A DNA stretch of 64,000 nucleotides, taken from assembly GCA_040754335.1 (NCBI GenBank), contig JBFMCV010000001.1:434001-498000 (forward strand). The letters run 5' to 3'. The stretch's first letter is position 1, and every line of letters begins with the position of its first letter. This stretch comes from Thermodesulfobacteriota bacterium (GTDB lineage Bacteria > Desulfobacterota_D > UBA1144 > Nemesobacterales > UBA2774). Below, in pieces: positions 1 through 64,000 of this stretch. The notes below the pieces were generated by a model. It saw only the letters and a program-made list of their open reading frames with translations, did no database searches and was not told the origin of the DNA. Made by a program: the position numbers and the translations under genes.

Positions 1-42
1 AGAAATATTATTCATCACGGGGGGAAATGCAAGCTTCACGCC

Positions 43-363
43 TTACTGGTCGACTATCTCTTCTAACTGCCTGAGGAGGTTCCGGGAGAATATCACCCAG
101 TCCTCCCATGCCTCCATATATTCCTTATCCTCTTCGACCCTCTTCAAGAGCTTGAACCCTATGTTCGTGTCCTCGACCTGAAACACCTCGTCCCCTTCGA
201 GCTTCTGCCTCAGGATGTCCACGTATCTTTTGAGCAGCCTGAGCTTTTCGTCGCTCCCCTCCCTGAACTCGGCTATGAAATAGCCCCTGGACTGGGCGGT
301 CGGCATCTGCATTATGTTGCTCTCCTGAAAGTAAATCCCCTTGTTCAGGGTCTCGGCCTTCAT
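43..363 (-). CDS. Conserved hypothetical protein, small, soluble
   Basis: I do not recognise this family. From the ATG at 363 the product is about 106 residues, charged and apparently soluble, with no signal peptide or membrane segment. The C-terminal half is rich in Glu, Lys, Leu and Arg and looks helical. An in-frame ATG at 381 would add six residues. I prefer 363 because a possible promoter (TTGAAT, 18 nt, TATATG at 379-408) would overlap the upstream ATG, and GGAG lies in front of 363. It is divergent from the short-chain dehydrogenase at 517. The reading frame is intact; the function is unknown. Confidence 0.6.
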   Translation of the reverse strand: MKAETLNKGIYFQESNIMQMPTAQSRGYFIAEFREGSDEKLRLLKRYVDILRQKLEGDEVFQVEDTNIGFKLLKRVEEDKEYMEAWEDWVIFSRNLLRQLEEIVDQ

Positions 364-378
364 CGAAATGAATAACTC

Positions 379-408
379 CATATATCACTCACACGCGGGC
401 AAATTCAA
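379..408 (-). promoter_or_regulatory. Possible promoter of the 43-363 gene
   Basis: On the minus strand TTGAAT (403-408) and TATATG (379-384) are 18 nt apart. The -10 match is weak. The site matters only for choosing between two start codons. Confidence 0.3.
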
Positions 409-478
409 CTCTATTGTATTTTCATCCGGCTCGGGATGTCAAGACTATTTATCATAAGAATATATTGATTTGAATCAC

Positions 479-507
479 TTGTGGACGGATAATTATCATG
501 ATATAAC
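479..507 (+). promoter_or_regulatory. Promoter of the SDR gene, extended -10, nearly leaderless
   Basis: TTGTGG (479-484), a 17-nt spacer and TATAAC (502-507), with TG one base upstream of the -10 (499-500). The ATG at 517 is only 9 nt past the -10, so transcription should start within about 3 nt of the start codon. There is no Shine-Dalgarno. Confidence 0.55.
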
Positions 508-516
508 GGTGCCGCA

Positions 517-1230
517 ATGAAAAAGCTGCAGGATAAAGTCGCTGTCATAACCGGAGGCACGGGAGGTCTCGGAAAGGCCGTGGTTTCCCTGTTTCTCGCG
601 GAGGGTGCATACGTTCTCAGCACTTACATCGACGACGCCGAGCTCGAGGGGTGCCTGGGCCTGAGGGACGAGTACAAGTCGAGGGTCGTTTTCGGCAAGG
701 CGAACGTCACGAAGGCTTCCAATGTCGCAAACGTAGCTCAGAAGACCATAGAGAAGTTCTCGCGCATAGATATTCTCGTGAATCTGGTCGGCGGCTTCGC
801 TCAGTCCCCGCTCGCAGATACGGACGAAGAGGCCTGGGACACTATGATGAACACGAATCTGAAATCCGCGTTCCTCACTTCGAGGAGCGTCATCCCCCAT
901 ATGATAAAACAGGGCCGGGGGAGCATCGTGAACATCGCATCCCGTCCCGCGCTCAAGGGCTCTCCCGGTCTCGCGGCATACGGCGCGTCCAAGGCGGGAG
1001 TGCTCAACCTCACGCAGTCCATGGCCGAGGAGCTGAAAGAGCACAACATAAACGTAAACGCAGTAATCCCGGGGACGATAAACACTCCGGCCAACAGGAT
1101 GATAATGCCTGACGCCGACTTCAGCAAATGGGTGGACCCCGAAGATATAGCGAAGGTCATCGCGTTCCTCTGCTCCGACGACGCGCGGGCCGTAAGCGGC
1201 GCCGCTATACCGGTGTACGGAAAGTCCTGA
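517..1230 (+). CDS. Short-chain dehydrogenase/reductase (SDR, FabG-like)
   Basis: A 237-residue NAD(P)-dependent oxidoreductase of the classical SDR family, of normal length. Visible landmarks are the Rossmann motif TGGTGGLG at 12-19, a variant NNAG region (NLVGG near 89-93), Asn114, Ser142, and the catalytic Tyr155-x3-Lys159. The substrate cannot be read from sequence. FabG-type 3-oxoacyl-ACP reductase, sugar or polyol dehydrogenase are all possible. The closest fatty-acid genes (fabF, acpP) lie at the far end of the window, so context does not support a fatty-acid role. It is monocistronic and converges with the next gene, leaving 27 bp between stop codons. It has no Shine-Dalgarno; the extended -10 box sits just upstream of the ATG. 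Confidence 0.88.
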   Translation: MKKLQDKVAVITGGTGGLGKAVVSLFLAEGAYVLSTYIDDAELEGCLGLRDEYKSRVVFGKANVTKASNVANVAQKTIEKFSRIDILVNLVGGFAQSPLADTDEEAWDTMMNTNLKSAFLTSRSVIPHMIKQGRGSIVNIASRPALKGSPGLAAYGASKAGVLNLTQSMAEELKEHNINVNAVIPGTINTPANRMIMPDADFSKWVDPEDIAKVIAFLCSDDARAVSGAAIPVYGKS

Positions 1231-1257
1231 GTGAGGTCTGCATCTCGTCTGTAGAAA

Positions 1258-2760
1258 TCAGCCTGAGACGTCAGACATATCAGTAAATATGTAATCGAGG
1301 AGTTTCTGACCGAAATCGGAAGCCGTCTTTATATCGTCCCTCGATATATCGACGTTGTTAAGGTACTGGAGCCTGAGGACATCCCCATCCGCGTATTCGG
1401 GGATCAGGCACCCGAAGAAAAATCCTAGCCCCCGCGCAGCCGAGGCGACGTAGCCCGCCCCCTTCTGACGTAGCGGAATATCGACGTATATGCAATCGAA
1501 CCTCTCGTGCGCGAGATGCTTCAGCTGGAACTGTATCTCCTTCACCGTCATCCTCCCCGCCCTGTCTATATGAATGATGGCCTGGTTGTGGTCGTGCCTG
1601 ATTGAAACAGTAGTGCGGCCGTTCTGCTTTCCTTTGTAACCCGTCTCCTCGTCCTCTACCGTCAATTTTCTATCGAACCCGATGCGTCCGTATATTCCGG
1701 CGATAATTTCCTTGTAAACTTGAGGGACATAGACCGTCTCTCCGGCGCTCCCCGTTACGGGGGTGAACATCATCGCCACCGACTGCCGTCTCGGCCTCTC
1801 CGACTCCGAAATATTGCGGAACGAGACCGTTCCCGGGCTGTATCCGAGGAGGAACCCGGTCTCCCTCCCGCCGAGCTCTATACTCCCCTTCTGGCTGTAA
1901 GGATGCACCGTGACGGCCTCCCCGTAGATGCCGGCCACGTTCATTGAAGCGACACGGTCGATGAGATAATTTTTCATCATCTGGAATATGCCCCTCCCCC
2001 TGTATCGGGGGTCTACGACCGCTTCGCCCGACTCCGCGACCCTGGCTCCGGGCTTACTGAATATGAACCCCACGTGCCCGATGATTTGTTGAGCGCTGTT
2101 GTAAGCCGCGGCGGACAGCATGATCCCTGACGCTAGCCGCGCCTCTATCTGCTCGGGGTAATACATGAATTCGTTCGCGTACGTATAGCCGTAGCATTTG
2201 TAAACGAGCCTCACGAGCTCGTGAATTTTATCCATGTCCAGCATGCCGACCGTGATCTTCTCGCCGGCCGGAGCCTCCTTCGCTTTCACGTGCTCGTGGT
2301 GCTCCGATATGTCCATGACGCTCCTGATGTCCGTCGCGGGCAGGTTCTTCACTATCTCCGTCCTGTTTCCCCCGGTGCCGAGCGTCGCGAAATGCACCTC
2401 GTCCGCGTAATGCCGCGTGAGGTACGAGCCGAACCTCTTTTCCTCACCCCGCTCGAGCTTCTCGTAATCGAACGGCAGCCCCTTGTCTTCTATCGCGACG
2501 ACGAGCGCGTGGAGACGTTTCGATATAATGACGTCGATCGGTTTCGTCCTCTCCCCTTCGAATCCGAATTTCACGATGTTGTCTATAATATCGACGAGCA
2601 CCTTGTCCAGTTTCTCGGTATCTCTCCTGCCTATGCCGCACGACTCCGCGATGTCGGCGACCATGTCCGAGAGAGCGACGATGATGGGTTTCTCAGGCAG
2701 TATCGAAACTCGCGCCAAATCAATGTCTATATTTTTCACTTCGGGCAATTCTGGGCTCAT
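1258..2760 (-). CDS. Fusion of an anti-sigma-factor-like ATPase domain and a GNAT acetyltransferase domain
   Basis: A 500-residue soluble protein. Residues about 20-140 look like an RsbW-type HATPase: an N-box with Asp60-Asn61, and Asp92-Lys-Gly in the G1 position. Residues about 168-300 resemble a GNAT acetyltransferase, with the acetyl-CoA pyrophosphate loop R-Y-R-G-R-G near 252-257 following the Val-Val-Asp strand. The last 180 residues are a further region I do not recognise. The gene follows lpdA by 24 bp with no Shine-Dalgarno, so it is probably co-transcribed and translationally coupled with aceF-lpdA. Placing an acetyl-CoA-using domain at the end of an acetyl-CoA-producing operon suggests a regulatory link, but that is inference. 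Confidence 0.75.
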   Translation of the reverse strand: MSPELPEVKNIDIDLARVSILPEKPIIVALSDMVADIAESCGIGRRDTEKLDKVLVDIIDNIVKFGFEGERTKPIDVIISKRLHALVVAIEDKGLPFDYEKLERGEEKRFGSYLTRHYADEVHFATLGTGGNRTEIVKNLPATDIRSVMDISEHHEHVKAKEAPAGEKITVGMLDMDKIHELVRLVYKCYGYTYANEFMYYPEQIEARLASGIMLSAAAYNSAQQIIGHVGFIFSKPGARVAESGEAVVDPRYRGRGIFQMMKNYLIDRVASMNVAGIYGEAVTVHPYSQKGSIELGGRETGFLLGYSPGTVSFRNISESERPRRQSVAMMFTPVTGSAGETVYVPQVYKEIIAGIYGRIGFDRKLTVEDEETGYKGKQNGRTTVSIRHDHNQAIIHIDRAGRMTVKEIQFQLKHLAHERFDCIYVDIPLRQKGAGYVASAARGLGFFFGCLIPEYADGDVLRLQYLNNVDISRDDIKTASDFGQKLLDYIFTDMSDVSG

Positions 2761-2784
2761 GCTGGTGTCGGCTCCGGTGGCTGG

Positions 2785-4206
2785 CTATTTTTTCGAAGGC
2801 CTGTAAATGTGGGTGCTGCTTCCGTCGAACGCTTCGGCTGCTTCCATAAGGGTCTCCGAGAGAGTCGGGTGAGGGTGTATGCTCAGGGCGATGTCGTATG
2901 AGAGCGCCCCCATTTCGACGGCCAGCACTCCTTCCGCGATTAGCTCTCCCGCGCCTGCTCCCGCTATGCCTACGCCGAGGACGCGGCTGGTCTCAGACTC
3001 GATTATGAGCTTCGTAACGCCGTCCTGCCTCCCGAGAGTGGCGGCCCTCCCAGACGCCCCCCAGGGGAACCTCGCGACCGATACGGCTATCTTCCTTTCT
3101 TTCGCCTCGGTTTCAGTGAGGCCGCACCACGCGATCTCTGGGTCGGTGAATACAACTGCGGGTATGGCGTTCGGCGTGAACGCCGACCTCTTCCCGGCGA
3201 TGACTTCCGCAGCGACCCTCCCCTCGTGGGTCGCCTTGTGGGCGAGCATCGGCTCGCCAGCCACGTCCCCTATCGCGAATATATTCGGCTCGGCGGTCCT
3301 CCTCTCCCCGTCAACGCGTATAAAGCCCTTTCCGTCCGTTTCAACGTTCGTGTTCTCGAGTCCAAGTCCTTCCGAGTTAGGCTTCCTGCCCACCGAAACG
3401 AGCACCTTGTCGAAGGCCATTTCGGTCTTTTCCTTCCCTCCCCTTTCGAGCTCGACGAGGAGCCCGTTCCCGATCTCCTTTACGCCGACGACCTTGGTAT
3501 CGAGCATTATGTCCTTGTAAATTTCTTCCGACCTTTTTTGAAGCACCCTCACGAGGTCCCTGTCCACGCCGGGCATGAGCCCCCCTGTCATCTCGACGAC
3601 GGACACCTCCGTGCCTAAAGCGGAGTAGACCGTGCCAAGCTCGAGCCCAATATACCCTCCCCCGACTACGAGCAACGTCTTTGGTATATCGGGGAGGTCG
3701 AGCGCTGACGTGGAATCGAGAATGTTACCGGACGCGCCGAGGCCCGGGATAACAGCAGGGCGCGAGCCCGTCGCAATCACCGCGTTCTCGAATTTCAGTG
3801 ACTCTGTTCCACCCTCATTGGTTTTAATTTCGAGAGTGTGTGAATCGATGAACCTCGCCCTGCCCTTTATGTATTTGATCTTCCTCTGCTTCGCGAGCTG
3901 TCCGAGTCCCCCGACGAGCTTACCGACCACTTCGTCCTTCCATTCCCTGAGCCGCGATATATCGACTGCGGGCTTTTCAAAAGTGATGCCGAAACGGGAC
4001 GCCTCCCCGGCCTCGGTTATGACCTTGGCCGCATGGAGGAGCGCCTTCGATGGTATGCATCCCCTGTAAAGGCACACGCCGCCCGGATTCGTCTCCGGGT
4101 CGATAACCGTTACGTCTAGGCCGAGGTCTGCCGCGAGGAACGCCGCCGGATACCCCCCCGGCCCGGCCCCGATTACCGCTACCTGTGTTTTATTTTCTTC
4201 CGTCAT
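2785..4206 (-). CDS. lpdA: Dihydrolipoyl dehydrogenase (E3), copy 1, PDH operon
   Basis: A 473-residue flavoprotein disulfide reductase that reoxidises dihydrolipoamide on the pyruvate dehydrogenase E2 and passes electrons to NAD+. It shows the FAD motif GAGPGG (13-18), the redox pair Cys45/Cys50 in CLYRGC, a second GGGYIG nucleotide motif, and the C-terminal catalytic pair His446/Glu451 in HPTLSE. Length is normal and all key residues are present. It lies 55 bp downstream of aceF on the same strand, which makes it the E3 of this PDH complex. A second complete lpdA lies at 9361-10794; the two are diverged paralogues. No clear Shine-Dalgarno precedes the ATG. Confidence 0.95.
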   Translation of the reverse strand: MTEENKTQVAVIGAGPGGYPAAFLAADLGLDVTVIDPETNPGGVCLYRGCIPSKALLHAAKVITEAGEASRFGITFEKPAVDISRLREWKDEVVGKLVGGLGQLAKQRKIKYIKGRARFIDSHTLEIKTNEGGTESLKFENAVIATGSRPAVIPGLGASGNILDSTSALDLPDIPKTLLVVGGGYIGLELGTVYSALGTEVSVVEMTGGLMPGVDRDLVRVLQKRSEEIYKDIMLDTKVVGVKEIGNGLLVELERGGKEKTEMAFDKVLVSVGRKPNSEGLGLENTNVETDGKGFIRVDGERRTAEPNIFAIGDVAGEPMLAHKATHEGRVAAEVIAGKRSAFTPNAIPAVVFTDPEIAWCGLTETEAKERKIAVSVARFPWGASGRAATLGRQDGVTKLIIESETSRVLGVGIAGAGAGELIAEGVLAVEMGALSYDIALSIHPHPTLSETLMEAAEAFDGSSTHIYRPSKK

Positions 4207-4261
4207 ATAGGTTTAAAATATTTCTGTGACAAAAACATAAAACACACTACGTGTGTGCCTG

Positions 4262-5668
4262 TCAGCCCTCGAGAGAGAGCTTGAAGGGCTCTTCTAACAC
4301 CTCGACGATCCATCTCAGGAACCTCACGGCGTCCGCCCCGTCGATGAGACGGTGGTCGTATGAAAGAGAGAGCGGGAGCATGAGCCTCGGCTGGAGCTGT
4401 CCCTCGATATACACGGGCTCGAGAGACGCCCTCGATACGCCGAGTATCGCGACCTCGGGCGAATTTATCACGGGCGTGAAATACGTCCCTCCTATCCCTC
4501 CGAGGTTCGTTATAGTGAACGTCCCTCCCTGAAGCTCCTCGACAGTTATTTTTTTCGTCCTCGCTTTTTCGGACAGCACGCGGAGATCGACCGAGAGTTC
4601 CTCTATGTTCTTCCTGTCGGCGTCCTTTATGACGGGGACGAGAAGCCCCCTGTCCGTATCTACGGCGACCCCGATGTTGTAGTATTTCTTGTACACGATC
4701 TCGCCCTTCCCCATGTCGATCGAGGCGTTAAACTGCGGGAATAGCTTGAGCGCGGATGAAACGGCCTTGAGGAGGATCGAGGTCATGGTGAGCTTGCCGC
4801 CCAGGCTCTCGACTTCCTTCCCGTAATGCTTCCTCAGTTTTTCGAGCTCCGTTATGTCGGCCTTGTCGTGCTGCGTTACGTGGGGGGCTTTCCATGCCTC
4901 GCTCAGGCGCTCCGCCGTGAGCCTCCTCACCCTCGTCATCGCTACCCGCTCTGTCTCGCCGTACTTGTCGGCTGACGGAGCGGCTTCCGGAGAGGGTGCC
5001 TTTTCTTCGGCCTCTCTTGCTTCAGGCGCGGGCTCGGCTTCCTCTGGAGCCTCCTTCATCCTGGGAACCTTTAAGTCCTTTTCCGTAATGCGCCCGCCCG
5101 GCCCCGTGCCCTTGACCCTCGTTATGTCTATCCCCATCTCCCGCGCCTTTCTCCTCACGGTAGGCGATGCAGGGACGATCTGCGCGGCCGTCTCCTCTCT
5201 TCTTTCGATCTCTTTTGCCTTTTCAACCTTCTTCTCCTGAGCCGGTATTCTTTCAGCCTTCTTTGCGGGTTCTTCTTTTCTCGGTGCGGCTTCTTTTACT
5301 TCTTCTTTCTTCTCCGCTCCTTCCGTAGGCTCCTCTTTCTTTGCGGGTTCCATAGCCTCGTATTCAACTTTTTTCGGCGGCGCCTCTTTTTTTACTGCTT
5401 TTACTTCAGCCGCCTTTTCTACTTCACCCGCGCCGTCCTCGATCGTGACGAGGAGCTGGCCTATCTTTATCGTCTCCCCTTCCTTCACGTGCACCCCTTT
5501 GATCACGCCCGCGGAGGGCGAAGGTATCTCGAGCGCGGCCTTGTCCGTCTCGAGCTCCATGAGCGCCTGCTCTTTCTCGACTTTATCGCCGGGCGATACG
5601 TACACCCTCACCACGTCCCCCGTCTCAATGTCCTCGCCCAGGTCGGGCAGTCTGAATTCGATGGCCAT
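4262..5668 (-). CDS. aceF: Pyruvate dehydrogenase E2, dihydrolipoyl acetyltransferase
   Basis: A 468-residue E2 core subunit that transfers the acetyl group from E1 to CoA. Domain order: one lipoyl domain (1-80) with lipoyl-lysine Lys43 in TDKA; a long Glu/Lys/Pro/Ala-rich linker; a peripheral-subunit-binding domain with SPTVRRKA and GTGPGGRI; a second Ala/Pro/Glu linker; and the catalytic domain with His439-x3-Asp443-Gly. There is one lipoyl domain, against three in E. coli AceF. aceE lies upstream on the same strand, but 626 bp of repeat-rich DNA separate them. An extended -10 near 5700 could give aceF-lpdA its own transcript. A branched-chain or 2-oxoglutarate E2 is less likely because the neighbouring E1 is AceE. 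Confidence 0.93.
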   Translation of the reverse strand: MAIEFRLPDLGEDIETGDVVRVYVSPGDKVEKEQALMELETDKAALEIPSPSAGVIKGVHVKEGETIKIGQLLVTIEDGAGEVEKAAEVKAVKKEAPPKKVEYEAMEPAKKEEPTEGAEKKEEVKEAAPRKEEPAKKAERIPAQEKKVEKAKEIERREETAAQIVPASPTVRRKAREMGIDITRVKGTGPGGRITEKDLKVPRMKEAPEEAEPAPEAREAEEKAPSPEAAPSADKYGETERVAMTRVRRLTAERLSEAWKAPHVTQHDKADITELEKLRKHYGKEVESLGGKLTMTSILLKAVSSALKLFPQFNASIDMGKGEIVYKKYYNIGVAVDTDRGLLVPVIKDADRKNIEELSVDLRVLSEKARTKKITVEELQGGTFTITNLGGIGGTYFTPVINSPEVAILGVSRASLEPVYIEGQLQPRLMLPLSLSYDHRLIDGADAVRFLRWIVEVLEEPFKLSLEG

Positions 5669-5699
5669 GCTATATATGCCTCAAAGTATAGTCACTATT

Positions 5700-5708
5700 T
5701 TTATAACA
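5700..5708 (-). promoter_or_regulatory. Possible extended -10 promoter for aceF-lpdA
   Basis: On the minus strand TGtTATAAA (5700-5708), with only a weak -35 upstream. The predicted leader is about 25 nt and contains GAGG 10 nt before the aceF ATG. If real, aceF is not dependent on the distant aceE promoter. Confidence 0.35.
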
Positions 5709-5786
5709 TATTCCTGTATAGATTCTAAATGCAAAAAAGGTAGATGTTGATTAGTCGAAGCGGGACATTTTGTCATTCCCGAATAA

Positions 5787-5811
5787 CGGTTCTGAATGTG
5801 TGCAAGAACCG
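5787..5811. repeat. CGGTTCT/AGAACCG hairpin, copy 1
   Basis: A perfect 7-bp stem (5787-5793 with 5805-5811) with an 11-nt loop. A second copy with the same stem and the same loop length lies at 6151-6175. Confidence 0.7.
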
Positions 5812-5933
5812 GTCGCCCTCGATTAATTGCACGTAAGCATCTTTATTCTGACGCATTTGTATCACAAGCCAAAACGAATCGGGAATCCATTTCTTTAATC
5901 TTGCATCTTGTATCCTGAATCTTGAATCCTGTT

Positions 5934-5960
5934 TGTAGGAGCGGCTTCCAGCCGCGATTT
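5934..5960 (+). repeat. REP-like hairpin, GTAGGA head
   Basis: A GTAGGA head, then stem GCGGCT (5941-5946), loop TCC and stem AGCCGC (5950-5955), ending GATT. The same unit recurs at 9226-9249 (inverted), 11052-11076, 33511-33533 (inverted) and 33552-33576. It resembles the GTAG-headed REP class known from pseudomonads. Confidence 0.8.
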
Positions 5961-5968
5961 CTTTCTAT

Positions 5969-5991
5969 CCCCTCCTTTTTTCAAGGAGGGG
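5969..5991. repeat. C-rich/G-rich hairpin
   Basis: CCCCTCCTT (5969-5977) pairs with AAGGAGGGG (5983-5991). Similar pyrimidine/purine hairpins are at 9081-9104 and 10833-10854, always between genes. Confidence 0.6.
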
Positions 5992-6150
5992 GTTAAAAAT
6001 CATTTCCCCCTTTGGAAAAGGGGAACAATTCCGAGCAAGCAAGGAATTTGTCGGAGTTGATTAAAAGCAAAGAAGTCCCATAATCGAAGTGACACGGTAT
6101 TTGAAACCGGAGTAAGGGGGATTTATTTTTCAATCTTTCATCCTGAACTG

Positions 6151-6175
6151 CGGTTCTGAGCTAGCGTAAGAACCG
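6151..6175. repeat. CGGTTCT/AGAACCG hairpin, copy 2
   Basis: The stem is identical to copy 1 at 5787-5811 and the loop is again 11 nt but of different sequence, so pairing rather than the loop appears to be preserved. Confidence 0.7.
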
Positions 6176-6294
6176 GACGCCAGTGGTTGAATCAAATGAT
6201 GTAACTTTTGTCTGCTCATTCGTATATCAAAACAAAATATTCAGCGTCTCGTCTTTGCCTTTCCTTGTATGAAACAAAAATACCGGAAATGCAT

Positions 6295-8973
6295 TCAAGC
6301 AATCAGCGGGTTCGCCTTCCCCGGATTGATGTCGAGGTCCTTTATCGCTTTCTCGACCACGTCCGTCGCTATCTTCTTCTCCCACGTGAGCGACGCGAGC
6401 ACTGCGAGCGTCACGTACCTCCAGTCGACCTCGAAAAAGTCCCTGAGCGCCTTCCTGCTCGCGCTCCTTCCGAAGCCGTCCGTGCCTAAAGACACGAGCG
6501 GGCGCGGGAGCCACTGCGAGATAGAATCGGGCAGAGCCATCACGTAATCGGACGCCGCGACGAAAACGCCCGGCGCGTCTTTTACGCACCGGCTTATATA
6601 AGGCACCCTTTTTATCTCCGAAGGATGGAGCATGTTCCACCGCTCGTTCTCGCATCCGTCCCTGTAGAGCTCCTTGTAGCTCGTTACGCTCCACACGTCC
6701 GCTGCGACCCCGTACTTCTCCCCGAGCACTACCTGTGCCTTCAGCACCTCGTTGAGTATCGTCCCGCTCCCGAAGAGCTGCGCATGTAGCTCCGCATCCT
6801 TGAGCCCGGACTCCCTGAATTTATACATCCCCTTCAATATCCCCTCCCTCGCGCCTTCGGGCATCGGAGGCTGTGTGTAAGGCTCGTTCATTACGGTCAG
6901 GTAATAGAATATGTTCTCCTGGTTCACGTACATCCGCCTTAAGCCTTCCTCGATGATGACGGCGATCTCGTATGCGTACGCGGGGTCGTACGCCTTGAGA
7001 TTCGGCACGGGGTATGCGAGCAGGTGGCTGTGCCCGTCCTGGTGCTGGAGCCCCTCGCCCGCGAGCGTCGTCCTCCCCGATGTGCCGCCAACCATGAAGC
7101 CCTTCGCCCTCGAGTCCCCCGCCGCCCATACGAGGTCGCCCACCCTCTGGAAGCCGAACATCGAGTAGAAGATGAAAAAAGGTATCATGTTGATGCCGTG
7201 CGTGGCGTACGCCGTGCCGGCCGCTATGAACGACGACATGGAGCCCGCCTCCGTTATCCCTTCTTCCAATATCTGCCCGTCCCTCGCCTCCTTGTAGAAG
7301 AGAAGCGTCGCGGCGTCGACAGGCTCGTAGAGCTGGCCCACGTGCGAGTATATCCCGACCTGCCGGAAAAGAGACTCCATGCCGAACGTGCGGGCTTCGT
7401 CGGGCACTATCGGCACAATGTACTTCCCTACGTTCTTGTCCTTGAGGAGCTTCGACAGCATGCGGACTATAGCCATCGTCGTCGCGACGGGCCTCTCGCC
7501 CGAGCCCTTGTGGAACTCCTCGAATATCGTCGGCGAAGGCGGCTCCAGCGGCTCGCAATTGACCTCTCTCTTCGGCAGATAACCTCCAAGCTCGCGTCTC
7601 CGCTCCTGGAGATACTTTATCTCCGGGCTGTCGTCGGGCGGCCTGTAGAACGGCGCGCTTACGACCTGCTCGTCGGACAAGGGTATGCCGAACCTCGTCC
7701 TGAATTCCTTAAGCTCGTCCTCGTTCAGCTTCTTCTGCTGGTGCGTTATGTTCCTGCCTTCCCCGGCCTCTCCGAGGCCGTAGCCCTTTATCGTCTTGGC
7801 CAGTATCACCGTGGGAGCGCCCTTATGCTCGACGGCGGCTTTATAGGCGGGGTAGATCTTTTCAGGATCGTGCCCTCCCCTCCTCAGCTTCACTAGCTCC
7901 TCGTCCGTGAGGTCTTTCACCATTTCGAGTAGCCTGGGGTCCGTCCCGAAAAAGTGCTTGCGTATGTAGTCCCCCGACTCGACCGTGTATTTCTGGTATT
8001 CCCCGTCGACGACCTCGCCCATGCGCTTGACGAGCACGCCGTCCTTGTCCTTGGCCAGGAGCGGGTCCCAGTTGCTTCCCCAGATGACTTTTATCACGTT
8101 CCACCCCGCCCCCCTGAATATCGCTTCGAGCTCCTGAATTATCTTGCCGTTTCCCCTCACTGGGCCGTCAAGGCGCTGGAGGTTGCAGTTGACGACGAAT
8201 ATGAGGTTGTCGAGCTTCTCCCTCGCCGCAAGCGTTATAGCGCCCAACGCCTCGGGCTCGTCGCACTCGCCGTCACCTAGGAATGCCCACACCTTTGCGT
8301 CCGAGGGCTCCTTGAACCCCCTGTCTTCGAGATAACGGTTAAACCTCGCCTGATAGATGGACATGATCGGGCTCAGCCCCATCGACACGGTCGGGAACTG
8401 CCAGAACCCCGGCATGAGCCACGGGTGCGGATAGGAAGGGAGCCCCCCGCCGGGCAGGAGCTCGCGCCTGAAGTTTTGCAGGTCCTCGATGGTGAGACGG
8501 CCTTCGAGAAAGGCCCTCGCGTATATTCCGGGCGAGGCGTGCCCCTGAAAATAGACGATGTCCCCCTCCTTGTTCCCGTTCTTAGCCCTAAGAAAATGGT
8601 TGAAAGCTACTTCGTAAAGTGCTGCCGCCGAAGCATAAGTTGAAATGTGGCCGCCGATTCCTTCCTCTATTCTGTTCGCCCTCACGACCATAGCCATCGC
8701 GTTCCACCTGATGATGCTCCTGATGATCCACTCCAGCCCCTGATCCCCCGGATACGGGGGCTGCATATCGACCGGGAACGTGTTTATATAGGGCGTGTTG
8801 GCGGTAAAGTACGTCTTCACCCCCTTTTTCTGTGCGTGTATCTGGAGGATTTTCAAGAGCTTGCTTACGCGCTCGGGCCCGCCTGTCTTGAGGACGTAAT
8901 CGAGAGATTCCATCCACTCCCTGTTCTCGATCTCTTCGGGACTGAGCTTCTCTTTGTCGGTGTTTTCATCCAT
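6295..8973 (-). CDS. aceE: Pyruvate dehydrogenase E1 component, homodimeric AceE type
   Basis: An 892-residue thiamine-diphosphate enzyme that decarboxylates pyruvate and acetylates the E2 lipoyl group. Visible features are the ThDP-Mg motif from Gly-Asp-Gly (233-235) to Asn-Cys-Asn (262-264), the GHASPG segment with His145, and the transketolase-like middle and C-terminal domains. Length matches E. coli AceE (about 887), so this is the single-chain form and not the alpha2beta2 E1. aceF and lpdA follow on the same strand after a long repeat-filled gap. A promoter (TTGACT, TATTCT) is visible upstream. No Shine-Dalgarno is apparent before the ATG at 8973. Confidence 0.95.
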   Translation of the reverse strand: MDENTDKEKLSPEEIENREWMESLDYVLKTGGPERVSKLLKILQIHAQKKGVKTYFTANTPYINTFPVDMQPPYPGDQGLEWIIRSIIRWNAMAMVVRANRIEEGIGGHISTYASAAALYEVAFNHFLRAKNGNKEGDIVYFQGHASPGIYARAFLEGRLTIEDLQNFRRELLPGGGLPSYPHPWLMPGFWQFPTVSMGLSPIMSIYQARFNRYLEDRGFKEPSDAKVWAFLGDGECDEPEALGAITLAAREKLDNLIFVVNCNLQRLDGPVRGNGKIIQELEAIFRGAGWNVIKVIWGSNWDPLLAKDKDGVLVKRMGEVVDGEYQKYTVESGDYIRKHFFGTDPRLLEMVKDLTDEELVKLRRGGHDPEKIYPAYKAAVEHKGAPTVILAKTIKGYGLGEAGEGRNITHQQKKLNEDELKEFRTRFGIPLSDEQVVSAPFYRPPDDSPEIKYLQERRRELGGYLPKREVNCEPLEPPSPTIFEEFHKGSGERPVATTMAIVRMLSKLLKDKNVGKYIVPIVPDEARTFGMESLFRQVGIYSHVGQLYEPVDAATLLFYKEARDGQILEEGITEAGSMSSFIAAGTAYATHGINMIPFFIFYSMFGFQRVGDLVWAAGDSRAKGFMVGGTSGRTTLAGEGLQHQDGHSHLLAYPVPNLKAYDPAYAYEIAVIIEEGLRRMYVNQENIFYYLTVMNEPYTQPPMPEGAREGILKGMYKFRESGLKDAELHAQLFGSGTILNEVLKAQVVLGEKYGVAADVWSVTSYKELYRDGCENERWNMLHPSEIKRVPYISRCVKDAPGVFVAASDYVMALPDSISQWLPRPLVSLGTDGFGRSASRKALRDFFEVDWRYVTLAVLASLTWEKKIATDVVEKAIKDLDINPGKANPLIA

Positions 8974-9010
8974 TGGTCAGACCCGGCCGGTTGAAGTAAT
9001 TATAATGAAA

Positions 9011-9040
9011 AGAATAATGCACGCGCGCTCGTTAAGTCAA
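9011..9040 (-). promoter_or_regulatory. Possible aceE promoter
   Basis: On the minus strand TTGACT (9035-9040), 18 nt, TATTCT (9011-9016). The predicted leader is about 30 nt. A second TATAAT-like box closer to the gene (about 9000-9005) has no good -35. Confidence 0.45.
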
Positions 9041-9080
9041 CCGTTATAAATCGCTTCCTCTCCACAGCACCTTTTCTTTT

Positions 9081-9104
9081 TCCTCCCCCTTTGAGGGGGG
9101 AGGA
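9081..9104. repeat. C-rich/G-rich hairpin
   Basis: TCCTCCCCCT followed by AGGGGGGAGGA with a 3-nt loop. It belongs to the same loose family as 5969-5991 and 10833-10854. Confidence 0.55.
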
Positions 9105-9187
9105 TGTAGGTGGGGGTGTACCTTAAAAATAAATCGGTCATTTCTTAATGCGTCAAAAATCTTTCAGGATTAAGGAACATATTCTTC

Positions 9188-9249
9188 TGTAGGAGCACCA
9201 TCCTGGTGCGAAATTCTCGGCTGCGATCGCGGCTGGAAGCCGCTCCTAC
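9188..9249. repeat. Inverted pair of REP-like hairpins with a covarying stem
   Basis: The left unit has the GTAGGA head, stem GCACCA (9195-9200), loop TCC and stem TGGTGC (9204-9209). The right unit is the usual GCGGCT/AGCCGC form on the other strand (9226-9249). Head and loop are identical while the stem bases changed in pairs. Confidence 0.8.
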
Positions 9250-9322
9250 GAATATTTACAGTCTCGGAATCTCGTATTTTCCTTTACTCACTTCCTTATC
9301 ATGAAATCCCCCCAAAAAAGAA

Positions 9323-9350
9323 TTGACGCTCATTCCAATGAATATATAAT
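9323..9350 (+). promoter_or_regulatory. Promoter of the second lpdA; decides its start codon
   Basis: TTGACG (9323-9328), 16 nt, TATAAT (9345-9350). It lies downstream of an in-frame ATG at 9301 and 10 nt upstream of the ATG at 9361, so only 9361 can be used from this promoter. Confidence 0.6.
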
Positions 9351-9360
9351 AGTCCCTGCC

Positions 9361-10794
9361 ATGGAAAAATTTGACCTCACAGTGATCGGATCGGGACCCG
9401 GCGGATACATCGCCGCGATAAGAGCGGCGCAGCTCGGAATGAAGGTAGCAGTCGTAGAAAGGGACAGGGCCGGAGGCGTCTGCCTCAACTGGGGCTGCAT
9501 ACCCTCCAAGTCCATAATCAAATGCGCAGAAGTCTACCAGTATTTCAAACATTCGGGAGAGTTCGGCATTGAACATAAAGGGCTTTCTTATGACTTCTCG
9601 AAGGTCATAGACAAGAGCCGGAACGCGTCCGATACCCTCACGAAAGGCGTCGAGTTCCTGTTCAAAAAAAATAAAGCCTCGCTCTTCAAGGGCGTCGGCA
9701 AACTGATTGCGAAAAACAAGGTCGGGGTCGTGCAGGAAAAGGGACAGATAGAGATAGACAGCGGCAAGATACTCATAGCCACGGGCTCAGTCCCCATGAC
9801 CCTTCCCGGCCTCGAGATCGACGGCAAGCAGATAATGACGAGCGACGAGGCTATCTTCCACAGGGAGGTCCCGGATTCTGTAGTCGTCATAGGCGGAGGA
9901 TATATAGGTTGTGAATTCGCATACGTCTACAACTCGTTCGGCAGCAAAGTGACCATTGTAGAAATGATGGACAGCCTTATTTGCGGGGCCGATGAAGAGG
10001 TGTCGAGGGAGCTCGAGAGGAGCTTTAAAAAGAAAGGCATTGAAGTGCTCACCTCCGCGAAGTTCAAAGAGGCTAAGAAAAAGAAAAGAGGCGTGGACGT
10101 AATCGTGGAAAAGTTAGCCGACAAGAGCGAGGCTGTGATAACCGCCTCGATGGTGCTGGTCGCCGTAGGCAGGCGTCCCGTGGCGAACGACGCCCCGACG
10201 TCGCTCAGCTACTACAAGAAGTCGGCTGACATAGGCCTGAGCGATCTCAGGATAGAGCTTGACGAAAGGGGATTCATAAAGACAGACGGCTCGTATATGA
10301 CCACGTGCGACAACGTGTACGCGATAGGAGACGTTATCGGGCCGCCGCTCCTCGCTCACAAGGCGTCCGAGGAAGGCGTCACAGCGGTCGAGCTGATGGC
10401 CGGGCTTAAGAGCAAGGTCCACTACGACAACATCCCCGGCTGTGTCTACTGCCAGCCCGAGGTATCCATGTTGGGCATGACCGAGAAACAGGCGAAGGAT
10501 AAGGGGATCGATTACTCCATCGGCAAGTTCCCGTTCAGGGCCGCCGGAAAAGCCGTAGGCACCGGCGAGACGGAAGGCTTCGTAAAGATAATCTCGGACA
10601 AATCCACTGGAGAGATTCTCGGCGCGCACATCATAGGCCACGGGGCTACAGAGCTTATAGCGGAGATAGCGGTCGGGAGGACATTGGAGACAACGCCTCT
10701 CGAGATAGCCATCACGTCCCACGCCCACCCCACCCTCTCCGAAGCCGTAATGGAAGCGGCCCTCGCCGCCCTCGGAAGAGCAAGGAATATATAA
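9361..10794 (+). CDS. lpdA: Dihydrolipoyl dehydrogenase (E3), copy 2
   Basis: A 477-residue flavoprotein disulfide reductase with FAD motif GSGPGG (10-15), redox cysteines Cys41/Cys46 in CLNWGC, a second GGGYIGC motif and catalytic His456/Glu461 in HPTLSE. All catalytic residues are present. I start it at 9361 because residues upstream would be atypical and a strong promoter overlaps that extension. It is on the opposite strand from aceE-aceF-lpdA and upstream of lipB, so it may serve another lipoyl complex (2-oxoglutarate dehydrogenase or glycine cleavage), neither of which is in the window. It clearly differs in sequence from copy 1 at 2785-4206, so it is not a recent duplicate. Confidence 0.93.
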   Translation: MEKFDLTVIGSGPGGYIAAIRAAQLGMKVAVVERDRAGGVCLNWGCIPSKSIIKCAEVYQYFKHSGEFGIEHKGLSYDFSKVIDKSRNASDTLTKGVEFLFKKNKASLFKGVGKLIAKNKVGVVQEKGQIEIDSGKILIATGSVPMTLPGLEIDGKQIMTSDEAIFHREVPDSVVVIGGGYIGCEFAYVYNSFGSKVTIVEMMDSLICGADEEVSRELERSFKKKGIEVLTSAKFKEAKKKKRGVDVIVEKLADKSEAVITASMVLVAVGRRPVANDAPTSLSYYKKSADIGLSDLRIELDERGFIKTDGSYMTTCDNVYAIGDVIGPPLLAHKASEEGVTAVELMAGLKSKVHYDNIPGCVYCQPEVSMLGMTEKQAKDKGIDYSIGKFPFRAAGKAVGTGETEGFVKIISDKSTGEILGAHIIGHGATELIAEIAVGRTLETTPLEIAITSHAHPTLSEAVMEAALAALGRARNI

Positions 10795-10832
10795 CATATA
10801 CCGGCTATATTCATTCCTTCCGCTTTTCTTCC

Positions 10833-10854
10833 CTCTCCCTACTGTGTGGGAGAG
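10833..10854. repeat. CTCTCCC/GGGAGAG hairpin
   Basis: A perfect 7-bp stem (10833-10839 with 10848-10854) and an 8-nt loop, 39 nt after the lpdA stop. There is no T-run, so I call it a repeat rather than an intrinsic terminator. Confidence 0.5.
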
Positions 10855-10970
10855 GACTATTTCGACGAATAGGAGAAATAGGTCGTTTTACCATGACGGC
10901 ACTTGTGCCAATTAACTTTAGGCTCTTCGTTGAATAATCCAAATTAGGGTGAGGGCGTACTTTAATTTTC

Positions 10971-11024
10971 TGTCATTGCGAGGCTCCGAAGCCTTGCGCG
11001 AAGGAGCCGCGTCAATCTCCTGAA
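10971..11024 (+). repeat. Dispersed TGTCATTGCGAG element, copy 1
   Basis: It starts TGTCATTGCGAG (10971-10982), contains a GGCTCC/GGAGCC inverted repeat (10982-11008) and ends near GTCAATCTCC. The same head and tail occur on the other strand at 33387-33501. Confidence 0.6.
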
Positions 11025-11051
11025 GAAAGCGAGATCCCCACCTTAAAATCC

Positions 11052-11076
11052 GTAGGAGCAGCTTCCAGCCGCGATT
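11052..11076 (+). repeat. REP-like hairpin with one stem mismatch
   Basis: A GTAGGA head, stem GCAGCT, loop TCC and stem AGCCGC, ending GATT. One stem position is unpaired compared with the copies at 5934 and 33552. Confidence 0.7.
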
Positions 11077-11189
11077 ATGATCGCATCCGCCCTACCTCCT
11101 CTATCGAATCCCTCCCTTTGTATTCCCCCCCTCTCAATGTATGTTTATCTACCGAACCGGTGACATCACTATGCCGGTTAACCAGATTA

Positions 11190-11198
11190 TGATATAAT
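11190..11198 (+). promoter_or_regulatory. Extended -10 of lipB, predicted leaderless transcript
   Basis: TGaTATAAT (11190-11198), a perfect extended -10. The ATG at 11205 is 6 nt beyond it, which places +1 on the A of the start codon. There is no Shine-Dalgarno. Confidence 0.6.
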
Positions 11199-11204
11199 AA
11201 AATA

Positions 11205-11957
11205 ATGAACACCTTTAAAGTCTACAAGCTCGGGACTGTCCCCTACGGAAAAGCGCTCGACCTCCAGCTGAAACTTCTCGAGATGAGAAAGAACGAAGAG
11301 ATCGGGGACACTCTCCTTCTCCTGGAACACCCTCCCACGTTCACGATCGGACGCCGCGGCAATATGGGGAACCTCCTCGCCGCGAAGAGCCACCTAGAGA
11401 AAGCCGGCATCCATTTCGAGGTGATAAGCAGGGGCGGCGACATAACTTACCACGGCCCCGGCCAGCTCGTCGGATATCCTATAATGGACCTGAACGGCAT
11501 GGGGAGGGACATCCACAAGTATCTGAGGAACCTCGAAGAGACGATCATAGTATCGCTCGGGAACTTCGGCATACGCGGAAGGAGGATCGAAGGCGTAACC
11601 GGCGTCTGGACGAAATGGCACAAGATTGCCTCGATCGGGGTCGGCGTCAGGAGGTGGGTCACATACCACGGCTTCGCGCTTAACGTGAATACCGACCTCT
11701 CCTACTTCGACATGATAGTTCCCTGCGGTATAGAAAACGTGCAGATGACTTCCATTCAGAGATGGCTCGGGAAAAAAGAATATATAGACATGCCGGATGT
11801 AGAGGATAGTATAATTAAAGCATTTTCTCAGGTATTTAACATAACCCACTCGAATACAACAACACTCTATAACAATTTCAGAGATAAAGACGTCGACTTC
11901 GACCTTCTCCTCGACATCGAGAAAAGGCTCGAGGCCAAGTCAGACCTGACCGCATGA
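11205..11957 (+). CDS. lipB: Octanoyl-[acyl-carrier-protein]:protein octanoyltransferase
   Basis: A 250-residue LipB that moves an octanoyl group from octanoyl-ACP to the lipoyl-domain lysine, the first step of endogenous lipoate attachment. The family core is visible: TIGRRG (48-52), RGGDITYHGPGQLVGYP with His83, Lys140 in KIASIG, HGFALNVN (155-162) and the acyl-accepting Cys174 in VPCGI. Lys140 and Cys174 correspond to E. coli Lys135 and Cys169. It sits beside two lpdA genes and aceF, its likely substrate. lipA is not in the window. The last 50 residues after the family core are variable. Translation probably starts without a leader. Confidence 0.95.
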   Translation: MNTFKVYKLGTVPYGKALDLQLKLLEMRKNEEIGDTLLLLEHPPTFTIGRRGNMGNLLAAKSHLEKAGIHFEVISRGGDITYHGPGQLVGYPIMDLNGMGRDIHKYLRNLEETIIVSLGNFGIRGRRIEGVTGVWTKWHKIASIGVGVRRWVTYHGFALNVNTDLSYFDMIVPCGIENVQMTSIQRWLGKKEYIDMPDVEDSIIKAFSQVFNITHSNTTTLYNNFRDKDVDFDLLLDIEKRLEAKSDLTA

Positions 11958-12014
11958 AAATCCGGTGAACATTTGGCGCTGTTTTAGTGAGCTTTTGGCG
12001 CACACTCCCCCGGT

Positions 12015-12908
12015 TTACGGGATTATCTTCGACTGCTGCACCAGGTTCGAGATATTTATCAGGAACTCCTTCATGTCTTCCTGGAATATCGGGTCGTTGT
12101 AGTGCGGGTCCGAAAGCTCGGAGCGCTGGTATATGCTCTTGTAGGATTCCTTGACCGCGTCGAGCGCCTGATCGTAGTTCTCCAGCATGGCCCGCCGCCT
12201 GTCGAGCTCCTTGCTCCTGTCTATGACGAACGACCTCTTGAGCGCGTCCCTGCTTTCGCTGTCTTTGAGAAGCGTGTCGAGGAGCTTTATGTTCCGTTCA
12301 TAGTTGTCGAGCTGCACATGATATATATCAGAGAACGCGTCCAGCAGCGCGAACGTCGCTTCGAGCCGGGGCTCGTTCTCGACTATCACTTCCTGAGGCG
12401 ACTTCTGCACGTAGAAAGACGCGAAATAATCCTTCCATTTATTCACGGTGACGACGTCCTGCTCGTGCCCCCTCAGCTCCGCGACCTTCTCCGTTACATT
12501 CTCGTCCACGCCCGAGAACTGCGGGACGAACTGTACGTTGTCGAACGCGCCCTTGAGCTCGGACCTCTTCACTACGAGGTTGAGCGCACGGCTGAAGTCG
12601 AGCAGGGCCAGAGACGTCTGGTTAAACGCCTCGGCTTCGGATTTATACGGCGCGCACTTCTCCTTGTCGCTCGTGTACTGCGTCATCGGTGATGAAGCCG
12701 GCGTCTGACCCAGCTCCAATATTATGTTCTTGATCTCGGCGGTCGAGAGACACGTATCGTAGCTCCCTGTAAATACCGGGTCGTACGAGCCCGCAAACTG
12801 TCCCGTTCCGGTCCCGAAGTCCTCCACCGCCTGATAGTTCACACACCCTGTCGAAAGCCCGACTATTGCAGCTATCATGGATATACAAATCAGCTTGTTC
12901 AAACGCAT
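12015..12908 (-). CDS. Predicted lipoprotein, coiled-coil rich, unknown function
   Basis: A 297-residue protein. The N-terminus is a type II signal peptide with lipobox Leu-Ser-Thr-Gly-Cys, modified cysteine Cys22. The mature part is highly charged and mostly helical, with heptad-like stretches, and has no membrane segment. I do not recognise the family. GGGAGG precedes the ATG. It is divergent from the histidine kinase at 13424 across 515 bp. A 12-base motif (AAAGTCTCGTCA) occurs upstream of both genes in the same orientation relative to each gene, so the two may be co-regulated. An outer-membrane or periplasmic location is inferred from the lipobox only. Confidence 0.72.
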   Translation of the reverse strand: MRLNKLICISMIAAIVGLSTGCVNYQAVEDFGTGTGQFAGSYDPVFTGSYDTCLSTAEIKNIILELGQTPASSPMTQYTSDKEKCAPYKSEAEAFNQTSLALLDFSRALNLVVKRSELKGAFDNVQFVPQFSGVDENVTEKVAELRGHEQDVVTVNKWKDYFASFYVQKSPQEVIVENEPRLEATFALLDAFSDIYHVQLDNYERNIKLLDTLLKDSESRDALKRSFVIDRSKELDRRRAMLENYDQALDAVKESYKSIYQRSELSDPHYNDPIFQEDMKEFLINISNLVQQSKIIP

Positions 12909-12986
12909 TTCGCCTCCCTCCCTTGAAAGCGGAATTTCAGGTTTTGTAAGCTAATTTTAGTACCGTTTGTAATTAAAATACAGGAG

Positions 12987-12998
12987 TGACGAGACTTT
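12987..12998 (-). promoter_or_regulatory. 12-base motif upstream of the lipoprotein gene
   Basis: It reads AAAGTCTCGTCA on the minus strand, 78 nt before the lipoprotein start. It is identical to 13397-13408 on the plus strand. Confidence 0.5.
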
Positions 12999-13180
12999 CA
13001 GGAAAAAAGGTTAGCTCGATTACAGGTTATAAGTGTTGAGACTTTTTTTAGGCATATTCCTGGGTCCGCCCGCCTCATGATCCGGTGCTTCTTGAAGATC
13101 TTCGACAGGTGGTGTTTCACAGTTTTTTGTCGATGGATAAGCTCCGGGTCATCCCGTCCCGAACCGGACGATTCATTACA

Positions 13181-13213
13181 ATAGGGTGATCACCGTATTT
13201 TAAATAGGGTGAT
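13181..13213 (+). repeat. Direct repeat ATAGGGTGAT, 23-bp period
   Basis: Two exact 10-mers whose starts are 23 bp apart (about two helical turns), each followed by a similar TATTTT-like tail. It could be a regulator-binding site for the adjacent two-component genes. Confidence 0.5.
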
Positions 13214-13396
13214 TATGTATTTTTCATGCGCGAAATATAATGATCCGCGATGGATAGGTGTTTTAACGATCGGCACAGTTAATTAATTCAATTAGAAAAA
13301 ACTGGAATTGAAAGTTTACGTTGTGATAGACTGTAGAATTATCGACCCTGCATCGCCTTTTTTGCTAATCGGCGGAGTACGATTAGGTAATACTCA

Positions 13397-13408
13397 AAAG
13401 TCTCGTCA
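13397..13408 (+). promoter_or_regulatory. 12-base motif upstream of the histidine kinase gene
   Basis: AAAGTCTCGTCA, ending 15 nt before the kinase ATG and just ahead of its GAGG ribosome-binding site. It is the same motif as at 12987-12998. Confidence 0.5.
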
Positions 13409-13423
13409 TACCGAGGTTCTGAG

Positions 13424-15379
13424 ATGTCGGATTCGAATACGGTCAGGACTCACACGGCGAATTTAGACCGAATGGACGATACCGGCTTCGGAAGCGGTTC
13501 CACTGAGGGACTCACAGCACCGGATCTTCCGGGAGGGCCGCTTCAGCTCGACCTCGACAAGAAGTACGAAAAAATCAGCAGATACGAAAAGACCGTCAGA
13601 ATCATTACGCAGAAGGTCCACAGGTCTCTCGATCTCGACGACGTCATCGACTGCGCGGTCGATGTCATGAACAAGCATATAGAGACGGCCGGGAACGTCT
13701 CGATCTATATAGTCGAGGGCGACAAGGCGGTACTCAAATCCTATAGAGGGTATCCGTATTATTACATGGAAAAGCTCGCCGCGATCCCCTACCCTAGGGG
13801 GTTCACCTGGAAGACCATTCTTGAATCCAGGCCTTGCTATTGTCCCGACGTCGATAAGGACACCATAATAGGGCAACTCGGCAGGGAGTTGGGGACGAAG
13901 TCTTACGTTTCGATGCCTATCCGCCATAAGGGCAAGGCGATAGGATGCATCAACATCAATTCCTTGAGGAAAAATGCGTTCGACCAGGAAGAGCTGGACC
14001 TTCTAGAAATAGTCGCTTCCTCGATCGAATCGGCGATAAACAATGCGAGGAGAGCCGATGCCCTCAAGAAATCGCGGGAGGCGCTCAGGGAAAACATAGC
14101 GAAGCTCAGAAGGAAGAACCGGTTTGAAAAGGTCATAAGCTCGGTCACGAGGTCGGTGCACCGGTCTCTCGAAGTTTCCGAGGTGTTTGAAAATGCGGTC
14201 GAAGCTATTTACAACGAGGTCAGGGAAGCGGGCCATGTAATGATCTACATGATAGAAAACACCGGTACGGAGGAAAAGAATTCTTACGCAGTTATGAAAG
14301 CTCAGCGCGGGCACCCGGACAGTTTTATAGAGCGCGTAAAGCGGATACCCTACCCCATGGGGGCTACATGGAAGGCGATCATGGGCGGCAAGCCGAGATA
14401 CATAGCCGATTCCGATGCAGACCCGCATCTCGGACAGGCGGGCAGGGATTACGGTGCAAAGAGCTACATTTCGATGCCTATCAAGCTGGAAGACGACACA
14501 GTGGGCTGCATACACATTCATTCGTTCAAGAAAAGCGCATTTAACAGGGACCACGTCAAGCTGCTCGACATAGTCGCGAGGCAGCTTGAAACTGCGATCA
14601 ACAACGCCAGGAAAACCGAGGCGCTCAGGAAGTCCGAGGAGGCCTTGCGGAAGACGAGAGACGAGCTCGAAGGGCGCGTCAGGGAGCGCACCTCGGAGCT
14701 CCAGAAATCGAACACGCTCCTCATCAAGGAGATTCTCGAAAGGAGGTATGTCGAGAACGAATTAAAGCAGTCGCTCACCGAAAAGGACGTCCTGCTCAAA
14801 GAGATCCACCACAGAGTGAAGAACAACCTCCAGATAATTTCGAGCCTCCTCAATCTCCAGTCCCGCAAGCTCAAAGACGGAAAGGCCCGTGCGTCCTTCG
14901 TCGAGAGCAACAACCGCATAAGGTCTATAGCCACGCTCCACGAGCAGCTCTACCGCTCGAAGGACCTCTCCCGTATCGATTTCGGGGCGCACATAAGGAA
15001 TATGACGAACCACCTGCTCCGCTCCTACGGCGTGGGGAGCGACCGTATAAGAATAGCGGTCGATTCCGAGCAGATATACCTCGATATCAACACTGCGATC
15101 CCGCTCGGGCTCGTAGTGAACGAGCTCGTGTCCAATGCGATCAAGCACGGGTTTGACGGCATAACCGAAGGCGAGATAAAGATCGTATTCAGGAGGATAA
15201 ATGACAAATACTCTCTCAGCATGAGTAATAACGGGATTAAATTCCCCGAGGGCTTCGACATTGGCTCAAGCAATACACTGGGGCTCGAGCTTGTATCGTC
15301 GCTCTCGAAGCAGCTCAAAGGCACGATAGCGCTTTCGAGCGGGGACGTTACGGAATTCAACCTCGTATTCGGGGCGTAG
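13424..15379 (+). CDS. Cytosolic sensor histidine kinase with two GAF domains (HisKA_2 type)
   Basis: A 651-residue kinase without membrane segments. Order: a disordered N-terminus (1-45), a GAF domain (about 55-210), a second similar GAF domain (about 235-395), a coiled coil (about 395-455), a HisKA_2 dimerisation domain with phospho-acceptor His463 in HHRVKNN, and a HATPase with the N-box [11 protein letters not shown] near 567-577. The two GAF domains look like an internal duplication: both carry an IPYP-x-G stretch and a KSY-[VI]-S-MPI stretch. GAGG lies 7 nt before the ATG. The response regulator at 15402 and the LuxR protein at 15948 follow closely, so all three probably form one operon. 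The ligand is unknown. Confidence 0.88.
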
Positions 15380-15401
15380 AGAAAACAACGGGACAGGGAA
15401 A

Positions 15402-15944
15402 ATGGAAAAGATAAAAGTAATGATAGTCGAGGACGAGATCATAGTCGCAAAGCACATCGAAGACTCGCTCCGGAGTCTCGGGTATTCCGTGACGGGGATA
15501 GTATCCACGGGCGAAGACGCGGTCGGGCACTCGGCGGAACACCGTCCGGATATCGTGCTCATGGATATCATGCTCGAGGGCGAGACCGACGGTATAAGCG
15601 CAGCCGAGACTATCAGGAAGCGGTACAGCATCCCCGTAATATTCCTCACCGCCTACTCCAACGAAAAAACGATCCACAGGGCCAAGACGGCAAAGCCCTA
15701 CGGCTATATACTCAAGCCTTTCGAGGAGACCGACCTGTTCACGTCGATCGAGATCGCGCTCCACAAGCACAGGATCGAAAGGAAGCTCGTGGAGGAGACG
15801 GAGAACGCCCTTGCCGCGATCATAGGCAGCGCCGAGGTGTTTCTCGAAGACGGGACCTCGAAGCATAACGCCGAGACGCTCAGACGGATCGAGTCCATCA
15901 GGAACGCGGCGCTCATAATCAAGGAGACGATAGAGGAATTGTAG
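15402..15944 (+). CDS. Response regulator with a His-less dimerisation-like tail
   Basis: A 180-residue protein. The receiver domain (1-125) is complete: acidic residues Glu10-Asp11, phospho-acceptor Asp55, Thr83 and Lys105. The C-terminal 50 residues (131-180) do not form a DNA-binding domain. By eye they align with the first helices of a HisKA dimerisation domain, with Glu131 where the phospho-histidine would be, so the tail may be a dimerisation or docking element. The gene lies 22 bp after the kinase and 3 bp before the LuxR gene, which makes it the likely partner of the kinase. A weak AGGGA precedes the ATG. Confidence 0.85.
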   Translation: MEKIKVMIVEDEIIVAKHIEDSLRSLGYSVTGIVSTGEDAVGHSAEHRPDIVLMDIMLEGETDGISAAETIRKRYSIPVIFLTAYSNEKTIHRAKTAKPYGYILKPFEETDLFTSIEIALHKHRIERKLVEETENALAAIIGSAEVFLEDGTSKHNAETLRRIESIRNAALIIKETIEEL

Positions 15945-15947
15945 TGT

Positions 15948-16754
15948 ATGGAAAATTCCGTATTCACGTTTCTTAAATCCTTCCAAGAGCACGAGCAGGT
16001 ATGCCACCTCTTCGAGAACGATTCTGAATGCTACGAGGTGGCGGCCAACTATTTCATCCACGGCATCAGGGCCGGAAGCGCCTGCGTTTACATATCCGAC
16101 CGTCACGCCCCGCCGGAGCTGTTAAAGAGGCTCGAAGGGCACGGTATCACCTCTAACGGGGGATCGGGCGGGCGGCCGTTCGAGGAGCTCCTTATAGGCG
16201 GCCGCTTGAAGGAGCCCGTAAGGGCGGACGACATAATTACGCTCATAGATAAGGGGCTCGACAGGGTCATAAGGAAGGGAAAGAAGACGGTGCGCGTATT
16301 GATGTTATTGAACAGGGACCCTTTCTTCTTCCTCACGGATTCCGAGAGGCTCCTGATGAAGGCTCAATTGAACAGGATATGCCTGGAGAAGCCTGTCGTG
16401 ATGATGAACCAGTACAACATCGAGCGCATAAGCTCGAAGGAGCTGCTTTCGATATTCAAGACCCACACGACTATAGTCGAGAGGAACCTCGTCTTCAAGA
16501 GCCCCCTTTACACGGAGCCGGGAGCGTTACTCAAGGAAGGCGAGAGCGAGCTCGACAAGTTCAAGATGCTCTCCGGGAAGGAGAAGAAGATACTCGGCCT
16601 CATCACGAACGGCCTCAGCAACAGCGCCATAGCGGAGGAGCTCACGATAAGCATCAAGACAGTCGAGACCCACCGGGCGAACATAATGAAAAAGCTCGGC
16701 ATCCACAACCTCGTCGATCTGGTGAAGTTTTCGATGAGGAACGGTATGGGGTAA
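15948..16754 (+). CDS. LuxR-family transcription regulator with MEDS (DcmR-like) sensory domain
   Basis: A 268-residue protein. Residues about 5-160 resemble the MEDS domain found in DcmR and in some methanogen and methylotroph regulators, with the opening pattern His-Glu-Gln-Val-Cys-His-Leu-Phe. Residues about 203-265 are a LuxR/GerE helix-turn-helix (LSNSAIAEEL then SIKTVETHRANIMKKLG). There is no receiver domain, so it is not itself a phosphorylation target. It is the third gene of the kinase operon, 3 bp after the response regulator and without its own Shine-Dalgarno, and therefore probably translationally coupled. It may be the DNA-binding output of the module, acting on the repeats at 12987-13408; that is inference. 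Confidence 0.82.
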   Translation: MENSVFTFLKSFQEHEQVCHLFENDSECYEVAANYFIHGIRAGSACVYISDRHAPPELLKRLEGHGITSNGGSGGRPFEELLIGGRLKEPVRADDIITLIDKGLDRVIRKGKKTVRVLMLLNRDPFFFLTDSERLLMKAQLNRICLEKPVVMMNQYNIERISSKELLSIFKTHTTIVERNLVFKSPLYTEPGALLKEGESELDKFKMLSGKEKKILGLITNGLSNSAIAEELTISIKTVETHRANIMKKLGIHNLVDLVKFSMRNGMG

Positions 16755-16782
16755 CGTTATTCCACATTTACTTGAGTGCTCT

Positions 16783-17328
16783 TTACGCCCGCTCCCCCCT
16801 TTTCCTCACGTCCACGTAGAGATATAGGACTATGACTGCGATGGTCGCGAGAAGGAGGAGGAACTTTATGCTCGCGGCGATTGAGGCGGCGAAGATTACA
16901 AGTCCGCTCAGGTTATCGGGATTGCCTAGCTGGCTCTGGATGAGCAGGTTCTCTATCACGTCGAGCGCGCCCGCAAGCATGGGAAGGCTGAAATAGGTGA
17001 GCGCCCTCCCCCGCTCTAGGCCCCTCACGAGCGAGCCGACCAGGTTCCCGAGGAACCCGGTGTAGGCGATTATGAAGAGGTAATCTATCCAGATAAGGAT
17101 TATGTGCGCCCGCACTCCCTGCTCGCCGCATCCCGTGAGCATCCTCTCGAAGGCGGGCTTCGTGAACGCGAGCTCGAGGGGGATCATCCCCGCGCATCCT
17201 TCCGGCCTCACGAAGGAGTCCGTCGTAATCATGGCGAACGCGGTTAACGCGAAGAAGGTCCCCGTGAATATGAGGAACTCCTTTACGGCGAGCGCATTGA
17301 ACAGAAACTCTATAATTTTCCTGGGCAT
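16783..17328 (-). CDS. Predicted inner-membrane protein, four helices
   Basis: A 181-residue protein I do not recognise. About four hydrophobic segments are visible (near 17-36, 76-100, 113-132 and 143-172). Between the first two is a periplasmic or cytoplasmic loop with two cysteines (Cys-Ala-Gly and Cys-Gly-Glu contexts). The C-terminus is Arg/Lys rich. It converges with the LuxR gene (28 bp between stops) and is divergent from the TPR gene. No strong Shine-Dalgarno precedes the ATG at 17328 (ACGGGGA at most). Confidence 0.65.
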   Translation of the reverse strand: MPRKIIEFLFNALAVKEFLIFTGTFFALTAFAMITTDSFVRPEGCAGMIPLELAFTKPAFERMLTGCGEQGVRAHIILIWIDYLFIIAYTGFLGNLVGSLVRGLERGRALTYFSLPMLAGALDVIENLLIQSQLGNPDNLSGLVIFAASIAASIKFLLLLATIAVIVLYLYVDVRKRGERA

Positions 17329-17419
17329 TCGGTCCCCGTCCGGATTCTTTCAGGTAATGATTATTCAGGATCGGGCTGAACATTCAACCTCCCCCCGGCA
17401 ATTATGCGGCAATTACCTT

Positions 17420-17449
17420 TTCACAACGGTCTTTAATGTGTGTTATATT
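17420..17449 (+). promoter_or_regulatory. Promoter of the TPR-Rieske gene pair
   Basis: TTCACA (17420-17425), 18 nt, TATATT (17444-17449), with TG one base before the -10 (extended). The predicted leader is about 29 nt and carries GGAGG before the GTG start at 17485. Confidence 0.45.
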
Positions 17450-17484
17450 CTGCATTATAATTGCTCTAGCAGCGGAGGCATAAG

Positions 17485-17802
17485 GTGACAGGCTCAAGGT
17501 TGGATACGTTCAAGGCACTCGTGCAAAAAGACCCGGGAAACCCCCTCGGCAGGTACAGTCTCGCTAACGAATATTACAAGCTCGGGATGTACGAAGAGGC
17601 TATAAGAGAGATAAAGGAGTATCTCAAGATCGCGGACGACCAGGGGGCCGTCTACAGGACGCTCGCCGACTGCTACATACAGACGGGCGACACGGAGATG
17701 GCGAGGGAGGCTTACTACGAAGGTATAGAGGCCGCCAACCGCCACGGCCATCCCGGAATGGCGGAGGAGTACGAGGAAGCTATCGATATGCTGGGCGAAT
17801 GA
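17485..17802 (+). CDS. Small TPR-repeat protein
   Basis: A 105-residue protein made almost entirely of two to three tetratricopeptide helices (about 14-85), with the pattern Asn-Pro-Leu-Gly-Arg-Tyr then Ala-Asn-x-Tyr-Tyr-Lys-Leu-Gly. There is no signal peptide. It starts with GTG; GGAGG is placed 5 nt before it. TPR proteins are binding scaffolds, so the partner is unknown. The Rieske gene follows after 45 bp on the same strand and is probably in the same transcript. Confidence 0.75.
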   Translation: MTGSRLDTFKALVQKDPGNPLGRYSLANEYYKLGMYEEAIREIKEYLKIADDQGAVYRTLADCYIQTGDTEMAREAYYEGIEAANRHGHPGMAEEYEEAIDMLGE

Positions 17803-17847
17803 GCCGTGCTTCCGCACGGTTGTTGAGCAAGGCTGAGGTGTATAGGT

Positions 17848-18156
17848 TTGGGAGAACTGTTCGATGTAGGAGCCGAAGGGGATATAGCCCCCGGCGAGGC
17901 TAAGCTCGTCGAGGCCGAGGGCCGCGAGATAGCGCTCTTTAACTGCGACGGTGAATACTTCGCTCTCGACAACGACTGTACTCACATAGGCGGGCCGCTC
18001 TGCGAGGGCGAGATTTCGGGCGACAGGGTAATTTGCCCGTGGCACGGATCCGAATTCAGCATAAAGACTGGCGAGGTCCTGGGACCCCCTGCCGATGAGA
18101 ACGTCAATACGTACAAGGTGCGCGTCGAGGGCGGAAGGATTCTTATCGAGATCTAG
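17848..18156 (+). CDS. Rieske [2Fe-2S] ferredoxin (NirD/bphA3-like)
   Basis: A 102-residue electron-transfer protein. The cluster ligands are complete: Cys44-x-His46 in DCTH and Cys63-x2-His66 in CPWH. No signal peptide or membrane anchor is present, so it is a soluble cytosolic ferredoxin and not the bc1 Rieske subunit. No oxygenase or nitrite reductase gene is adjacent, so its redox partner is not visible. The start is TTG with a weak GAGGTG upstream. It is downstream of the small TPR gene and converges with an FAD oxidoreductase (17 bp between stops). Confidence 0.88.
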   Translation: MGELFDVGAEGDIAPGEAKLVEAEGREIALFNCDGEYFALDNDCTHIGGPLCEGEISGDRVICPWHGSEFSIKTGEVLGPPADENVNTYKVRVEGGRILIEI

Positions 18157-18173
18157 CTGTCCGGTCGGGAATT

Positions 18174-19442
18174 TTACAAATGGAGCCCTTCGAACAGGGG
18201 CCCTGATTTTCTCTCCCTCGACAGGTCTTCCGCGTGACTGAGCTCGCGCCTGAATTTCCCGTCAACTAAAAGGTCGGCGAGCGCAGTGGCCGCGCCGTAC
18301 GAGATCATGAGCCCCCTTCCCGTGTGCGCCTCGCACTCGTAGACGTTCTCGAGGCCGGGCACTCTGCCGAGATAACCCGAGCGGTCGGGCGTCTCCGCGT
18401 ACATGCCCGCCCATCCCCTTATGAATTTCACCTTCTCGAACCCGCTTATCCTCTTCCAGAGGGGCTGCCAGATGTGTTTCACGAACGGGCTTTCCTCGGT
18501 CATGCCCCCGAAGCTGAACTCGAAGTTGTAGCCGTAGGGCTCGTCCATGTTGGAATACCCCGCGAGAATGTTTTCTCCGTCCTGGTGGAAATAAATGTCG
18601 GACGTGTCTATCAGCATCCCGTAAGGCGAAAGGTCGACGTCCGGGCAGTGGAGCACCACCATCTGGCGCCTCCTGGGTTTTACTCCCTCGTCCTTAAACC
18701 CGTAAAGGGCAGAGACGCGGGGCGCCCAGGCCCCGGCCGTGTTTATGAGCGTCCCGCATTCGAACTCGATCCGGGGCAGGCCGTGATCGACGCTGTCGTC
18801 TTCCAGTATCGTCTTCACTTTTTCTTCGACTGCGCTCCTGTTCCTGTTGTATCCGCGGAGGTCGTAGGCCGTGACCTCTTTCGCCCTCCCGCCTTCGACC
18901 GTGATCCCCGCGGCATAGCACCTGTCGAAGAACCTGACCCCGTTCTTCCTCGCCCCGGCCCTGTAGAATTCCCTTAACGAGTAGTGGTCTATGAGCCCCG
19001 CTTTTCTCGATACCGAGAGCCCTTCTATCCCTTCTATGTTGTCGACGAGCGGGAGTATCGAAGGGACCTCTTCCGGGGGATACAGCTCCACCGGGAGGCC
19101 GTACTCCACGTAGAGCGGATGGTTCTCGTTTATCTCCTGCCACGACTTGGCACCGTGCATCCAGAAGTAACCGAGCTCCCGGAACTGTATTAAGTCCGCG
19201 ATCGATTCGTAGAAATCGATCGAGTACTTGCAGAGCTCTATGTTCGCGCGGCTCCTCCATGTGGCCCTCACGCCCCCCGCGTTCTTGAGCGTAGAGGAAA
19301 GCCCTCCTTCCATGTCTATATCGATTACGCCGATAGCGGCCTTCAAGCTATTTTCGCTGAGCTTTCTGGAAAGCGCATATGCCCCCGCCGAGCCGAGTAT
19401 GCCGGCGCCGATGAAGAGGAAGTCGAAAGTGCGATCGCTCAT
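18174..19442 (-). CDS. FAD-dependent oxidoreductase, DAO family
   Basis: A 422-residue flavoprotein of the D-amino-acid oxidase/sarcosine oxidase beta/glycerol-3-phosphate dehydrogenase class. The N-terminal dinucleotide motif GAGILG is at 12-17. A conserved GGVRATWRSRAN segment and a C-terminal region with RGWAGMYAETPDR and HTGRGLM are typical of this family. The substrate cannot be deduced; sarcosine, proline or a similar secondary amine is plausible. It is monocistronic and divergent from dinB. An extended -10 (TGaTAGAAT) lies 6 nt before the ATG and no Shine-Dalgarno is present, so the mRNA is probably leaderless. Confidence 0.85.
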   Translation of the reverse strand: MSDRTFDFLFIGAGILGSAGAYALSRKLSENSLKAAIGVIDIDMEGGLSSTLKNAGGVRATWRSRANIELCKYSIDFYESIADLIQFRELGYFWMHGAKSWQEINENHPLYVEYGLPVELYPPEEVPSILPLVDNIEGIEGLSVSRKAGLIDHYSLREFYRAGARKNGVRFFDRCYAAGITVEGGRAKEVTAYDLRGYNRNRSAVEEKVKTILEDDSVDHGLPRIEFECGTLINTAGAWAPRVSALYGFKDEGVKPRRRQMVVLHCPDVDLSPYGMLIDTSDIYFHQDGENILAGYSNMDEPYGYNFEFSFGGMTEESPFVKHIWQPLWKRISGFEKVKFIRGWAGMYAETPDRSGYLGRVPGLENVYECEAHTGRGLMISYGAATALADLLVDGKFRRELSHAEDLSRERKSGPLFEGLHL

Positions 19443-19448
19443 GGAAAT

Positions 19449-19457
19449 ATTCTATCA
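19449..19457 (-). promoter_or_regulatory. Extended -10 of the FAD oxidoreductase, predicted leaderless
   Basis: On the minus strand TGaTAGAAT (19449-19457), followed by 6 nt and the ATG at 19442. The -35 is poor, as expected for an extended -10. Confidence 0.55.
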
Positions 19458-19512
19458 CACTGTTCCTTACCGGGAGTGTGGAGGATTGGGAAGGCTTGCG
19501 CCTTGGAATTTA

Positions 19513-19521
19513 TGTTATCAT
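19513..19521 (+). promoter_or_regulatory. Extended -10 of dinB, nearly leaderless
   Basis: TGtTATCAT (19513-19521), 9 nt before the ATG at 19531. There is no Shine-Dalgarno. No E. coli-type LexA box (CTGT-N8-ACAG) is visible. Confidence 0.5.
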
Positions 19522-19530
19522 TTTTGCGTG

Positions 19531-20796
19531 ATGGGTGATCATCGGCTCGGGTGGCTTTTCGTGGACATGAACTCGTACTTCGCCTCGGTCGAGCAGCAGA
19601 CGAGGCCCGGCCTCAGGGGCAGGCCCGTGGCCGTTGCCGCCGTTATGACGGACAGCACGTGCTGCATAGCCGCGAGCTACGAGGCGAAAAAATACGGCAT
19701 TAAAACCGGGACGGGCGTCGGAGAGGCCCGCAGGCTTTGCCCGGACCTCGAAATCGTGGAATCGAGGCCGGAGATATACATCGAGACGCATCATAAAATA
19801 GTCTCTGCCGTGAGCTCCGTGCTGCCCGTGGATACGGTGCAGTCGATAGACGAGATGTCCTGCCGTCTTACGGGGAGGCAGACGGTCCTGGAAAATGCCG
19901 TAAAGCTTGGGCACGCCGTTAAGAAGGCGATCAGGGAGCAGGCGGGGGAATACCTCCGGTGCTCCGTCGGGATCGCGCCCAACCGCTTCCTGGCCAAGGT
20001 GGCGACCGATATGGAGAAGCCCGACGGCTTTACGGTTATAACGAAAGAAGACCTTCCGCATAAATTATATTCCCTCTCCCTTACCGACCTGCCGGGCATA
20101 GGGAGGAGGATGCACGACCGCTTGAGGAGAAGCGGCGTGCATACGGTCGAAGCCCTTTGCGCTCTCTCGGAAGAAAGGGTCTCCGGCATATGGGGAAGCG
20201 TCGTGGGCAAGCGGCTCCACCGGTTGCTCCGGGGCGAGGATATTATCGAGACCGCGTCGTCGAGGAAGACGGTCGGGCACTCCCACGTGCTGCCCCCCGA
20301 ATTCAGGACGGACGAAGGGACGCGGGCGGTGTTCATAAAGCTCATACACAAGGCGGCGTTCAGGCTGAGGAGGCTCAGGTACCTTTCCGACAGAATGACG
20401 ATCGGTATCGACTACCTGGGGGATGAAGAGAGCTGGGTGAAGGCCGCGAATATAGGGAAGAGGAACGATACTCAGACCATGATCGACGCCTTCTCCGGAA
20501 TGTGGGAGGAGAGACCTGTCGCGGGGAGGCCGCTCCGTGCGTCCGTCACCTTCTCCGACCTCACCCCCTCCGGCGAGTCACCTATGAATTTGTTCGACGG
20601 AGAGAGGAAGCTCGACAAGGTGTCGGGCGCGCTTGACGAGATAAACGAGCGGTGGGGGGCGGACAGCATCTATTACGGGGCTATGCACGGCGCCCTGGAT
20701 TCGGCTCCGATGAGGATAGGGTTCACATCGATACCGGACGCGGTCGCCGAGGGGAATAAAGGGAGACAAAAGACGGGGAGGCCCGGCAAGGATTAA
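19531..20796 (+). CDS. dinB: Y-family DNA polymerase (DNA polymerase IV)
   Basis: A 421-residue translesion polymerase. Catalytic metal ligands are visible as Asp12 in FVDMNSYF and Asp107-Glu108 in SIDE. The steric-gate aromatic is near Phe17. The helix-hairpin-helix thumb segment (LPGIGRRM) and a little-finger domain follow. Length is slightly above E. coli DinB (351) because of a longer C-terminus. The frame is open upstream to 19228, but that part overlaps the FAD oxidoreductase and its promoter, so I start at 19531. No imuB or dnaE2 is adjacent. Role: replication past damaged bases, with low fidelity. Confidence 0.92.
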   Translation: MGDHRLGWLFVDMNSYFASVEQQTRPGLRGRPVAVAAVMTDSTCCIAASYEAKKYGIKTGTGVGEARRLCPDLEIVESRPEIYIETHHKIVSAVSSVLPVDTVQSIDEMSCRLTGRQTVLENAVKLGHAVKKAIREQAGEYLRCSVGIAPNRFLAKVATDMEKPDGFTVITKEDLPHKLYSLSLTDLPGIGRRMHDRLRRSGVHTVEALCALSEERVSGIWGSVVGKRLHRLLRGEDIIETASSRKTVGHSHVLPPEFRTDEGTRAVFIKLIHKAAFRLRRLRYLSDRMTIGIDYLGDEESWVKAANIGKRNDTQTMIDAFSGMWEERPVAGRPLRASVTFSDLTPSGESPMNLFDGERKLDKVSGALDEINERWGADSIYYGAMHGALDSAPMRIGFTSIPDAVAEGNKGRQKTGRPGKD

Positions 20797-20811
20797 GCGC
20801 CCTGCCGGATT

Positions 20812-21339
20812 CTATGCCCGGCCCCCGCGGCCGCGGCCCTTCTTCCCGAGCTTCTTTACCGCCTTGCTGCTCTCGTCCGCCACCTTGCCTATCGGGAAGA
20901 AAAAGAGATACTGGCCCGTGTCCTTGAGCACGTCGAACGCCCTCGACGATACCCTGTCGAAAAACTGCACCGACTTTCCGTCCGTAATCAAGACCCAGTT
21001 CTGCGGCTGCTTCAGGACCTCCGGCATCTTTTCCTTGAGGAACGTGAGCACTTCGCGGAAGCGGCTCACGGGTATGCCGTTCTTCTGGAGCGAGACGAGC
21101 CACCTGAGCACTATGAAGTCCTCGGTCGAGTAGAGCTTGGGCACCCCCCTCCCCCGGGAACTCCGGAGGCTCGGCACTATGAGCCCCGTGTGCTCGTAGT
21201 AATAGAGGTGGTCGAAATCGAGCTTTACGCCCTCCAGCGCCTCTATGAGCTGTATGACGTCTTTACTCTTGAGTCCGGTCTTCAGCCTTCCCGGGGTTTC
21301 CGGTTTCTCCTTGGCAGTTTTTTCCGCTCTCTTTTTCAC
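20812..21339 (-). CDS. MerR-like transcription regulator
   Basis: A 175-residue protein. Residues about 25-100 look like a MerR-family winged helix: Phe-Asp-His-Leu-Tyr-Tyr-Tyr-Glu-x-Thr-Gly, then Leu-Tyr-Ser-x-Glu-Asp, then a helix with Leu-Gln-Lys-x-Gly-Ile-Pro. The N-terminus is Lys/Glu rich and the C-terminal tail is Lys/Arg/Gly rich, possibly a second nucleic-acid contact. No metal-binding cysteines are present, so it is not a typical metal sensor. The start is GTG at 21339. It converges with dinB (15 bp) and is divergent from the lyase gene at 21476. Target genes are unknown. Confidence 0.7.
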   Translation of the reverse strand: MKKRAEKTAKEKPETPGRLKTGLKSKDVIQLIEALEGVKLDFDHLYYYEHTGLIVPSLRSSRGRGVPKLYSTEDFIVLRWLVSLQKNGIPVSRFREVLTFLKEKMPEVLKQPQNWVLITDGKSVQFFDRVSSRAFDVLKDTGQYLFFFPIGKVADESSKAVKKLGKKGRGRGGRA

Positions 21340-21475
21340 TTTCGGGTTTCCGGGAAATCGACAGTGCCGGGGGTTATGGATTCAAAATATCACAAACGCC
21401 CTCCGTACGCAATCCTCCTTGACACCCGCGAGCGGGGTCACTATGTTTCTATGAAAAAAGACTGGGAGAGACATA

Positions 21476-22348
21476 ATGACGATGGGCCGGAAGCTGAGGG
21501 AAATACTGTCGGAGCCGGGGATTCTGGTTCTTCCGGGAGTGCACGACTGCGTGAGCGCCAAGCTCGCCGAGAGGGCCGGGTTCGCGGCCGCTTTCACGAG
21601 CGGCTTCGGCATTTCGGGCTCCATGCTCGGTAAGCCCGACTTCGGGTTCCTCACCGCTACCGAAATGCTCTCGGCCGCGGGGCGCATCGTCTCCTCAGTC
21701 GGCATACCTGTCGTCGCCGACATGGATACCGGGTACGGGAACGCCTTGAACGTGCTGAGGACCGTGGAGGAGATAGTCACTTTAGGCGCCGCCGGGATAA
21801 TACTCGAAGACCAGGTCTGGCCCAAGAAATGCGGCCATTTCGAGGGCAAGCACGTGATCCCGATGGAGGAGCATGTGGAGAAGATCCGCGCGGCTTCGGA
21901 AGCCAGGGGCGAGAGCGGCCTGGTCATAATAGGGCGCACGGACTCGCGCGCGCCGCTGGGTCTCGACGAGGCTATAAGGAGGGGTAGAGCTTACTGCGAG
22001 GCCGGGGCCGACGTAGTATTCATAGAGGCGCCCCAATCCGTCGAAGAGCTCAGGGAGATCGCCGCCGCTTTTCCCGGAGTGCCGCTCTTCGCGAACATGG
22101 TCGAGGGCGGGAAGACCCCTATACTCGGCGCTGAGGAGCTGGGCGCGCTCGGGTACAAGATAGCCGTGTTCCCTCTCGCCGCATTGTTCTCGGCGACGAG
22201 AGCGATCGAGTCCTGCTTCGCTTATCTCAGGAAACACGGGACCACGGCGGGGTACGGGGACATGCTTTCGTTTAAGGACTTCGAAGAGATAATAGACGTC
22301 CCAAAGTACAGGGAGCTTGAAAAAAAGTTCGGGGTTCCGAAAGTCTAA
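21476..22348 (+). CDS. Isocitrate lyase/PEP mutase superfamily C-C lyase
   Basis: A 290-residue TIM-barrel enzyme. The superfamily signature Lys-Lys-Cys-Gly-His is at 117-121, the Mg-binding ADMDTGYGN at 81-89 and Glu111-Asp112 downstream. At this length it fits the oxaloacetate decarboxylase, 2-methylisocitrate lyase or carboxyPEP mutase branch rather than true isocitrate lyase (over 400). No methylcitrate synthase or malate synthase is adjacent, so the substrate is open. GGGAGAG lies 7 nt before the ATG. Its stop overlaps the stop of the DUF945 gene on the other strand (CTAA shared). Confidence 0.82.
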   Translation: MTMGRKLREILSEPGILVLPGVHDCVSAKLAERAGFAAAFTSGFGISGSMLGKPDFGFLTATEMLSAAGRIVSSVGIPVVADMDTGYGNALNVLRTVEEIVTLGAAGIILEDQVWPKKCGHFEGKHVIPMEEHVEKIRAASEARGESGLVIIGRTDSRAPLGLDEAIRRGRAYCEAGADVVFIEAPQSVEELREIAAAFPGVPLFANMVEGGKTPILGAEELGALGYKIAVFPLAALFSATRAIESCFAYLRKHGTTAGYGDMLSFKDFEEIIDVPKYRELEKKFGVPKV

Positions 22349-23781
22349 TCGCCTATTAACGACTGCATATCCAGCGGCTGCCCGTTGAGCGTTACCTGTC
22401 CCATATCGTAGCTTGCGTTGATCTCGTAATTGTCCGCGCTCTCCGTGATTATGCCCTGGTCCATGAGACCCTTGATCTCGTCTCCCATCTCTTCTTTGGC
22501 CATTCCGGCGATTTCATCGGGGGGCGGCACTTCGTCGTCTGCCTTTCTGAAATCGTCCGTTATCTCTTCCTTCTTGTAATCGGTAATTATGGTTTCGAGA
22601 AGCGATTTAGTCACTGCGACCCTGGCGTCGGCCTTGATCGCGGCGATCAGGAAGAGGGGGTTGGACGCGAGCTCCGGGTTGTCCATACCCGTCCCGTCGA
22701 CGGAAATCTTCAGGTGGCCGTCTATGCTCCCGTCGGCCGTCATGATGTTTAGTTTCGTGAGCTCGATCTCGGGCGATTTCTTTATTAGGCCGGGAACTAT
22801 CTTCATGAGCTCCGTCATGAATATCTGCCTCTGCTCCTCCGTTTGCGGGGCTTTCTGGTTGTTTTTGAGGAGCTCCTGGATTTTTATCCACGATTCCATG
22901 TCTATGTTCCTTATGGCGAGCTCGTAACCGCCGGGGCCGTATTTGCCGCCCCCCGCGTCGAGCTCCCTGAACCCGAGACTGTGCGTGCTGTTGAGGAGCC
23001 CTTCCGATTCGGTCGATGTGCCGGTTAGCTCTATGCCGGTTATGGAGAAATTATCGTACCCGCCGCTGCTCTCGTCCTTCGTCCGGATCGCTACCTCGGC
23101 GACCGTGAAGTTAATATCCCCGACCGGGTATTTATTCTCGGGCCCCACGTACTTTAGTCTGGAGTCCGCGGCGATGCCCGTTACGGATACGTCGCTCTCC
23201 TTGCCGGTAATATTGAGACCGGGCGATTTTAGCTCGGTGTCCACGTCCTTAAATTCGGGGCTGAACTTTACGTCGCCGGTCAATCCCTGCCATTTGAGCT
23301 TCTCCCCTTCTTCGCCTTGTTCCGATTCTATACCCGGCATCGTGATGTCGGTTATTCCTCCGCCGTCCATGGACAGCCTGGTCAGAAGACTCGCGGGCGG
23401 GAGCTTCTTGATGAAATTCGAGAACTCCGATTCGTCCGCCGGCACGAGGACGAGTTTTGAATCTATGACGGCCATGACCGGCGTGAGTCCCCCGAGCCCG
23501 CTCAATACCGCCTGTACGGGAAAGGGGCCGTGGTATATCGTATCGGTTTCCTCGAGCTTGATCAGTTCGGCGTCGCCGTTTTTGATAACGAAGGTGGTCT
23601 TTGCTCTGGAATTGAGCCACCCCTTCTCGTAGCTCTTTTCGACGATCGATACATTGCCCGTTCCGGAATACGTGTCGATTATATCGTTATAGACCTTCTC
23701 CGTCCGGATGCCGAACCAGTAAGGCAGTCCGAACAGGGCCAGGACCACTATGAGCACTATAACGATTATGACGCGGCGCAT
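22345..23781 (-). CDS. DUF945 (YdgA-like) family protein
   Basis: A 478-residue protein with one N-terminal membrane anchor (about 3-24) followed by the YdgA-like opening Gly-Ile-x-Thr-Glu. The rest is a long, probably periplasmic beta-rich domain with many Asp/Gly/Thr residues. DUF945 proteins have no established biochemical function; they resemble AsmA-like or lipid-related periplasmic proteins in general style. It lies downstream of the mla operon on the same strand but has its own clear promoter (23817-23846), so the association with lipid transport is only positional. GGGGGG precedes the ATG. Confidence 0.8.
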   Translation of the reverse strand: MRRVIIVIVLIVVLALFGLPYWFGIRTEKVYNDIIDTYSGTGNVSIVEKSYEKGWLNSRAKTTFVIKNGDAELIKLEETDTIYHGPFPVQAVLSGLGGLTPVMAVIDSKLVLVPADESEFSNFIKKLPPASLLTRLSMDGGGITDITMPGIESEQGEEGEKLKWQGLTGDVKFSPEFKDVDTELKSPGLNITGKESDVSVTGIAADSRLKYVGPENKYPVGDINFTVAEVAIRTKDESSGGYDNFSITGIELTGTSTESEGLLNSTHSLGFRELDAGGGKYGPGGYELAIRNIDMESWIKIQELLKNNQKAPQTEEQRQIFMTELMKIVPGLIKKSPEIELTKLNIMTADGSIDGHLKISVDGTGMDNPELASNPLFLIAAIKADARVAVTKSLLETIITDYKKEEITDDFRKADDEVPPPDEIAGMAKEEMGDEIKGLMDQGIITESADNYEINASYDMGQVTLNGQPLDMQSLIGD

Positions 23782-23816
23782 TATTACCCCCCACCGAATG
23801 TTTACAATGTCCCATT

Positions 23817-23846
23817 ATTATATTTCTTCCGGCATTAAAAAATCAA
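23817..23846 (-). promoter_or_regulatory. Promoter of the DUF945 gene
   Basis: On the minus strand TTGATT (23841-23846), 18 nt, TATAAT (23817-23822). The predicted leader is about 29 nt and contains a G-rich ribosome-binding site. Confidence 0.55.
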
Positions 23847-23861
23847 CACTGCTCTATAATT

Positions 23862-23887
23862 ATCAAAACCGCCGGATCCGCCGACGG
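23862..23887 (-). terminator. Weak candidate terminator of the mla operon
   Basis: Directly after the stop of the lipoprotein gene the minus strand has a GC-rich dyad centred on GGATCC, followed by TTTT. The stem has mismatches, so the call is tentative. Confidence 0.35.
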
Positions 23888-24517
23888 TCAGTTGACGGCG
23901 TTCTTCATGTCCGCGAGAAAGGCGTTCAATATTTCACCGAGCGCGGTATTCCAGCCCGTCATCAGATCGCCGGGCGTCTTCGAGGGGATCGGTATCTCGC
24001 TAGTGTAGGAGTTGGCGAATACTATCCCGGTATTGTCGTCATAGGTATCGTCGGTCGTGTATTTCAGGAGCAGGAACTGTATCTGCATCACGGCCTTGGG
24101 CGAGGACCTGTAATCGCCGTAGAGCTGGACGACGTTCGCCTCTATGAAATAGTTGGCGCCTGCCTGTGTGACGGTGCTCAGCACGTCCTGGAAAAGACCC
24201 GTATCCCCGAGCCAGCGTATCGTTATTTCGGTGAGCATGGCGCCGGGCGGTCTGAAGAACTGGTTGTAGAAGTCGGATTCGTAGCTGAGCTCCCCCGTCC
24301 TGTATATGAACTCCTTGCCTTCGCTGCCCGGAGAGACGCTGAACCGGGAGACTTCGGCTATTGCCCCTTTTACAGGCGCGGGTTTTTGCGCCACAGGCGG
24401 GACTTCGAACATAAAGTACGACCTTTCCGGATAGCTTTTACTGAGGCCGGTGCATCCTGAGATAATGATCATTAATAATGCCAGTGAACATACTCCGGCG
24501 AAGTTATTTGATTTCAT
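23888..24517 (-). CDS. ABC-type transport auxiliary lipoprotein (PqiC/YmbA-like)
   Basis: A 209-residue lipoprotein with a signal peptide and lipobox Ile-Ser-Gly-Cys (Cys22). The mature domain carries the family pattern near 35-110: a Tyr-Phe-x-Phe-Glu strand, then a Tyr-Arg-x-Gly-Glu-Leu strand and an Asn-Gln-Phe-Phe-x-Pro segment. In the PqiABC/Mce systems such lipoproteins are attached to the outer membrane and work with the MCE protein. Here it overlaps the mlaD-like stop by 4 nt and is the last gene of the operon, which suggests it takes the outer-membrane end of the path. Confidence 0.82.
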   Translation of the reverse strand: MKSNNFAGVCSLALLMIIISGCTGLSKSYPERSYFMFEVPPVAQKPAPVKGAIAEVSRFSVSPGSEGKEFIYRTGELSYESDFYNQFFRPPGAMLTEITIRWLGDTGLFQDVLSTVTQAGANYFIEANVVQLYGDYRSSPKAVMQIQFLLLKYTTDDTYDDNTGIVFANSYTSEIPIPSKTPGDLMTGWNTALGEILNAFLADMKNAVN

Positions 24518-25464
24518 TCAGGTTTCTCCTCCTCTTCGATGTGCGGCGGCGGGTTCCCGAAAAGGACCCATGACGGATACTTCTTCATCGTCTCCAACAG
24601 CTCCCTCAGGTCTTCCGAAATGCGCTCGATATTCTCAAGTGTCAATTTCACGCTGTGCTCCCGGCTCGAAAGCAGGCGGTCGGTCCGGTTGAGCGTGTTT
24701 TTGAGGTCGGAGGTAATGGCTGTGATATTGGTGATCGTTTCCTTCGTGTCCTTGCTTTTCAGTATCGAATTCAGCTCCGTGGTCGCGCCGTTGAGGCTCT
24801 CGATGAGCTTGCTCAGGTCCTTGCTCAATTCTCCTACCTTCGCGTCTTCTACAGCCTTGTTCAGGGATACGACCAGTTTTTCTATTTCGTCGGAGATCTC
24901 TTTAAAGTCGATGTTGTCTATGCTTTCCGAGAGGTCTTCGATCGTCTCCGTGATCTGCGTGATCGTCCCCGGCGCGGACGGTACATACATATATTCCGGC
25001 TTCCACTCGTGATCGAGAGGCGGGTAGCGGTCGGGATCGAGGTATACGGCGTTAAGGAACGCGACACCCGTAATACCCTGGGAGGCGAGCTGGAGCCTGA
25101 GCCCCTGTTTTATCATATTCTGAAAACCCTCTTTCCTCTCTTTATCGGTTTCATAGAGTTGTCTCCTGCCCTTTCCCGCTACCTTGTTGCCGTATATCTC
25201 CGCCCTTACGAGCACGTATTGTCTGTGTGTCTTATACTCGTTGAAAACGAAACCGATGTAGCTGACGTTCCCGATCTGCACGCCCTGGAACTGCAGCGCC
25301 GACCCCACGGACAAGCCCTGGACCGACTGGTCGAAGTAGGTTTCGATCGTGACCTTCTTCTCGAAAAACTTCGCGCCGCCGAAAAATATTATCCCCCCCG
25401 CGAGTATAAGGAGCGCCAGTATAACGAATAGTCCTATCTTGAAAAAATTTGGTTTCTGGCTCAT
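24514..25464 (-). CDS. mlaD: MCE-domain protein, MlaD-like, of a lipid ABC transporter
   Basis: A 316-residue protein with an N-terminal membrane helix (about 7-30), one MCE domain (about 37-120, containing VGSALQFQGVQIGNV), and a long helical C-terminal part (about 170-300) predicted to form a coiled coil. E. coli MlaD is shorter (183); the extended helical tail recalls PqiB/LetB-like or chloroplast TGD2-like needles that may bridge part of the periplasm. It forms the periplasmic substrate channel with the MlaE permease and MlaF ATPase encoded immediately upstream (23 bp after mlaF). Confidence 0.88.
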   Translation of the reverse strand: MSQKPNFFKIGLFVILALLILAGGIIFFGGAKFFEKKVTIETYFDQSVQGLSVGSALQFQGVQIGNVSYIGFVFNEYKTHRQYVLVRAEIYGNKVAGKGRRQLYETDKERKEGFQNMIKQGLRLQLASQGITGVAFLNAVYLDPDRYPPLDHEWKPEYMYVPSAPGTITQITETIEDLSESIDNIDFKEISDEIEKLVVSLNKAVEDAKVGELSKDLSKLIESLNGATTELNSILKSKDTKETITNITAITSDLKNTLNRTDRLLSSREHSVKLTLENIERISEDLRELLETMKKYPSWVLFGNPPPHIEEEEKPE

Positions 25465-25487
25465 ATTATTTTTCCCCGCCTCTGATT

Positions 25488-26261
25488 TTAAGTTCCGAGC
25501 TGCTCATCGGTCTGCCTCCTGAAGAATTTTTGAACGACCGGGATCGTCGAATGGTCCCTCAGATACTCCGGATTCCCTGCAGCGATTATGTTCTTGGTGC
25601 TCTTGTCGAGCATGATGACCCTGTCGGCGATCGTATAAATACTGTTGAGCTCGTGCGTGACTACGACGAACGTGACACCGAGGCTCCTCGAGAGCTGGAT
25701 GATGAGCTGGTCGAGCTCGGCCGAGGTGATGGGGTCGAGGCCCGCCGATGGCTCGTCGAGGAAGAGCACCTCCGGGTCGAGAGCCATCGCCCTCGCGAGC
25801 GCCGCCCTCTTAATCATACCGCCGCTGAGCTCGGAAGGCATCTTCTGCTCAGAGCCGTCCAGTCCAACGAGCTCGAGCTTCATCCTGCCTATGAGGTGTC
25901 TTGCGTCCATGTTGAGGTCCGTGTACTCCTCGAGAGGAAGCATCACGTTCTCGAGCACCGTCATCGAGCCGAACAGGGCTCCGAGCTGGTAGGCGACCCC
26001 TATCTTTTTCAAAATATCTATCCTGTCCTGCCCTTCGGCTTTCGTGATGTCCTCGTCTTTTATTATTATTTTCCCGCCCGCGGGTTTGTAGAGTCCTATC
26101 ATGTGTTTAAGGAGCGTGCTCTTTCCGCAGCCCGAGCCCCCGAGTATTACGAATATCTCGCCCTTGTATACTTCGAACGAAATATCGTCGATGATCACGT
26201 TGTCCCCGTATTTCGCCGTAAAATTCCTGACCTCTATTATTGCTTCTCTGCCTTCGCTCAT
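25488..26261 (-). CDS. mlaF: ABC transporter ATP-binding protein, MlaF-like
   Basis: A 257-residue ATPase with Walker A GGSGCGKST at 41-49, signature LSGGM at 145-149 and Walker B LFLDE at 166-170. The LSGGM form of the signature and the following KRAALARA are typical of MlaF/Mkl. It powers phospholipid movement between inner membrane and periplasm. The gene starts 1 bp after the permease stop and is followed by the MCE gene, so translation is likely coupled. Confidence 0.93.
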   Translation of the reverse strand: MSEGREAIIEVRNFTAKYGDNVIIDDISFEVYKGEIFVILGGSGCGKSTLLKHMIGLYKPAGGKIIIKDEDITKAEGQDRIDILKKIGVAYQLGALFGSMTVLENVMLPLEEYTDLNMDARHLIGRMKLELVGLDGSEQKMPSELSGGMIKRAALARAMALDPEVLFLDEPSAGLDPITSAELDQLIIQLSRSLGVTFVVVTHELNSIYTIADRVIMLDKSTKNIIAAGNPEYLRDHSTIPVVQKFFRRQTDEQLGT

Positions 26262-26262
26262 C

Positions 26263-27411
26263 TCAGATCCCGAGTATGTAATATATCACTCCGAATATAC
26301 CGTCGACGACGATCATAAGTATAATCCCCGTGACGACCGCGGTCGTCGCCGCATCTCCTACCGCAGACGGGCCTCTCGAAGCCCTCATGCCCGAGAGGCA
26401 GCCCACGCCGGCTATCAGCACCGCGAAAAAGAGGGTCTTGAACAGTCCCGCGAGAAGCATAGTGTACGTCCCCGAAGCCGTTATCTGGTTTATATACGTC
26501 TGGACCGTGAACCCCATGGAGAGCATCACCACCAGGCCCCCTAGTATGCCGAAGAGGTTACCGAAGACGGTGAGCAGGGGTAGCATGAAGAGGGCCGCAA
26601 TCACCTTGGGCACGACGAGGAAATTCACCGGGTCGAGACCCATCGTGTCGAGTGCGTCGAGCTCCTCGTTCACCTTCATGGTGCCGAGCTCGGCTGCGAA
26701 TGCGGAGCCGCTCCTGCCGTTCACGACGAAGGCGGTCATCAGCGGACCGAGCTCTTTAAAATAAGCGATGACTATGAGGTCGGCGACGAATATCTGTGCG
26801 CCGTACTGTTCCATCGGTATGGCGGACTGGAACGCGATTACGAGGCCGACAAGGAAATTCACGAGGGCGATGATGAAGAGGGAGTTCGCGCCGAACTTCT
26901 CGCACGTGACGAACACGTCCTTCCATCTGACCTTGAAAGGGTTTAACGCCGCAGTCAGCAGCCCTACCGTGACGCGGCCGGTAAAGTATATATGCACCCT
27001 GAACTCTTCGAGCACCGCCCACGATTTCTCGCCCAGCCTTTCGATGAGGTTCCCCGAAGGGGGTTTGCCGGCCCCTTCCGGTTTTGCGAGTACATCGGGT
27101 TTGAAGAGCCCGTAAAGTTTTTCTGTATCCGGGCTCAGCCCTCTCAGCTCGAAGCCTCCCCCTTTCTTCTCCTGCGTCAGCTTGAGCTCGATGAGGAGGG
27201 CTATGCCGGAGGCGTCGCAGTATTCGATCCCCTCTCCGTCCACGATAAGCTTCCGGGGGCTCGATTTCTTCAGCTCGCTCTCGGCATCCTGCCATATTTT
27301 CCCCGTCGTGTAGGCGTCGAGCCGTCCCTTTATTTTCAGCACGAGGGTGTCGTCCCTTTCTTTTGATGCCTCGACCGAGGGTGGGGAGAACGCGGGGCCG
27401 TTATATTTCAT
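26263..27411 (-). CDS. mlaE: MlaE-type permease with fused N-terminal STAS domain
   Basis: A 382-residue inner-membrane permease from the ATG at 27411. Residues about 20-110 form a STAS domain (strand-rich with Cys-Asp-Ala-Ser-Gly-Ile-Ala, equivalent to the MlaB subunit). After a linker and an amphipathic helix come five to six membrane segments of the MlaE/YrbE domain, with the conserved GRSGSAFAAELGTM and LDALDTMGLDP stretches. In E. coli MlaB and MlaE are separate; here they are one chain. An open frame extends to 27483, but the extra 24 residues look unlike the family. First gene of the mlaE-mlaF-mlaD-lipoprotein operon. No mlaC or mlaA is present. Confidence 0.9.
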   Translation of the reverse strand: MKYNGPAFSPPSVEASKERDDTLVLKIKGRLDAYTTGKIWQDAESELKKSSPRKLIVDGEGIEYCDASGIALLIELKLTQEKKGGGFELRGLSPDTEKLYGLFKPDVLAKPEGAGKPPSGNLIERLGEKSWAVLEEFRVHIYFTGRVTVGLLTAALNPFKVRWKDVFVTCEKFGANSLFIIALVNFLVGLVIAFQSAIPMEQYGAQIFVADLIVIAYFKELGPLMTAFVVNGRSGSAFAAELGTMKVNEELDALDTMGLDPVNFLVVPKVIAALFMLPLLTVFGNLFGILGGLVVMLSMGFTVQTYINQITASGTYTMLLAGLFKTLFFAVLIAGVGCLSGMRASRGPSAVGDAATTAVVTGIILMIVVDGIFGVIYYILGI

Positions 27412-27458
27412 ATTGTTATCGGCGGGTATTCGAGTACCGATAATATGACACCAAAACG

Positions 27459-27488
27459 TTGGATTAACAAGTGAGATTAACATAGAAT
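27459..27488 (+). promoter_or_regulatory. Possible promoter of the 27506 membrane-protein gene
   Basis: TTGGAT (27459-27464), 18 nt, TAGAAT (27483-27488). Both hexamers are imperfect. The predicted leader is about 11 nt, without Shine-Dalgarno. Confidence 0.3.
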
Positions 27489-27505
27489 AAACAATAAAGA
27501 CGGAT

Positions 27506-28597
27506 ATGAAAGGAAATCCACCGTTTGTCAGGAACCTGGACGCGATCTCTTACGCCGAAGTCTTTATTATCTGCGCGGTCTCCGCTATTCTGACCATCAG
27601 GCTGTTCCTGCACATAACCGGATACCCTCAGATCGGGAACAGCACGCTCCATGTCGCGCACATGCTCTGGGGCGGGCTGCTGATGCTCGTGTCGATAGTC
27701 ATGCTGATAGCGTTTATCGGGAGGCGGAGCGAGCTCTGGGCGGCGGTCCTCGGCGGGGCGGGGTTCGGCACGTTCATTGACGAGGTCGGGAAGTTCATCA
27801 CCAGGGACAACGACTATTTCTTCGAGCCCTCGGTCGCTATCATGTACATCGTGTTCGTCCTGATCGTCATCTCACTCCAGATGATAAAGTCCGGCTGGAC
27901 GTTCACGAAAAGAGAATACCTTATAAACGCGCTCAGGGGTCTCGAGGAAGCTGCGCTCCGGGACCTCGACGAAGACGAGAAAAAGAAGGTCCTCGGGTAT
28001 TTGGCGAAAAGCGATCCGGATAACCCTCTCACCTCTCCTGTAAGGAATCTTATTATGGGTACGACCCCTCTTCCCGCGCCGGAGCCGGGGATATACGAGA
28101 GAGCAAAGTCCGGGTTCCGGAAACTCTACGAGAGGATTGCCGGAACCCGTTATTTCAGGGCGGGCATAACCGTCTTCTTCCTCCTCCAGCTCTTCGTGAC
28201 TCTTGCTTACGTGGCGGTCATCACGCTCTTTATCGGGTTCGGGAAAGAGAGGCTCCTGAACGTACGCGCGCTCGAGAATATTACCGTCACTCTCGGAGAC
28301 CTTACGTTCGTCGACAAGGCCCGAATATTCTCGTCCCTGCTTTCGGGCGTCTTCGTTTTCCTCGGCGTTTACTACTTGAGGAAATCGCGTCTGCTCGCTT
28401 ACCGCATGTTCGAGTGGTCGGTGCTCGTCTCCATTCTCCTTACATACGTGTTCGTATTCTACAAGGAGCAGTTCGCGGCTCTCGCAGGACTCACATTAAA
28501 CGTGCTGATACTGATAGGGCTCAGGATAATGATAAGGCGGGAGCAGGCGGACGCGGTGACGAGAGAGGTGGCCCGGAGCTTCGGCGGTTTCAATTAA
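27506..28597 (+). CDS. Polytopic membrane protein, unknown function
   Basis: A 363-residue protein with about eight hydrophobic segments: four in the N-terminal 135 residues and four after residue 215, separated by a cytosolic helical region of about 80 residues. The segment Gly-Thr-Phe-Ile-Asp-Glu-Val-Gly-Lys-Phe-Ile-Thr followed by Asn-Asp-Tyr-Phe-Phe is highly specific and lies at the end of the third helix; its acidic and lysine residues inside or next to the membrane suggest a functional site. I do not recognise a named family. It shares the four bases TTAA with the cdsA stop on the other strand. Confidence 0.72.
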   Translation: MKGNPPFVRNLDAISYAEVFIICAVSAILTIRLFLHITGYPQIGNSTLHVAHMLWGGLLMLVSIVMLIAFIGRRSELWAAVLGGAGFGTFIDEVGKFITRDNDYFFEPSVAIMYIVFVLIVISLQMIKSGWTFTKREYLINALRGLEEAALRDLDEDEKKKVLGYLAKSDPDNPLTSPVRNLIMGTTPLPAPEPGIYERAKSGFRKLYERIAGTRYFRAGITVFFLLQLFVTLAYVAVITLFIGFGKERLLNVRALENITVTLGDLTFVDKARIFSSLLSGVFVFLGVYYLRKSRLLAYRMFEWSVLVSILLTYVFVFYKEQFAALAGLTLNVLILIGLRIMIRREQADAVTREVARSFGGFN

Positions 28598-29463
28598 CCG
28601 TGTATGGCGCCGCCAGTTATGTAATAAATGAGGACGAAATAATACGATACAGGGAACACGAAGATAAGGCTGTCGAACCTGTCGAGCACACCGCCGTGGC
28701 CGGGGACTATGCCGCCCGTGTCCTTGATGCCCGCCCCCCTCTTGATCGCCGATTCCACGAGGTCCCCGAACACCGCCGAGACCGCTATGATTATGGATAG
28801 GAATATAGTCCAGTCGGAATTGAGAGGGGAGCCGAACCCGTAATTCACTATTATTCCGGTCAGTATGCAGGCTATGATACCGCCTATCGTGCCTTCTACG
28901 GTCTTCCCGGGGCTGATTTCAGGCGCGAGCTTTCTCTTTCCCAGCCTGAGCCCGGTGAAATAGGCGCCCGTGTCGTTAAGGAACGTGCACGCGACTGTGA
29001 AGAATATATAGAAGAAACCGGGGTCCTTGAGTCCCTGCCCGTTTAAGGCGAACTCCCTGATTGCCTCTATATCGCCTATGTTTCGGAGAAGAACGGCGTG
29101 GCCGAGGAGCCAGCCGATATAAACGATGCCGAAGAGCGTGACGCCGGCCCTCAAAACGGTGCCCCCTTCCCTCAGCTTCCACAGCTCGAACACGAGGACG
29201 AGCACTACAGCGCCCGTGAATGTCATCATGAAATAGAAATAGCCCATGTACGCGGAGAGGGCGAGGAGGAGGGAGAAGGCGATCCCCGATATCTTTTCGT
29301 CGGGGAAGTTCTTTGAGCGCAGGAGCTTCTGGAACTCCAGCTGGCCGACGAGTATAAGGGCCATGATGAAGAGGAGGTACACGACGCCCCCGATGCGGAA
29401 TATCGCATACAGGATCGGCACCGCTACGGCGGCCGTAAGTATCCTCTGCCAGAAGTTGCTCAT
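28594..29463 (-). CDS. cdsA: Phosphatidate cytidylyltransferase
   Basis: A 289-residue integral membrane enzyme that makes CDP-diacylglycerol from phosphatidate and CTP. Several hydrophobic helices are present, and the C-terminal signature Gly-Asp-Leu-x-Glu-Ser-x2-Lys-Arg then Lys-Asp-x-Gly then His-Gly-Gly-x-Leu-Asp-Arg-Asp/Phe-Asp is clear. SPGKTVEG precedes it. The frame continues upstream to 29622, but the true family N-terminus starts at the ATG at 29463, and the extension overlaps the neighbouring gene. The usual partners (uppS, dxr, rseP, frr) are not adjacent, which is uncommon for cdsA. Confidence 0.92.
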   Translation of the reverse strand: MSNFWQRILTAAVAVPILYAIFRIGGVVYLLFIMALILVGQLEFQKLLRSKNFPDEKISGIAFSLLLALSAYMGYFYFMMTFTGAVVLVLVFELWKLREGGTVLRAGVTLFGIVYIGWLLGHAVLLRNIGDIEAIREFALNGQGLKDPGFFYIFFTVACTFLNDTGAYFTGLRLGKRKLAPEISPGKTVEGTIGGIIACILTGIIVNYGFGSPLNSDWTIFLSIIIAVSAVFGDLVESAIKRGAGIKDTGGIVPGHGGVLDRFDSLIFVFPVSYYFVLIYYITGGAIHG

Positions 29464-29572
29464 GTTATTCAAGTAGATATACTTTCCATGACTTGCGAAA
29501 TAATGCAACTGAATTCTACATCCGATGAACGCTCCTCTGATAGAGCCTTTGTATAGTCCCTCCGGTGAGCCT

Positions 29573-30289
29573 ATGAGGGTCGCGGTTTTCCTCTCGGGAT
29601 CGGGGACGAATTTCACGGCCATATACGAAGAGGGGAAGAGGCTCGCAGGTATAGGCGGGAAACCCTATGCGGCGATCGCAGCGGTATTCACGAACGTCCC
29701 CGGCTGCAAGGGGGCTCTGAAGGCGGCCGGGCTCGGTATCCCCGTCCTCGCCCTCAGCTCGAAGCTCTTTTTCTCCTCCCTCGGAAGGGACCCCGACGAT
29801 AAGGAAGGAAGGGATTATTACGATGCCGCCGCACTCGCCATGCTCGAGGGAATATGCAAACCCGACCTCATAGTGCTTGCGGGCTACAGGCGGAGGCTCG
29901 GCGGCATGTTTCTGAGCAGATACAGAAACCGCGTCGTGAACCTCTATCCAGGGGATATAACCAAGGGCTATCTCATAAGGGGTGTGGACGCTTCGGTCCA
30001 GGCCATACGCGCGGGCGAGAGCTCGATAAAGTGCACTGTCTACCTCGAAAGGGAGCACGAGAGGTTCGGCCCGGCTCTAGTCCAGTCGGAACGCATATCA
30101 CTCGCCGGCTATAAGGAAGAGGACGCGGAGACCCTGAACGAGCTCATACGCTCGCAGGGGGAGTGGCGCATATACCCTTACGCCGTACATAACCTGATCG
30201 CCGGGGGAAGGCTAGGAATCGATGAGGACGACAACGTCTATCTCGACGGCAAGAGGCTCGGAAAGGAAGGTTATCAATTCAGGGAATGA
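29573..30289 (+). CDS. Formyltransferase-fold protein (PurN-like) with substituted catalytic residues
   Basis: A 238-residue protein from the ATG at 29573 (GGTGAG upstream); an ATG at 29525 would add 16 residues. The N-terminus VFLSGSGTNFTAI (5-17) is the phosphate-binding region of glycinamide ribonucleotide formyltransferase. By eye the catalytic Asn is kept (Asn123), but the E. coli PurN His108 position is Tyr125, the His137 position is Tyr157 and the Asp144 position is Arg164. It also has an inserted charged segment near 65-85. It therefore may not be a canonical PurN. No pur genes are adjacent. It may bind a phosphorylated sugar and act differently; that is inference. Confidence 0.72.
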   Translation: MRVAVFLSGSGTNFTAIYEEGKRLAGIGGKPYAAIAAVFTNVPGCKGALKAAGLGIPVLALSSKLFFSSLGRDPDDKEGRDYYDAAALAMLEGICKPDLIVLAGYRRRLGGMFLSRYRNRVVNLYPGDITKGYLIRGVDASVQAIRAGESSIKCTVYLEREHERFGPALVQSERISLAGYKEEDAETLNELIRSQGEWRIYPYAVHNLIAGGRLGIDEDDNVYLDGKRLGKEGYQFRE

Positions 30290-30316
30290 TGCGGATTATC
30301 CGATTCACTATGCCGC

Positions 30317-32002
30317 CTAATCCTGCTTGCCCTTCTCTTTTGCCCAGGTGTCTTTGAGCGTGACTGTTCTGTTGAATACAGCGGCGCCCTTCTTGGAATC
30401 TATATAATCCGGAGTGAAATATCCCAGTCTCTCGAACTGGTAATTGACGCCCGGCTCGGCGTCCGCAAGCCCCGGCTCGAGTTTGCAGTCCCTGAGCACG
30501 ATGAGAGAGTCGGGGTTGAGATAGTCCTTGTAATCCCCTCCGCCGCTTCCCGGCTCGGGTTCCGTGAACAGCCTGTCGTAGAGCCTTACCTCGGCCGTGA
30601 TCGCGTGCCTGGCCGATACCCAGTGAATGGTTGCTTTGACCTTTCTTCCGTCGGGGGCGTCCCCTCCCCTCGTCTCCGGGTCGTACGTGCAGCGTAGTTC
30701 CGTTATCTCGCCCTCTTCGTCCTTCACCGCCTCGTTGCATTTAAGGAAGTAGGCGTACCTGAGCCTCACCTCAGCACCCGGCGAGAGACGGAAGAACTTT
30801 TTGGGCGGGTTTTCCATGAAGTCGTCCCTTTCGATAAAAAGCTCCCCGGAAAAGGGCACCTTCCTCTTGCCCATGCTTTCGTCCTCGGGGTTGTTCACCG
30901 CGTCTAACTCTTCAGACTGTCCTTCGGGATAGTTGGTTATGACGACCTTTAACGGATTGAGCACGCCCATCACGCGCAGCGCCTTTTTATTTAGATCGTC
31001 CCTCACGCTGTGCTCGAGCAGAGTCATGTCTATGACGCTCTCCTGCTTCGTTACTCCGATCCTGGAGGAGAAATTCCTTATCGAGGCGGGGGTGTATCCC
31101 CTCCTCCTCAAGCCAGAGATTGTGGGCATCCTGGGATCGTCCCAGCCGGATACATACCCTTTCTGCACGAGCTCAAGGAGCCTCCTCTTGCTCATGACCG
31201 TGTAGTTGAGGTTCAAGCGGGAGAACTCTATCTGCTGCGGGTGGTATATGCCGAGCTCGTCTAAAAACCAGTCGTATAGCGGCCTGTGGTCCTCGAATTC
31301 GAGCGTGCAGAGCGAATGCGTTATCCCTTCTATTGAATCCGATATGCAGTGGGCGTAGTCGTACATGGGGTATATGCACCAGGCGTCGCCCGTCCTGTAA
31401 TGAGGCTCGTGGAGTATCCTGTACATAACCGGGTCGCGCATGTTTATGTTGCCCGAAGTCATGTCTATCTTTGCCCTGAGCACGTGCGTCCCCTCTTCGA
31501 ACTCTCCCTTCCTCATGCGCTCGAAGAGGTCGAGGCTCTCTTCAACCGGCCGATCGCGGTACGGGCTTTCCCTTCCGGGCTTGGTGAGCGTTCCCCTGTG
31601 CTCCCTTATCTCGTCCGCGCTAAGGCTGTCGACGTAGGCCTTGCCCTTCCTGATAAGCTCCACGGCATAATCGTAGAGCCGCTGGTAATAATCGGAGGCG
31701 TAAAAGAGCCTGTCGTCCCAGTCGAATCCGAGCCACCTGACGTCATTCATTATCGACTCGACGTATTCCATGTCTTCCTTTTCCGGATTCGTATCGTCCA
31801 TCCTGAGGTTGCACGTGCCCCCGTACTCTTCGGCCACGCCGAAATTGAGGCATATGGACTTCGCGTGCCCTATGTGGAGATAGCCGTTAGGCTCCGGGGG
31901 GAACCTGGTCGCCACCCTGCCGCCGTATTTCCCGCTCTCAAGGTCTTCTTCGACAATCGTCCTTATGAAGTCGAGGCTCTTTTTCTCTTTATCGTCGTCC
32001 AT
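30317..32002 (-). CDS. glnS: Glutaminyl-tRNA synthetase
   Basis: A 561-residue class I aminoacyl-tRNA synthetase that charges tRNA-Gln directly. [14 protein letters not shown] (HIGH at 43-46), the VMSKRRL form of KMSKS in the middle, and the anticodon-binding beta-barrels at the C-terminus are present. Length matches E. coli GlnS (554). [11 protein letters not shown] identifies GlnRS rather than GluRS. Its presence implies that the organism need not rely solely on the GatCAB route for Gln-tRNA. It is divergent from hemB; a promoter candidate lies at 32036-32063. Confidence 0.96.
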
Positions 32003-32035
32003 CGCCCTGTTCCGTTACCTTTATGCCGGGAATTA

Positions 32036-32063
32036 ATAATATACAAAAGCCGGGAAACATCAA
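32036..32063 (-). promoter_or_regulatory. Possible glnS promoter
   Basis: On the minus strand TTGATG (32058-32063), 16 nt, TATTAT (32036-32041). The predicted leader is about 26 nt. Confidence 0.4.
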
Positions 32064-32093
32064 AAGTTAATGTAGAAATATAAAGTCCCTTTA

Positions 32094-32123
32094 TTGACTT
32101 ACGTGCCGTTAAGCAATTAATAT
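32094..32123 (+). promoter_or_regulatory. hemB promoter, nearly leaderless
   Basis: TTGACT (32094-32099), 18 nt, TAATAT (32118-32123). The ATG at 32132 follows 8 nt later and has no Shine-Dalgarno. Confidence 0.45.
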
Positions 32124-32131
32124 ATACCTTA

Positions 32132-33115
32132 ATGTACTTCCCCGCCTACCGTCCGAGAAGGTTAAGAAAAAACGAGCGTTTGAGAGAGATGATAGCCGAG
32201 ACCGCTATATCTCCCGGGGAGCTCGTATACCCCATGTTCGTCACGCCGGGTAAGGGGGAAAAGGCTGAGGTAAGCTCGATGCCCGGAATTTACAAGCAGT
32301 CCGCGGACAATATCGTAAAGGAAGCGCTCGAGGCCGAGAAGCTGGGCGTGAATTCTATACTCCTTTTCGGCATACCGGAAAAGAAGGACGAGACGGGCTC
32401 CGAGGGGTACGACCCGAACGGCGTCGTACAGAGAGCCGTGAGGGAGCTCAAGAAGAAGGCGAAGGGACTCGTCGTTATCACGGACGTCTGCATGTGCGAA
32501 TACACGAGCCACGGACACTGCGGGATAATCAAGGGCGGCGAGGTGGATAACGACGAGACTATAGAGTACCTGGCCAAGATGGCCCTCTCGCACGCCGAAG
32601 CGGGCGCAGACATGGTGGCCCCGTCCGATATGATGGACGGACGCGTGGGCGTGATAAGGGACGTGCTCGACGAGAACGGCTTCGAGAGCCTGCCGATTAT
32701 GGCCTATTCCGCCAAGTACGCCTCTTCATTCTACGGCCCGTTCAGGGACGCCGCGGAGTCGCCTCCACAGTTCGGTGACAGGAAGGGTTACCAGATGGAC
32801 CGCCGTAACGTGAGGGAGGCGATGAGGGAGATCACGCTCGACATAGAGGAAGGGGCCGACATAATTATGATAAAGCCCGCGCTCTCCTATCTCGACGTGA
32901 TAAGGGCCGCGAGGGAGGAGTTCGACCACCCGGTCGCGGCTTATAACGTGAGCGGTGAGTATTCGATGGTCAAGGCTGCGGGACGCATGGGGTGGATCGA
33001 CGAATCTGAGGTCATGATGGAGATACTCACCAGCATCAAGAGGGCCGGAGCCGATATCATAATCACTTATCACGCGCTTGAGGCCGCGAGGATTCTTAAC
33101 CGGTCGCGGAAATAA
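32132..33115 (+). CDS. hemB: Porphobilinogen synthase (delta-aminolevulinic acid dehydratase)
   Basis: A 327-residue enzyme that condenses two 5-aminolevulinate molecules to porphobilinogen in haem, sirohaem and cobalamin synthesis. Active-site lysines are Lys195 (SAKYASSFYGPF) and Lys248 (MIKPALSYLD). Cys120, Cys122 and Cys130 in DVCMCEYTSHGHC form the three-cysteine zinc site seen in yeast, human and E. coli enzymes, so this is the zinc-dependent class and not the Mg-only Asp-rich class. The small DUF4177 gene follows by 3 bp. The cobalamin-dependent methionine synthase in this window is one eventual consumer of the pathway. Confidence 0.96.
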   Translation: MYFPAYRPRRLRKNERLREMIAETAISPGELVYPMFVTPGKGEKAEVSSMPGIYKQSADNIVKEALEAEKLGVNSILLFGIPEKKDETGSEGYDPNGVVQRAVRELKKKAKGLVVITDVCMCEYTSHGHCGIIKGGEVDNDETIEYLAKMALSHAEAGADMVAPSDMMDGRVGVIRDVLDENGFESLPIMAYSAKYASSFYGPFRDAAESPPQFGDRKGYQMDRRNVREAMREITLDIEEGADIIMIKPALSYLDVIRAAREEFDHPVAAYNVSGEYSMVKAAGRMGWIDESEVMMEILTSIKRAGADIIITYHALEAARILNRSRK

Positions 33116-33118
33116 ACT

Positions 33119-33319
33119 ATGGAATACACAAGCTACAAGGTAGTCGAAGTCCCGCTCGTCACGGACGAGGAGCTCGAGAAGGTAATCAACCGCTGGGTCG
33201 GCGAGGGCTGGATGTTGGACGGCATACACTTCGCCATGAGGGAATCATCGAGAAGGCCGTCCATGGCCTTCGTCGTCTTCGCCTCTAATAAAAACGAAGC
33301 GGCGAAGAGCCGCATGTGA
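33119..33319 (+). CDS. Small DUF4177-like protein
   Basis: A 66-residue protein. A Tyr-Lys-Val-Val start, a Leu-Glu-Lys-Val-Ile-Asn-x2-Gly-x-Glu-Gly-Trp helix turn and a final beta strand match the DUF4177 pattern, a small alpha/beta domain of unknown function. It starts 3 bp after the hemB stop with no Shine-Dalgarno, so it is probably coupled to hemB. The Gly-Glu-Gly-Trp motif is the most conserved-looking part. Confidence 0.72.
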   Translation: MEYTSYKVVEVPLVTDEELEKVINRWVGEGWMLDGIHFAMRESSRRPSMAFVVFASNKNEAAKSRM

Positions 33320-33386
33320 TCTTGCTACAGTCCTTTTTCTAACATATCGATACCGTATTATGGCTGCGGCGATCTCGCTTTTTCAT

Positions 33387-33501
33387 GAGATTGCTTCGCT
33401 TACAGGATTCATTTGGATTATTCCATAGAAAACTTGCTAAATTGCAATTAGCCGAAAGCGACCGATTCCTCCCTAGGTCGAAATCGTTGCTCGCAATGAC
33501 A
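33387..33501 (-). repeat. Dispersed TGTCATTGCGAG element, copy 2
   Basis: On the minus strand it starts TGTCATTGCGAG (33490-33501) and ends AGCGAAGCAATCTC (33387-33400). Copy 1 at 10971-11024 shares the head and a shorter tail. The middle is not conserved. Confidence 0.55.
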
Positions 33502-33510
33502 AGTTTATTC

Positions 33511-33576
33511 TCGCGGCTGGAAGCCGCTCCTACGGTGTTATGGTCTATTTTGTAGGAGCGGCTTCCAGCCGCGATT
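33511..33576. repeat. Inverted pair of REP-like hairpins
   Basis: The left unit is on the minus strand (33511-33533) and the right unit on the plus strand (33552-33576), with 18 bp between them. Both have the GCGGCT/TCC/AGCCGC hairpin and the GTAGGA head. The heads face each other here, whereas they face outward in the 9188-9249 pair. Confidence 0.8.
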
Positions 33577-33651
33577 GAGATTCTCGATAAAGGAATCCGG
33601 AAACGATAAAAGAGAAGGAGTAGAGACCGTATGCCTGAGGGCGCGCACCCG

Positions 33652-34089
33652 CTAATCCGGCACGATCCTATCCCAGTTTATGAGCGCTATGCCGACGACC
33701 ACGAGTACAATGCCTGCGAGGCGGACGGCGCTTATCTGCTCCTTGAGGAATATGTACGCGTAGAAGGTTGTGAAAAGAGGGAACGAGGCCGCGAGCGGCA
33801 CGACGTGGCTCGCGAGGTTCTGCTTGAGGACGACGAAATAGAGTAGTAGCCCGATTATCCCGCCTACAAGCCCTCCCAGGCAAATCCAGAGGAGTGACAT
33901 GCCGTCCACGTTCTTTATGTCCCTGAAGTTGCCCGTAAATATGGATATAACCACCACGATCGCGGTAGTGAACATAAACCTGATCGTCATCACGGTAAAA
34001 GGCGCCGTCTTTACTAGGCTCAGCTTTTCGAAGATCGGCGATATGCCCCATACGGCCGCTACAAGCAAGGCCCACGCTGCTCCTGTCAT
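33652..34089 (-). CDS. Half-size EamA/DMT-superfamily transporter
   Basis: A 145-residue membrane protein with five hydrophobic segments, equal to one EamA unit (typical full-length DMT proteins have two units and ten helices). The start Trp-Ala-Leu-Leu-Val-Ala-Ala-Val-Trp-Gly-Ile-Ser-Pro and the end with Glu-Gln-Ile-Ser-x-Val-Arg-Leu-Ala-Gly-Ile-Val-Leu are typical. Such single-unit proteins work as homo- or heterodimers; no second unit is adjacent. AGGAGG precedes the ATG, so it is not a truncated pseudogene. The substrate is unknown. Confidence 0.82.
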   Translation of the reverse strand: MTGAAWALLVAAVWGISPIFEKLSLVKTAPFTVMTIRFMFTTAIVVVISIFTGNFRDIKNVDGMSLLWICLGGLVGGIIGLLLYFVVLKQNLASHVVPLAASFPLFTTFYAYIFLKEQISAVRLAGIVLVVVGIALINWDRIVPD

Positions 34090-34125
34090 GATACTCCTCC
34101 TGGATTTCTGATTTTACTTCCGGAT

Positions 34126-34842
34126 TCAGGCTTTTTTGCCGAGGACGCTTTTGATCGCGGACAGGCTTTCTATCCTGTCCATTCCCCGCACCCCCGCGTA
34201 TTCCCCTCCCCTGTCAAGCAAGAGCGCCCTTATGCCGAGAGCCCTCGCCCCATGGAAGTCGTTGCATAGGTCGTCCCCTATGTGTATCACCTCGCGGGCC
34301 CCCCTGCCCGAGCGCTCGAGCGCTAAAGAGAAAATACCGTGGGATGGTTTGGCATGGCCCGCTTCGCTCGATATCACGAACACGTCGAAGTACTCGTAGA
34401 TGCCGAGCCCCTTCATTACGTCGTAGACCCTCGAATCGAAGTTGGAAATTATCCCCAGGCTGTAGCCTTCGCTCTTGAGATACGATAGTACCTCCCCGGT
34501 CTCTGGAAAGAGGGTCCAAGCCTCTCCCCTGAATACCTCGAACAGCTCGTCGAAGTGGGGGCCGAACTCGTCGAACATGCCTATCTCCGAATAGACATTT
34601 TCGACGATAGCCCTCCACCACTCCTTTTCTAGACTCTTCCTCTCTTGTGCAGAAACGTTTCCGAAAGCGAGCGGCGGGGCGGACCTGAACGCGCCGGAGA
34701 AGGCTTTCTTGATAGCCGACGGGTCGGGGTCGGCGCCGTACTTCCTGGCGACCCCGGCGTAGGTATGCCCGAGTCCCCGCTTAATGTAAAATAGCGTATC
34801 GGCCGCGTCGAAGAATATGGTCTTTATTCTCTGCCTTTTCAT
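34126..34842 (-). CDS. HAD-superfamily hydrolase (subfamily IA)
   Basis: A 238-residue phosphatase-like protein from the ATG at 34842. Motif I is FFDAADTLF with Asp12 (nucleophile) and Asp15-Thr16, a spacing like the HDHD3 type rather than the classical DxD. A helical cap, motif II (IISN), motif III Lys in AKPS and motif IV GDDLCND are all present. The substrate is unknown; phosphoglycolate or nucleotide phosphates are common in this subfamily. The frame extends to 35037, but that would overlap the divergent receiver-like gene and is not family sequence. It lies 36 bp from the EamA gene and may be co-transcribed with it. Confidence 0.85.
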   Translation of the reverse strand: MKRQRIKTIFFDAADTLFYIKRGLGHTYAGVARKYGADPDPSAIKKAFSGAFRSAPPLAFGNVSAQERKSLEKEWWRAIVENVYSEIGMFDEFGPHFDELFEVFRGEAWTLFPETGEVLSYLKSEGYSLGIISNFDSRVYDVMKGLGIYEYFDVFVISSEAGHAKPSHGIFSLALERSGRGAREVIHIGDDLCNDFHGARALGIRALLLDRGGEYAGVRGMDRIESLSAIKSVLGKKA

Positions 34843-34854
34843 GTCCCCGCCGTT

Positions 34855-34882
34855 TTGAGTGAACGGGGATTTAATATACACT
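34855..34882 (+). promoter_or_regulatory. Possible promoter of the receiver-like gene
   Basis: TTGAGT (34855-34860), 16 nt, TACACT (34877-34882). It covers a TTG start at 34855 and so favours the ATG at 34894. Confidence 0.3.
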
Positions 34883-34893
34883 CTATTTTCAGA

Positions 34894-35295
34894 ATGAGTA
34901 GTGGAGCTTCGGGTCATAAAAGTAGCGTATACGCGGTCGCCGTACTCGACGATATGTTCTTCGCGTCCAAGATCAGGGAGGCCGCCAGGGCCTCGGGCGT
35001 CGATGTCGAGTTTATAAAGAGCGAGTATGCTCTCCACGGATTCAATCCTTCGGTGCCGCCCTCGCTGGTTATAGTGGACCTGGCGAATAAGAATATAGCC
35101 CCGCTCGATATTGTCAGGCTGATCAAATCAAGCGATAAATTCGGGAATGCGCGTGTGATCGGCTACCTGCCGCACGTGGCGAAAGAGCTCGCGGCGCGCG
35201 TCCTCGACGCAGGATACGATCAGGTGTTTCCGAGGTCGAGGCTCTCACGCGAGATCGCGGATATACTTTCAGGGATCGCAAAACCGGAAGCCTGA
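34894..35295 (+). CDS. Stand-alone receiver-like protein with degenerate active site
   Basis: A 133-residue protein from the ATG at 34894. The alternating strand-helix pattern and the acidic pair near the first strand (Leu-Asp-Asp) plus Asp in VIVDLAN resemble a response-regulator receiver. The usual Thr/Ser and Lys are replaced (Gly-Tyr in VIGYLPH; Phe-Pro-Arg-Ser where Lys-Pro is expected). It may be a pseudo-receiver used for protein contacts. It is divergent from the HAD gene and converges with metH (14 bp between stops). No kinase is adjacent. Confidence 0.65.
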   Translation: MSSGASGHKSSVYAVAVLDDMFFASKIREAARASGVDVEFIKSEYALHGFNPSVPPSLVIVDLANKNIAPLDIVRLIKSSDKFGNARVIGYLPHVAKELAARVLDAGYDQVFPRSRLSREIADILSGIAKPEA

Positions 35296-35309
35296 AATCT
35301 TCCGCGCGT

Positions 35310-38300
35310 TCAGTAGCCGAGATTGGGTCTCAGCCACTTTTCCGCCTCGGCGAGTGTCATGTTCTTCCGCTTCGCATAGTCTTCCGCCTGGTCCCTGTCG
35401 ATGTCGCCCACGTGGAAATACTTAGCCTTCGGGTGAGCGAAATACAGGCCCGCGACCGAGCTCGGAGGGTATATGGCGTAGTTCTCCGTGAGTCTTACTC
35501 CTATGTTCTTCTCGGCGTCGAGGAGCCGAAAGAGCGTCTCTTTCTCGGTGTGGTCGGGGCACGCGGGGTAACCGGGCGCGGGTCTTATGCCTCTGTACTT
35601 TTCCTTTATCAGGTCCTCGTACGAGAGGTCCTCCCCTTTTCCGTATCCCCAGTTCTCGCGCGCCTTTTTGTGCATCATCTCGGCGAGCGCCTCGGCTATC
35701 CTGTCGCCCAGAGCCTGCACCATTATCGCCGAGTAGTCGTCGTGCTTATCCTTGAAATAGTCCGAGTACTGCTCGACGCCCTCCCCCGCAGTGACGACGA
35801 ACCCTCCCAGATAATCCTCGCGGCCCGATTCCTCGGGCGCTACGTAATCCGCAAGGCACAGGTACTTCTCGTTCTCCCCCTTGTCCTTCTGCTGGCGGAG
35901 GAAATGGAAAGAGGCGATTGCCTTAGTCCGGCTCGTATCCGAATACACCTTGACGTCGTCCCCTATCCTCCCCGCGGGCCAGAACCCGAGCACGGCTTTG
36001 GGCCTGAACCTTTTTTCCGAGATGATGCGTTTCAGGAGTTTCTGTGCGTCGCCGTACAGGTTCTTCGCCTGCGTGCCCCATTTCTTGTGCTCGAGTATCT
36101 TCGGGTATTGTCCCTTGAGCTCCCATACCCAGAAGAAAGGCGACCAGTCAATGAAGGGTATTACGTATTCGAGGTGTATGTCGTCGAATACCTGGATACC
36201 GAGTTTTTCGGGCGTGTCGATAATTGCTTTCTTCCAGTCTTCCCTGAACCCTCTCGCCCTCGCCTTTTCCAGAGTAAGGAACCCTGTCTTTGTCTTCGAT
36301 CTGTCGTGGAGGGTCCTCAGCTCTTCGTGTCTCTTCTCCTGCTCCTTCACGAATTCGCCGTATTTCTCCGGGTTCAGCAGGTCGTTGCACACCCCTACGA
36401 CGAGGGAGGCGTCCTGCACGTGGCTCACGACCCCGCTGTAATGGGGAGCTATTTTTATGGCCGTGTGGGCCTTGCTCGTAGTGGCTCCACCGATAAGGAG
36501 CGGCGTCCTGAACCCCTGCCTCTCCATCTCTGAAGCGTTGTGCACCATCTCGTCGAGTGACGGTGTTATTAGGCCGCTCAGTCCTATAATGCTCGCGTCC
36601 ACTTCCCTGGCTTTTTTAAGAATATTCTCGCAGGGAACCATTACGCCTAAATCAAAGACCTCGTAGTTATTGCAGCCCAGTACCACGGAGACTATGTTTT
36701 TCCCTATGTCGTGGACGTCTCCCTTCACGGTCGCGATGACGAATTTCCCCCTCGCCTTTCCGCCCCCGGCTTTCTGTTTTTCGGCCTCCATAAAGGGCTC
36801 GAGGTACGCGACCGCCTTTTTCATGACGCGGGCGCTCTTTACGACTTGTGGGAGGAACATCTTCCCCTCTCCGAAAAGCTCGCCCACTACCTTCATGCCG
36901 TCCATGAGGGGGCCTTCTATTACGTCGAGGGGTTTTGAGTATTTGAGGCGCGCTTCCTCGGTGTCTTTCTCAATGTAAGCGTCTATGCCCTTGACGAGCG
37001 CGTGGGAGAGCCTCTCCTCGACCGACCCCTCCCTCCACGTCTCGGCCTCTTTCTCCCTGGCCTTCCCCGTGTCCTTTATCTTCTCCGCGTATTCTATGAG
37101 TATTTCGGTAGCCTCGGGCCTCCTGTTGAGGAGGACGTCTTCCACCTTTTGCAACAGGTCTTTGTCTATTTCTTCGTACACCTCGAGCATCCCGGCGTTC
37201 ACAATAGCCATGTCGAGGCCGGCGTCGATTGCGTGGTAGAGGAAGGCGCTGTGCATCGCCTCTCTCACGACGTTGTTGCCGCGGAATGAAAACGATATGT
37301 TGCTTATGCCTCCGCTCGTCTTAGCACCTGGGCAAGAGGCCTTTATCTCCCGCACCGCTTCTATGAAATCGAGCGCGTAGCTGTTGTGCTCGTCTATGCC
37401 CGTCGCGACCGTGAGCACGTTGGGATCGAATATTATGTCCTCCGGGTCCATTCCGACTTTTTTTGTCAGTATCTCGTACGCCCGCCTGCATATCCTGACC
37501 TTGTCGTCTTTGGTCGCCGCCTGTCCTTCCTCGTCAAACGCCATTACGACGGCGGCCGCGCCGTATCGCATTACCTTCCTCGCCTGCTCAATGAACTTCT
37601 CCTCCCCTTCCTTGAGGCTTATGGAGTTGACTATCCCTTTTCCCTGCAAGCACTTGAGACCCGCCTCGATAACGGAGAACTTCGAGCTGTCTATCATGAC
37701 GGGGACGCGCGCTATGTCGGGCTCAGACGCTATGAGGTTCATGAAGCGGGTCATGCAGGCCTCTCCGTCGAGGAGCGCCTCGTCGAAGTTGACGTCGATT
37801 ACGTTGGCGCCGTTCTCGACCTGCTGTTTCGCAACTTCAAGCGCCCCCTCGAAATCGTCTTCCTTGATGAGCTTCGCAAACCGGGGGGAGCCGGTCACGT
37901 TCGTCCTTTCGCCTACCATTATGAAAGGCGCGCCTTCCCCTATATCGAGCGCCTCGAGGCCGCTCAAGCGCGTGGCTTGAGGAATTACGGGTATCTTGCG
38001 GGGCGGGTACTTCCCCGCCTTCTCTACGATCGCTCTTATGTGGTCGGGTGTCGTGCCGCAGCAGCCGCCTACGATATTTATAAAACCGCTCGCGGCGAAG
38101 TCCTCCAGATAGGACGACGTGTCGGCCGGGGTCTGGTCATACCCTGTGTCACTCAGGGGATTTGGAAGCCCGGCGTTCGGGTAACAGCTGACGTAGCAGT
38201 CAGCTATCCTCGACAACTCTTCGATGTATGGACGCATCTCCCTGGCCCCGAGGGCGCAGTTTATGCCGACGCTCATAGGCTTCGCGTGCCTGACGGAGTT

Positions 38301-39008
38301 CCAGAAGGCTTCGAGAGTCTGCCCAGAGAGGGTCCTTCCGGAGGCGTCCGTGATGGTGACCGAGAGCATAAGGGGAAGGCGCAACCTGTGCTCGTCGAAG
38401 TACCTGTATATCCCGTAGATGGCGGCCTTGAGGTTTAAAGTGTCGAACGTAGTCTCGGCGAGTATTATGTCTATGCCCCCGTCGACGAGTCCCTTGAGCT
38501 GCTCGTAATACGCCTGGACCAGCTCCTCGAACGTGACCCCCCTCGCGGCGGGGTTGCTTACGTCGGGGGAGATAGAGGCCGACTTGGTCGTAGGGCCTAA
38601 TGCGCCCGCGACGAAGCATCTCCTACCCGGGTGTTCCGACATGAACTCGTCGGCGGCCTTTCTCGCCAGAGCCGCCGCCGTTTTGTTCAATTCGTAAACG
38701 ATGTCTTCAAGCCCGTAGTCCGACTGCGATATGCGGTTCGCGTTGAACGTATTAGTCTCGATTATATCAGCGCCCGCTTCGAGATAGCTCCTGTGAATGC
38801 CGGATACGATGTCCGGCCTCGTGAGAGAGAGGAGGTCGTTATTTCCCTTGAGCTCCTTCGGGTGGTCTTTGAATATTTCTCCGCGGAAGTCTGATTCCCC
38901 GGGCTTGTGGCGCTGTATCATTGTGCCCATAGCGCCGTCTATGAACATTATGCGCTTCGAGAGGATCTCTCTGAGAGTCTTAAGCGATTCGGATTCCTTT
39001 AGATTCAT
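35310..39008 (-). CDS. metH: Cobalamin-dependent methionine synthase
   Basis: A 1232-residue four-module enzyme that methylates homocysteine from 5-methyltetrahydrofolate. Order: homocysteine-binding barrel with zinc ligands (Cys in GINCALG and the Cys-Cys of [10 protein letters not shown]), pterin-binding barrel (starting near [10 protein letters not shown]), B12 cap and B12-binding domain with DVHDIGKN (the His displaces the lower ligand of cobalamin), and the C-terminal AdoMet activation domain ([12 protein letters not shown]). Full length compared with E. coli MetH (1227). An extended -10 is 8 nt before the ATG and there is no Shine-Dalgarno. The organism therefore uses or imports B12. 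thrC and a sulfur-carrier gene lie nearby. Confidence 0.97.
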
Positions 39009-39016
39009 AAGGGATT

Positions 39017-39025
39017 ATTATACCA
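39017..39025 (-). promoter_or_regulatory. Extended -10 of metH, nearly leaderless
   Basis: On the minus strand TGgTATAAT (39017-39025), a perfect extended -10, with 8 nt to the ATG at 39008. The short space rules out a cobalamin riboswitch or SAM riboswitch in a leader from this promoter. Confidence 0.6.
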
Positions 39026-39062
39026 AAACGGATTTTCGGGAGTAGTTCGGGTCGATTCGCAT

Positions 39063-39869
39063 TCACTTCCACTCGTCCCTCAGCTTCCTGAGCTCCTTGA
39101 AATAAGAGGCATTGGAGTCTCCGAGGGACGGGTTCCTCTTTCTGAGCTCTTTTGTTATTCCGGGGGAATCATAGCGGAGAAAGGGGTTGTACGTCTTTTC
39201 CTCGCCTATAGTGGTCGGCGCGGGCTCTTTCCCTTTCTTCACGAGCTTCCTTATATCGGCAAGCTTCTTTTTGGCTTCCTTGTTGCCGGGCTCAATGTCG
39301 AGCGCGAACCTCAGGTTCGCTTCCGCATAATCGTGCCCCGGGAATATACGGAGGTCGTCCCCGAGCGTCCGTATCTTCGTCTCCATGGTTTTGAATAGCT
39401 CTTCACCGTCTCCCCTGTGCTTGAGATTACCGCATCCTGCCAGGTAAAGCGTGTCCCCGGTAAATACGTTCCCGTCCATGACGAGTATAAGGTGCTCGGG
39501 GCAGTGTCCGGGCGTGTGAATCACGTGCAGGCTAAGCTTCCCTATACGGACGGTATCCCCGTCATTTAAAGCCCTCGACCTCGGCGAGACCATGGTTCTA
39601 CCGAGCGTATGGACGAGAATCTCGGCGAGAGTGACTTTTAAAATCGGATCGTTCCCCTTTATGTGGTCCGGGTGGCAGTGGGTGTTGATTATATATTTAA
39701 CGCGCAGGCCATTGTCTCTGATGAAGTTCAGAACGGGCACCGGGTCGAACGGGTCTATGACGGCGCATTCGGAAGTCTCCCCGCACCAGACGACATAGTT
39801 GTAATTGCTGTCGCTTTCGGGCGCCCTTATCCTGGCTATGCCGTATCCCGCTCCTGAGAAAGTATCCAT
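39063..39869 (-). CDS. Metallo-beta-lactamase-fold hydrolase, glyoxalase II-like
   Basis: A 268-residue enzyme with the metal motif His64-x-His66-x-Asp68-His69 in THCHPDH, then His in PGHCPEH, Asp in FTGDTL and His in FPGHDY. The C-terminal NPFLRYDSPG and following helix resemble hydroxyacylglutathione hydrolase (GloB), which opens S-lactoylglutathione. A persulfide dioxygenase (ETHE1-like) is the main alternative; the NPFLR tail favours GloB. No glyoxalase I is adjacent. It is 54 bp upstream of metH on the same strand, but metH has its own -10 box. Confidence 0.82.
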   Translation of the reverse strand: MDTFSGAGYGIARIRAPESDSNYNYVVWCGETSECAVIDPFDPVPVLNFIRDNGLRVKYIINTHCHPDHIKGNDPILKVTLAEILVHTLGRTMVSPRSRALNDGDTVRIGKLSLHVIHTPGHCPEHLILVMDGNVFTGDTLYLAGCGNLKHRGDGEELFKTMETKIRTLGDDLRIFPGHDYAEANLRFALDIEPGNKEAKKKLADIRKLVKKGKEPAPTTIGEEKTYNPFLRYDSPGITKELRKRNPSLGDSNASYFKELRKLRDEWK

Positions 39870-40025
39870 TCGAGACTCGCCTTCTTCGCTCCGTATATCC
39901 CGGCATGCCCGGGACGCGACAGTTATTATGACATAAAATATTAATATTAATTTACCGTGTAGGGTAAAATATAAGTCCTGTGCGATTAATACCGGATTTC
40001 TTCACCAGAACTGACAAGGGGGTAG

Positions 40026-40463
40026 ATGTTGAGAGCCGAAAAGACTCATCTGTTTGCAGCCGTTCTCTTTGCCCTGATCGCGGCGGGGTGCAATAAGGAG
40101 CCTGAATACGTTCCGGGTTCGAGCATACAGGGCTTCAGGGCGGCGATATCGAAGATACTGTTCTCCCCGATCGCCTTTGACGGGGCTACCGTGGCCGTCG
40201 AGGGGATAGCGGCTCAGGTAAAGGAGGTCAATCCCGGGCAGGAGGACGTCGGCACCGAGTTCAAGCTCGTCGATCTCAACGGGAATTATATTAACGTGGA
40301 TATGCCCGGCTCCTGGGAGATCGCTGACGACGATTATCTGATCGTGGGCGGTATCTACAGGAAAAACGGCAACATACTTGAGGCTGAGCAATTCGAGAAG
40401 ATAGTGCTCGAAGGGGACGACCAGGAACAGGACGAAGAAATTCAAAAACGGGATGTCTGGTAG
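40026..40463 (+). CDS. Predicted lipoprotein, OB-fold-like
   Basis: A 145-residue protein with a short signal peptide and lipobox Ile-Ala-Ala-Gly-Cys (Cys22). The mature part begins with Asn-Lys-Glu-Pro and has alternating strands (VAVEGIAAQVKEV, FKLVDLNGNYINV, DYLIVGGIYRKNG) that look like an OB-fold of the kind in tRNA_anti-like or BOF proteins. The C-terminus is very acidic. Function unknown. AAGGGGG precedes the ATG. It is the gene before thrC on the same strand, but thrC has its own promoter. Confidence 0.7.
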   Translation: MLRAEKTHLFAAVLFALIAAGCNKEPEYVPGSSIQGFRAAISKILFSPIAFDGATVAVEGIAAQVKEVNPGQEDVGTEFKLVDLNGNYINVDMPGSWEIADDDYLIVGGIYRKNGNILEAEQFEKIVLEGDDQEQDEEIQKRDVW

Positions 40464-40488
40464 CGTCCTGCAATAACGGGATAAGGTT

Positions 40489-40517
40489 TTGACAATACGT
40501 TAGTTAAAGGGTAACTT
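40489..40517 (+). promoter_or_regulatory. thrC promoter
   Basis: A perfect TTGACA (40489-40494), 17 nt, TAACTT (40512-40517). The predicted leader is about 28 nt and contains GGGAG before the ATG at 40552. Confidence 0.5.
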
Positions 40518-40551
40518 CTTTGATTTATTCAATATATATGCGGGAGATTTT

Positions 40552-41841
40552 ATGAGTTTCGTCAAGGGACTAAAGTGCAAGGAGTGCGGGGAAGAATACC
40601 CTAAGGAGCCCCTTCACGTTTGCGAAATATGCTTCGGGCCGCTCGAAGCCTCCTACGATTACGACGGGATTAAGAAAGTACTTTCGAGGGATGTAATCGA
40701 GCAGAGGGACAGGAGCATCTGGAGGTATAAGGAGCTCCTGCCGATAGACGAAGAGCCTACCGTGGGACTAAAAGTGGGTTTCACCCCGCTCATCAAGGCC
40801 GAAAACCTCGGGCGTGTGCTCGGCGTAAATGAGATTTACGTAAAAAACGACGCGGTTTGCTATCCCACGCTGTCATTTAAGGACAGGGTCGTATCGGTCG
40901 CGCTGTCGAAGGCCAAGGAGTTCGGGTTCAAGACGGCGGCATGCGCCTCGACCGGGAACCTCGCTAATGCCGTGGCGTCGCTCACCGTTTCGGGGGGCCT
41001 CGAAAGCTTCATATTCATACCCTATAACCTGGAACAGGCGAAGATAATCGGGACGACCGTTTACGGGGCGAACCTCATAGGCATCAAGGGCACTTACGAC
41101 GACGTAAACAGGCTCTGCAGCGAGGTTGCGGGGAAGTTCGGATGGGCTTTCGTCAACATCAACATGAGACCCTATTACGCCGAGGGCTCGAAATCTTTCG
41201 CCTTCGAAATGATGGAGCAGCTCGGATGGCGCACTCCCAAACACGTGGTCGTTCCCATGGCGAGCGGGTCACTGCTGACCAAGGTCTGGAAGGCGATAAA
41301 GGAGTTCGAGACGCTCGGCCTCGTCGAGGCGAACGGCACGAAGATATACGGCGCCCAGGCTACCGGATGCTCCCCCATCACCACTGCGCTCAAGAACGAC
41401 TGGGAGATATTCAAGCCGGTAAAGCCGGACACCATAGCCAAGTCGCTTGCAATCGGCACGCCGGCCGATGGGTTCTATGCGATGTGCGTGATGAGAGAGA
41501 GCGGAGGCTGGGGCGAGGACGTTACGGACGAAGAGATAATCGACGGCATCAGGCTCCTTGCCGAGACAGAAGGCATATTCACCGAAACGGCAGGCGGCGT
41601 GACTATGGCCGTCACGAAAAAGCTGATCTCGCAGGGAGTGATCCCGAAAAACGAGTCTATTGTCGTGTCTATAACCGGAAACGGGCTCAAGACCCAGGAG
41701 GCGATAGCCGACAGGGTTTCACAGCCACTGATAATCGACGCGAGACTCGAGGAATTTGAAGATCTGTATTTAAAAATTAAGGAACAAGAAGATAAAGGAG
41801 GTATGAAAGATGCCCTCTGTTCGCATTCCCACACCGCTTAG
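40552..41841 (+). CDS. thrC: Threonine synthase (PLP-dependent), with N-terminal zinc ribbon
   Basis: A 429-residue fold-type II PLP enzyme. The N-terminal four-cysteine ribbon uses Cys9, Cys12, Cys24 and Cys27. The PLP lysine is Lys110 in SFKDR, followed by ASTGNLA and a C-terminal MASGSLLTK phosphate loop. It converts O-phosphohomoserine to threonine. The stop overlaps the sulfur-carrier gene at 41810 by 32 nt, so the two are translated together. Because a sulfur carrier is coupled to it and metH is near, a side role in making homocysteine from O-phosphohomoserine is conceivable, but canonical threonine synthase is the default call. Confidence 0.9.
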   Translation: MSFVKGLKCKECGEEYPKEPLHVCEICFGPLEASYDYDGIKKVLSRDVIEQRDRSIWRYKELLPIDEEPTVGLKVGFTPLIKAENLGRVLGVNEIYVKNDAVCYPTLSFKDRVVSVALSKAKEFGFKTAACASTGNLANAVASLTVSGGLESFIFIPYNLEQAKIIGTTVYGANLIGIKGTYDDVNRLCSEVAGKFGWAFVNINMRPYYAEGSKSFAFEMMEQLGWRTPKHVVVPMASGSLLTKVWKAIKEFETLGLVEANGTKIYGAQATGCSPITTALKNDWEIFKPVKPDTIAKSLAIGTPADGFYAMCVMRESGGWGEDVTDEEIIDGIRLLAETEGIFTETAGGVTMAVTKKLISQGVIPKNESIVVSITGNGLKTQEAIADRVSQPLIIDARLEEFEDLYLKIKEQEDKGGMKDALCSHSHTA

Positions 41842-42088
41842 GAAGCTGACTTCGGAAAAAGACGAGGTTACGATAAGCGCCTCGAGCATCGCACAGCTAA
41901 TAGAAGAAATGGAAAGCCAGTTTCCCGGTATCAAGAACAGGCTCTGCGATGAATCCGGCAACGTCAGGAGATTCATAAACCTCTATGTCAACAACGAGGA
42001 CATAAGGTTTTTAAACGGGAAGGAAACCGCCCTTAAGGAAGGGGATGTGGTTTCGATCATCCCCGCCATAGCCGGCGGGTTCCGATGA
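41810..42088 (+). CDS. ThiS/MoaD-like ubiquitin-fold sulfur carrier with a Gly-Gly-Phe-Arg tail
   Basis: A 92-residue beta-grasp protein. The start Arg-Ile-Pro-Thr-Pro-Leu-Arg, the Asn-Leu-Tyr-Val-Asn-Asn-Glu-Asp-Ile-Arg stretch and the ending Asp-Val-Val-x-Ile-Ile-Pro-Ala-Ile-Ala-Gly-Gly are typical of the MoaD/CysO type. The diglycine is not terminal: Gly89-Gly90 is followed by Phe91-Arg92. Carriers such as QbsE or HcyS need a protease to expose the diglycine before adenylation and thiocarboxylation. No JAMM protease or MoeB-like E1 is in the window. A strong AAGGAGG at 41795-41801 lies inside thrC, 8 nt before the ATG. Confidence 0.85.
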   Translation: MPSVRIPTPLRKLTSEKDEVTISASSIAQLIEEMESQFPGIKNRLCDESGNVRRFINLYVNNEDIRFLNGKETALKEGDVVSIIPAIAGGFR

Positions 42089-42126
42089 TTTACTCTTCGG
42101 GCCTGTAGCGTGGCGTTCTAGGGCGG

Positions 42127-43221
42127 TCACTTGTTGAAGATATCCTGGACCTTGGATACGAACCTCTTGACCATGGGTACGTTTTCCTCTTCACTCGCCC
42201 TGGCGAACTCTTCGAGCAAAAGCTGCTGCTTCTTGCTGAGCTTTACGGGCACCTCCACCTGCACCTGTATGTAAAGGTCGCCCTGTCCCTTGCCTTCGAG
42301 CCTCGGCATGCCCTTTCCCTTGAGCCTGAAGGTCTGGCCCGGCTGAGTGCCTGCCGGTATCTTGATCGTGCTTTTTCCCCTGGGCGTCGGTATCTCGATC
42401 TCCGCCCCCAGCGCGGCCTGGACGAACTCTATAGGCACGGTGCAGTAGAGATCCTGCTCTTCTCTCCTGAATAGAGGATGCTCCTCGACGTGAATCTCGA
42501 TGTAGAGGTCGCCGCTCGGCCCGTTAAGATAACCGCTGTCTCCTTCGCCGCGCATCCTTAGCCTCACTCCGTCGGATATGCCGGCCGGCACCTTCACCTT
42601 AACCTGGTGGTCGGCCAGGACGTACCTCTCCCCCCCGCACCGCGCACAGGACTTTGTAATCCTCTTTCCGGTCCCTCCGCACGCGGGGCACGCCCTCTTT
42701 ATGGCGAATAGTCCCTGGGAGTATCTGAGCTCCCCCCTTCCTCCGCAGCTCGTGCAGATGACTTCGCCGCCCCTCGCGGCGCCGCTCCCCCGGCAGTCGC
42801 GGCACGTCTCGCGCCTCGGTATCTTGAGCTCTCTCTCGCACCCGTCTATGGCTTCATCGAACGTGAGGTCGAGTGAGTATTTGAGGTCCCTCCCCCTCCT
42901 GGCTTTTTCGGCTCCGCCAGCGCTGAAAACCTCTTCGAACAGGCTGCCGAATATGTCGCTGAAACCAGATTCGAAATCGATGTCCGTAAAAATGCCCTCG
43001 GCCGATATATGGCCGAAGCTGTCATAGCGCGCCCTCTTGTTGGGATCGCTCAGCACCTGGTACGCTTCGTTTATCTTTTTGAATTTCTCTTCGGCTTCCG
43101 GGTTGCCCGCGTTCCTGTCGGGGTGGAATTCGAACGCGAGTCTCTTATAGGATCTTTTTATTTCCTCACCGCTCGAGTCGCGCTCGACCTGAAGAATCTC
43201 ATAATAGTCGATACTTTCCAT
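42127..43221 (-). CDS. dnaJ: Chaperone protein DnaJ
   Basis: A 364-residue type I Hsp40. The J domain has HPD at 33-35, a Gly/Phe-poor linker follows, then four CxxCxGxG-type zinc repeats between about 135 and 200 (the last is CARCGGER, without the final Gly) and the C-terminal substrate-binding domains. It stimulates the DnaK ATPase. It is the last gene of grpE-dnaK-dnaJ, 25 bp after the hsp70, and has no Shine-Dalgarno, so it is probably coupled to the upstream gene. Confidence 0.94.
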   Translation of the reverse strand: MESIDYYEILQVERDSSGEEIKRSYKRLAFEFHPDRNAGNPEAEEKFKKINEAYQVLSDPNKRARYDSFGHISAEGIFTDIDFESGFSDIFGSLFEEVFSAGGAEKARRGRDLKYSLDLTFDEAIDGCERELKIPRRETCRDCRGSGAARGGEVICTSCGGRGELRYSQGLFAIKRACPACGGTGKRITKSCARCGGERYVLADHQVKVKVPAGISDGVRLRMRGEGDSGYLNGPSGDLYIEIHVEEHPLFRREEQDLYCTVPIEFVQAALGAEIEIPTPRGKSTIKIPAGTQPGQTFRLKGKGMPRLEGKGQGDLYIQVQVEVPVKLSKKQQLLLEEFARASEEENVPMVKRFVSKVQDIFNK

Positions 43222-43246
43222 TAATCAAAGAATCCGTACGGGCGTG

Positions 43247-45082
43247 TTATTCGCCGCCGCCGTGCGCCTCCGGGCCTTTCTCGTGTTTGGAGTATATCAC
43301 CTCGGCGAATTTATACGAGGCTTCCTTAAGCTCTTCGAATACGTCTTTGATGTATACGTAATCGACGCCCGCGAGAGCCTCTTTCATCTTGTCGACGGAT
43401 TGCTCGATCCTGGATTTGAGGTCGGCGTCCACCTTGTCGCCGTAGGAGTCAAGCGTCCTCCTGACCGAATACAGAAGCCCTTCCGCCTCGTTCTTGAGCA
43501 GCGCGATGTCCTTCCGTCTCTTGTCCGTGTCGGAGTACTGTTTGCTCTCTGTTATTATCGACTGTATTTCGTCATCGGACAAGCCGCTCGACGTCACGAC
43601 CTGTATCGCCTGCTTCTTTCCGGTCCCGAGGTCTTTAGCGGAGACGTGGAGTATGCCGTCCGCGTCCACTTCGAACGAGACCTCTATCTGGGGTATCCCT
43701 CTCGGAGCGGGCGGTATGCCGATGAGGTTGAAGTTTGCAAGCGATATATTGCCGTCCACGAGCTCCCTCTCCCCCTGAAGCACGTGGATGCCGACGAACT
43801 CCTGGTTGTCGAAGGCCGTTGTGAATATCCTGCTCCGCTTGGTGGGGATGGTCGTGTTCCTTTCTATGATCTTCGTGAAGAGTCCCCCTCTCGTCTCGAC
43901 TCCGAGGGAGAGCGGCACTACGTCGAGCAGTAGTACTTCCTCGACCTTCCCTTCGAGCACCCCGCCCTGAATCGATGCCCCTATGGCCACGACTTCTTCG
44001 GGGTTTATACGCGTCTGGGGCTCTTTCTTGAATATATCCCTTACCTTTTCCTGAATCTTGGGCATCCTTGTCATTCCGCCGACGAGCACTACTTCGTCTA
44101 TGTCGGCGGGGTCCAGCTTCGCGTCCTGGAGCGCCTGTCTGCAGGGTATCTCCACCCTGTCCACGAGCTCGCCTACGAGTTTCTCGAACTCTTCCCTCGT
44201 GATCTTGTAATTGAGGTGCTTGGGGCCGGTCTGGTCTACAGCTATAAAGGGCAGGTTTATCGTGGTTTCATGAACGGAAGAAAGCTCGTGCTTAGCCTTC
44301 TCGCATGTCTCCCTGATCCTCTGGAGCGCCATCTTGTCTTCCCTGAGGTCGATCTCGTGCTGCCTTTTGAAGTCTTCGAGCACGAGCTCTATGAGCATCT
44401 GGTCGAAATCGTCTCCGCCGAGGAATGTATCGCCGCTCGTGGATTTCACCTCGAAAACCCCGTTCGCGATCTCCAGTATCGTTATATCGAACGTGCCTCC
44501 CCCGAGGTCGAACACCGCAATCCTCTTGTTCTCTATCTTGTCGAAGCCGTAGGCGAGCGCAGCGGCCGTGGGCTCGTTTATAATCCTCCTCACGTTTAGC
44601 CCCGCTATGCGGCCTGCGTCTTTCGTCGCCTGCCTCTGGAGGTCGTTGAAGTGTGCCGGGACCGTGATCACGGCGTCAGTCACCTCGTATCCGAGGTACT
44701 CCTCGGCGACCTGCTTCATTTTTAAAAGCACTATGGAGGATATCTCCTGGGGGCTATAAGTCCTGGCGTTAGTCTCTATCCACGCGTCGCCCGATTCGTT
44801 AGGTACTATGTCATACGGCGCAAGACCTTTGGCTTTCTGGACTTCGGGCGAATCGAAGCGTCTGCCTATGAGGCGCTTCACTCCGAATATGGTGGTCGTG
44901 GGGTTTACAACGGCCTGTCTTTTGGCGACCGCTCCCGCGAAGCGGGAGTTATCTTCGGTGAAAGCGACGACGGAGGGAGTAACCCTGCTCCCCTCCTCGT
45001 TGGGTATCACGACGGGGCTCCCGCCCTCTATGATCGCGACACATGAGTTAGTGGTTCCTAGGTCAATTCCTACTATCGCCAT
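43247..45082 (-). CDS. dnaK: Hsp70 chaperone, second DnaK copy
   Basis: A 611-residue Hsp70 with the ATPase signature [13 protein letters not shown] at the N-terminus, [13 protein letters not shown], the linker VLLLDV(V)PLSLG, and a C-terminal lid. It is shorter than the copy at 49672-51618 and lacks that copy's acidic DDVIDAEF tail; it ends Glu-Ala-His-Gly-Gly-Gly-Glu. It lies between grpE and dnaJ, whereas the other copy pairs with rpoH. Two hsp70 genes with different partners suggest division of labour. HscA is a less likely identity, since no isc genes are present. GGCGG precedes the ATG. Confidence 0.93.
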   Translation of the reverse strand: MAIVGIDLGTTNSCVAIIEGGSPVVIPNEEGSRVTPSVVAFTEDNSRFAGAVAKRQAVVNPTTTIFGVKRLIGRRFDSPEVQKAKGLAPYDIVPNESGDAWIETNARTYSPQEISSIVLLKMKQVAEEYLGYEVTDAVITVPAHFNDLQRQATKDAGRIAGLNVRRIINEPTAAALAYGFDKIENKRIAVFDLGGGTFDITILEIANGVFEVKSTSGDTFLGGDDFDQMLIELVLEDFKRQHEIDLREDKMALQRIRETCEKAKHELSSVHETTINLPFIAVDQTGPKHLNYKITREEFEKLVGELVDRVEIPCRQALQDAKLDPADIDEVVLVGGMTRMPKIQEKVRDIFKKEPQTRINPEEVVAIGASIQGGVLEGKVEEVLLLDVVPLSLGVETRGGLFTKIIERNTTIPTKRSRIFTTAFDNQEFVGIHVLQGERELVDGNISLANFNLIGIPPAPRGIPQIEVSFEVDADGILHVSAKDLGTGKKQAIQVVTSSGLSDDEIQSIITESKQYSDTDKRRKDIALLKNEAEGLLYSVRRTLDSYGDKVDADLKSRIEQSVDKMKEALAGVDYVYIKDVFEELKEASYKFAEVIYSKHEKGPEAHGGGE

Positions 45083-45105
45083 GTCCGCCTTCCGTTAAAT
45101 ATTTT

Positions 45106-45738
45106 TTAATCGCCGTCAGTCAGGTCGAATACGTCACCCGAGCCTGCGCCGCCCTGGTTTTGGTCCGTCTCGCCCGCGCCGCCCGCACCCTTGGATACGA
45201 CGACGAGCGCCGGCCTGAGCAGCCTGTCTTTTAGCGTATATCCCCTGAGCATTTCCGATATAATGAGACCGGGCGTGAAGTCGGGGGATTCGACGCGCTC
45301 GATCGCCTGATGTAGCCTCGGGTCGAATTCCTGTCCCGGGGAGGCGTCGACGAACTGTACGCCGAACTTCTCTAGGCAGCTCAGGAACTGCTTGTGTACG
45401 AGCTTGACCCCTTCTATAAGAGGCTTGGGGTCTTCCTCCGCATCCACGTGATCGAGCGCGCGCTCCAGGTTATCTATGACGTTGAGGAGGGCCTTGATGA
45501 GCTCTTCGTTCCCGTACGAAATGACGTCCGCTTTCTCTTTCGCGAGTCTCTTCTTATAGTTCTCGAAATCGGCCGCAAGCCTTATGTACTTCTGATAGAG
45601 GTCCTGGTAGTCCTTCCCTCCTTTCCTGGGGACCCCTTTCTCTTCCTGTCCGATCTCCTCTTCTTCCCCGCTGTAGTTGTCCCCGTTTTCTCTCAATTCT
45701 ATATCTCCTTCTTTATTGTCGTTATCGTTCGGATTCAT
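45106..45738 (-). CDS. grpE: Nucleotide exchange factor GrpE
   Basis: A 210-residue DnaK exchange factor. The N-terminal 50 residues are acidic and disordered; a long helix (about 50-110) with Ala-Asp-Phe-Glu-Asn-Tyr-Lys-Lys-Arg is the family hallmark, and the beta-wing region near 125-175 (DPRLHQAIE) follows. It is first in grpE-dnaK-dnaJ, with a very good promoter 133 bp upstream. AGGAGG precedes the ATG. No hrcA is present and no CIRCE inverted repeat is visible, so heat control probably depends on a sigma factor. Confidence 0.94.
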   Translation of the reverse strand: MNPNDNDNKEGDIELRENGDNYSGEEEEIGQEEKGVPRKGGKDYQDLYQKYIRLAADFENYKKRLAKEKADVISYGNEELIKALLNVIDNLERALDHVDAEEDPKPLIEGVKLVHKQFLSCLEKFGVQFVDASPGQEFDPRLHQAIERVESPDFTPGLIISEMLRGYTLKDRLLRPALVVVSKGAGGAGETDQNQGGAGSGDVFDLTDGD

Positions 45739-45871
45739 ATTTACCTCCTGGTTTCAATCGACCTGTAAGCGGGCACGGTGAATATATAATTATAGCGCTT
45801 ATCTCGGCGGCCGCGTTACCGTTCGGCAGATGTTGTGCGGCTCGGGGCAGTAATCCTAAATCCTTATGCAA

Positions 45872-45900
45872 AATATAATAATCCCACGATAATTTGTCAA
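45872..45900 (-). promoter_or_regulatory. Promoter of the grpE-dnaK-dnaJ operon
   Basis: On the minus strand a perfect TTGACA (45895-45900), 17 nt, TATATT (45872-45877). A second TTGACA at 45909-45914 is just upstream. The leader would be about 130 nt. This is a housekeeping-type sequence, not a sigma-32 type, so the heat-shock response of this operon is not obvious. Confidence 0.75.
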
Positions 45901-45918
45901 CGTAGAGTTGTCAAAGAT

Positions 45919-46875
45919 TTATCGTGCGCGCGTCCCCATGCCGCTTGACCGGACTATCATGTTATACGCCACCCCTTCGAGCAGCCCGGCGTCGCTTACG
46001 ACCATGCTTGTCGCTGAAAACCTGTCCATTGTATTGAGCACTATCGATATTCCGGAAATTATGAGGTCTTCCCTGCCCTTTTCGAGGCCGGGGACCTTGG
46101 TCCTCCCGGTCTTGGGAAGGCCCAGCAAGATTTCGAGCGTCCTCTCTATCATTCCCCTCGTGAGGACGAAATTATTCACTAGCGCGGGATCGTATTTCTC
46201 AAGTCCTAGCTCTATGGCGGCAAGCGTAGTCGGCGTCCCCGCCGTCCCTATGAGGGTCAGGCGGTCCCCGCCAGCCGCGGGGAAGCAAGACAGGCCATCA
46301 GCAATTGTCCCGCGGACGTCCCGGTTCAGTGAGGCGATATCCGAGTCCGTGTCGGTCTCGCCCCCCAGATACTTTTCCGTGAGGCGCACCACTCCGAGCC
46401 CCGTGCTTGCGATTTCCCTGATCTCCCCACCCTCTATGTATATATACTCGGTGCTGCCGCCCCCTATATCGAATATGAGGCAGTCGGGCGTGCCGAAGCT
46501 TACCGAGTTGAGCACTCCCCTGACCGTAAGCCTCGCCTCCTCGTCTCCGGATATCACGTCTACGGATATACCCGTTTCCGACTCGACCTTCCTTATGAAA
46601 TCCTGTCCGTTGAGCGACTCCCTGACGGCGCTCGTGGCGACGGCACGCAGCTTCCCGACGCCGTATTCCTTCAGCTTGAGCGAAAAGCCCGAGAGCGCTT
46701 TTAACGACCTGTCCATAGCGTTAGGACTAATAAGCATCTTTCCGGGGGCGAGACCTTCGCCGAGACGCGTTATCTCGCGGCAGATGTAGAGCTTTTTGAG
46801 CGAAGCTCCTTCTCCCGTTTCAGAAACGAGAAGCCTGAATGTATTAGACCCTATGTCTATAGATGCTATTCGCAC
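45919..46875 (-). CDS. ppx: Exopolyphosphatase/guanosine pentaphosphate phosphatase family
   Basis: A 318-residue ASKHA-fold phosphatase, one-domain form. IASIDIGSNTFRLLV at the N-terminus, the GxVLxSVS-type second motif, FDIGGGSTEYIY, and GTAGTPTTLAA are visible. It corresponds to the catalytic half of E. coli Ppx/GppA (about 500), so it lacks the C-terminal HD-like domain, as many short bacterial forms do. It degrades polyphosphate or pppGpp. The start is GTG at 46875. It is upstream of the grpE operon on the same strand, but grpE has its own promoter. Confidence 0.88.
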   Translation of the reverse strand: MRIASIDIGSNTFRLLVSETGEGASLKKLYICREITRLGEGLAPGKMLISPNAMDRSLKALSGFSLKLKEYGVGKLRAVATSAVRESLNGQDFIRKVESETGISVDVISGDEEARLTVRGVLNSVSFGTPDCLIFDIGGGSTEYIYIEGGEIREIASTGLGVVRLTEKYLGGETDTDSDIASLNRDVRGTIADGLSCFPAAGGDRLTLIGTAGTPTTLAAIELGLEKYDPALVNNFVLTRGMIERTLEILLGLPKTGRTKVPGLEKGREDLIISGISIVLNTMDRFSATSMVVSDAGLLEGVAYNMIVRSSGMGTRAR

Positions 46876-47088
46876 TCAGCCGTCTCTCGTGTAATAGATT
46901 CACTGACTGTGACAATTCTCCGCACGCGTATCCGCGCCCTGCGCCGGACTATATAGATATACCAGATTTATAAAGGAATGAAAGGGAAAACCGAGCATAC
47001 TTAAAGAACTTGTGTAGAAAACACAGGCCCTTATCCGTAAACGTTACGGGCCCACAGGCACGGTTTTGAAACCACGGTGATCGCCTGC

Positions 47089-49170
47089 TCAGTGCTCGTG
47101 GGCGGTTTTGGAAGCTCCCGCTTCTTCTATAATCTTCCCTGCAAGGTGATCGGGGACCTCTTCGTAATGGGAGAAGTCCATGCTGAACGTGCCCCTGCCG
47201 CTCGTGATCGACCTCAGCTCAGGCGCGTATGTCAGCACCTCGGCCATCGGTATGAGCGCCCTTACAACATGGGTACCGTTTAAGGAGTCCACGCCCGAGA
47301 CCTTGCCCCTCCTCGAGTTCACGTCCCCAATTACGTCCCCCATGCATTCGTCAGGTATGGATATTTCCATCTTCATTACTGGCTCGAGAATTACGGGTCT
47401 GGCTTCTTCCATCGCTTTCCTGAACCCCATGGAGCCCGCTATCTGAAAGGCTATGTCTGAGGAGTCGACCGGGTGGTATTTGCCGTCGAACAGCGTGACC
47501 TTGAGGTCGACTACCGGATAGCCGGCTGCGACGCCCTTCTTCATCGCCTCGATCACACCCTTTTCAACCGACGGGATGTAGTTCTTGGGTATCACTCCGC
47601 CCACTATGTTGTTGACGAACTCGAAGCCCTTGCCCCGGGGGAGCGCCTCCACCTCGAGCCACGCGTCGCCGTACTGGCCTCGCCCTCCCGTCTGCTTAAT
47701 GTACTTGCCCTCGGCCTTGGCCTTGCCCTTCACCGTTTCTTTATAAGGGACCCTCGGCTTCTTGAGCTCGACATGGACCCCGTAAATGTCCCGAAGCTTG
47801 TTGACTATCACCTCCACGTGGGACTGCCCGGTTCCTGAAAGCAGGAACTCCTTCGTCTCCTCGTCGAGCCTGTAGTGTATGGTCGGGTCTTCTTCCTGTA
47901 TCCTCGCGAGCGACGGGTTCAGCTTGTCCTCGTCGTTCCTGCTCTTGGGCTCGATCGCGTAGGAGAGCACGGCAGGGGGGAGCTCGACGGGCTCTATCAC
48001 CATCTGATGAGCTTCGTCGGTGAGCGTATCGCCCGTAGACGCGTCCTTGAGCTTGTTCACGGCAACGATGTCGCCCGCGAGAGCCGGGCTGAACGGGAAT
48101 TCCTTTTTACCTACGAGCCTGTGGAGGTGCCCGATCTTCTCTTTTATCTTTTTGCTGGAATTGTAGACCGAAGTGTCTCCATTGAGCGACCCCGAGAAAA
48201 CCCTGAATATCGATATCTTTCCGGCGTAGGGGTCCGAGACCGTTTTGAAAATATATGCCGAGAAGGGTTCTTTTTCGTCGGGCTTTCTTTCGACCTTCCC
48301 GCCCGCCGGGTCGAGCCCCTCGATCGTCTTCCTCTCGGACGGGGACGGCAGGTACTTGGTTATGGCGTCGCTCAGCACGTTTATCCCTATCATGTGCGTG
48401 GCGGAGCCTATGAGGACGGGGATTACCTTCGCCTCGAGTATCCCCTCGTGGAGCATCCTGATTATCTTTCCCTCGTCGATCGACTCCCCTTCGAGATACT
48501 TCTCGAGTAACTCGTCGTCGAGCTCCGCGACCGACTCTATTATTTTTTCCCTCTGGGACCTGGCTGCCTCTTCCATATCGGGAGGGACGGGTATCTCTTC
48601 GAATCCCGCGCCGCCTCCGTATTTATAGGCTTTCATTTCGATAACGTCTACGACCCCCTTGAAATCGTGCTGCTGGCCTATCGGGAGTATCAGGGGGAGG
48701 AGCTTCACCTTGAGCTCCTTCGATATGCTCCCGAGTGTGGCCTCCAGGCTCGTGTTTTCCTTGTCGAGCTTGTTGATAAAGATTATTTTCGGCAGGCCGC
48801 CCGTCATGTCCCAGTACTTCCGTACCTGAACGGCCACGTCGCCGCCTACAGCGCCTACCACTATCACGGCGCCGTCCACTACCTTGAGTGCGCTATCGGC
48901 TTCGTATAAGAAGTTTAAAAAACCAGGCGTGTCTATGAGGTTTACGAGGTGGGATTTGGTTTCGAAGAACGCTACGTGGGAATTTATAGACATCCTTCGG
49001 TGTTTTTCTTCGGATTCATAATCAAGCACCGAGCCGCCGTCGTCGACTTTTCCGAGCTTGTCGGTGGCTCCGTGCAAATATAAGAGTGATTCGGCTAGAG
49101 AAGTTTTACCTGCGCCGTGGGGAGAAACGAGCGCAACGTTCCTTACGCTTTCCCTACCATACTCCTTCAT
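47089..49170 (-). CDS. Elongation factor G-like GTPase (EF-G paralogue)
   Basis: A 693-residue translation GTPase. The P-loop reads SPHGAGKTS instead of the AHIDAGKTT of canonical EF-G. DTPGF (G3) and NKLD (G4) are present, and domains II-V follow. The SPHGAGKT-type paralogues have been reported in mycobacteria and other phyla as EF-G2, without clear translocase activity. The usual str operon (rpsL-rpsG-fusA-tuf) is absent around it, which supports a paralogue rather than the main fusA. GGAGG precedes the ATG. rpmE lies upstream on the same strand. Confidence 0.88.
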   Translation of the reverse strand: MKEYGRESVRNVALVSPHGAGKTSLAESLLYLHGATDKLGKVDDGGSVLDYESEEKHRRMSINSHVAFFETKSHLVNLIDTPGFLNFLYEADSALKVVDGAVIVVGAVGGDVAVQVRKYWDMTGGLPKIIFINKLDKENTSLEATLGSISKELKVKLLPLILPIGQQHDFKGVVDVIEMKAYKYGGGAGFEEIPVPPDMEEAARSQREKIIESVAELDDELLEKYLEGESIDEGKIIRMLHEGILEAKVIPVLIGSATHMIGINVLSDAITKYLPSPSERKTIEGLDPAGGKVERKPDEKEPFSAYIFKTVSDPYAGKISIFRVFSGSLNGDTSVYNSSKKIKEKIGHLHRLVGKKEFPFSPALAGDIVAVNKLKDASTGDTLTDEAHQMVIEPVELPPAVLSYAIEPKSRNDEDKLNPSLARIQEEDPTIHYRLDEETKEFLLSGTGQSHVEVIVNKLRDIYGVHVELKKPRVPYKETVKGKAKAEGKYIKQTGGRGQYGDAWLEVEALPRGKGFEFVNNIVGGVIPKNYIPSVEKGVIEAMKKGVAAGYPVVDLKVTLFDGKYHPVDSSDIAFQIAGSMGFRKAMEEARPVILEPVMKMEISIPDECMGDVIGDVNSRRGKVSGVDSLNGTHVVRALIPMAEVLTYAPELRSITSGRGTFSMDFSHYEEVPDHLAGKIIEEAGASKTAHEH

Positions 49171-49290
49171 CGAAGATTACCTCCGTAGTCTGTCGTTGAC
49201 AAAAATTCTCATCAAAGCCCTTTGTCGTCTCCTCTTTGAATAAAATTCCCTAAAGTCGGTCGATTGTATGTGGCGCCCTGGGTCGGATGT

Positions 49291-49494
49291 CTAGTTCTTG
49301 GCGTACTTCTTCCTGAACCTTTCGACGCGGCCCTTGGACTCGGCAGCCCTTTCCTTCCCCGTGTAGAAAGGATGACAGTTGGAGCAGACCTCTACAGTGA
49401 AGTCTTCAAACCGCGTGGACCTGGTTTTGTATTGTGCGCCGCAGGAGCAGCTTATGGTGACTTCTTTATATTCCGGATGAATATCCGCTTTCAT
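49291..49494 (-). CDS. rpmE: 50S ribosomal protein L31, zinc-binding form
   Basis: A 67-residue ribosomal protein with Cys16 and Cys18 in SCSCG and Cys36-x2-Cys39 in CSNC, the complete zinc site of the C+ form. The start MKADIHPEY and the GKERAAE stretch are typical. Zinc starvation commonly switches bacteria to a cysteine-free L31; only this one is in the window. GGAGG precedes the ATG. Its upstream region is AT-rich, and the bidirectional terminator of dnaK separates it from dnaK-rpoH. Confidence 0.95.
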
Positions 49495-49607
49495 GGTGAT
49501 ACCTCCTTATGCTTATGCGCGGGCAAATCGTTTTCGATTTATATGGACCCAGATTTATTAATATTAAATTAACATTTATATGCCGGCTGTTCAATAGCTT
49601 ATAGCAA

Positions 49608-49637
49608 ACAAAAAGGCGGCCGGGGGCCGCCTTTTTG
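49608..49637 (-). terminator. Intrinsic terminator of rpoH-dnaK
   Basis: A 7-bp GC stem, GGCGGCC (49615-49621) with GGCCGCC (49625-49631), 3-nt loop, A-run on one side and T-run on the other. It follows dnaK by about 35 nt on the minus strand. It could act in both directions. Confidence 0.85.
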
Positions 49638-49671
49638 CTGTTTTTGTAATCAGCGATGCACTTTGATATTC

Positions 49672-51618
49672 TTATTTTTCTGTGAATTCGGCGTCTATGA
49701 CGTCGTCGCCGTCCTTGCCGCCCTCGCCTTCGCGTCCGGCCTCGCCTTCGGGCGCCTCGCCCGGCCCTTCCTGCCCGGTACCTGCCTCCTGCGCGCCGTC
49801 CCCGCTCTGGGCCTGCTGCTTGTACATCAGCTCGGCGAGCTTATGAGAGGCGTGGGTTATCTTCTCCGTAGCGGAATCGATCTCGGAGGCCTCGTTGCCC
49901 TTGACTGCCTTTCTTCCCTGCTCGAGGGCGTCTTCGAGCTCCTGCTTGTCGTTTGCCGAGAGCTTGCCTTCGAACTCCTTGAAGCTCTTCTCTGTCCTGT
50001 ATATTAGCTCGTCGAGCCTGTTCCGCTTTTCCACGAGGTCGTGGCGCTTCTTGTCCTCTTCCGACTTCTCCTCGGCGTCCCTTACCATCCTGTCCACTTC
50101 TTCCTTGGAGAGCCCGCTCGAGGCCTCTACCCTGACCTTCTGCTCCTTCTGGGTGGCCAGATCCTTAGCGGATACGTGGAGTATGCCGTCGGCGTCGATG
50201 TCGAAAGTCACCTCGACCTGGGGTATTCCCCTTGCGGAAGGGGGAATGCCGTCGAGTATGAACCTGGCGAGCGTCCTGTTGTCGCCGGACATCTGTCTCT
50301 CGCCCTGCAGCACGTGGATCTCGACCGAAGTCTGGTTGTCTTCGGCAGTAGTGAACACCTGGCTCTTCTTGGTCGGGATTGTCGTGTTCCTTTCTATGAT
50401 CCTCGTCATCACGCCGCCCAGAGTCTCGATACCGAGGGAGAGCGGGGTAACGTCGAGCAGCAGCACGTCCCTTACCTCTCCGCCCAGCACAGCGCCCTGT
50501 ATAGCAGCGCCCATGGCCACGACTTCGTCCGGGTTAATGCCCTTGTGTGGCTCCTTGCCGAAGAAATCGGTGACCACTTTCTGTACGAGCGGTATCCTGG
50601 TCGACCCGCCGACGAGAATTACCTCGTCGATGTCGGCCGCCTTGAGACCGGCGTCCTTGAGCGCCTGGCGGCAGGGCTCGAGAGTGCCCTTTATCTTGTC
50701 CTCGATCAGCTGCTCGAACTTGGAGCGCGTGATCTTCATGACCAGATGCTTCGGCCCGGTCGCGTCGGCAGTGATGAACGGCAGGTTGATCTCCGTCTCG
50801 AGAGTGTTCGATAGCTCGACCTTCGCCTTCTCCGATTCCTGTCTCAGCCTCTGGAGCGCCATCTTGTCGTTCCCGAGGTCGATGCCCGATTCTTTCTTGA
50901 ATTCGGCGATTATGTAGTCCATTATGAGCCTGTCGAAGTCGTCTCCGCCCAGGTGCGTGTCGCCGTTAGTCGATTTGACCTCTATGACGTTGTCGCCGAC
51001 CTCCAGTATCGATATGTCGAACGTGCCGCCGCCCAGGTCGTAGACCGCTATAGTCCCCTCGCTCTTTTTGTCGAACCCGTAGGAGAGAGCGGCCGCCGTG
51101 GGCTCGTTTATGATCCTCCTGACCTCGAGGCCAGCGATCTTGCCCGCGTCCTTCGTGGCCTGCCTCTGGCTGTCGTTGAAATAGGCGGGAACCGTGATAA
51201 CGGCCTCTTTTATCTCGCCGCCTACGTAGTCCTCCGCCGCCTTCTTGAGTTTCATCAGGACGTGGGAAGAGATCTGGGGCGGTGAGTACTGTTTCCCCAT
51301 TACCTCTACCCATGCGTCGTCGTTTTTGGTCTTTACTATTTTATACGGGAGCCTCTTGGCCTCGCCCTCGACCTCCTCAAAGCGCCTGCCCATGAGCCTC
51401 TTTACCGAGAATACCGTGTTTTCGGGATTGACTACGGCCTGTCTCTTGGCAGGGCCTCCGACGAGTATGTCGCCGTCCTTCGTAAATGCGACTACAGACG
51501 GGGTGATACGCGACCCCTCCTCGTTTATGATTACCTTGGGCTCTCCGCCCTCCACTATAGCCACGACCGAGTTTGTGGTCCCGAGGTCGATCCCGATTAT
51601 CTTACCGCTTTTCGCCAT
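49672..51618 (-). CDS. dnaK: Chaperone protein DnaK, copy with canonical tail
   Basis: A 648-residue Hsp70. [26 protein letters not shown], the interdomain linker [19 protein letters not shown], the substrate-binding domain and the lid are complete. The C-terminus ends [11 protein letters not shown], the acidic tail of housekeeping DnaK. Length is near E. coli DnaK (638). It is 42 bp after rpoH with AGGAGG before the ATG, so DnaK and the heat-shock sigma factor that it normally controls are made from one mRNA. A strong terminator follows. Confidence 0.95.
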
Positions 51619-51660
51619 TTGTATAGCCTCCTCGACTTGTTATCTGTTTTCAGTACCGTG

Positions 51661-52515
51661 TCAGTTTCCCTGAGTGACCGAAGTTTCGACCTCGCCCCTC
51701 AGCTTCTTGAGGGCCTGGACCTCTATCTGCCTTACCCTCTCCTTGGAGATGCCGAGCTCGTCCCCGAGCTCCCTGAGCTTGCCCTGCGGCGTGGACAGGT
51801 ACCTTCTCTCGATCACGCGCTTTTCGCGCGGAGTCAATTTTTTCAGTCCCTTCTCCAGTCCTTCCCTGGCGAGCTCCGACTGCTCGAGCGTTTCGAGCAC
51901 TATTTCCTGGTTCGAATTCGCGTCCGAAACCGTGTCCAGATACGTTATCGATTCGTCGTCCTGTAAAGACGTATCGAGGGAAAAGTCCCTCGATGCCATC
52001 CTGAACTCCATGTCGATCACGTCTTTATCCTTCACTCCGAAAAGCTCGGCTACCTTCCTGATATCCGATTCCGTCAGCTCGTCGTGCTGGATATTGAGGT
52101 CCTTCTTCGCCCTTCCGATCTTATGGAAGAGCTTGCGCTGCGCCTGAGTGGTGCCGATCTTCACATGGCTCCAGAACTTCATTATGTGGTTCTGTATCTT
52201 CGCCCTTATCCACCACACGGCGTACGATATTAACCTGTATCCCTTGTACGGGTTGAATTTTTTAACAGCCTTCATCAGCCCTATAGTGCCTTCCTGAACA
52301 AGGTCGCTAAGCGGGAACCCGTACGATATATACTCGGACGCTATCTTTATCACGAACCTGAGGTTGGATACAATTAACTTGTTGGCCGCTTCAAGGTCGT
52401 TGTCCTCGTAATATCTGACCGCAAGGCTGTATTCTTCTTCTTTGCTTAGAACCGGGTATTTTTCGATTTCCTTAAGAAAAACACCTATCGGCTCCCTGAC
52501 TGCAACTGCTTTCAT
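51661..52515 (-). CDS. rpoH: RNA polymerase sigma factor RpoH (sigma-32 type)
   Basis: A 284-residue group 3 sigma factor: region 1.2 (PIGVFLKEIEKYPVLS), region 2 with NLRFVIKIA and DLVQEGTIGLMKAV, the RpoH-box-like stretch QRKLFHKIGRAKKDL near 130-144, and region 4 with a helix-turn-helix (GKLRELGDELGISKERVRQIE). Several starts are possible. AGGAGG at 52526-52531 leaves 1 nt before the ATG at 52524 and 10 nt before the ATG at 52515, so I use 52515. It directs heat-shock transcription. It is co-transcribed with dnaK, a partner that in E. coli targets RpoH for degradation. Confidence 0.92.
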   Translation of the reverse strand: MKAVAVREPIGVFLKEIEKYPVLSKEEEYSLAVRYYEDNDLEAANKLIVSNLRFVIKIASEYISYGFPLSDLVQEGTIGLMKAVKKFNPYKGYRLISYAVWWIRAKIQNHIMKFWSHVKIGTTQAQRKLFHKIGRAKKDLNIQHDELTESDIRKVAELFGVKDKDVIDMEFRMASRDFSLDTSLQDDESITYLDTVSDANSNQEIVLETLEQSELAREGLEKGLKKLTPREKRVIERRYLSTPQGKLRELGDELGISKERVRQIEVQALKKLRGEVETSVTQGN

Positions 52516-52695
52516 CCGTTTCATACCTCCTTTTTGAAAACTAATCATCATCGGGGAAATGTCAAGGGGATGAAATAATGAAAGCTGAAATATATTATTC
52601 TAATGAGATTGGGTAGTTAATAAAGATAAATTAACACTGTTCTTGAACATTACAAGGGTCGCGGAGCATACCGGCCGCTAGGACGCACGAAGGGT

Positions 52696-53862
52696 TTAAC
52701 CCGCCTGTGCCGCCTCGACGACTTTTTTAGCCGCCTCTCTCATGTCTCCGCCGGTTATGATGTTAAGTCCTGATTGCGACAGCATTTTTCTACCGAGCTC
52801 GACGTTCGTCCCTTCGAGCCTGACTACGAGCGGGACGTCGATGCCTACTTCTTTTGCCGCGGTGATTATGCCTTCGGCTATAGTGTCGCATTTCATTATG
52901 CCGCCGAATATGTTTACGAAGATGGCCTTCACGTTGGGGTCGCTCAGTATCATCTTGAAGGCCTGGGTGACCTGCTCTGTGTTGGCCCCGCCGCCTACGT
53001 CGAGGAAGTTGGCCGGCTCCCCGCCGTGGTGCTTTATTATGTCCATCGTCGACATCGCGAGCCCCGCCCCGTTCACGAGGCAGCCGATGTTGCCGTCCAG
53101 CTTCACGTAGCTTATGCCCCACTTCTTGGCTTCGAGCTCCGTCGGGTCTTCTTCTGAGGGGTCGTGGAGCTTTTCAATGTCCGGATGCCTGAAGAGCGCG
53201 TTGTCGTCGAAGTTCATCTTCGCGTCGAGCGCGAGCACGTCCCCGCTCTTGGTCAGTATGAGGGGGTTTATCTCCGCGAGCGAGCAGTCCTTTTCGGTGA
53301 AGAGCTGGTAGAGCCCCGATATGAATTTCACCGCTTTATTTACCGTCTTGCCCTCGAGACCGAGGAAATATGCTATTTTTCTGCACTGATATGGCAAGAG
53401 GCCGACTGTGGGGTTTACGTACTCCCTCGTTATTTTCGAGGGGTGCTTCCTCGCCACCTCTTCTATCTCCATGCCGCCCTCCCGGCTCGCCATTATGACT
53501 ATCTGCTCCCTCGACCTGTCTATCACCATGCCGAGGTAGAGCTCTTTCTCTATCTCCGAGGCCTCTTCGACTAGCACCTTCTGTACGAGCTTCCCTTCGG
53601 GCCCCGTCTGATGGGTCACGAGTATCATGCCGAGTATCTCTGAGGCTATCTGTTTTACCTCTTCGAGCGTCGAGGCGAGCTTGACTCCCCCGCCCTTCCC
53701 CCTTCCTCCTGCGTGTATCTGAGCCTTTACCACGAACCTGTCCACATTGAGGTCTTTCGCAATCTGATGCGCCTCGTCATCCCGGAAAGCGACCTTCCCC
53801 GTGGGCGTTGCCACGCCGTACTGTGAAAGGAGCTCCTTCGACTGATACTCATGGATATTCAA
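52696..53862 (-). CDS. sucC: Succinyl-CoA synthetase beta subunit
   Basis: A 388-residue ADP- or GDP-forming subunit with an N-terminal ATP-grasp domain ([16 protein letters not shown] start; [11 protein letters not shown]), and [18 protein letters not shown] with the C-terminal GGGANTEQV and FVNIFGGI motifs. Length equals E. coli SucC. It starts with TTG at 53862, with GAGGAGG 7 nt upstream. It follows sdhB by 27 bp. The partner sucD, nearly always the next gene, is not here: the next gene on this strand is rpoH. Thus sucD must be elsewhere. Confidence 0.95.
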
Positions 53863-53889
53863 TTTAAATCCTCCTCGGAGAAACTGCGG

Positions 53890-54630
53890 TTATTGTTTGG
53901 GGCTGCCCTTCGACCTGCCGAAAAGCCACTGGAGCGGGTCGAAATACGTGTCGGCCACCCTTTCCTTAAGCGGAATAATGGCGTTGTCCGTAATGTGTAT
54001 GTGCTCGGGGCAGACCTCGGTGCAGCATTTCGTTATGTTGCAGTATCCGAGTCCCGCCTGGCCCCTCAGGAATTCCTTCCTGTCGAGCGTATCGAGGGGA
54101 TGCATTTCGAGCTCGGCCATTTTTATGAACATGCGCGGCCCGAAGAATTCGTTCTTCTTGTCGTGGTTCCGGAGTATATGGCAGACGTCCTGGCAGAGGA
54201 AGCACTCGATGCATTTACGGAACTCCTGGCCTCTCTCGACGTCTTCCTGGTACATTACCCATTTCGTGTCCTTTGCCGGAGTGAACGGGGGTATCATTTT
54301 TCTGACCTTGTAGTTCCAGGACACGTCCGTCACGAGGTCCTTTATGATCGGGAATGTCTTGACCGGGTATACCGTTACGGGCTTGTCGAGCGGGAGCGAA
54401 TCGAGCCTTGTCTTGCACGTGAGCTTCGGCATGCCGTTTATCTCGGCGCTGCACGAGCCGCACTTGGCGGCCTTGCAGTTCCACCTCACCGCCAGGTCCC
54501 CGTCGTAATTCGCCTGTATGAAATGGATGGCGTCGAGGACGACCATCCCTTCTTCGAGCGGCACTTCGTATTCCCTTTCCTTGCCCCCGTTAGAGTCGCC
54601 CCTGTAGACCCGCATTTTAACGACAGCCAT
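53890..54630 (-). CDS. sdhB: Succinate dehydrogenase/fumarate reductase iron-sulfur subunit
   Basis: A 246-residue electron-transfer subunit. [2Fe-2S] ligands are Cys52, Cys57, Cys60 and Cys72. A CxxCxxCxxxC set is at Cys140, Cys143, Cys146 and Cys150, and a further group at Cys197, Cys202, Cys203 and Cys207; together they hold the [4Fe-4S] and [3Fe-4S] clusters. It passes electrons from FAD in SdhA to the membrane anchor. It starts directly after the sdhA stop (TAAATG). Order anchor-A-B matches the Sdh1 type of actinobacteria and some other phyla. Confidence 0.94.
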   Translation of the reverse strand: MAVVKMRVYRGDSNGGKEREYEVPLEEGMVVLDAIHFIQANYDGDLAVRWNCKAAKCGSCSAEINGMPKLTCKTRLDSLPLDKPVTVYPVKTFPIIKDLVTDVSWNYKVRKMIPPFTPAKDTKWVMYQEDVERGQEFRKCIECFLCQDVCHILRNHDKKNEFFGPRMFIKMAELEMHPLDTLDRKEFLRGQAGLGYCNITKCCTEVCPEHIHITDNAIIPLKERVADTYFDPLQWLFGRSKGSPKQ

Positions 54631-56358
54631 TTATTTGTGACCTCCCTCTACGATCTTCCTCAGCTCCTCGGGCATTTGAGGAAGCGGGGATGTTCCTATT
54701 TTCATTGTACCGTTGTCTTTGGATATTACCGAGTTCACCGTCCCCCACTTTTCGTTATCGTAATTAGGGAAGTCCACCCTGCTGTGCGCGCCCCGGCTCT
54801 CTTCTCTCTGGTGAGCGGATTTCGCAATGGCCTCGGAGACGATGAGCATAGATTTCAGGTCCTTGCAAAGGTGCCAGCCCGGGTTGTACATTCGTGAGCC
54901 TTCGATCCTCAGCTGTGAGGCCCTGTCCTTGAGCACCTGTAATTCTTCGAGTCCGTCTTCCAGTTTTTCCTTCGTTCTGAATACGCCCACATAAGAGCTC
55001 ATGGCTTCCTGGAGGGCCTGATGCACGGTGTAGGGGTTCTCCCCTTCCGCGTTCTCGAACGGCTTCAGCATCTCCTGAGAGGCTTTTTCGAGATCGACGT
55101 CGTCTATCTTGAGAGTGTTGTCGCGGAGCTCGTTCGCGTACTGAGCCGCGCCGAGACCTGCCCTCCTTCCGAATACGAGGAGGTCGGAGAGCGAGTTCCC
55201 GCCCAGCCTGTTCGCGCCGTGCATGCCTCCCGCCACTTCACCCGCGGCGAATAATCCGGGCACCGTGCTCCCCGCAGTGTCGGCGTCGACGCGGACACCG
55301 CCCATCATATAGTGTGTGGTCGGGAACACTTCCATAGGCTCTTTAGTTATGTCTATCTCAGCGAACTCCATGAACTGGTGGTACATGCTCGGGAGCTTCT
55401 TCTTGACGTATTCGGCTCCCCGGTGAGAGATGTCGAGGTAAGCTCCCCCGTGGGGTGTGCCGCGTCCTTCCTGGACCTCGATGTAAATGGACCTCGCGAC
55501 GACGTCTCTCGTCGAGAGCTCCATCCTCTGCGGGTCGTATTTTTCCATGAACCTTTCGCCGTTCCTGTTTGTGAGCAGGCCGCCCTCGCCCCTTACCGCC
55601 TCAGTGACGAGCAGCCCCTTCACGCTCGGGGGCCATACCATTCCGGTCGGGTGGAACTGTACGAACTCCATGTCTATGAGCTCGGCCCCGGCGTCATAGG
55701 CAAGAGCGTGTCCGTCGCCCGTGTATTCCCAGGAGTTGGAAGTGACTTTGTATGACTTTCCTATCCCCCCTGTGGCGAGAATTACGGCTTTGGTCTTGAA
55801 CAATACGAACCTGCCGCTCTCCCTCCAGTAGCCGAAGGCCCCGGATATCCTTTCACCGTCCTTTAATAAATGAGTAATCGTGCATTCCATGTACACGTCC
55901 ATTCCGGAGTGTATGCCCCTGTCCTGTAGCGTGCGTATCATCTCGAGCCCGGTCCTGTCGCCTACGTGGGCGAGCCTCTTCCACGTGTGGCCGCCGAAGG
56001 CCCTCTGCATGATTTTGCCGTCCTTTGTCCTGTCGAAGAGCGCACCCCAGTGCTCGAGCTCCCTCACGCGCTCAGGGGCTTCCTGCGCGTGGAGCTGTGC
56101 CATGCGCCAGTTGTTGAGCATCTTTCCGCCGTGCATCGTGTCGTGGAAATGGACCTTCCAGTCGTCCTGCGCGTCGACGTTCGCGAGCGCAGCCGCGACG
56201 CCTCCCTCCGCCATGACCGTGTGGGCCTTGCCCAGGAGAGATTTGCAGACGAGGCCTACCGAGGCCCCCTGAGCCGATGCTTCTATCGCCGCCCTGAGAC
56301 CCGCGCCTCCCGCGCCGATCACGATGACGTCGTGCGTATGTGTTTCGTACTTCTCCAT
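54631..56358 (-). CDS. sdhA: Succinate dehydrogenase/fumarate reductase flavoprotein subunit
   Basis: A 575-residue FAD subunit that oxidises succinate to fumarate. The FAD motif GAGGAGLRAA near 16-25, the His of AHTVMAEGG that carries covalent FAD, HPTG near 240 and the catalytic Arg region (RLGGNSLSDLLVFGRRAG) are visible. Length is close to E. coli SdhA (588). It begins directly after the sdhC stop and is followed without gap by sdhB. Direction (succinate oxidation or fumarate reduction) cannot be told from sequence; the surrounding oxidative TCA genes favour oxidation. Confidence 0.94.
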   Translation of the reverse strand: MEKYETHTHDVIVIGAGGAGLRAAIEASAQGASVGLVCKSLLGKAHTVMAEGGVAAALANVDAQDDWKVHFHDTMHGGKMLNNWRMAQLHAQEAPERVRELEHWGALFDRTKDGKIMQRAFGGHTWKRLAHVGDRTGLEMIRTLQDRGIHSGMDVYMECTITHLLKDGERISGAFGYWRESGRFVLFKTKAVILATGGIGKSYKVTSNSWEYTGDGHALAYDAGAELIDMEFVQFHPTGMVWPPSVKGLLVTEAVRGEGGLLTNRNGERFMEKYDPQRMELSTRDVVARSIYIEVQEGRGTPHGGAYLDISHRGAEYVKKKLPSMYHQFMEFAEIDITKEPMEVFPTTHYMMGGVRVDADTAGSTVPGLFAAGEVAGGMHGANRLGGNSLSDLLVFGRRAGLGAAQYANELRDNTLKIDDVDLEKASQEMLKPFENAEGENPYTVHQALQEAMSSYVGVFRTKEKLEDGLEELQVLKDRASQLRIEGSRMYNPGWHLCKDLKSMLIVSEAIAKSAHQREESRGAHSRVDFPNYDNEKWGTVNSVISKDNGTMKIGTSPLPQMPEELRKIVEGGHK

Positions 56359-57090
56359 TTAGATTAACCTCACGTCTGTGATAACGCCCCTTGCGAGAAG
56401 GAATACATAGAGGTCGGCAAGCGCGACGCCGAAGAGGCTCACCCATGCCCACAGCATGTGGTGCTCGTTAAGCGCGGTCGCCTTACCCCATAGCATGAAC
56501 CGTGTGGGGCATTTCGAGAATACATCGAGATTGCCGCCTATGAGATGGCGGAACGAATGGCATGAAAGAGAATAGAGCGTGAGCAGCGCGGCGTTCGCGA
56601 AAAGTACCAGCGTGCCAACTCCCACGCCGAAGCCGTCTTCGAACTTGAGCGCCTTGAATGCGTCAACCCAGAGGAAAAAGAGCACTACGCCTGCCGCATA
56701 GAAGAAATAGCGGTGTATGTTCTGGAGTATGAACGGGAACTTCGTCTCCCCGCAGTAAGAGCCTTCCTTCGCGACAGGTTTCACTGCGCAGGCGGGTGGA
56801 GAGAGGAAGAACGACCTGTAATAGGCCTTCCTGTAGTAGTAGCAGGTCGCCCTGAACCCGAGCGGCGCCCACAGTATGAGGAGCGCCGGCGAGAACGGCC
56901 ACCAGGAAGCGAGTATGTAGGGTGAATAAAAAGGGGAAAGGTACGGCCCGTAAATGAAGTCCGCGTTTGAGAACGCGCGCCATGTGGAATAGACGCCGAA
57001 TGCGCCGAGCACGGCCGCAGTCACGAGGGGAGCGACCCACCATGCGTCACGCCTCAGCGTGATTGCGCTCTCTCCGGTTCCGTTTGCCAT
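56359..57090 (-). CDS. sdhC: Succinate dehydrogenase membrane anchor, single-polypeptide type
   Basis: A 243-residue membrane protein with about five hydrophobic segments. The conserved-looking core is Arg-Ala-Thr-Cys-Tyr-Tyr-Tyr-Arg-Lys, then Ser-Pro-Pro-Ala-Cys-Ala-Val and a loop of conserved aromatic residues, then Asn-Ile-His-Arg-Tyr-Phe and Ser-Cys-His-Ser-Phe-Arg-His. The histidines in the last two are haem-ligand candidates. It resembles the anchor of actinobacterial Sdh1 rather than the E. coli SdhC/SdhD pair. AGGGAGG precedes the ATG. First gene of the sdhC-sdhA-sdhB-sucC operon, with a promoter at 57173-57201. Confidence 0.82.
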   Translation of the reverse strand: MANGTGESAITLRRDAWWVAPLVTAAVLGAFGVYSTWRAFSNADFIYGPYLSPFYSPYILASWWPFSPALLILWAPLGFRATCYYYRKAYYRSFFLSPPACAVKPVAKEGSYCGETKFPFILQNIHRYFFYAAGVVLFFLWVDAFKALKFEDGFGVGVGTLVLFANAALLTLYSLSCHSFRHLIGGNLDVFSKCPTRFMLWGKATALNEHHMLWAWVSLFGVALADLYVFLLARGVITDVRLI

Positions 57091-57172
57091 CTCGTACCTC
57101 CCTAACTTATCTCAGTACTTGTATTTTAGTGTCACGGGCTAGCAATATGCTTTAAGGAAAAATCGGCCTGTA

Positions 57173-57201
57173 ATATTATATGACCGCCCGGAGCTAGTCA
57201 A
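57173..57201 (-). promoter_or_regulatory. Promoter of sdhC-sdhA-sdhB-sucC inside a hairpin
   Basis: On the minus strand TTGACT (57196-57201), 17 nt, TAATAT (57173-57178); an alternative TATAAT at 57175-57180 gives 15 nt. The -35 lies in the loop, and part of the spacer in one arm, of the inverted repeat at 57186-57220. Confidence 0.65.
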
Positions 57202-57220
57202 GCCGAAAGACGCTCCGGGC
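57186..57220. repeat. Nine-bp perfect inverted repeat over the sdh promoter
   Basis: GCCCGGAGC (57186-57194) pairs with GCTCCGGGC (57212-57220), 17-nt loop. It is 16 nt after the mdh stop and has no T-run. It may be an operator, an mdh 3' end stabiliser, or both. Confidence 0.7.
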
Positions 57221-57235
57221 GCGCCGCTTTGTCCC

Positions 57236-58174
57236 TTATTTTGCTGTCTTATCTATATGATCGCAGAGCTCTTTTACGTGGCTTGCCGAGACCTTGAGCT
57301 CTTCGGATTCTTTTTCCGTGAGCTTTATCTCGAATATCTTCTCGACGCCCTTTCTCCCGAGGATTACAGGCAGGCCGACGAATATGTTGTCGATGCCGTA
57401 CTCACCCTCTGCCAGCACGCAGCATGGGAGTATCTTCTTCTTGTCCTTGAGGATAGCCTCGACCATCTCGACCGCGGACACAGCCGGGGCGTAGAATGCG
57501 CTCCCCGTCTTGAGAAGAGCGACGATCTCACCTCCGCCTCCCCTTGTCCTCTTGATTATGGATTCTATCCTGTCGGCGGGGATGAGCTCCGTGATAGGCA
57601 CGCCGGCCACAGTGGTGCACCTCGCGAGCGGCACCATGTCGTCGCCGTGTCCGCCGAGCACGAACGCCTCTATGTTCTCGACCGACACGCCGAGCTCCAT
57701 TCCGATGAACGCCCTGAACCTGGCCGAGTCGAGCACGCCGGCCATCCCCATCACGCGCTCCTTGGGGAATTTGCTGACCTTGTGGGCGACGTAAACCATA
57801 GCGTCGAGGGGGTTGGTCACGAGGATCAGTATCGCGTCGGGCGACCTCTTGGCTACGTTCTCGGTCACCTGTTTCACTATTTCCGTGTTCGTGGCTATGA
57901 GGTCGTCCCTGCTCATTCCGGGCTTTCGCGGAATGCCCGAAGTTATGACGACCACGTCCGAATTAGCCGTCTCTTCGTAACCGTTGGTACCCGTGATGTT
58001 GACGTCGAGGCCGTAAACCGGGTTCATCTCCATCATGTCGAGCGCCTTGCCCTGCGGCATGCCCTCTACTATGTCGACAAGCACTACGTCTCCGATCTCT
58101 AACTGTGACAGCATCATCGCCGTCGTGGCGCCGACGTTGCCCGCGCCTATTACTGAAATTTTCGGTCTGCTCAT
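57236..58174 (-). CDS. mdh: Malate dehydrogenase, LDH-like type
   Basis: A 312-residue NAD-dependent enzyme. GAGNVG (8-13) binds NAD; the active loop reads Ile-Pro-Arg-Lys-Pro-Gly-Met-Ser-Arg, where the first Arg is diagnostic of malate over lactate; catalytic His is in [10 protein letters not shown] and TNPLD precedes it. Length and sequence fit the LDH-like MDH group found in many phyla, not the gammaproteobacterial type. AGGAG precedes the ATG. It is 86 bp after icd on the same strand, and a hairpin follows. Confidence 0.95.
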
Positions 58175-58260
58175 CTTGAATGCTCCTTCACTGTTTCTTT
58201 ATTGTTGTTTATTTCCTTTTGTTTTGTTGCCTGCCGGATATTAGCGAATATTACACGATC

Positions 58261-59514
58261 CTAAACCGGAACCCTGTCCATATTGGCCGCTATGGTCTCT
58301 CCGAACTCCGAGCACTTGAGGAGCTTCGCGCCCTCAAGCTGCCGCTCGAGGTCGTATGTCACGGTCTTGTCGAGAATCGTGAGCTCCATCGCCTTTACTA
58401 TAAGGTCGGCCGCTTCGTTCCATCCCAGGTACTCGAACATCATCACGCCCGAGAGTATGAGCGAGCCGGGGTTTACCTTGTCCTGCCCCGCGTATTTCGG
58501 CGCTGTGCCGTGTGTCGCCTCGAAGAGAGCAAGGTAGTCGCCTATGTTGCCTCCGGGGGCCATCCCGAGCCCTCCTACCTGCGCCGCGCACGCGTCGGAC
58601 AGGTAATCGCCGTTCAGGTTCGCCGTCGCTATGACGTGGTATTCCCGCGTCCTCGTGAGTATCTGCTGAAGCATGTTGTCCGCGATCCTGTCGTTTATCA
58701 CTACCGTCCCGCCTGGTCTCCTGCCGCTGTACTTGTCCCAGAGGTCGTCTTCCGTAATCACTTTATCGGGGAATTCTTCCTTCGCGAGCTCGTATCCCCA
58801 GTCCCTGAAAGCGCCTTCCGTGAACTTCATGATATTCCCTTTGTGGACTATGGTGACGCTCTCCTTCCCCTTCTCGATCGCGTGTCTGAGCGCCTTCCTC
58901 ACGAGCCTCTTCGTCCCGAAGGGGCTTATGGGCTTTATGCCTATGCCGGAGCCCTCCCTGATGTTGACGCCGTACTTTTCTACGAGATAATTTCTGATTT
59001 CTATAGCTTCCTTGGACCCGCTCTGCCACTCTATGCCCGAATATACGTCTTCCGTGTTCTCCCTGAATATGATCATGTCCATATCCTCGGGTCTCTTTAT
59101 GGGGGAAGGCGTGCCTTTTATGTACTTGACGGGACGCACGCAGGCGTATAGATCGAGCAGCTGCCTGAGAGCGACGTTCAGGCTCCTTATCCCTCCGCCT
59201 ATAGGGGTCGTGAGGGGGCCTTTTATGGACACTATGTATTCCCTGAGGTCTTCGAGAGTTTCCTCGGGCAGCCATTCGCCTTTGAGATTGAACGCTTTCT
59301 CGCCGGTGAGCACCTCGCGCCATACTACCTTCCTCTTGCCCTTGTAAGCCTTCTCGACTGCGGCGTCGAAAACTATCTGCGATGCCCTCCATATATCGGG
59401 CCCCGTGCCGTCTCCTTCGATGAAAGGGATGATAGGTTTGTCGGGGACTATTAGAGATTCATTCTTTTTGTCTATTTTAATTTTCTGTCCCGCGCTCGGT
59501 TTTGAGGATGACAT
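58261..59514 (-). CDS. icd: Isocitrate dehydrogenase, NADP-dependent
   Basis: A 417-residue enzyme that oxidatively decarboxylates isocitrate. The phospho-site loop [17 protein letters not shown] is intact (Ser equivalent to E. coli Ser113), [14 protein letters not shown] is present, and the cofactor loop [18 protein letters not shown] plus the distal TYDLER carry the Lys-Tyr and Tyr/Arg residues of NADP-specific Icd. Length equals E. coli Icd (416). No AceK kinase/phosphatase is in view. AGGAG precedes the ATG. It follows acnA by 166 bp, upstream of mdh. Confidence 0.95.
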
Positions 59515-59680
59515 CGTGAGAACTCCTGTTAAAAAATTTGGACTGAAATATAAATAATAAACGCCGGAAATTCAAATATTTGAAGCGTCTCGGGCGTCGT
59601 CCCGCCCGTCCCCGCATTCGGGCGCACTTATAGGCATACGGTATAAACGAGAGCACCGTACGCCTGCCCGGTCGGACGGA

Positions 59681-62374
59681 TTATTGCTTCATCATCTGTC
59701 TCAATACCGTTTGCAGTATTCCGCCGTTTTTATAATATTCGACCTCTATTGGGCTGTCCAGACGGCAGGTTACGTTAAACGTAAAATTATCCCCTTCCTT
59801 CCGCGTGACCCTGACGGGGATGTCTTTCCCGTGTTTCAGGTCATCTGTAATACCTTCGATGTCGTACGTTTCGTACCCGGTGAGCCCGTATGCGGCCGCG
59901 TTCTCCCCGTCCTTGAACTGGAGCGGAAGGACGCCCATGCCTACGAGGTTGCTCCTGTGTATCCTTTCGAAGCTCTCCGCGATGACCGCCTTTACGCCGA
60001 GGAGCACCGTGCCCTTGGCGGCCCAGTCGCGCGAGCTTCCCGTGCCGTACTCCTTCCCGCCTATGACTATGAGCGGCGTCCCTTCGGCCTGGTATTTCAT
60101 CGACGCGTCGAAAATGGACATCTGCTCGCCCGAGGGGACGTGCCTGGTCACGCCTCCTTCGACGCCCGGCAGCATGAGGTTCTTGATTCTGATATTCGCG
60201 AATGTTCCGCGTATCATGACCTCGTGGTTCCCTCTCCGGGACCCGAAGCTGTTAAAGTCCCTGGGCTCGACGCCGCGGGCTACGAGGTATTTTCCGGCGG
60301 GGCCGTCTTTCGGTATGGATCCTGCTGGCGAGATGTGGTCGGTCGTTATGGAATCACCAAGCAGCGCGAGCGCGTAAGCACCCTTTATGTCCATTGCGCC
60401 CGGAACTTCGAGAGAGAATTCCTCGAAGAACGTCGGGTTCTGTATGTATGTGGATTTCTTGTCCCACTTGTAGAGGTTCCCCTCGGGGACGTCGAGAGTC
60501 TTCCAGGTCTCGTCGCCTTCGAAGACCTGGGAGTACTGAGCCCGGAAGAGCTCGGGGTTGAGCACCTTGTTCACCGTATCGCTTATCTCTTTCTGCGAGG
60601 GCCAGATGTCCTTCAGAAATACGGGCTTCCCGTCCTTGCCCGTGCCTATGGGCTCCTTGTAAACGTCTATGTCAACCGTGCCCGCGAGCGCGAAAGCGAC
60701 CACGAGGGGGGGCGAGGCGAGGTATGCGAATTTAACCAGCGGATGCACTCTGCCCTCGAAGTTCCTGTTCCCGCTCAGCACCGCGGCGCACGTGAGGTCG
60801 TTCGCTTTAATAGCTTCCTCGACGGGCGCAGGCAGGGGGCCGCTGTTGCCGATGCAAGTCGTGCAGCCGTACCCGACTAAGTCGAAGCCGAGCTTGTCGA
60901 GGTGCTTCGTGAGTTGGGCGGCGTCGAGATAATCCGTGACCACCCTCGAGCCGGGCGCGAGGCTCGTCTTGACGGAAGGCCTCACTGCGAGCCCCTTTTC
61001 CACGGCCTTCTTCGCGACGAGTCCTGAAGCCACCATGACCGACGGGTTCGAGGTGTTCGTGCAGCTCGTAATGGCGGCTATCGCGACAGAGCCGTTCCCT
61101 ATCTCGTCTTTTCTTCCGTCTATGTCGATCGCGACTTTTTTATTGAGGTCCTTGCCGTCGCCTGTCTTGGTCTTGAGCACTTTTTCGTAAGATTCCTTGA
61201 GCGTCCTGAGGGAGACCCTGTCCTGAGGCCGGCTCGGCCCCGCCATCGACGGCTCGACCGTGGAGATATCGAGCTCGAGCGTGTCCGTGTAAACGGGGTC
61301 GGGCGTGGCGTCCGTCCTGAATAGTCCCTGCTCTTTCGTATAGGCCTCTACGAGCTCTACGAGCTTCCTGTCCCTCCCGGTGATCTTCAGATAACGGAGC
61401 GTCTCCTCGTCGACGGGAAAGAACCCCATCGTAGCGCCGTATTCGGGCGCCATGTTCGCTATCGTGGCCTTGTCGGACAGCGCGAGCTGGCTTAGACCCG
61501 TCCCGTAGAACTCGACGAACTTTCCGACTACTCCCTTTTTCCTCAGCATCTCCGTCACGGTGAGCACGAGGTCGGTCGCGGTGACTCCTTCCGAGAGCTG
61601 GCCGTAGAGCTTGAACCCGATCACTTCAGGGACGAGCATGTAGAGCGGCTGGCCCAGCATGCAGGCCTCGGCCTCTATTCCGCCCACTCCCCAGCCGAGC
61701 ACGCTCAGGCCGTTAATCATGGTCGTATGCGAATCCGTTCCCACGAGGGTGTCGGGGTAGGCGACCGTCTTGCCGTTTATCCTGCCCGAAGAGACTACGC
61801 TCGCAAGACACTCGAGGTTCACCTGGTGGACTATGCCCGTGCCCGGTGGGACGACCCTGAAATTGTCGAACGCCTTCTGCGCCCATCTTAAAAATGCGTA
61901 CCTCTCGCCGTTACGCTCGTATTCGCGCTCAACGTTCAATTTGAAGGCCTTGTCGTTCGCGAAGTAATCGACCTGCACGGAATGGTCGATGACGAGGTCT
62001 ACAGGGACTATGGGGTTTATCTTGTCGGGGTTGCCTCCGAGCCTGTTGACTACAGTCCTCATGGCCGCGAGGTCTACGACGCACGGGACGCCCGTGAAGT
62101 CCTGGAGTATCACGCGGGCAGGACAGTAGGGTATCTCGTCCGCGTTAAGTCCCTCGGGGCTCCATCCGGCGAGGGCCCGTACGTGGTTGTCGTTTATCAC
62201 GCTCCCGTCGTAATTCCTGACGACGTTTTCAAGAAGAATCTTTATCGATACCGGCAGGCGGGAAATATCCTTCCCGAGTGACTTTTCTATGGATTTTAAA
62301 GAATAATAATCGACTTCGCCCGCGCTCGTTTTAAGCGTAGAAAGGGCTTTCAGCTTATTGTTGATCTCGCTCAT
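59681..62374 (-). CDS. acnA: Aconitate hydratase A
   Basis: An 897-residue [4Fe-4S] enzyme that isomerises citrate to isocitrate. Cluster ligands are visible as Cys in [12 protein letters not shown] and the two Cys of [13 protein letters not shown]. The swivel domain carries [16 protein letters not shown] and GVLPLQF. Length matches AcnA/IRP-type enzymes (about 890), not AcnB. AAGGAG precedes the ATG and a promoter is at 62420-62447. First gene of the TCA cluster; no citrate synthase gene is in the window. Confidence 0.96.
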
Positions 62375-62419
62375 TCTATTCTCCTTAGCTTGCTGGTTAA
62401 GCGGAAGGTTTACCCTAAC

Positions 62420-62447
62420 ATTCTACAGTTGAATCGGTACAAATCAA
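62420..62447 (-). promoter_or_regulatory. acnA promoter
   Basis: On the minus strand TTGATT (62442-62447), 16 nt, TAGAAT (62420-62425). The leader is about 40 nt, with AAGGAG before the ATG. Confidence 0.5.
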
Positions 62448-62461
62448 GCGTAAGCGGACCT

Positions 62462-62479
62462 TGAATCCTCGCGGATTCA
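62462..62479. repeat. TGAATCC/GGATTCA perfect inverted repeat
   Basis: A 7-bp stem with a 4-nt loop, just upstream of the acnA -35. It could be an operator; no T-run follows, so a terminator role is doubtful. Confidence 0.45.
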
Positions 62480-62598
62480 TGCGAAGCGGCGCTGCCGCCG
62501 GCGCGGGGTTTTATTGAATGATGCCTATGGTGTTATAAACGGAGTCCGCGGGGAGAATATTCATCGACGGCGCAGTGTCCGGGGCGTTCGCTTAGGCG

Positions 62599-63831
62599 TC
62601 AGCCGACCTTTCTGAATATGAGCGAGGCGTTTGTACCCCCGAAGCCGAACGAGTTGCTGAGCGCCGTTTTTATCTCGGCTTTCCTCGCCTCGTTGGGCAC
62701 GTAGTCGAGGTCGCATTCGGGGTCGGGGAATTCGTAGTTTATCGTCGGCGGGAGTATGCCCTGATCGAGCGCGAGCACCGTGAAAGCGGCTTCGACCGCG
62801 CCTGCCGCGCCCAGCAGGTGTCCCGTCATCGACTTGGTCGAGCTCACGGGAATCTTGTAAGCTCTCCGGCCGAAGACCTGCTTTATGGCGTTCGTTTCGT
62901 TCGAGTCGTTGAGCGGAGTCGATGTCCCGTGCGCGTTTATGTACTCGATTTCGTCCGGGTTCACTCCACCGTCCTTGAGCGCCGCGAGCATGCACCTTTC
63001 GGGCCCGTCGAGCGACGGCGCAGTTATGTGGCTCGCGTCGCTGCTCATGCCGTAGCCGACTATCTCGGCGTAGATTTTTGCGCCCCTTTTCTTGGCGAAT
63101 TCCAGCTCCTCCAGTATCAGCATCCCCGAGCCTTCGCCGATTATGAAGCCGTCCCTCTCCTTGTCGAACGGCCGGGAGGCGCGCTCAGGCGCGTCGTTCC
63201 GCGTGGACAGCGCGCGCATTGCGTTAAACCCCGCGAACGTGAGCGGGATGCAGGGGGCTTCCGTGCCGCCCGCGAACATGACGTCCGCCTCGCCGTTCCT
63301 TATCGCCATGGCCGCGTAGCCTATCGCGTGGGCGCTCGCGGCGCATGCGGTCGTAGTGCAGCAGTTGGGGCCCTTGGCGTTGAAGAATATGGATACGTAC
63401 CCGGCGGCCATGTTGTTGATGATATTGGTGATGAAAAACGGGGAGAGGCGTCCCGGGCCTTTTTCGGCCATCGTGAGCACTGTGTTGACGTATGTCTCCA
63501 TTCCCCCGATCCCGGAGCCGATAATGGTGCCCGCGCGTGGAGAGAGCTCATCCGTGATCTCGAGCCCCGCGTCCTCGATCGCGAGCTTCGCGGACGCGAC
63601 GGCATACTGGATGAACGCGTCCGTCTTGCGCGCTTCTTTCGGGTTCATGAAGAGCTCCGGGTCGAACCCGTGTATCTCTGCCGCGATCTGCGTCTTGTGC
63701 TCGGACGGGTCGAATTTCGAAATCCTTCTTACGCCCGGCCGCCCGGCGCACACAGCGTCCCAGGTCTCCTTATTCCCGATTCCGAGAGGTGTTACGAGCC
63801 CTACGCCCGTAACCGCTACCCTTCTTTTCAT
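62599..63831 (-). CDS. fabF: Beta-ketoacyl-ACP synthase II
   Basis: A 410-residue condensing enzyme of fatty-acid elongation. The active-site cysteine is Cys163 in TTACAASAHAIG, the same number as in E. coli FabF; histidines are in INAHGTSTPLND and MTGHLLGAAGA. Length is normal (E. coli 413). Its ATG overlaps the acpP stop by one base (TAATG), so the two are translationally coupled, as in many fab operons. fabH, fabD and fabG would be expected beyond the window edge. Confidence 0.96.
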   Translation of the reverse strand: MKRRVAVTGVGLVTPLGIGNKETWDAVCAGRPGVRRISKFDPSEHKTQIAAEIHGFDPELFMNPKEARKTDAFIQYAVASAKLAIEDAGLEITDELSPRAGTIIGSGIGGMETYVNTVLTMAEKGPGRLSPFFITNIINNMAAGYVSIFFNAKGPNCCTTTACAASAHAIGYAAMAIRNGEADVMFAGGTEAPCIPLTFAGFNAMRALSTRNDAPERASRPFDKERDGFIIGEGSGMLILEELEFAKKRGAKIYAEIVGYGMSSDASHITAPSLDGPERCMLAALKDGGVNPDEIEYINAHGTSTPLNDSNETNAIKQVFGRRAYKIPVSSTKSMTGHLLGAAGAVEAAFTVLALDQGILPPTINYEFPDPECDLDYVPNEARKAEIKTALSNSFGFGGTNASLIFRKVG

Positions 63832-64000
63832 TACTTTTTACGCTCCAGTATGAAGTTTACCGCATCCTGAACCGTTATGATGGACTCCGCGTCCTCGTCG
63901 GATATCTCGAGACCGAACTCGTCTTCCATCGACATGATAAGCTCTACCAGATCGAGGGAGTCTGCTCCCAGGTCTTCGATGAACGAAGATTCGGGTGTGA
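63831..64000 (-). CDS. acpP: Acyl carrier protein, 5' end cut by the window edge
   Basis: The last 56 residues of acyl carrier protein. The phosphopantetheine serine lies in the conserved Gly-Ala-Asp-Ser-Leu-Asp segment, followed by an acidic helix (EDEFGLEI) and the final Arg-Lys-Lys. About 20 N-terminal residues should lie beyond position 64000. The stop shares its last base with the fabF start. It carries the growing acyl chain and also supplies octanoyl-ACP to LipB. Confidence 0.93.

Follow-up and report, generated by a model that had tools for sequence, protein, structure and literature searches.

Conserved extended -10 boxes at leaderless distance before lipB, metH and two other genes of Candidatus Dadabacteria: a probable minority class of leaderless mRNAs

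The window, meaning the whole stretch of 64,000 nucleotides that was analysed (C1:434001-498000), belongs to a Candidatus Dadabacteria genome of 3.26 Mb in 20 contigs, and four of its genes have an extended -10 box a few nucleotides before the start codon. The octanoyltransferase gene lipB (11205..11957, + strand; NCBIfam LipB, E 9.5e-55) was predicted to be leaderless; its box TGATATAAT at 11190-11198 and a 6-nt spacer form a feature (11190..11204, + strand) that ends directly before the ATG at 11205. The lipB start is secure because the NCBIfam LipB homology begins at residue 3, and the nearest named relatives of the protein were found in Candidatus Dadabacteria MAGs, with 73-86% identity. 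The gene of a FAD-dependent oxidoreductase (FADox; 18174..19442, - strand; Pfam DAO PF01266, E 5.2e-38), also predicted to be leaderless, is preceded by the extended -10 TGATAGAAT at 19449-19457 and a 6-nt spacer (feature 19443..19457, - strand; ATG 19442). The gene of a dinB-like Y-family polymerase (19531..20796, + strand; Pfam IMS, E 5.4e-37) possesses the box TGTTATCAT at 19513-19521 with a 9-nt spacer (feature 19513..19530, + strand; ATG 19531), and its mRNA was predicted to be leaderless or to have a leader of 0-3 nt. Furthermore, metH, encoding a cobalamin-dependent methionine synthase (35310..39008, - strand; NCBIfam NF007024, 2036 bits), has the box TGGTATAAT at 39017-39025 and an 8-nt spacer (feature 39009..39025, - strand; ATG 39008), with a predicted leaderless mRNA or very short leader. 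FADox and dinB are transcribed divergently from start codons 88 bp apart (19443-19530), with two outward extended -10 boxes at leaderless distance, and they stay adjacent in several relatives, such as G001, G003, G006, G005, G012 and G010. In addition, an in-frame GTG at 19528-19530 adjoins the dinB ATG exactly 6 nt past the box, GTT being found there in G006, and this GTG may be the true first codon of dinB in this genus. A second LipB paralog (47% identical) lies at about 663314-663990 (- strand) of the same contig; TAGAAT apparently stands 9 nt before its ATG, no Shine-Dalgarno (SD) sequence was seen, and this gene is possibly leaderless as well.

Two further genes were confirmed to be similar without the TG, as an earlier note on this DNA had described them. 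The -10 of hemB, whose product was confirmed as porphobilinogen synthase, is TAATAT, 8 nt before the ATG at 32132 (feature 32118..32131, + strand), with a TTGACT -35 at 18 nt. The second lpdA gene (lpdA2) has TATAAT 10 nt before the ATG at 9361 (feature 9345..9360, + strand), with a TTGACG -35 at 16 nt. The orthologs in G006 carry TTGACT-N18-TAAAAT at 8 nt (hemB) and TTGACG-N16-TATAAT at 10 nt (lpdA2), neither with an SD. If leaderless distance means that about 3-9 nt separate the end of the box from the start codon, hemB lies inside at 8 nt and lpdA2 just outside at 10 nt; a leader of 2-4 nt is predicted for the latter.

The earlier note had joined a short-chain dehydrogenase gene (SDR) to the four genes above. 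All five boxes were found at the positions and distances to the ATG that it gave (lipB 6, FADox 6, metH 8, dinB 9 and SDR 9 nt). The TGnTAnnnT pattern said to be shared by the five held for lipB, FADox, metH and dinB; the SDR box TGATATAAC at 499-507 (+ strand; feature 499..516; ATG 517) has C in place of the final T and falls outside this pattern. The absence of an SD claimed for the five was likewise found at the same four genes and failed for SDR, which has a weak GGTG match. Membership of SDR was refuted by an SD match at 14 of its 15 ortholog loci. The stretch common to the SDR relatives was TTGATT...GATAATTA, further upstream than the box, and SDR is most likely leadered.

An SD was scored as a match of at least 4 nt to AAGGAGGTGA at 3-13 nt before the start. 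No such match was found at lipB, FADox, metH, dinB, hemB or lpdA2, nor at their orthologs in G006, a relative from another genus of the same family. Among the 41 first genes of the window, 22 had an SD match, 8 had a -10-like box at 4-11 nt and no SD, and 11 had neither. The SD matches at these first genes and at 7 of the 12 operon-internal genes agree with the earlier statement that other genes of the window carry SD sites. Six of the eight boxed genes (lpdA2, lipB, FADox, dinB, hemB and metH) keep both the box and the absence of an SD in G006. The 11 genes with neither signal include those starting at 13472, 27411 and 52551, and several of the 11 are SD-less in G006 too. TGnTAnnnT occurred 42 times on both strands of the window, fewer than the shuffle mean of 59, and by arithmetic (53 genes x 4 distances) about 0.07 same-strand matches were expected at 6-9 nt before predicted starts, where 4 were seen.

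The orthologs of the four genes were compared by anchoring them on the box, with identities computed against the genome of this window (G000) and the segment at -40..-21 relative to the box taken as upstream DNA. In orthologs from other genera (and, for metH, from another family), the boxes were 91-97% identical and the upstream segments 23-36%. The respective values were 97% and 36% for lipB, 91% and 30% for FADox, and 96% and 28% for metH. Little else upstream was conserved, and no conserved -35 was found at these four genes. A box conserved amid diverged upstream DNA has the look of an isolated functional -10.

The distance to the start codon was nearly fixed. At lipB, the 18-mer TGATATAATAAAATAATG was identical in G001 and G002, of the same genus, and in G009, of another genus (73% LipB protein identity), and TGCTATAAT stood 6 nt before lipB in G006. 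A box at 5-10 nt before the start, mostly without an SD, was found in 11 of 30 lipB, 8 of 13 FADox and 8 of 12 dinB orthologs; in the ortholog comparison, the lipB box was absent from genus g2 and most f6 genomes. TGnTAGAAT or close variants lay 6-7 nt before FADox in G003, G001, G006, G012, G005 and G010, and TGnTAGAAT was found at this distance in most f1 relatives. The dinB box was the same or nearly the same at 9 nt in G001, G003, G006 and G002, while G012 and G010 had TGTTATATT at 6-7 nt instead. For metH, TGGTATAAT, TGGTAAAAT or TGGTATACT was observed 5-9 nt before the ATG in families f1 and f4, the spacing drifting from 5 to 9 nt across orthologs. A -10 box at 5-10 nt was present, again mostly without an SD, in 18 of 27 metH orthologs (mostly of f1 and f4, 15 of them with the TG), compared with only 2-4 for any other 6-nt window. 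Unlike in f1 and f4, SD matches replace the start-codon box at metH of f6/g10 (L154, L156 and L157); therefore, the initiation mode of one gene can switch.

Among 163 first-gene pairs of G000 and G006, 72 shared at least one -10 box in the 120 nt or so upstream; at 4-11 nt there were 15 conserved boxes, or about 9% of first genes. In 13 pairs both members had a box at 5-10 nt, and in 14 pairs only one did (odds ratio 46). Of the conserved boxes, those at 4-11 nt were preceded by the TG in 6 cases out of 15 and those at 26-60 nt in 6 out of 54; all 17 boxes at 12-25 nt lacked it. In the set with motif-blind starts, the TG stood before 17% of boxes at 6-9 nt, compared with 8% of those at SD-type distance (Fisher p 0.04). 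Moreover, in 54 Dadabacteria genomes of nine family-level groups, TGnTATAAT-N6-9-ATG occurred 482 times versus 298 for the phase-matched N15-18 (1.6-fold) and 332 for N45-48. Relative to N15-18, the excess had the same direction in all nine groups and was strongest in f6/g10 and f8; the genomes are related, so binomial p values for it are too small, and the direction is consistent. Called gene starts made up 4 of the 11 TGnTATAAT-N6-9-ATG matches in 1.92 Mb of G000, versus 0-1 at other distances. The mean -35 match was 3.08 with the TG and 3.45 without it, both from small numbers. Thus the TG is over-represented among leaderless-distance boxes, yet it is not their defining feature. It was rejected as the mark of the set, since lpdA2, hemB and most conserved boxes lack it, several of these having a -35.

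The earlier note had suggested a tally of TAnnnT before ATG. It was run genome-wide, on gene calls that a self-trained coding model made in 1.92 Mb of G000 with starts picked blind to upstream motifs, and a modest peak at 6-9 nt, whose absence the note would have taken as a refutation, was found in SD-less first genes. Boxes were counted at two stringencies, at most two or at most one mismatch to TATAAT. At two mismatches, SD-less first genes had 70 boxes in the 6-9 nt window, where other 4-nt windows averaged 31.4 (maximum 43); at one mismatch, there were 36 compared with 13.2 (maximum 20). This excess amounts to about 4% of ATG first genes. When all coding-compatible starts were allowed, the peak was smaller (z 3.0-4.6), at about 2% of first genes. 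An SD match was found in about half of the first genes, and in these SD-led genes the -10 signal peaked at about 30-38 nt, with no peak at 6-9 nt; therefore, their leaders are about 25-30 nt long. No aggregate peak at 6-9 nt was found in the 398 kb of G006 that were read, which is a small sample. A whole-genome count of plain TATAAT before ATG showed no excess, with 6499 at N6-9 and 6458 at N16-19, a background-dominated comparison whose control was not phase-matched and which is weak either way.

The same pipeline was applied to two other bacteria. In 300 kb of Escherichia coli there was no strict peak (1 versus 1.3 at one mismatch), and 7 versus 3 were counted at two mismatches. Plasmid 2 of Deinococcus deserti, a species known to have many leaderless mRNAs (de Groot et al. 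2014, cited by PMC9581028), gave a peak (2 versus 0.1 and 5 versus 0.6). The excess in this leaderless-rich species was only about 5%, and the method therefore probably under-counts. In G000, the footprints and the genome-wide peak support the mixture of SD-led and leaderless initiation proposed in the earlier note. Its wording that many first genes are leaderless was too strong: the estimates are about 2-9% of first genes, and a share above 20% of genes was not reached.

Taken together, lipB, FADox, metH and dinB very probably have extended -10 promoters at leaderless distance, and their mRNAs would be leaderless or nearly so, as a minority class. The TGnTAnnnT promoters, read by the housekeeping sigma factor, would start transcription on the start codon or up to 3 nt ahead of it, and the ribosome would bind the 5'-terminal AUG or GUG with no Shine-Dalgarno. 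Where the transcripts begin, which sigma factor reads the promoters and how the ribosome binds at these genes are predictions from DNA sequence. The four genes would be the clearest of a class of a few percent, the rest of the genome being SD-led with leaders some 25-30 nt long. In bacteria, RNA polymerase begins transcription about 6-9 nt downstream of the -10 hexamer, and a box 6 nt before the ATG therefore puts +1 on its A, where the lipB transcript would begin. A corresponding range is given in the available text of Zheng et al. 2011 (PMC3160421). As described in PMC9031893, 70S ribosomes start leaderless mRNAs by recognising the 5' AUG.

The distances of 8-10 nt (metH, dinB, hemB and lpdA2) fit a leader of 1-4 nt as well as true leaderlessness. 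It is quite possible, if not the reading that we favour, that the boxes are real -10 elements with transcripts that begin 1-10 nt ahead of the start codon, forming a continuum of very short leaders with no separate leaderless class. Conserved boxes in the G000 and G006 pairs exceeded shuffled pairing at 5-9 nt (9 versus 0.75) and also at 10-14 (11 versus 1.25), 15-19 (6 versus 1.1) and 20-29 nt (10 versus 1.9), with no gap after 9 nt, and the drift of the metH spacing points the same way. However, where relatives have the lipB or FADox box, its distance is mostly 6 nt, and the motif-blind histogram of SD-less first genes has its maximum at 6-9 nt rather than 10-11. From 5 to 39 nt, each 5-nt bin held more conserved boxes than shuffled pairing gave; therefore, a continuum from leaderless to short-leader mRNAs is described here, and no sharply separate class is claimed.

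Far less probable is that the AT-rich box is a translation element, an A/U-rich S1-binding leader of an mRNA that starts further upstream. The 11 of 41 window first genes that lack both an SD and a box suggest that another SD-less mode is in use, but the motif is specific at its TG, TA and T positions and stands at a near-fixed distance, a conserved -35 pairs with the box at 16-18 nt in hemB and lpdA2, and the four TG genes share little other upstream sequence with their orthologs. Chance occurrence of the motif in AT-rich DNA between genes does explain the SDR box and about 31 of the 70 genome-wide boxes at 6-9 nt; as an explanation for the set as a whole it is most improbable, and it is ruled out for lipB, metH, FADox and dinB by cross-genus conservation (cross-family for metH), and the window count is far above expectation.

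Beyond extended -10 promoters at leaderless distance, a bolder proposal is made only tentatively, and we regard it as somewhat doubtful. The leaderless promoters of Dadabacteria might be a distinct architecture, in which a TG-extended -10 takes the place of the -35 and sets transcription to begin at the start codon. metH, lipB, FADox and dinB would then have kept it across genus- to family-level divergence, and leaderlessness would have been selected in these genes.

Mixed SD and leaderless initiation is an already known kind of system, newly seen in this lineage; no report of leaderless genes in Dadabacteria was found in the open literature, where the sole paper containing both terms, on a sponge microbiome, uses 'leaderless' once and has neither term in its title or abstract. 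The known range of bacteria combining SD-led with leaderless initiation thereby gains an uncultured lineage. Further interest lies in the deep conservation at metH and lipB and in the phylum-wide TG bias. The individual genes listed here, with a predicted leaderless state kept across long evolutionary distances, are good test cases for selection on leaderlessness. For gene-start prediction in such MAGs, SD-oriented programs could mis-call some of these starts.

According to the available text of Zheng et al. 2011 (PMC3160421), TA-led genes occur in 207 of 953 bacterial genomes and average about 2-7% in many groups, and a TG peak is found in some low-GC genomes, being extremely strong in Lactococcus; Dadabacteria are absent from the survey as that text presents it. 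The genes studied here are like these TA-led genes in having a -10-like signal about 10 bp before the start and no SD in an otherwise SD-led genome. They differ in that the genome is of middle GC content and the evidence is ortholog conservation, not the statistics of one genome. Leaderless transcription was reported for 21.6% of bacterial species and for up to 40% of transcripts (StartLink; PMC9581028). Genomes of the mixed Mycobacterium tuberculosis type, a GeneMarkS-2 class described in PMC9581028, similarly have leaderless first genes beside SD-led genes, whereas the fraction in the Dadabacteria genome is much smaller and is known from sequence alone. Like other extended -10 (TGn) promoters, those of lipB, metH, FADox and dinB have the TGn before the -10 hexamer. 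No conserved -35 was found at them, and here they stand at leaderless distance.
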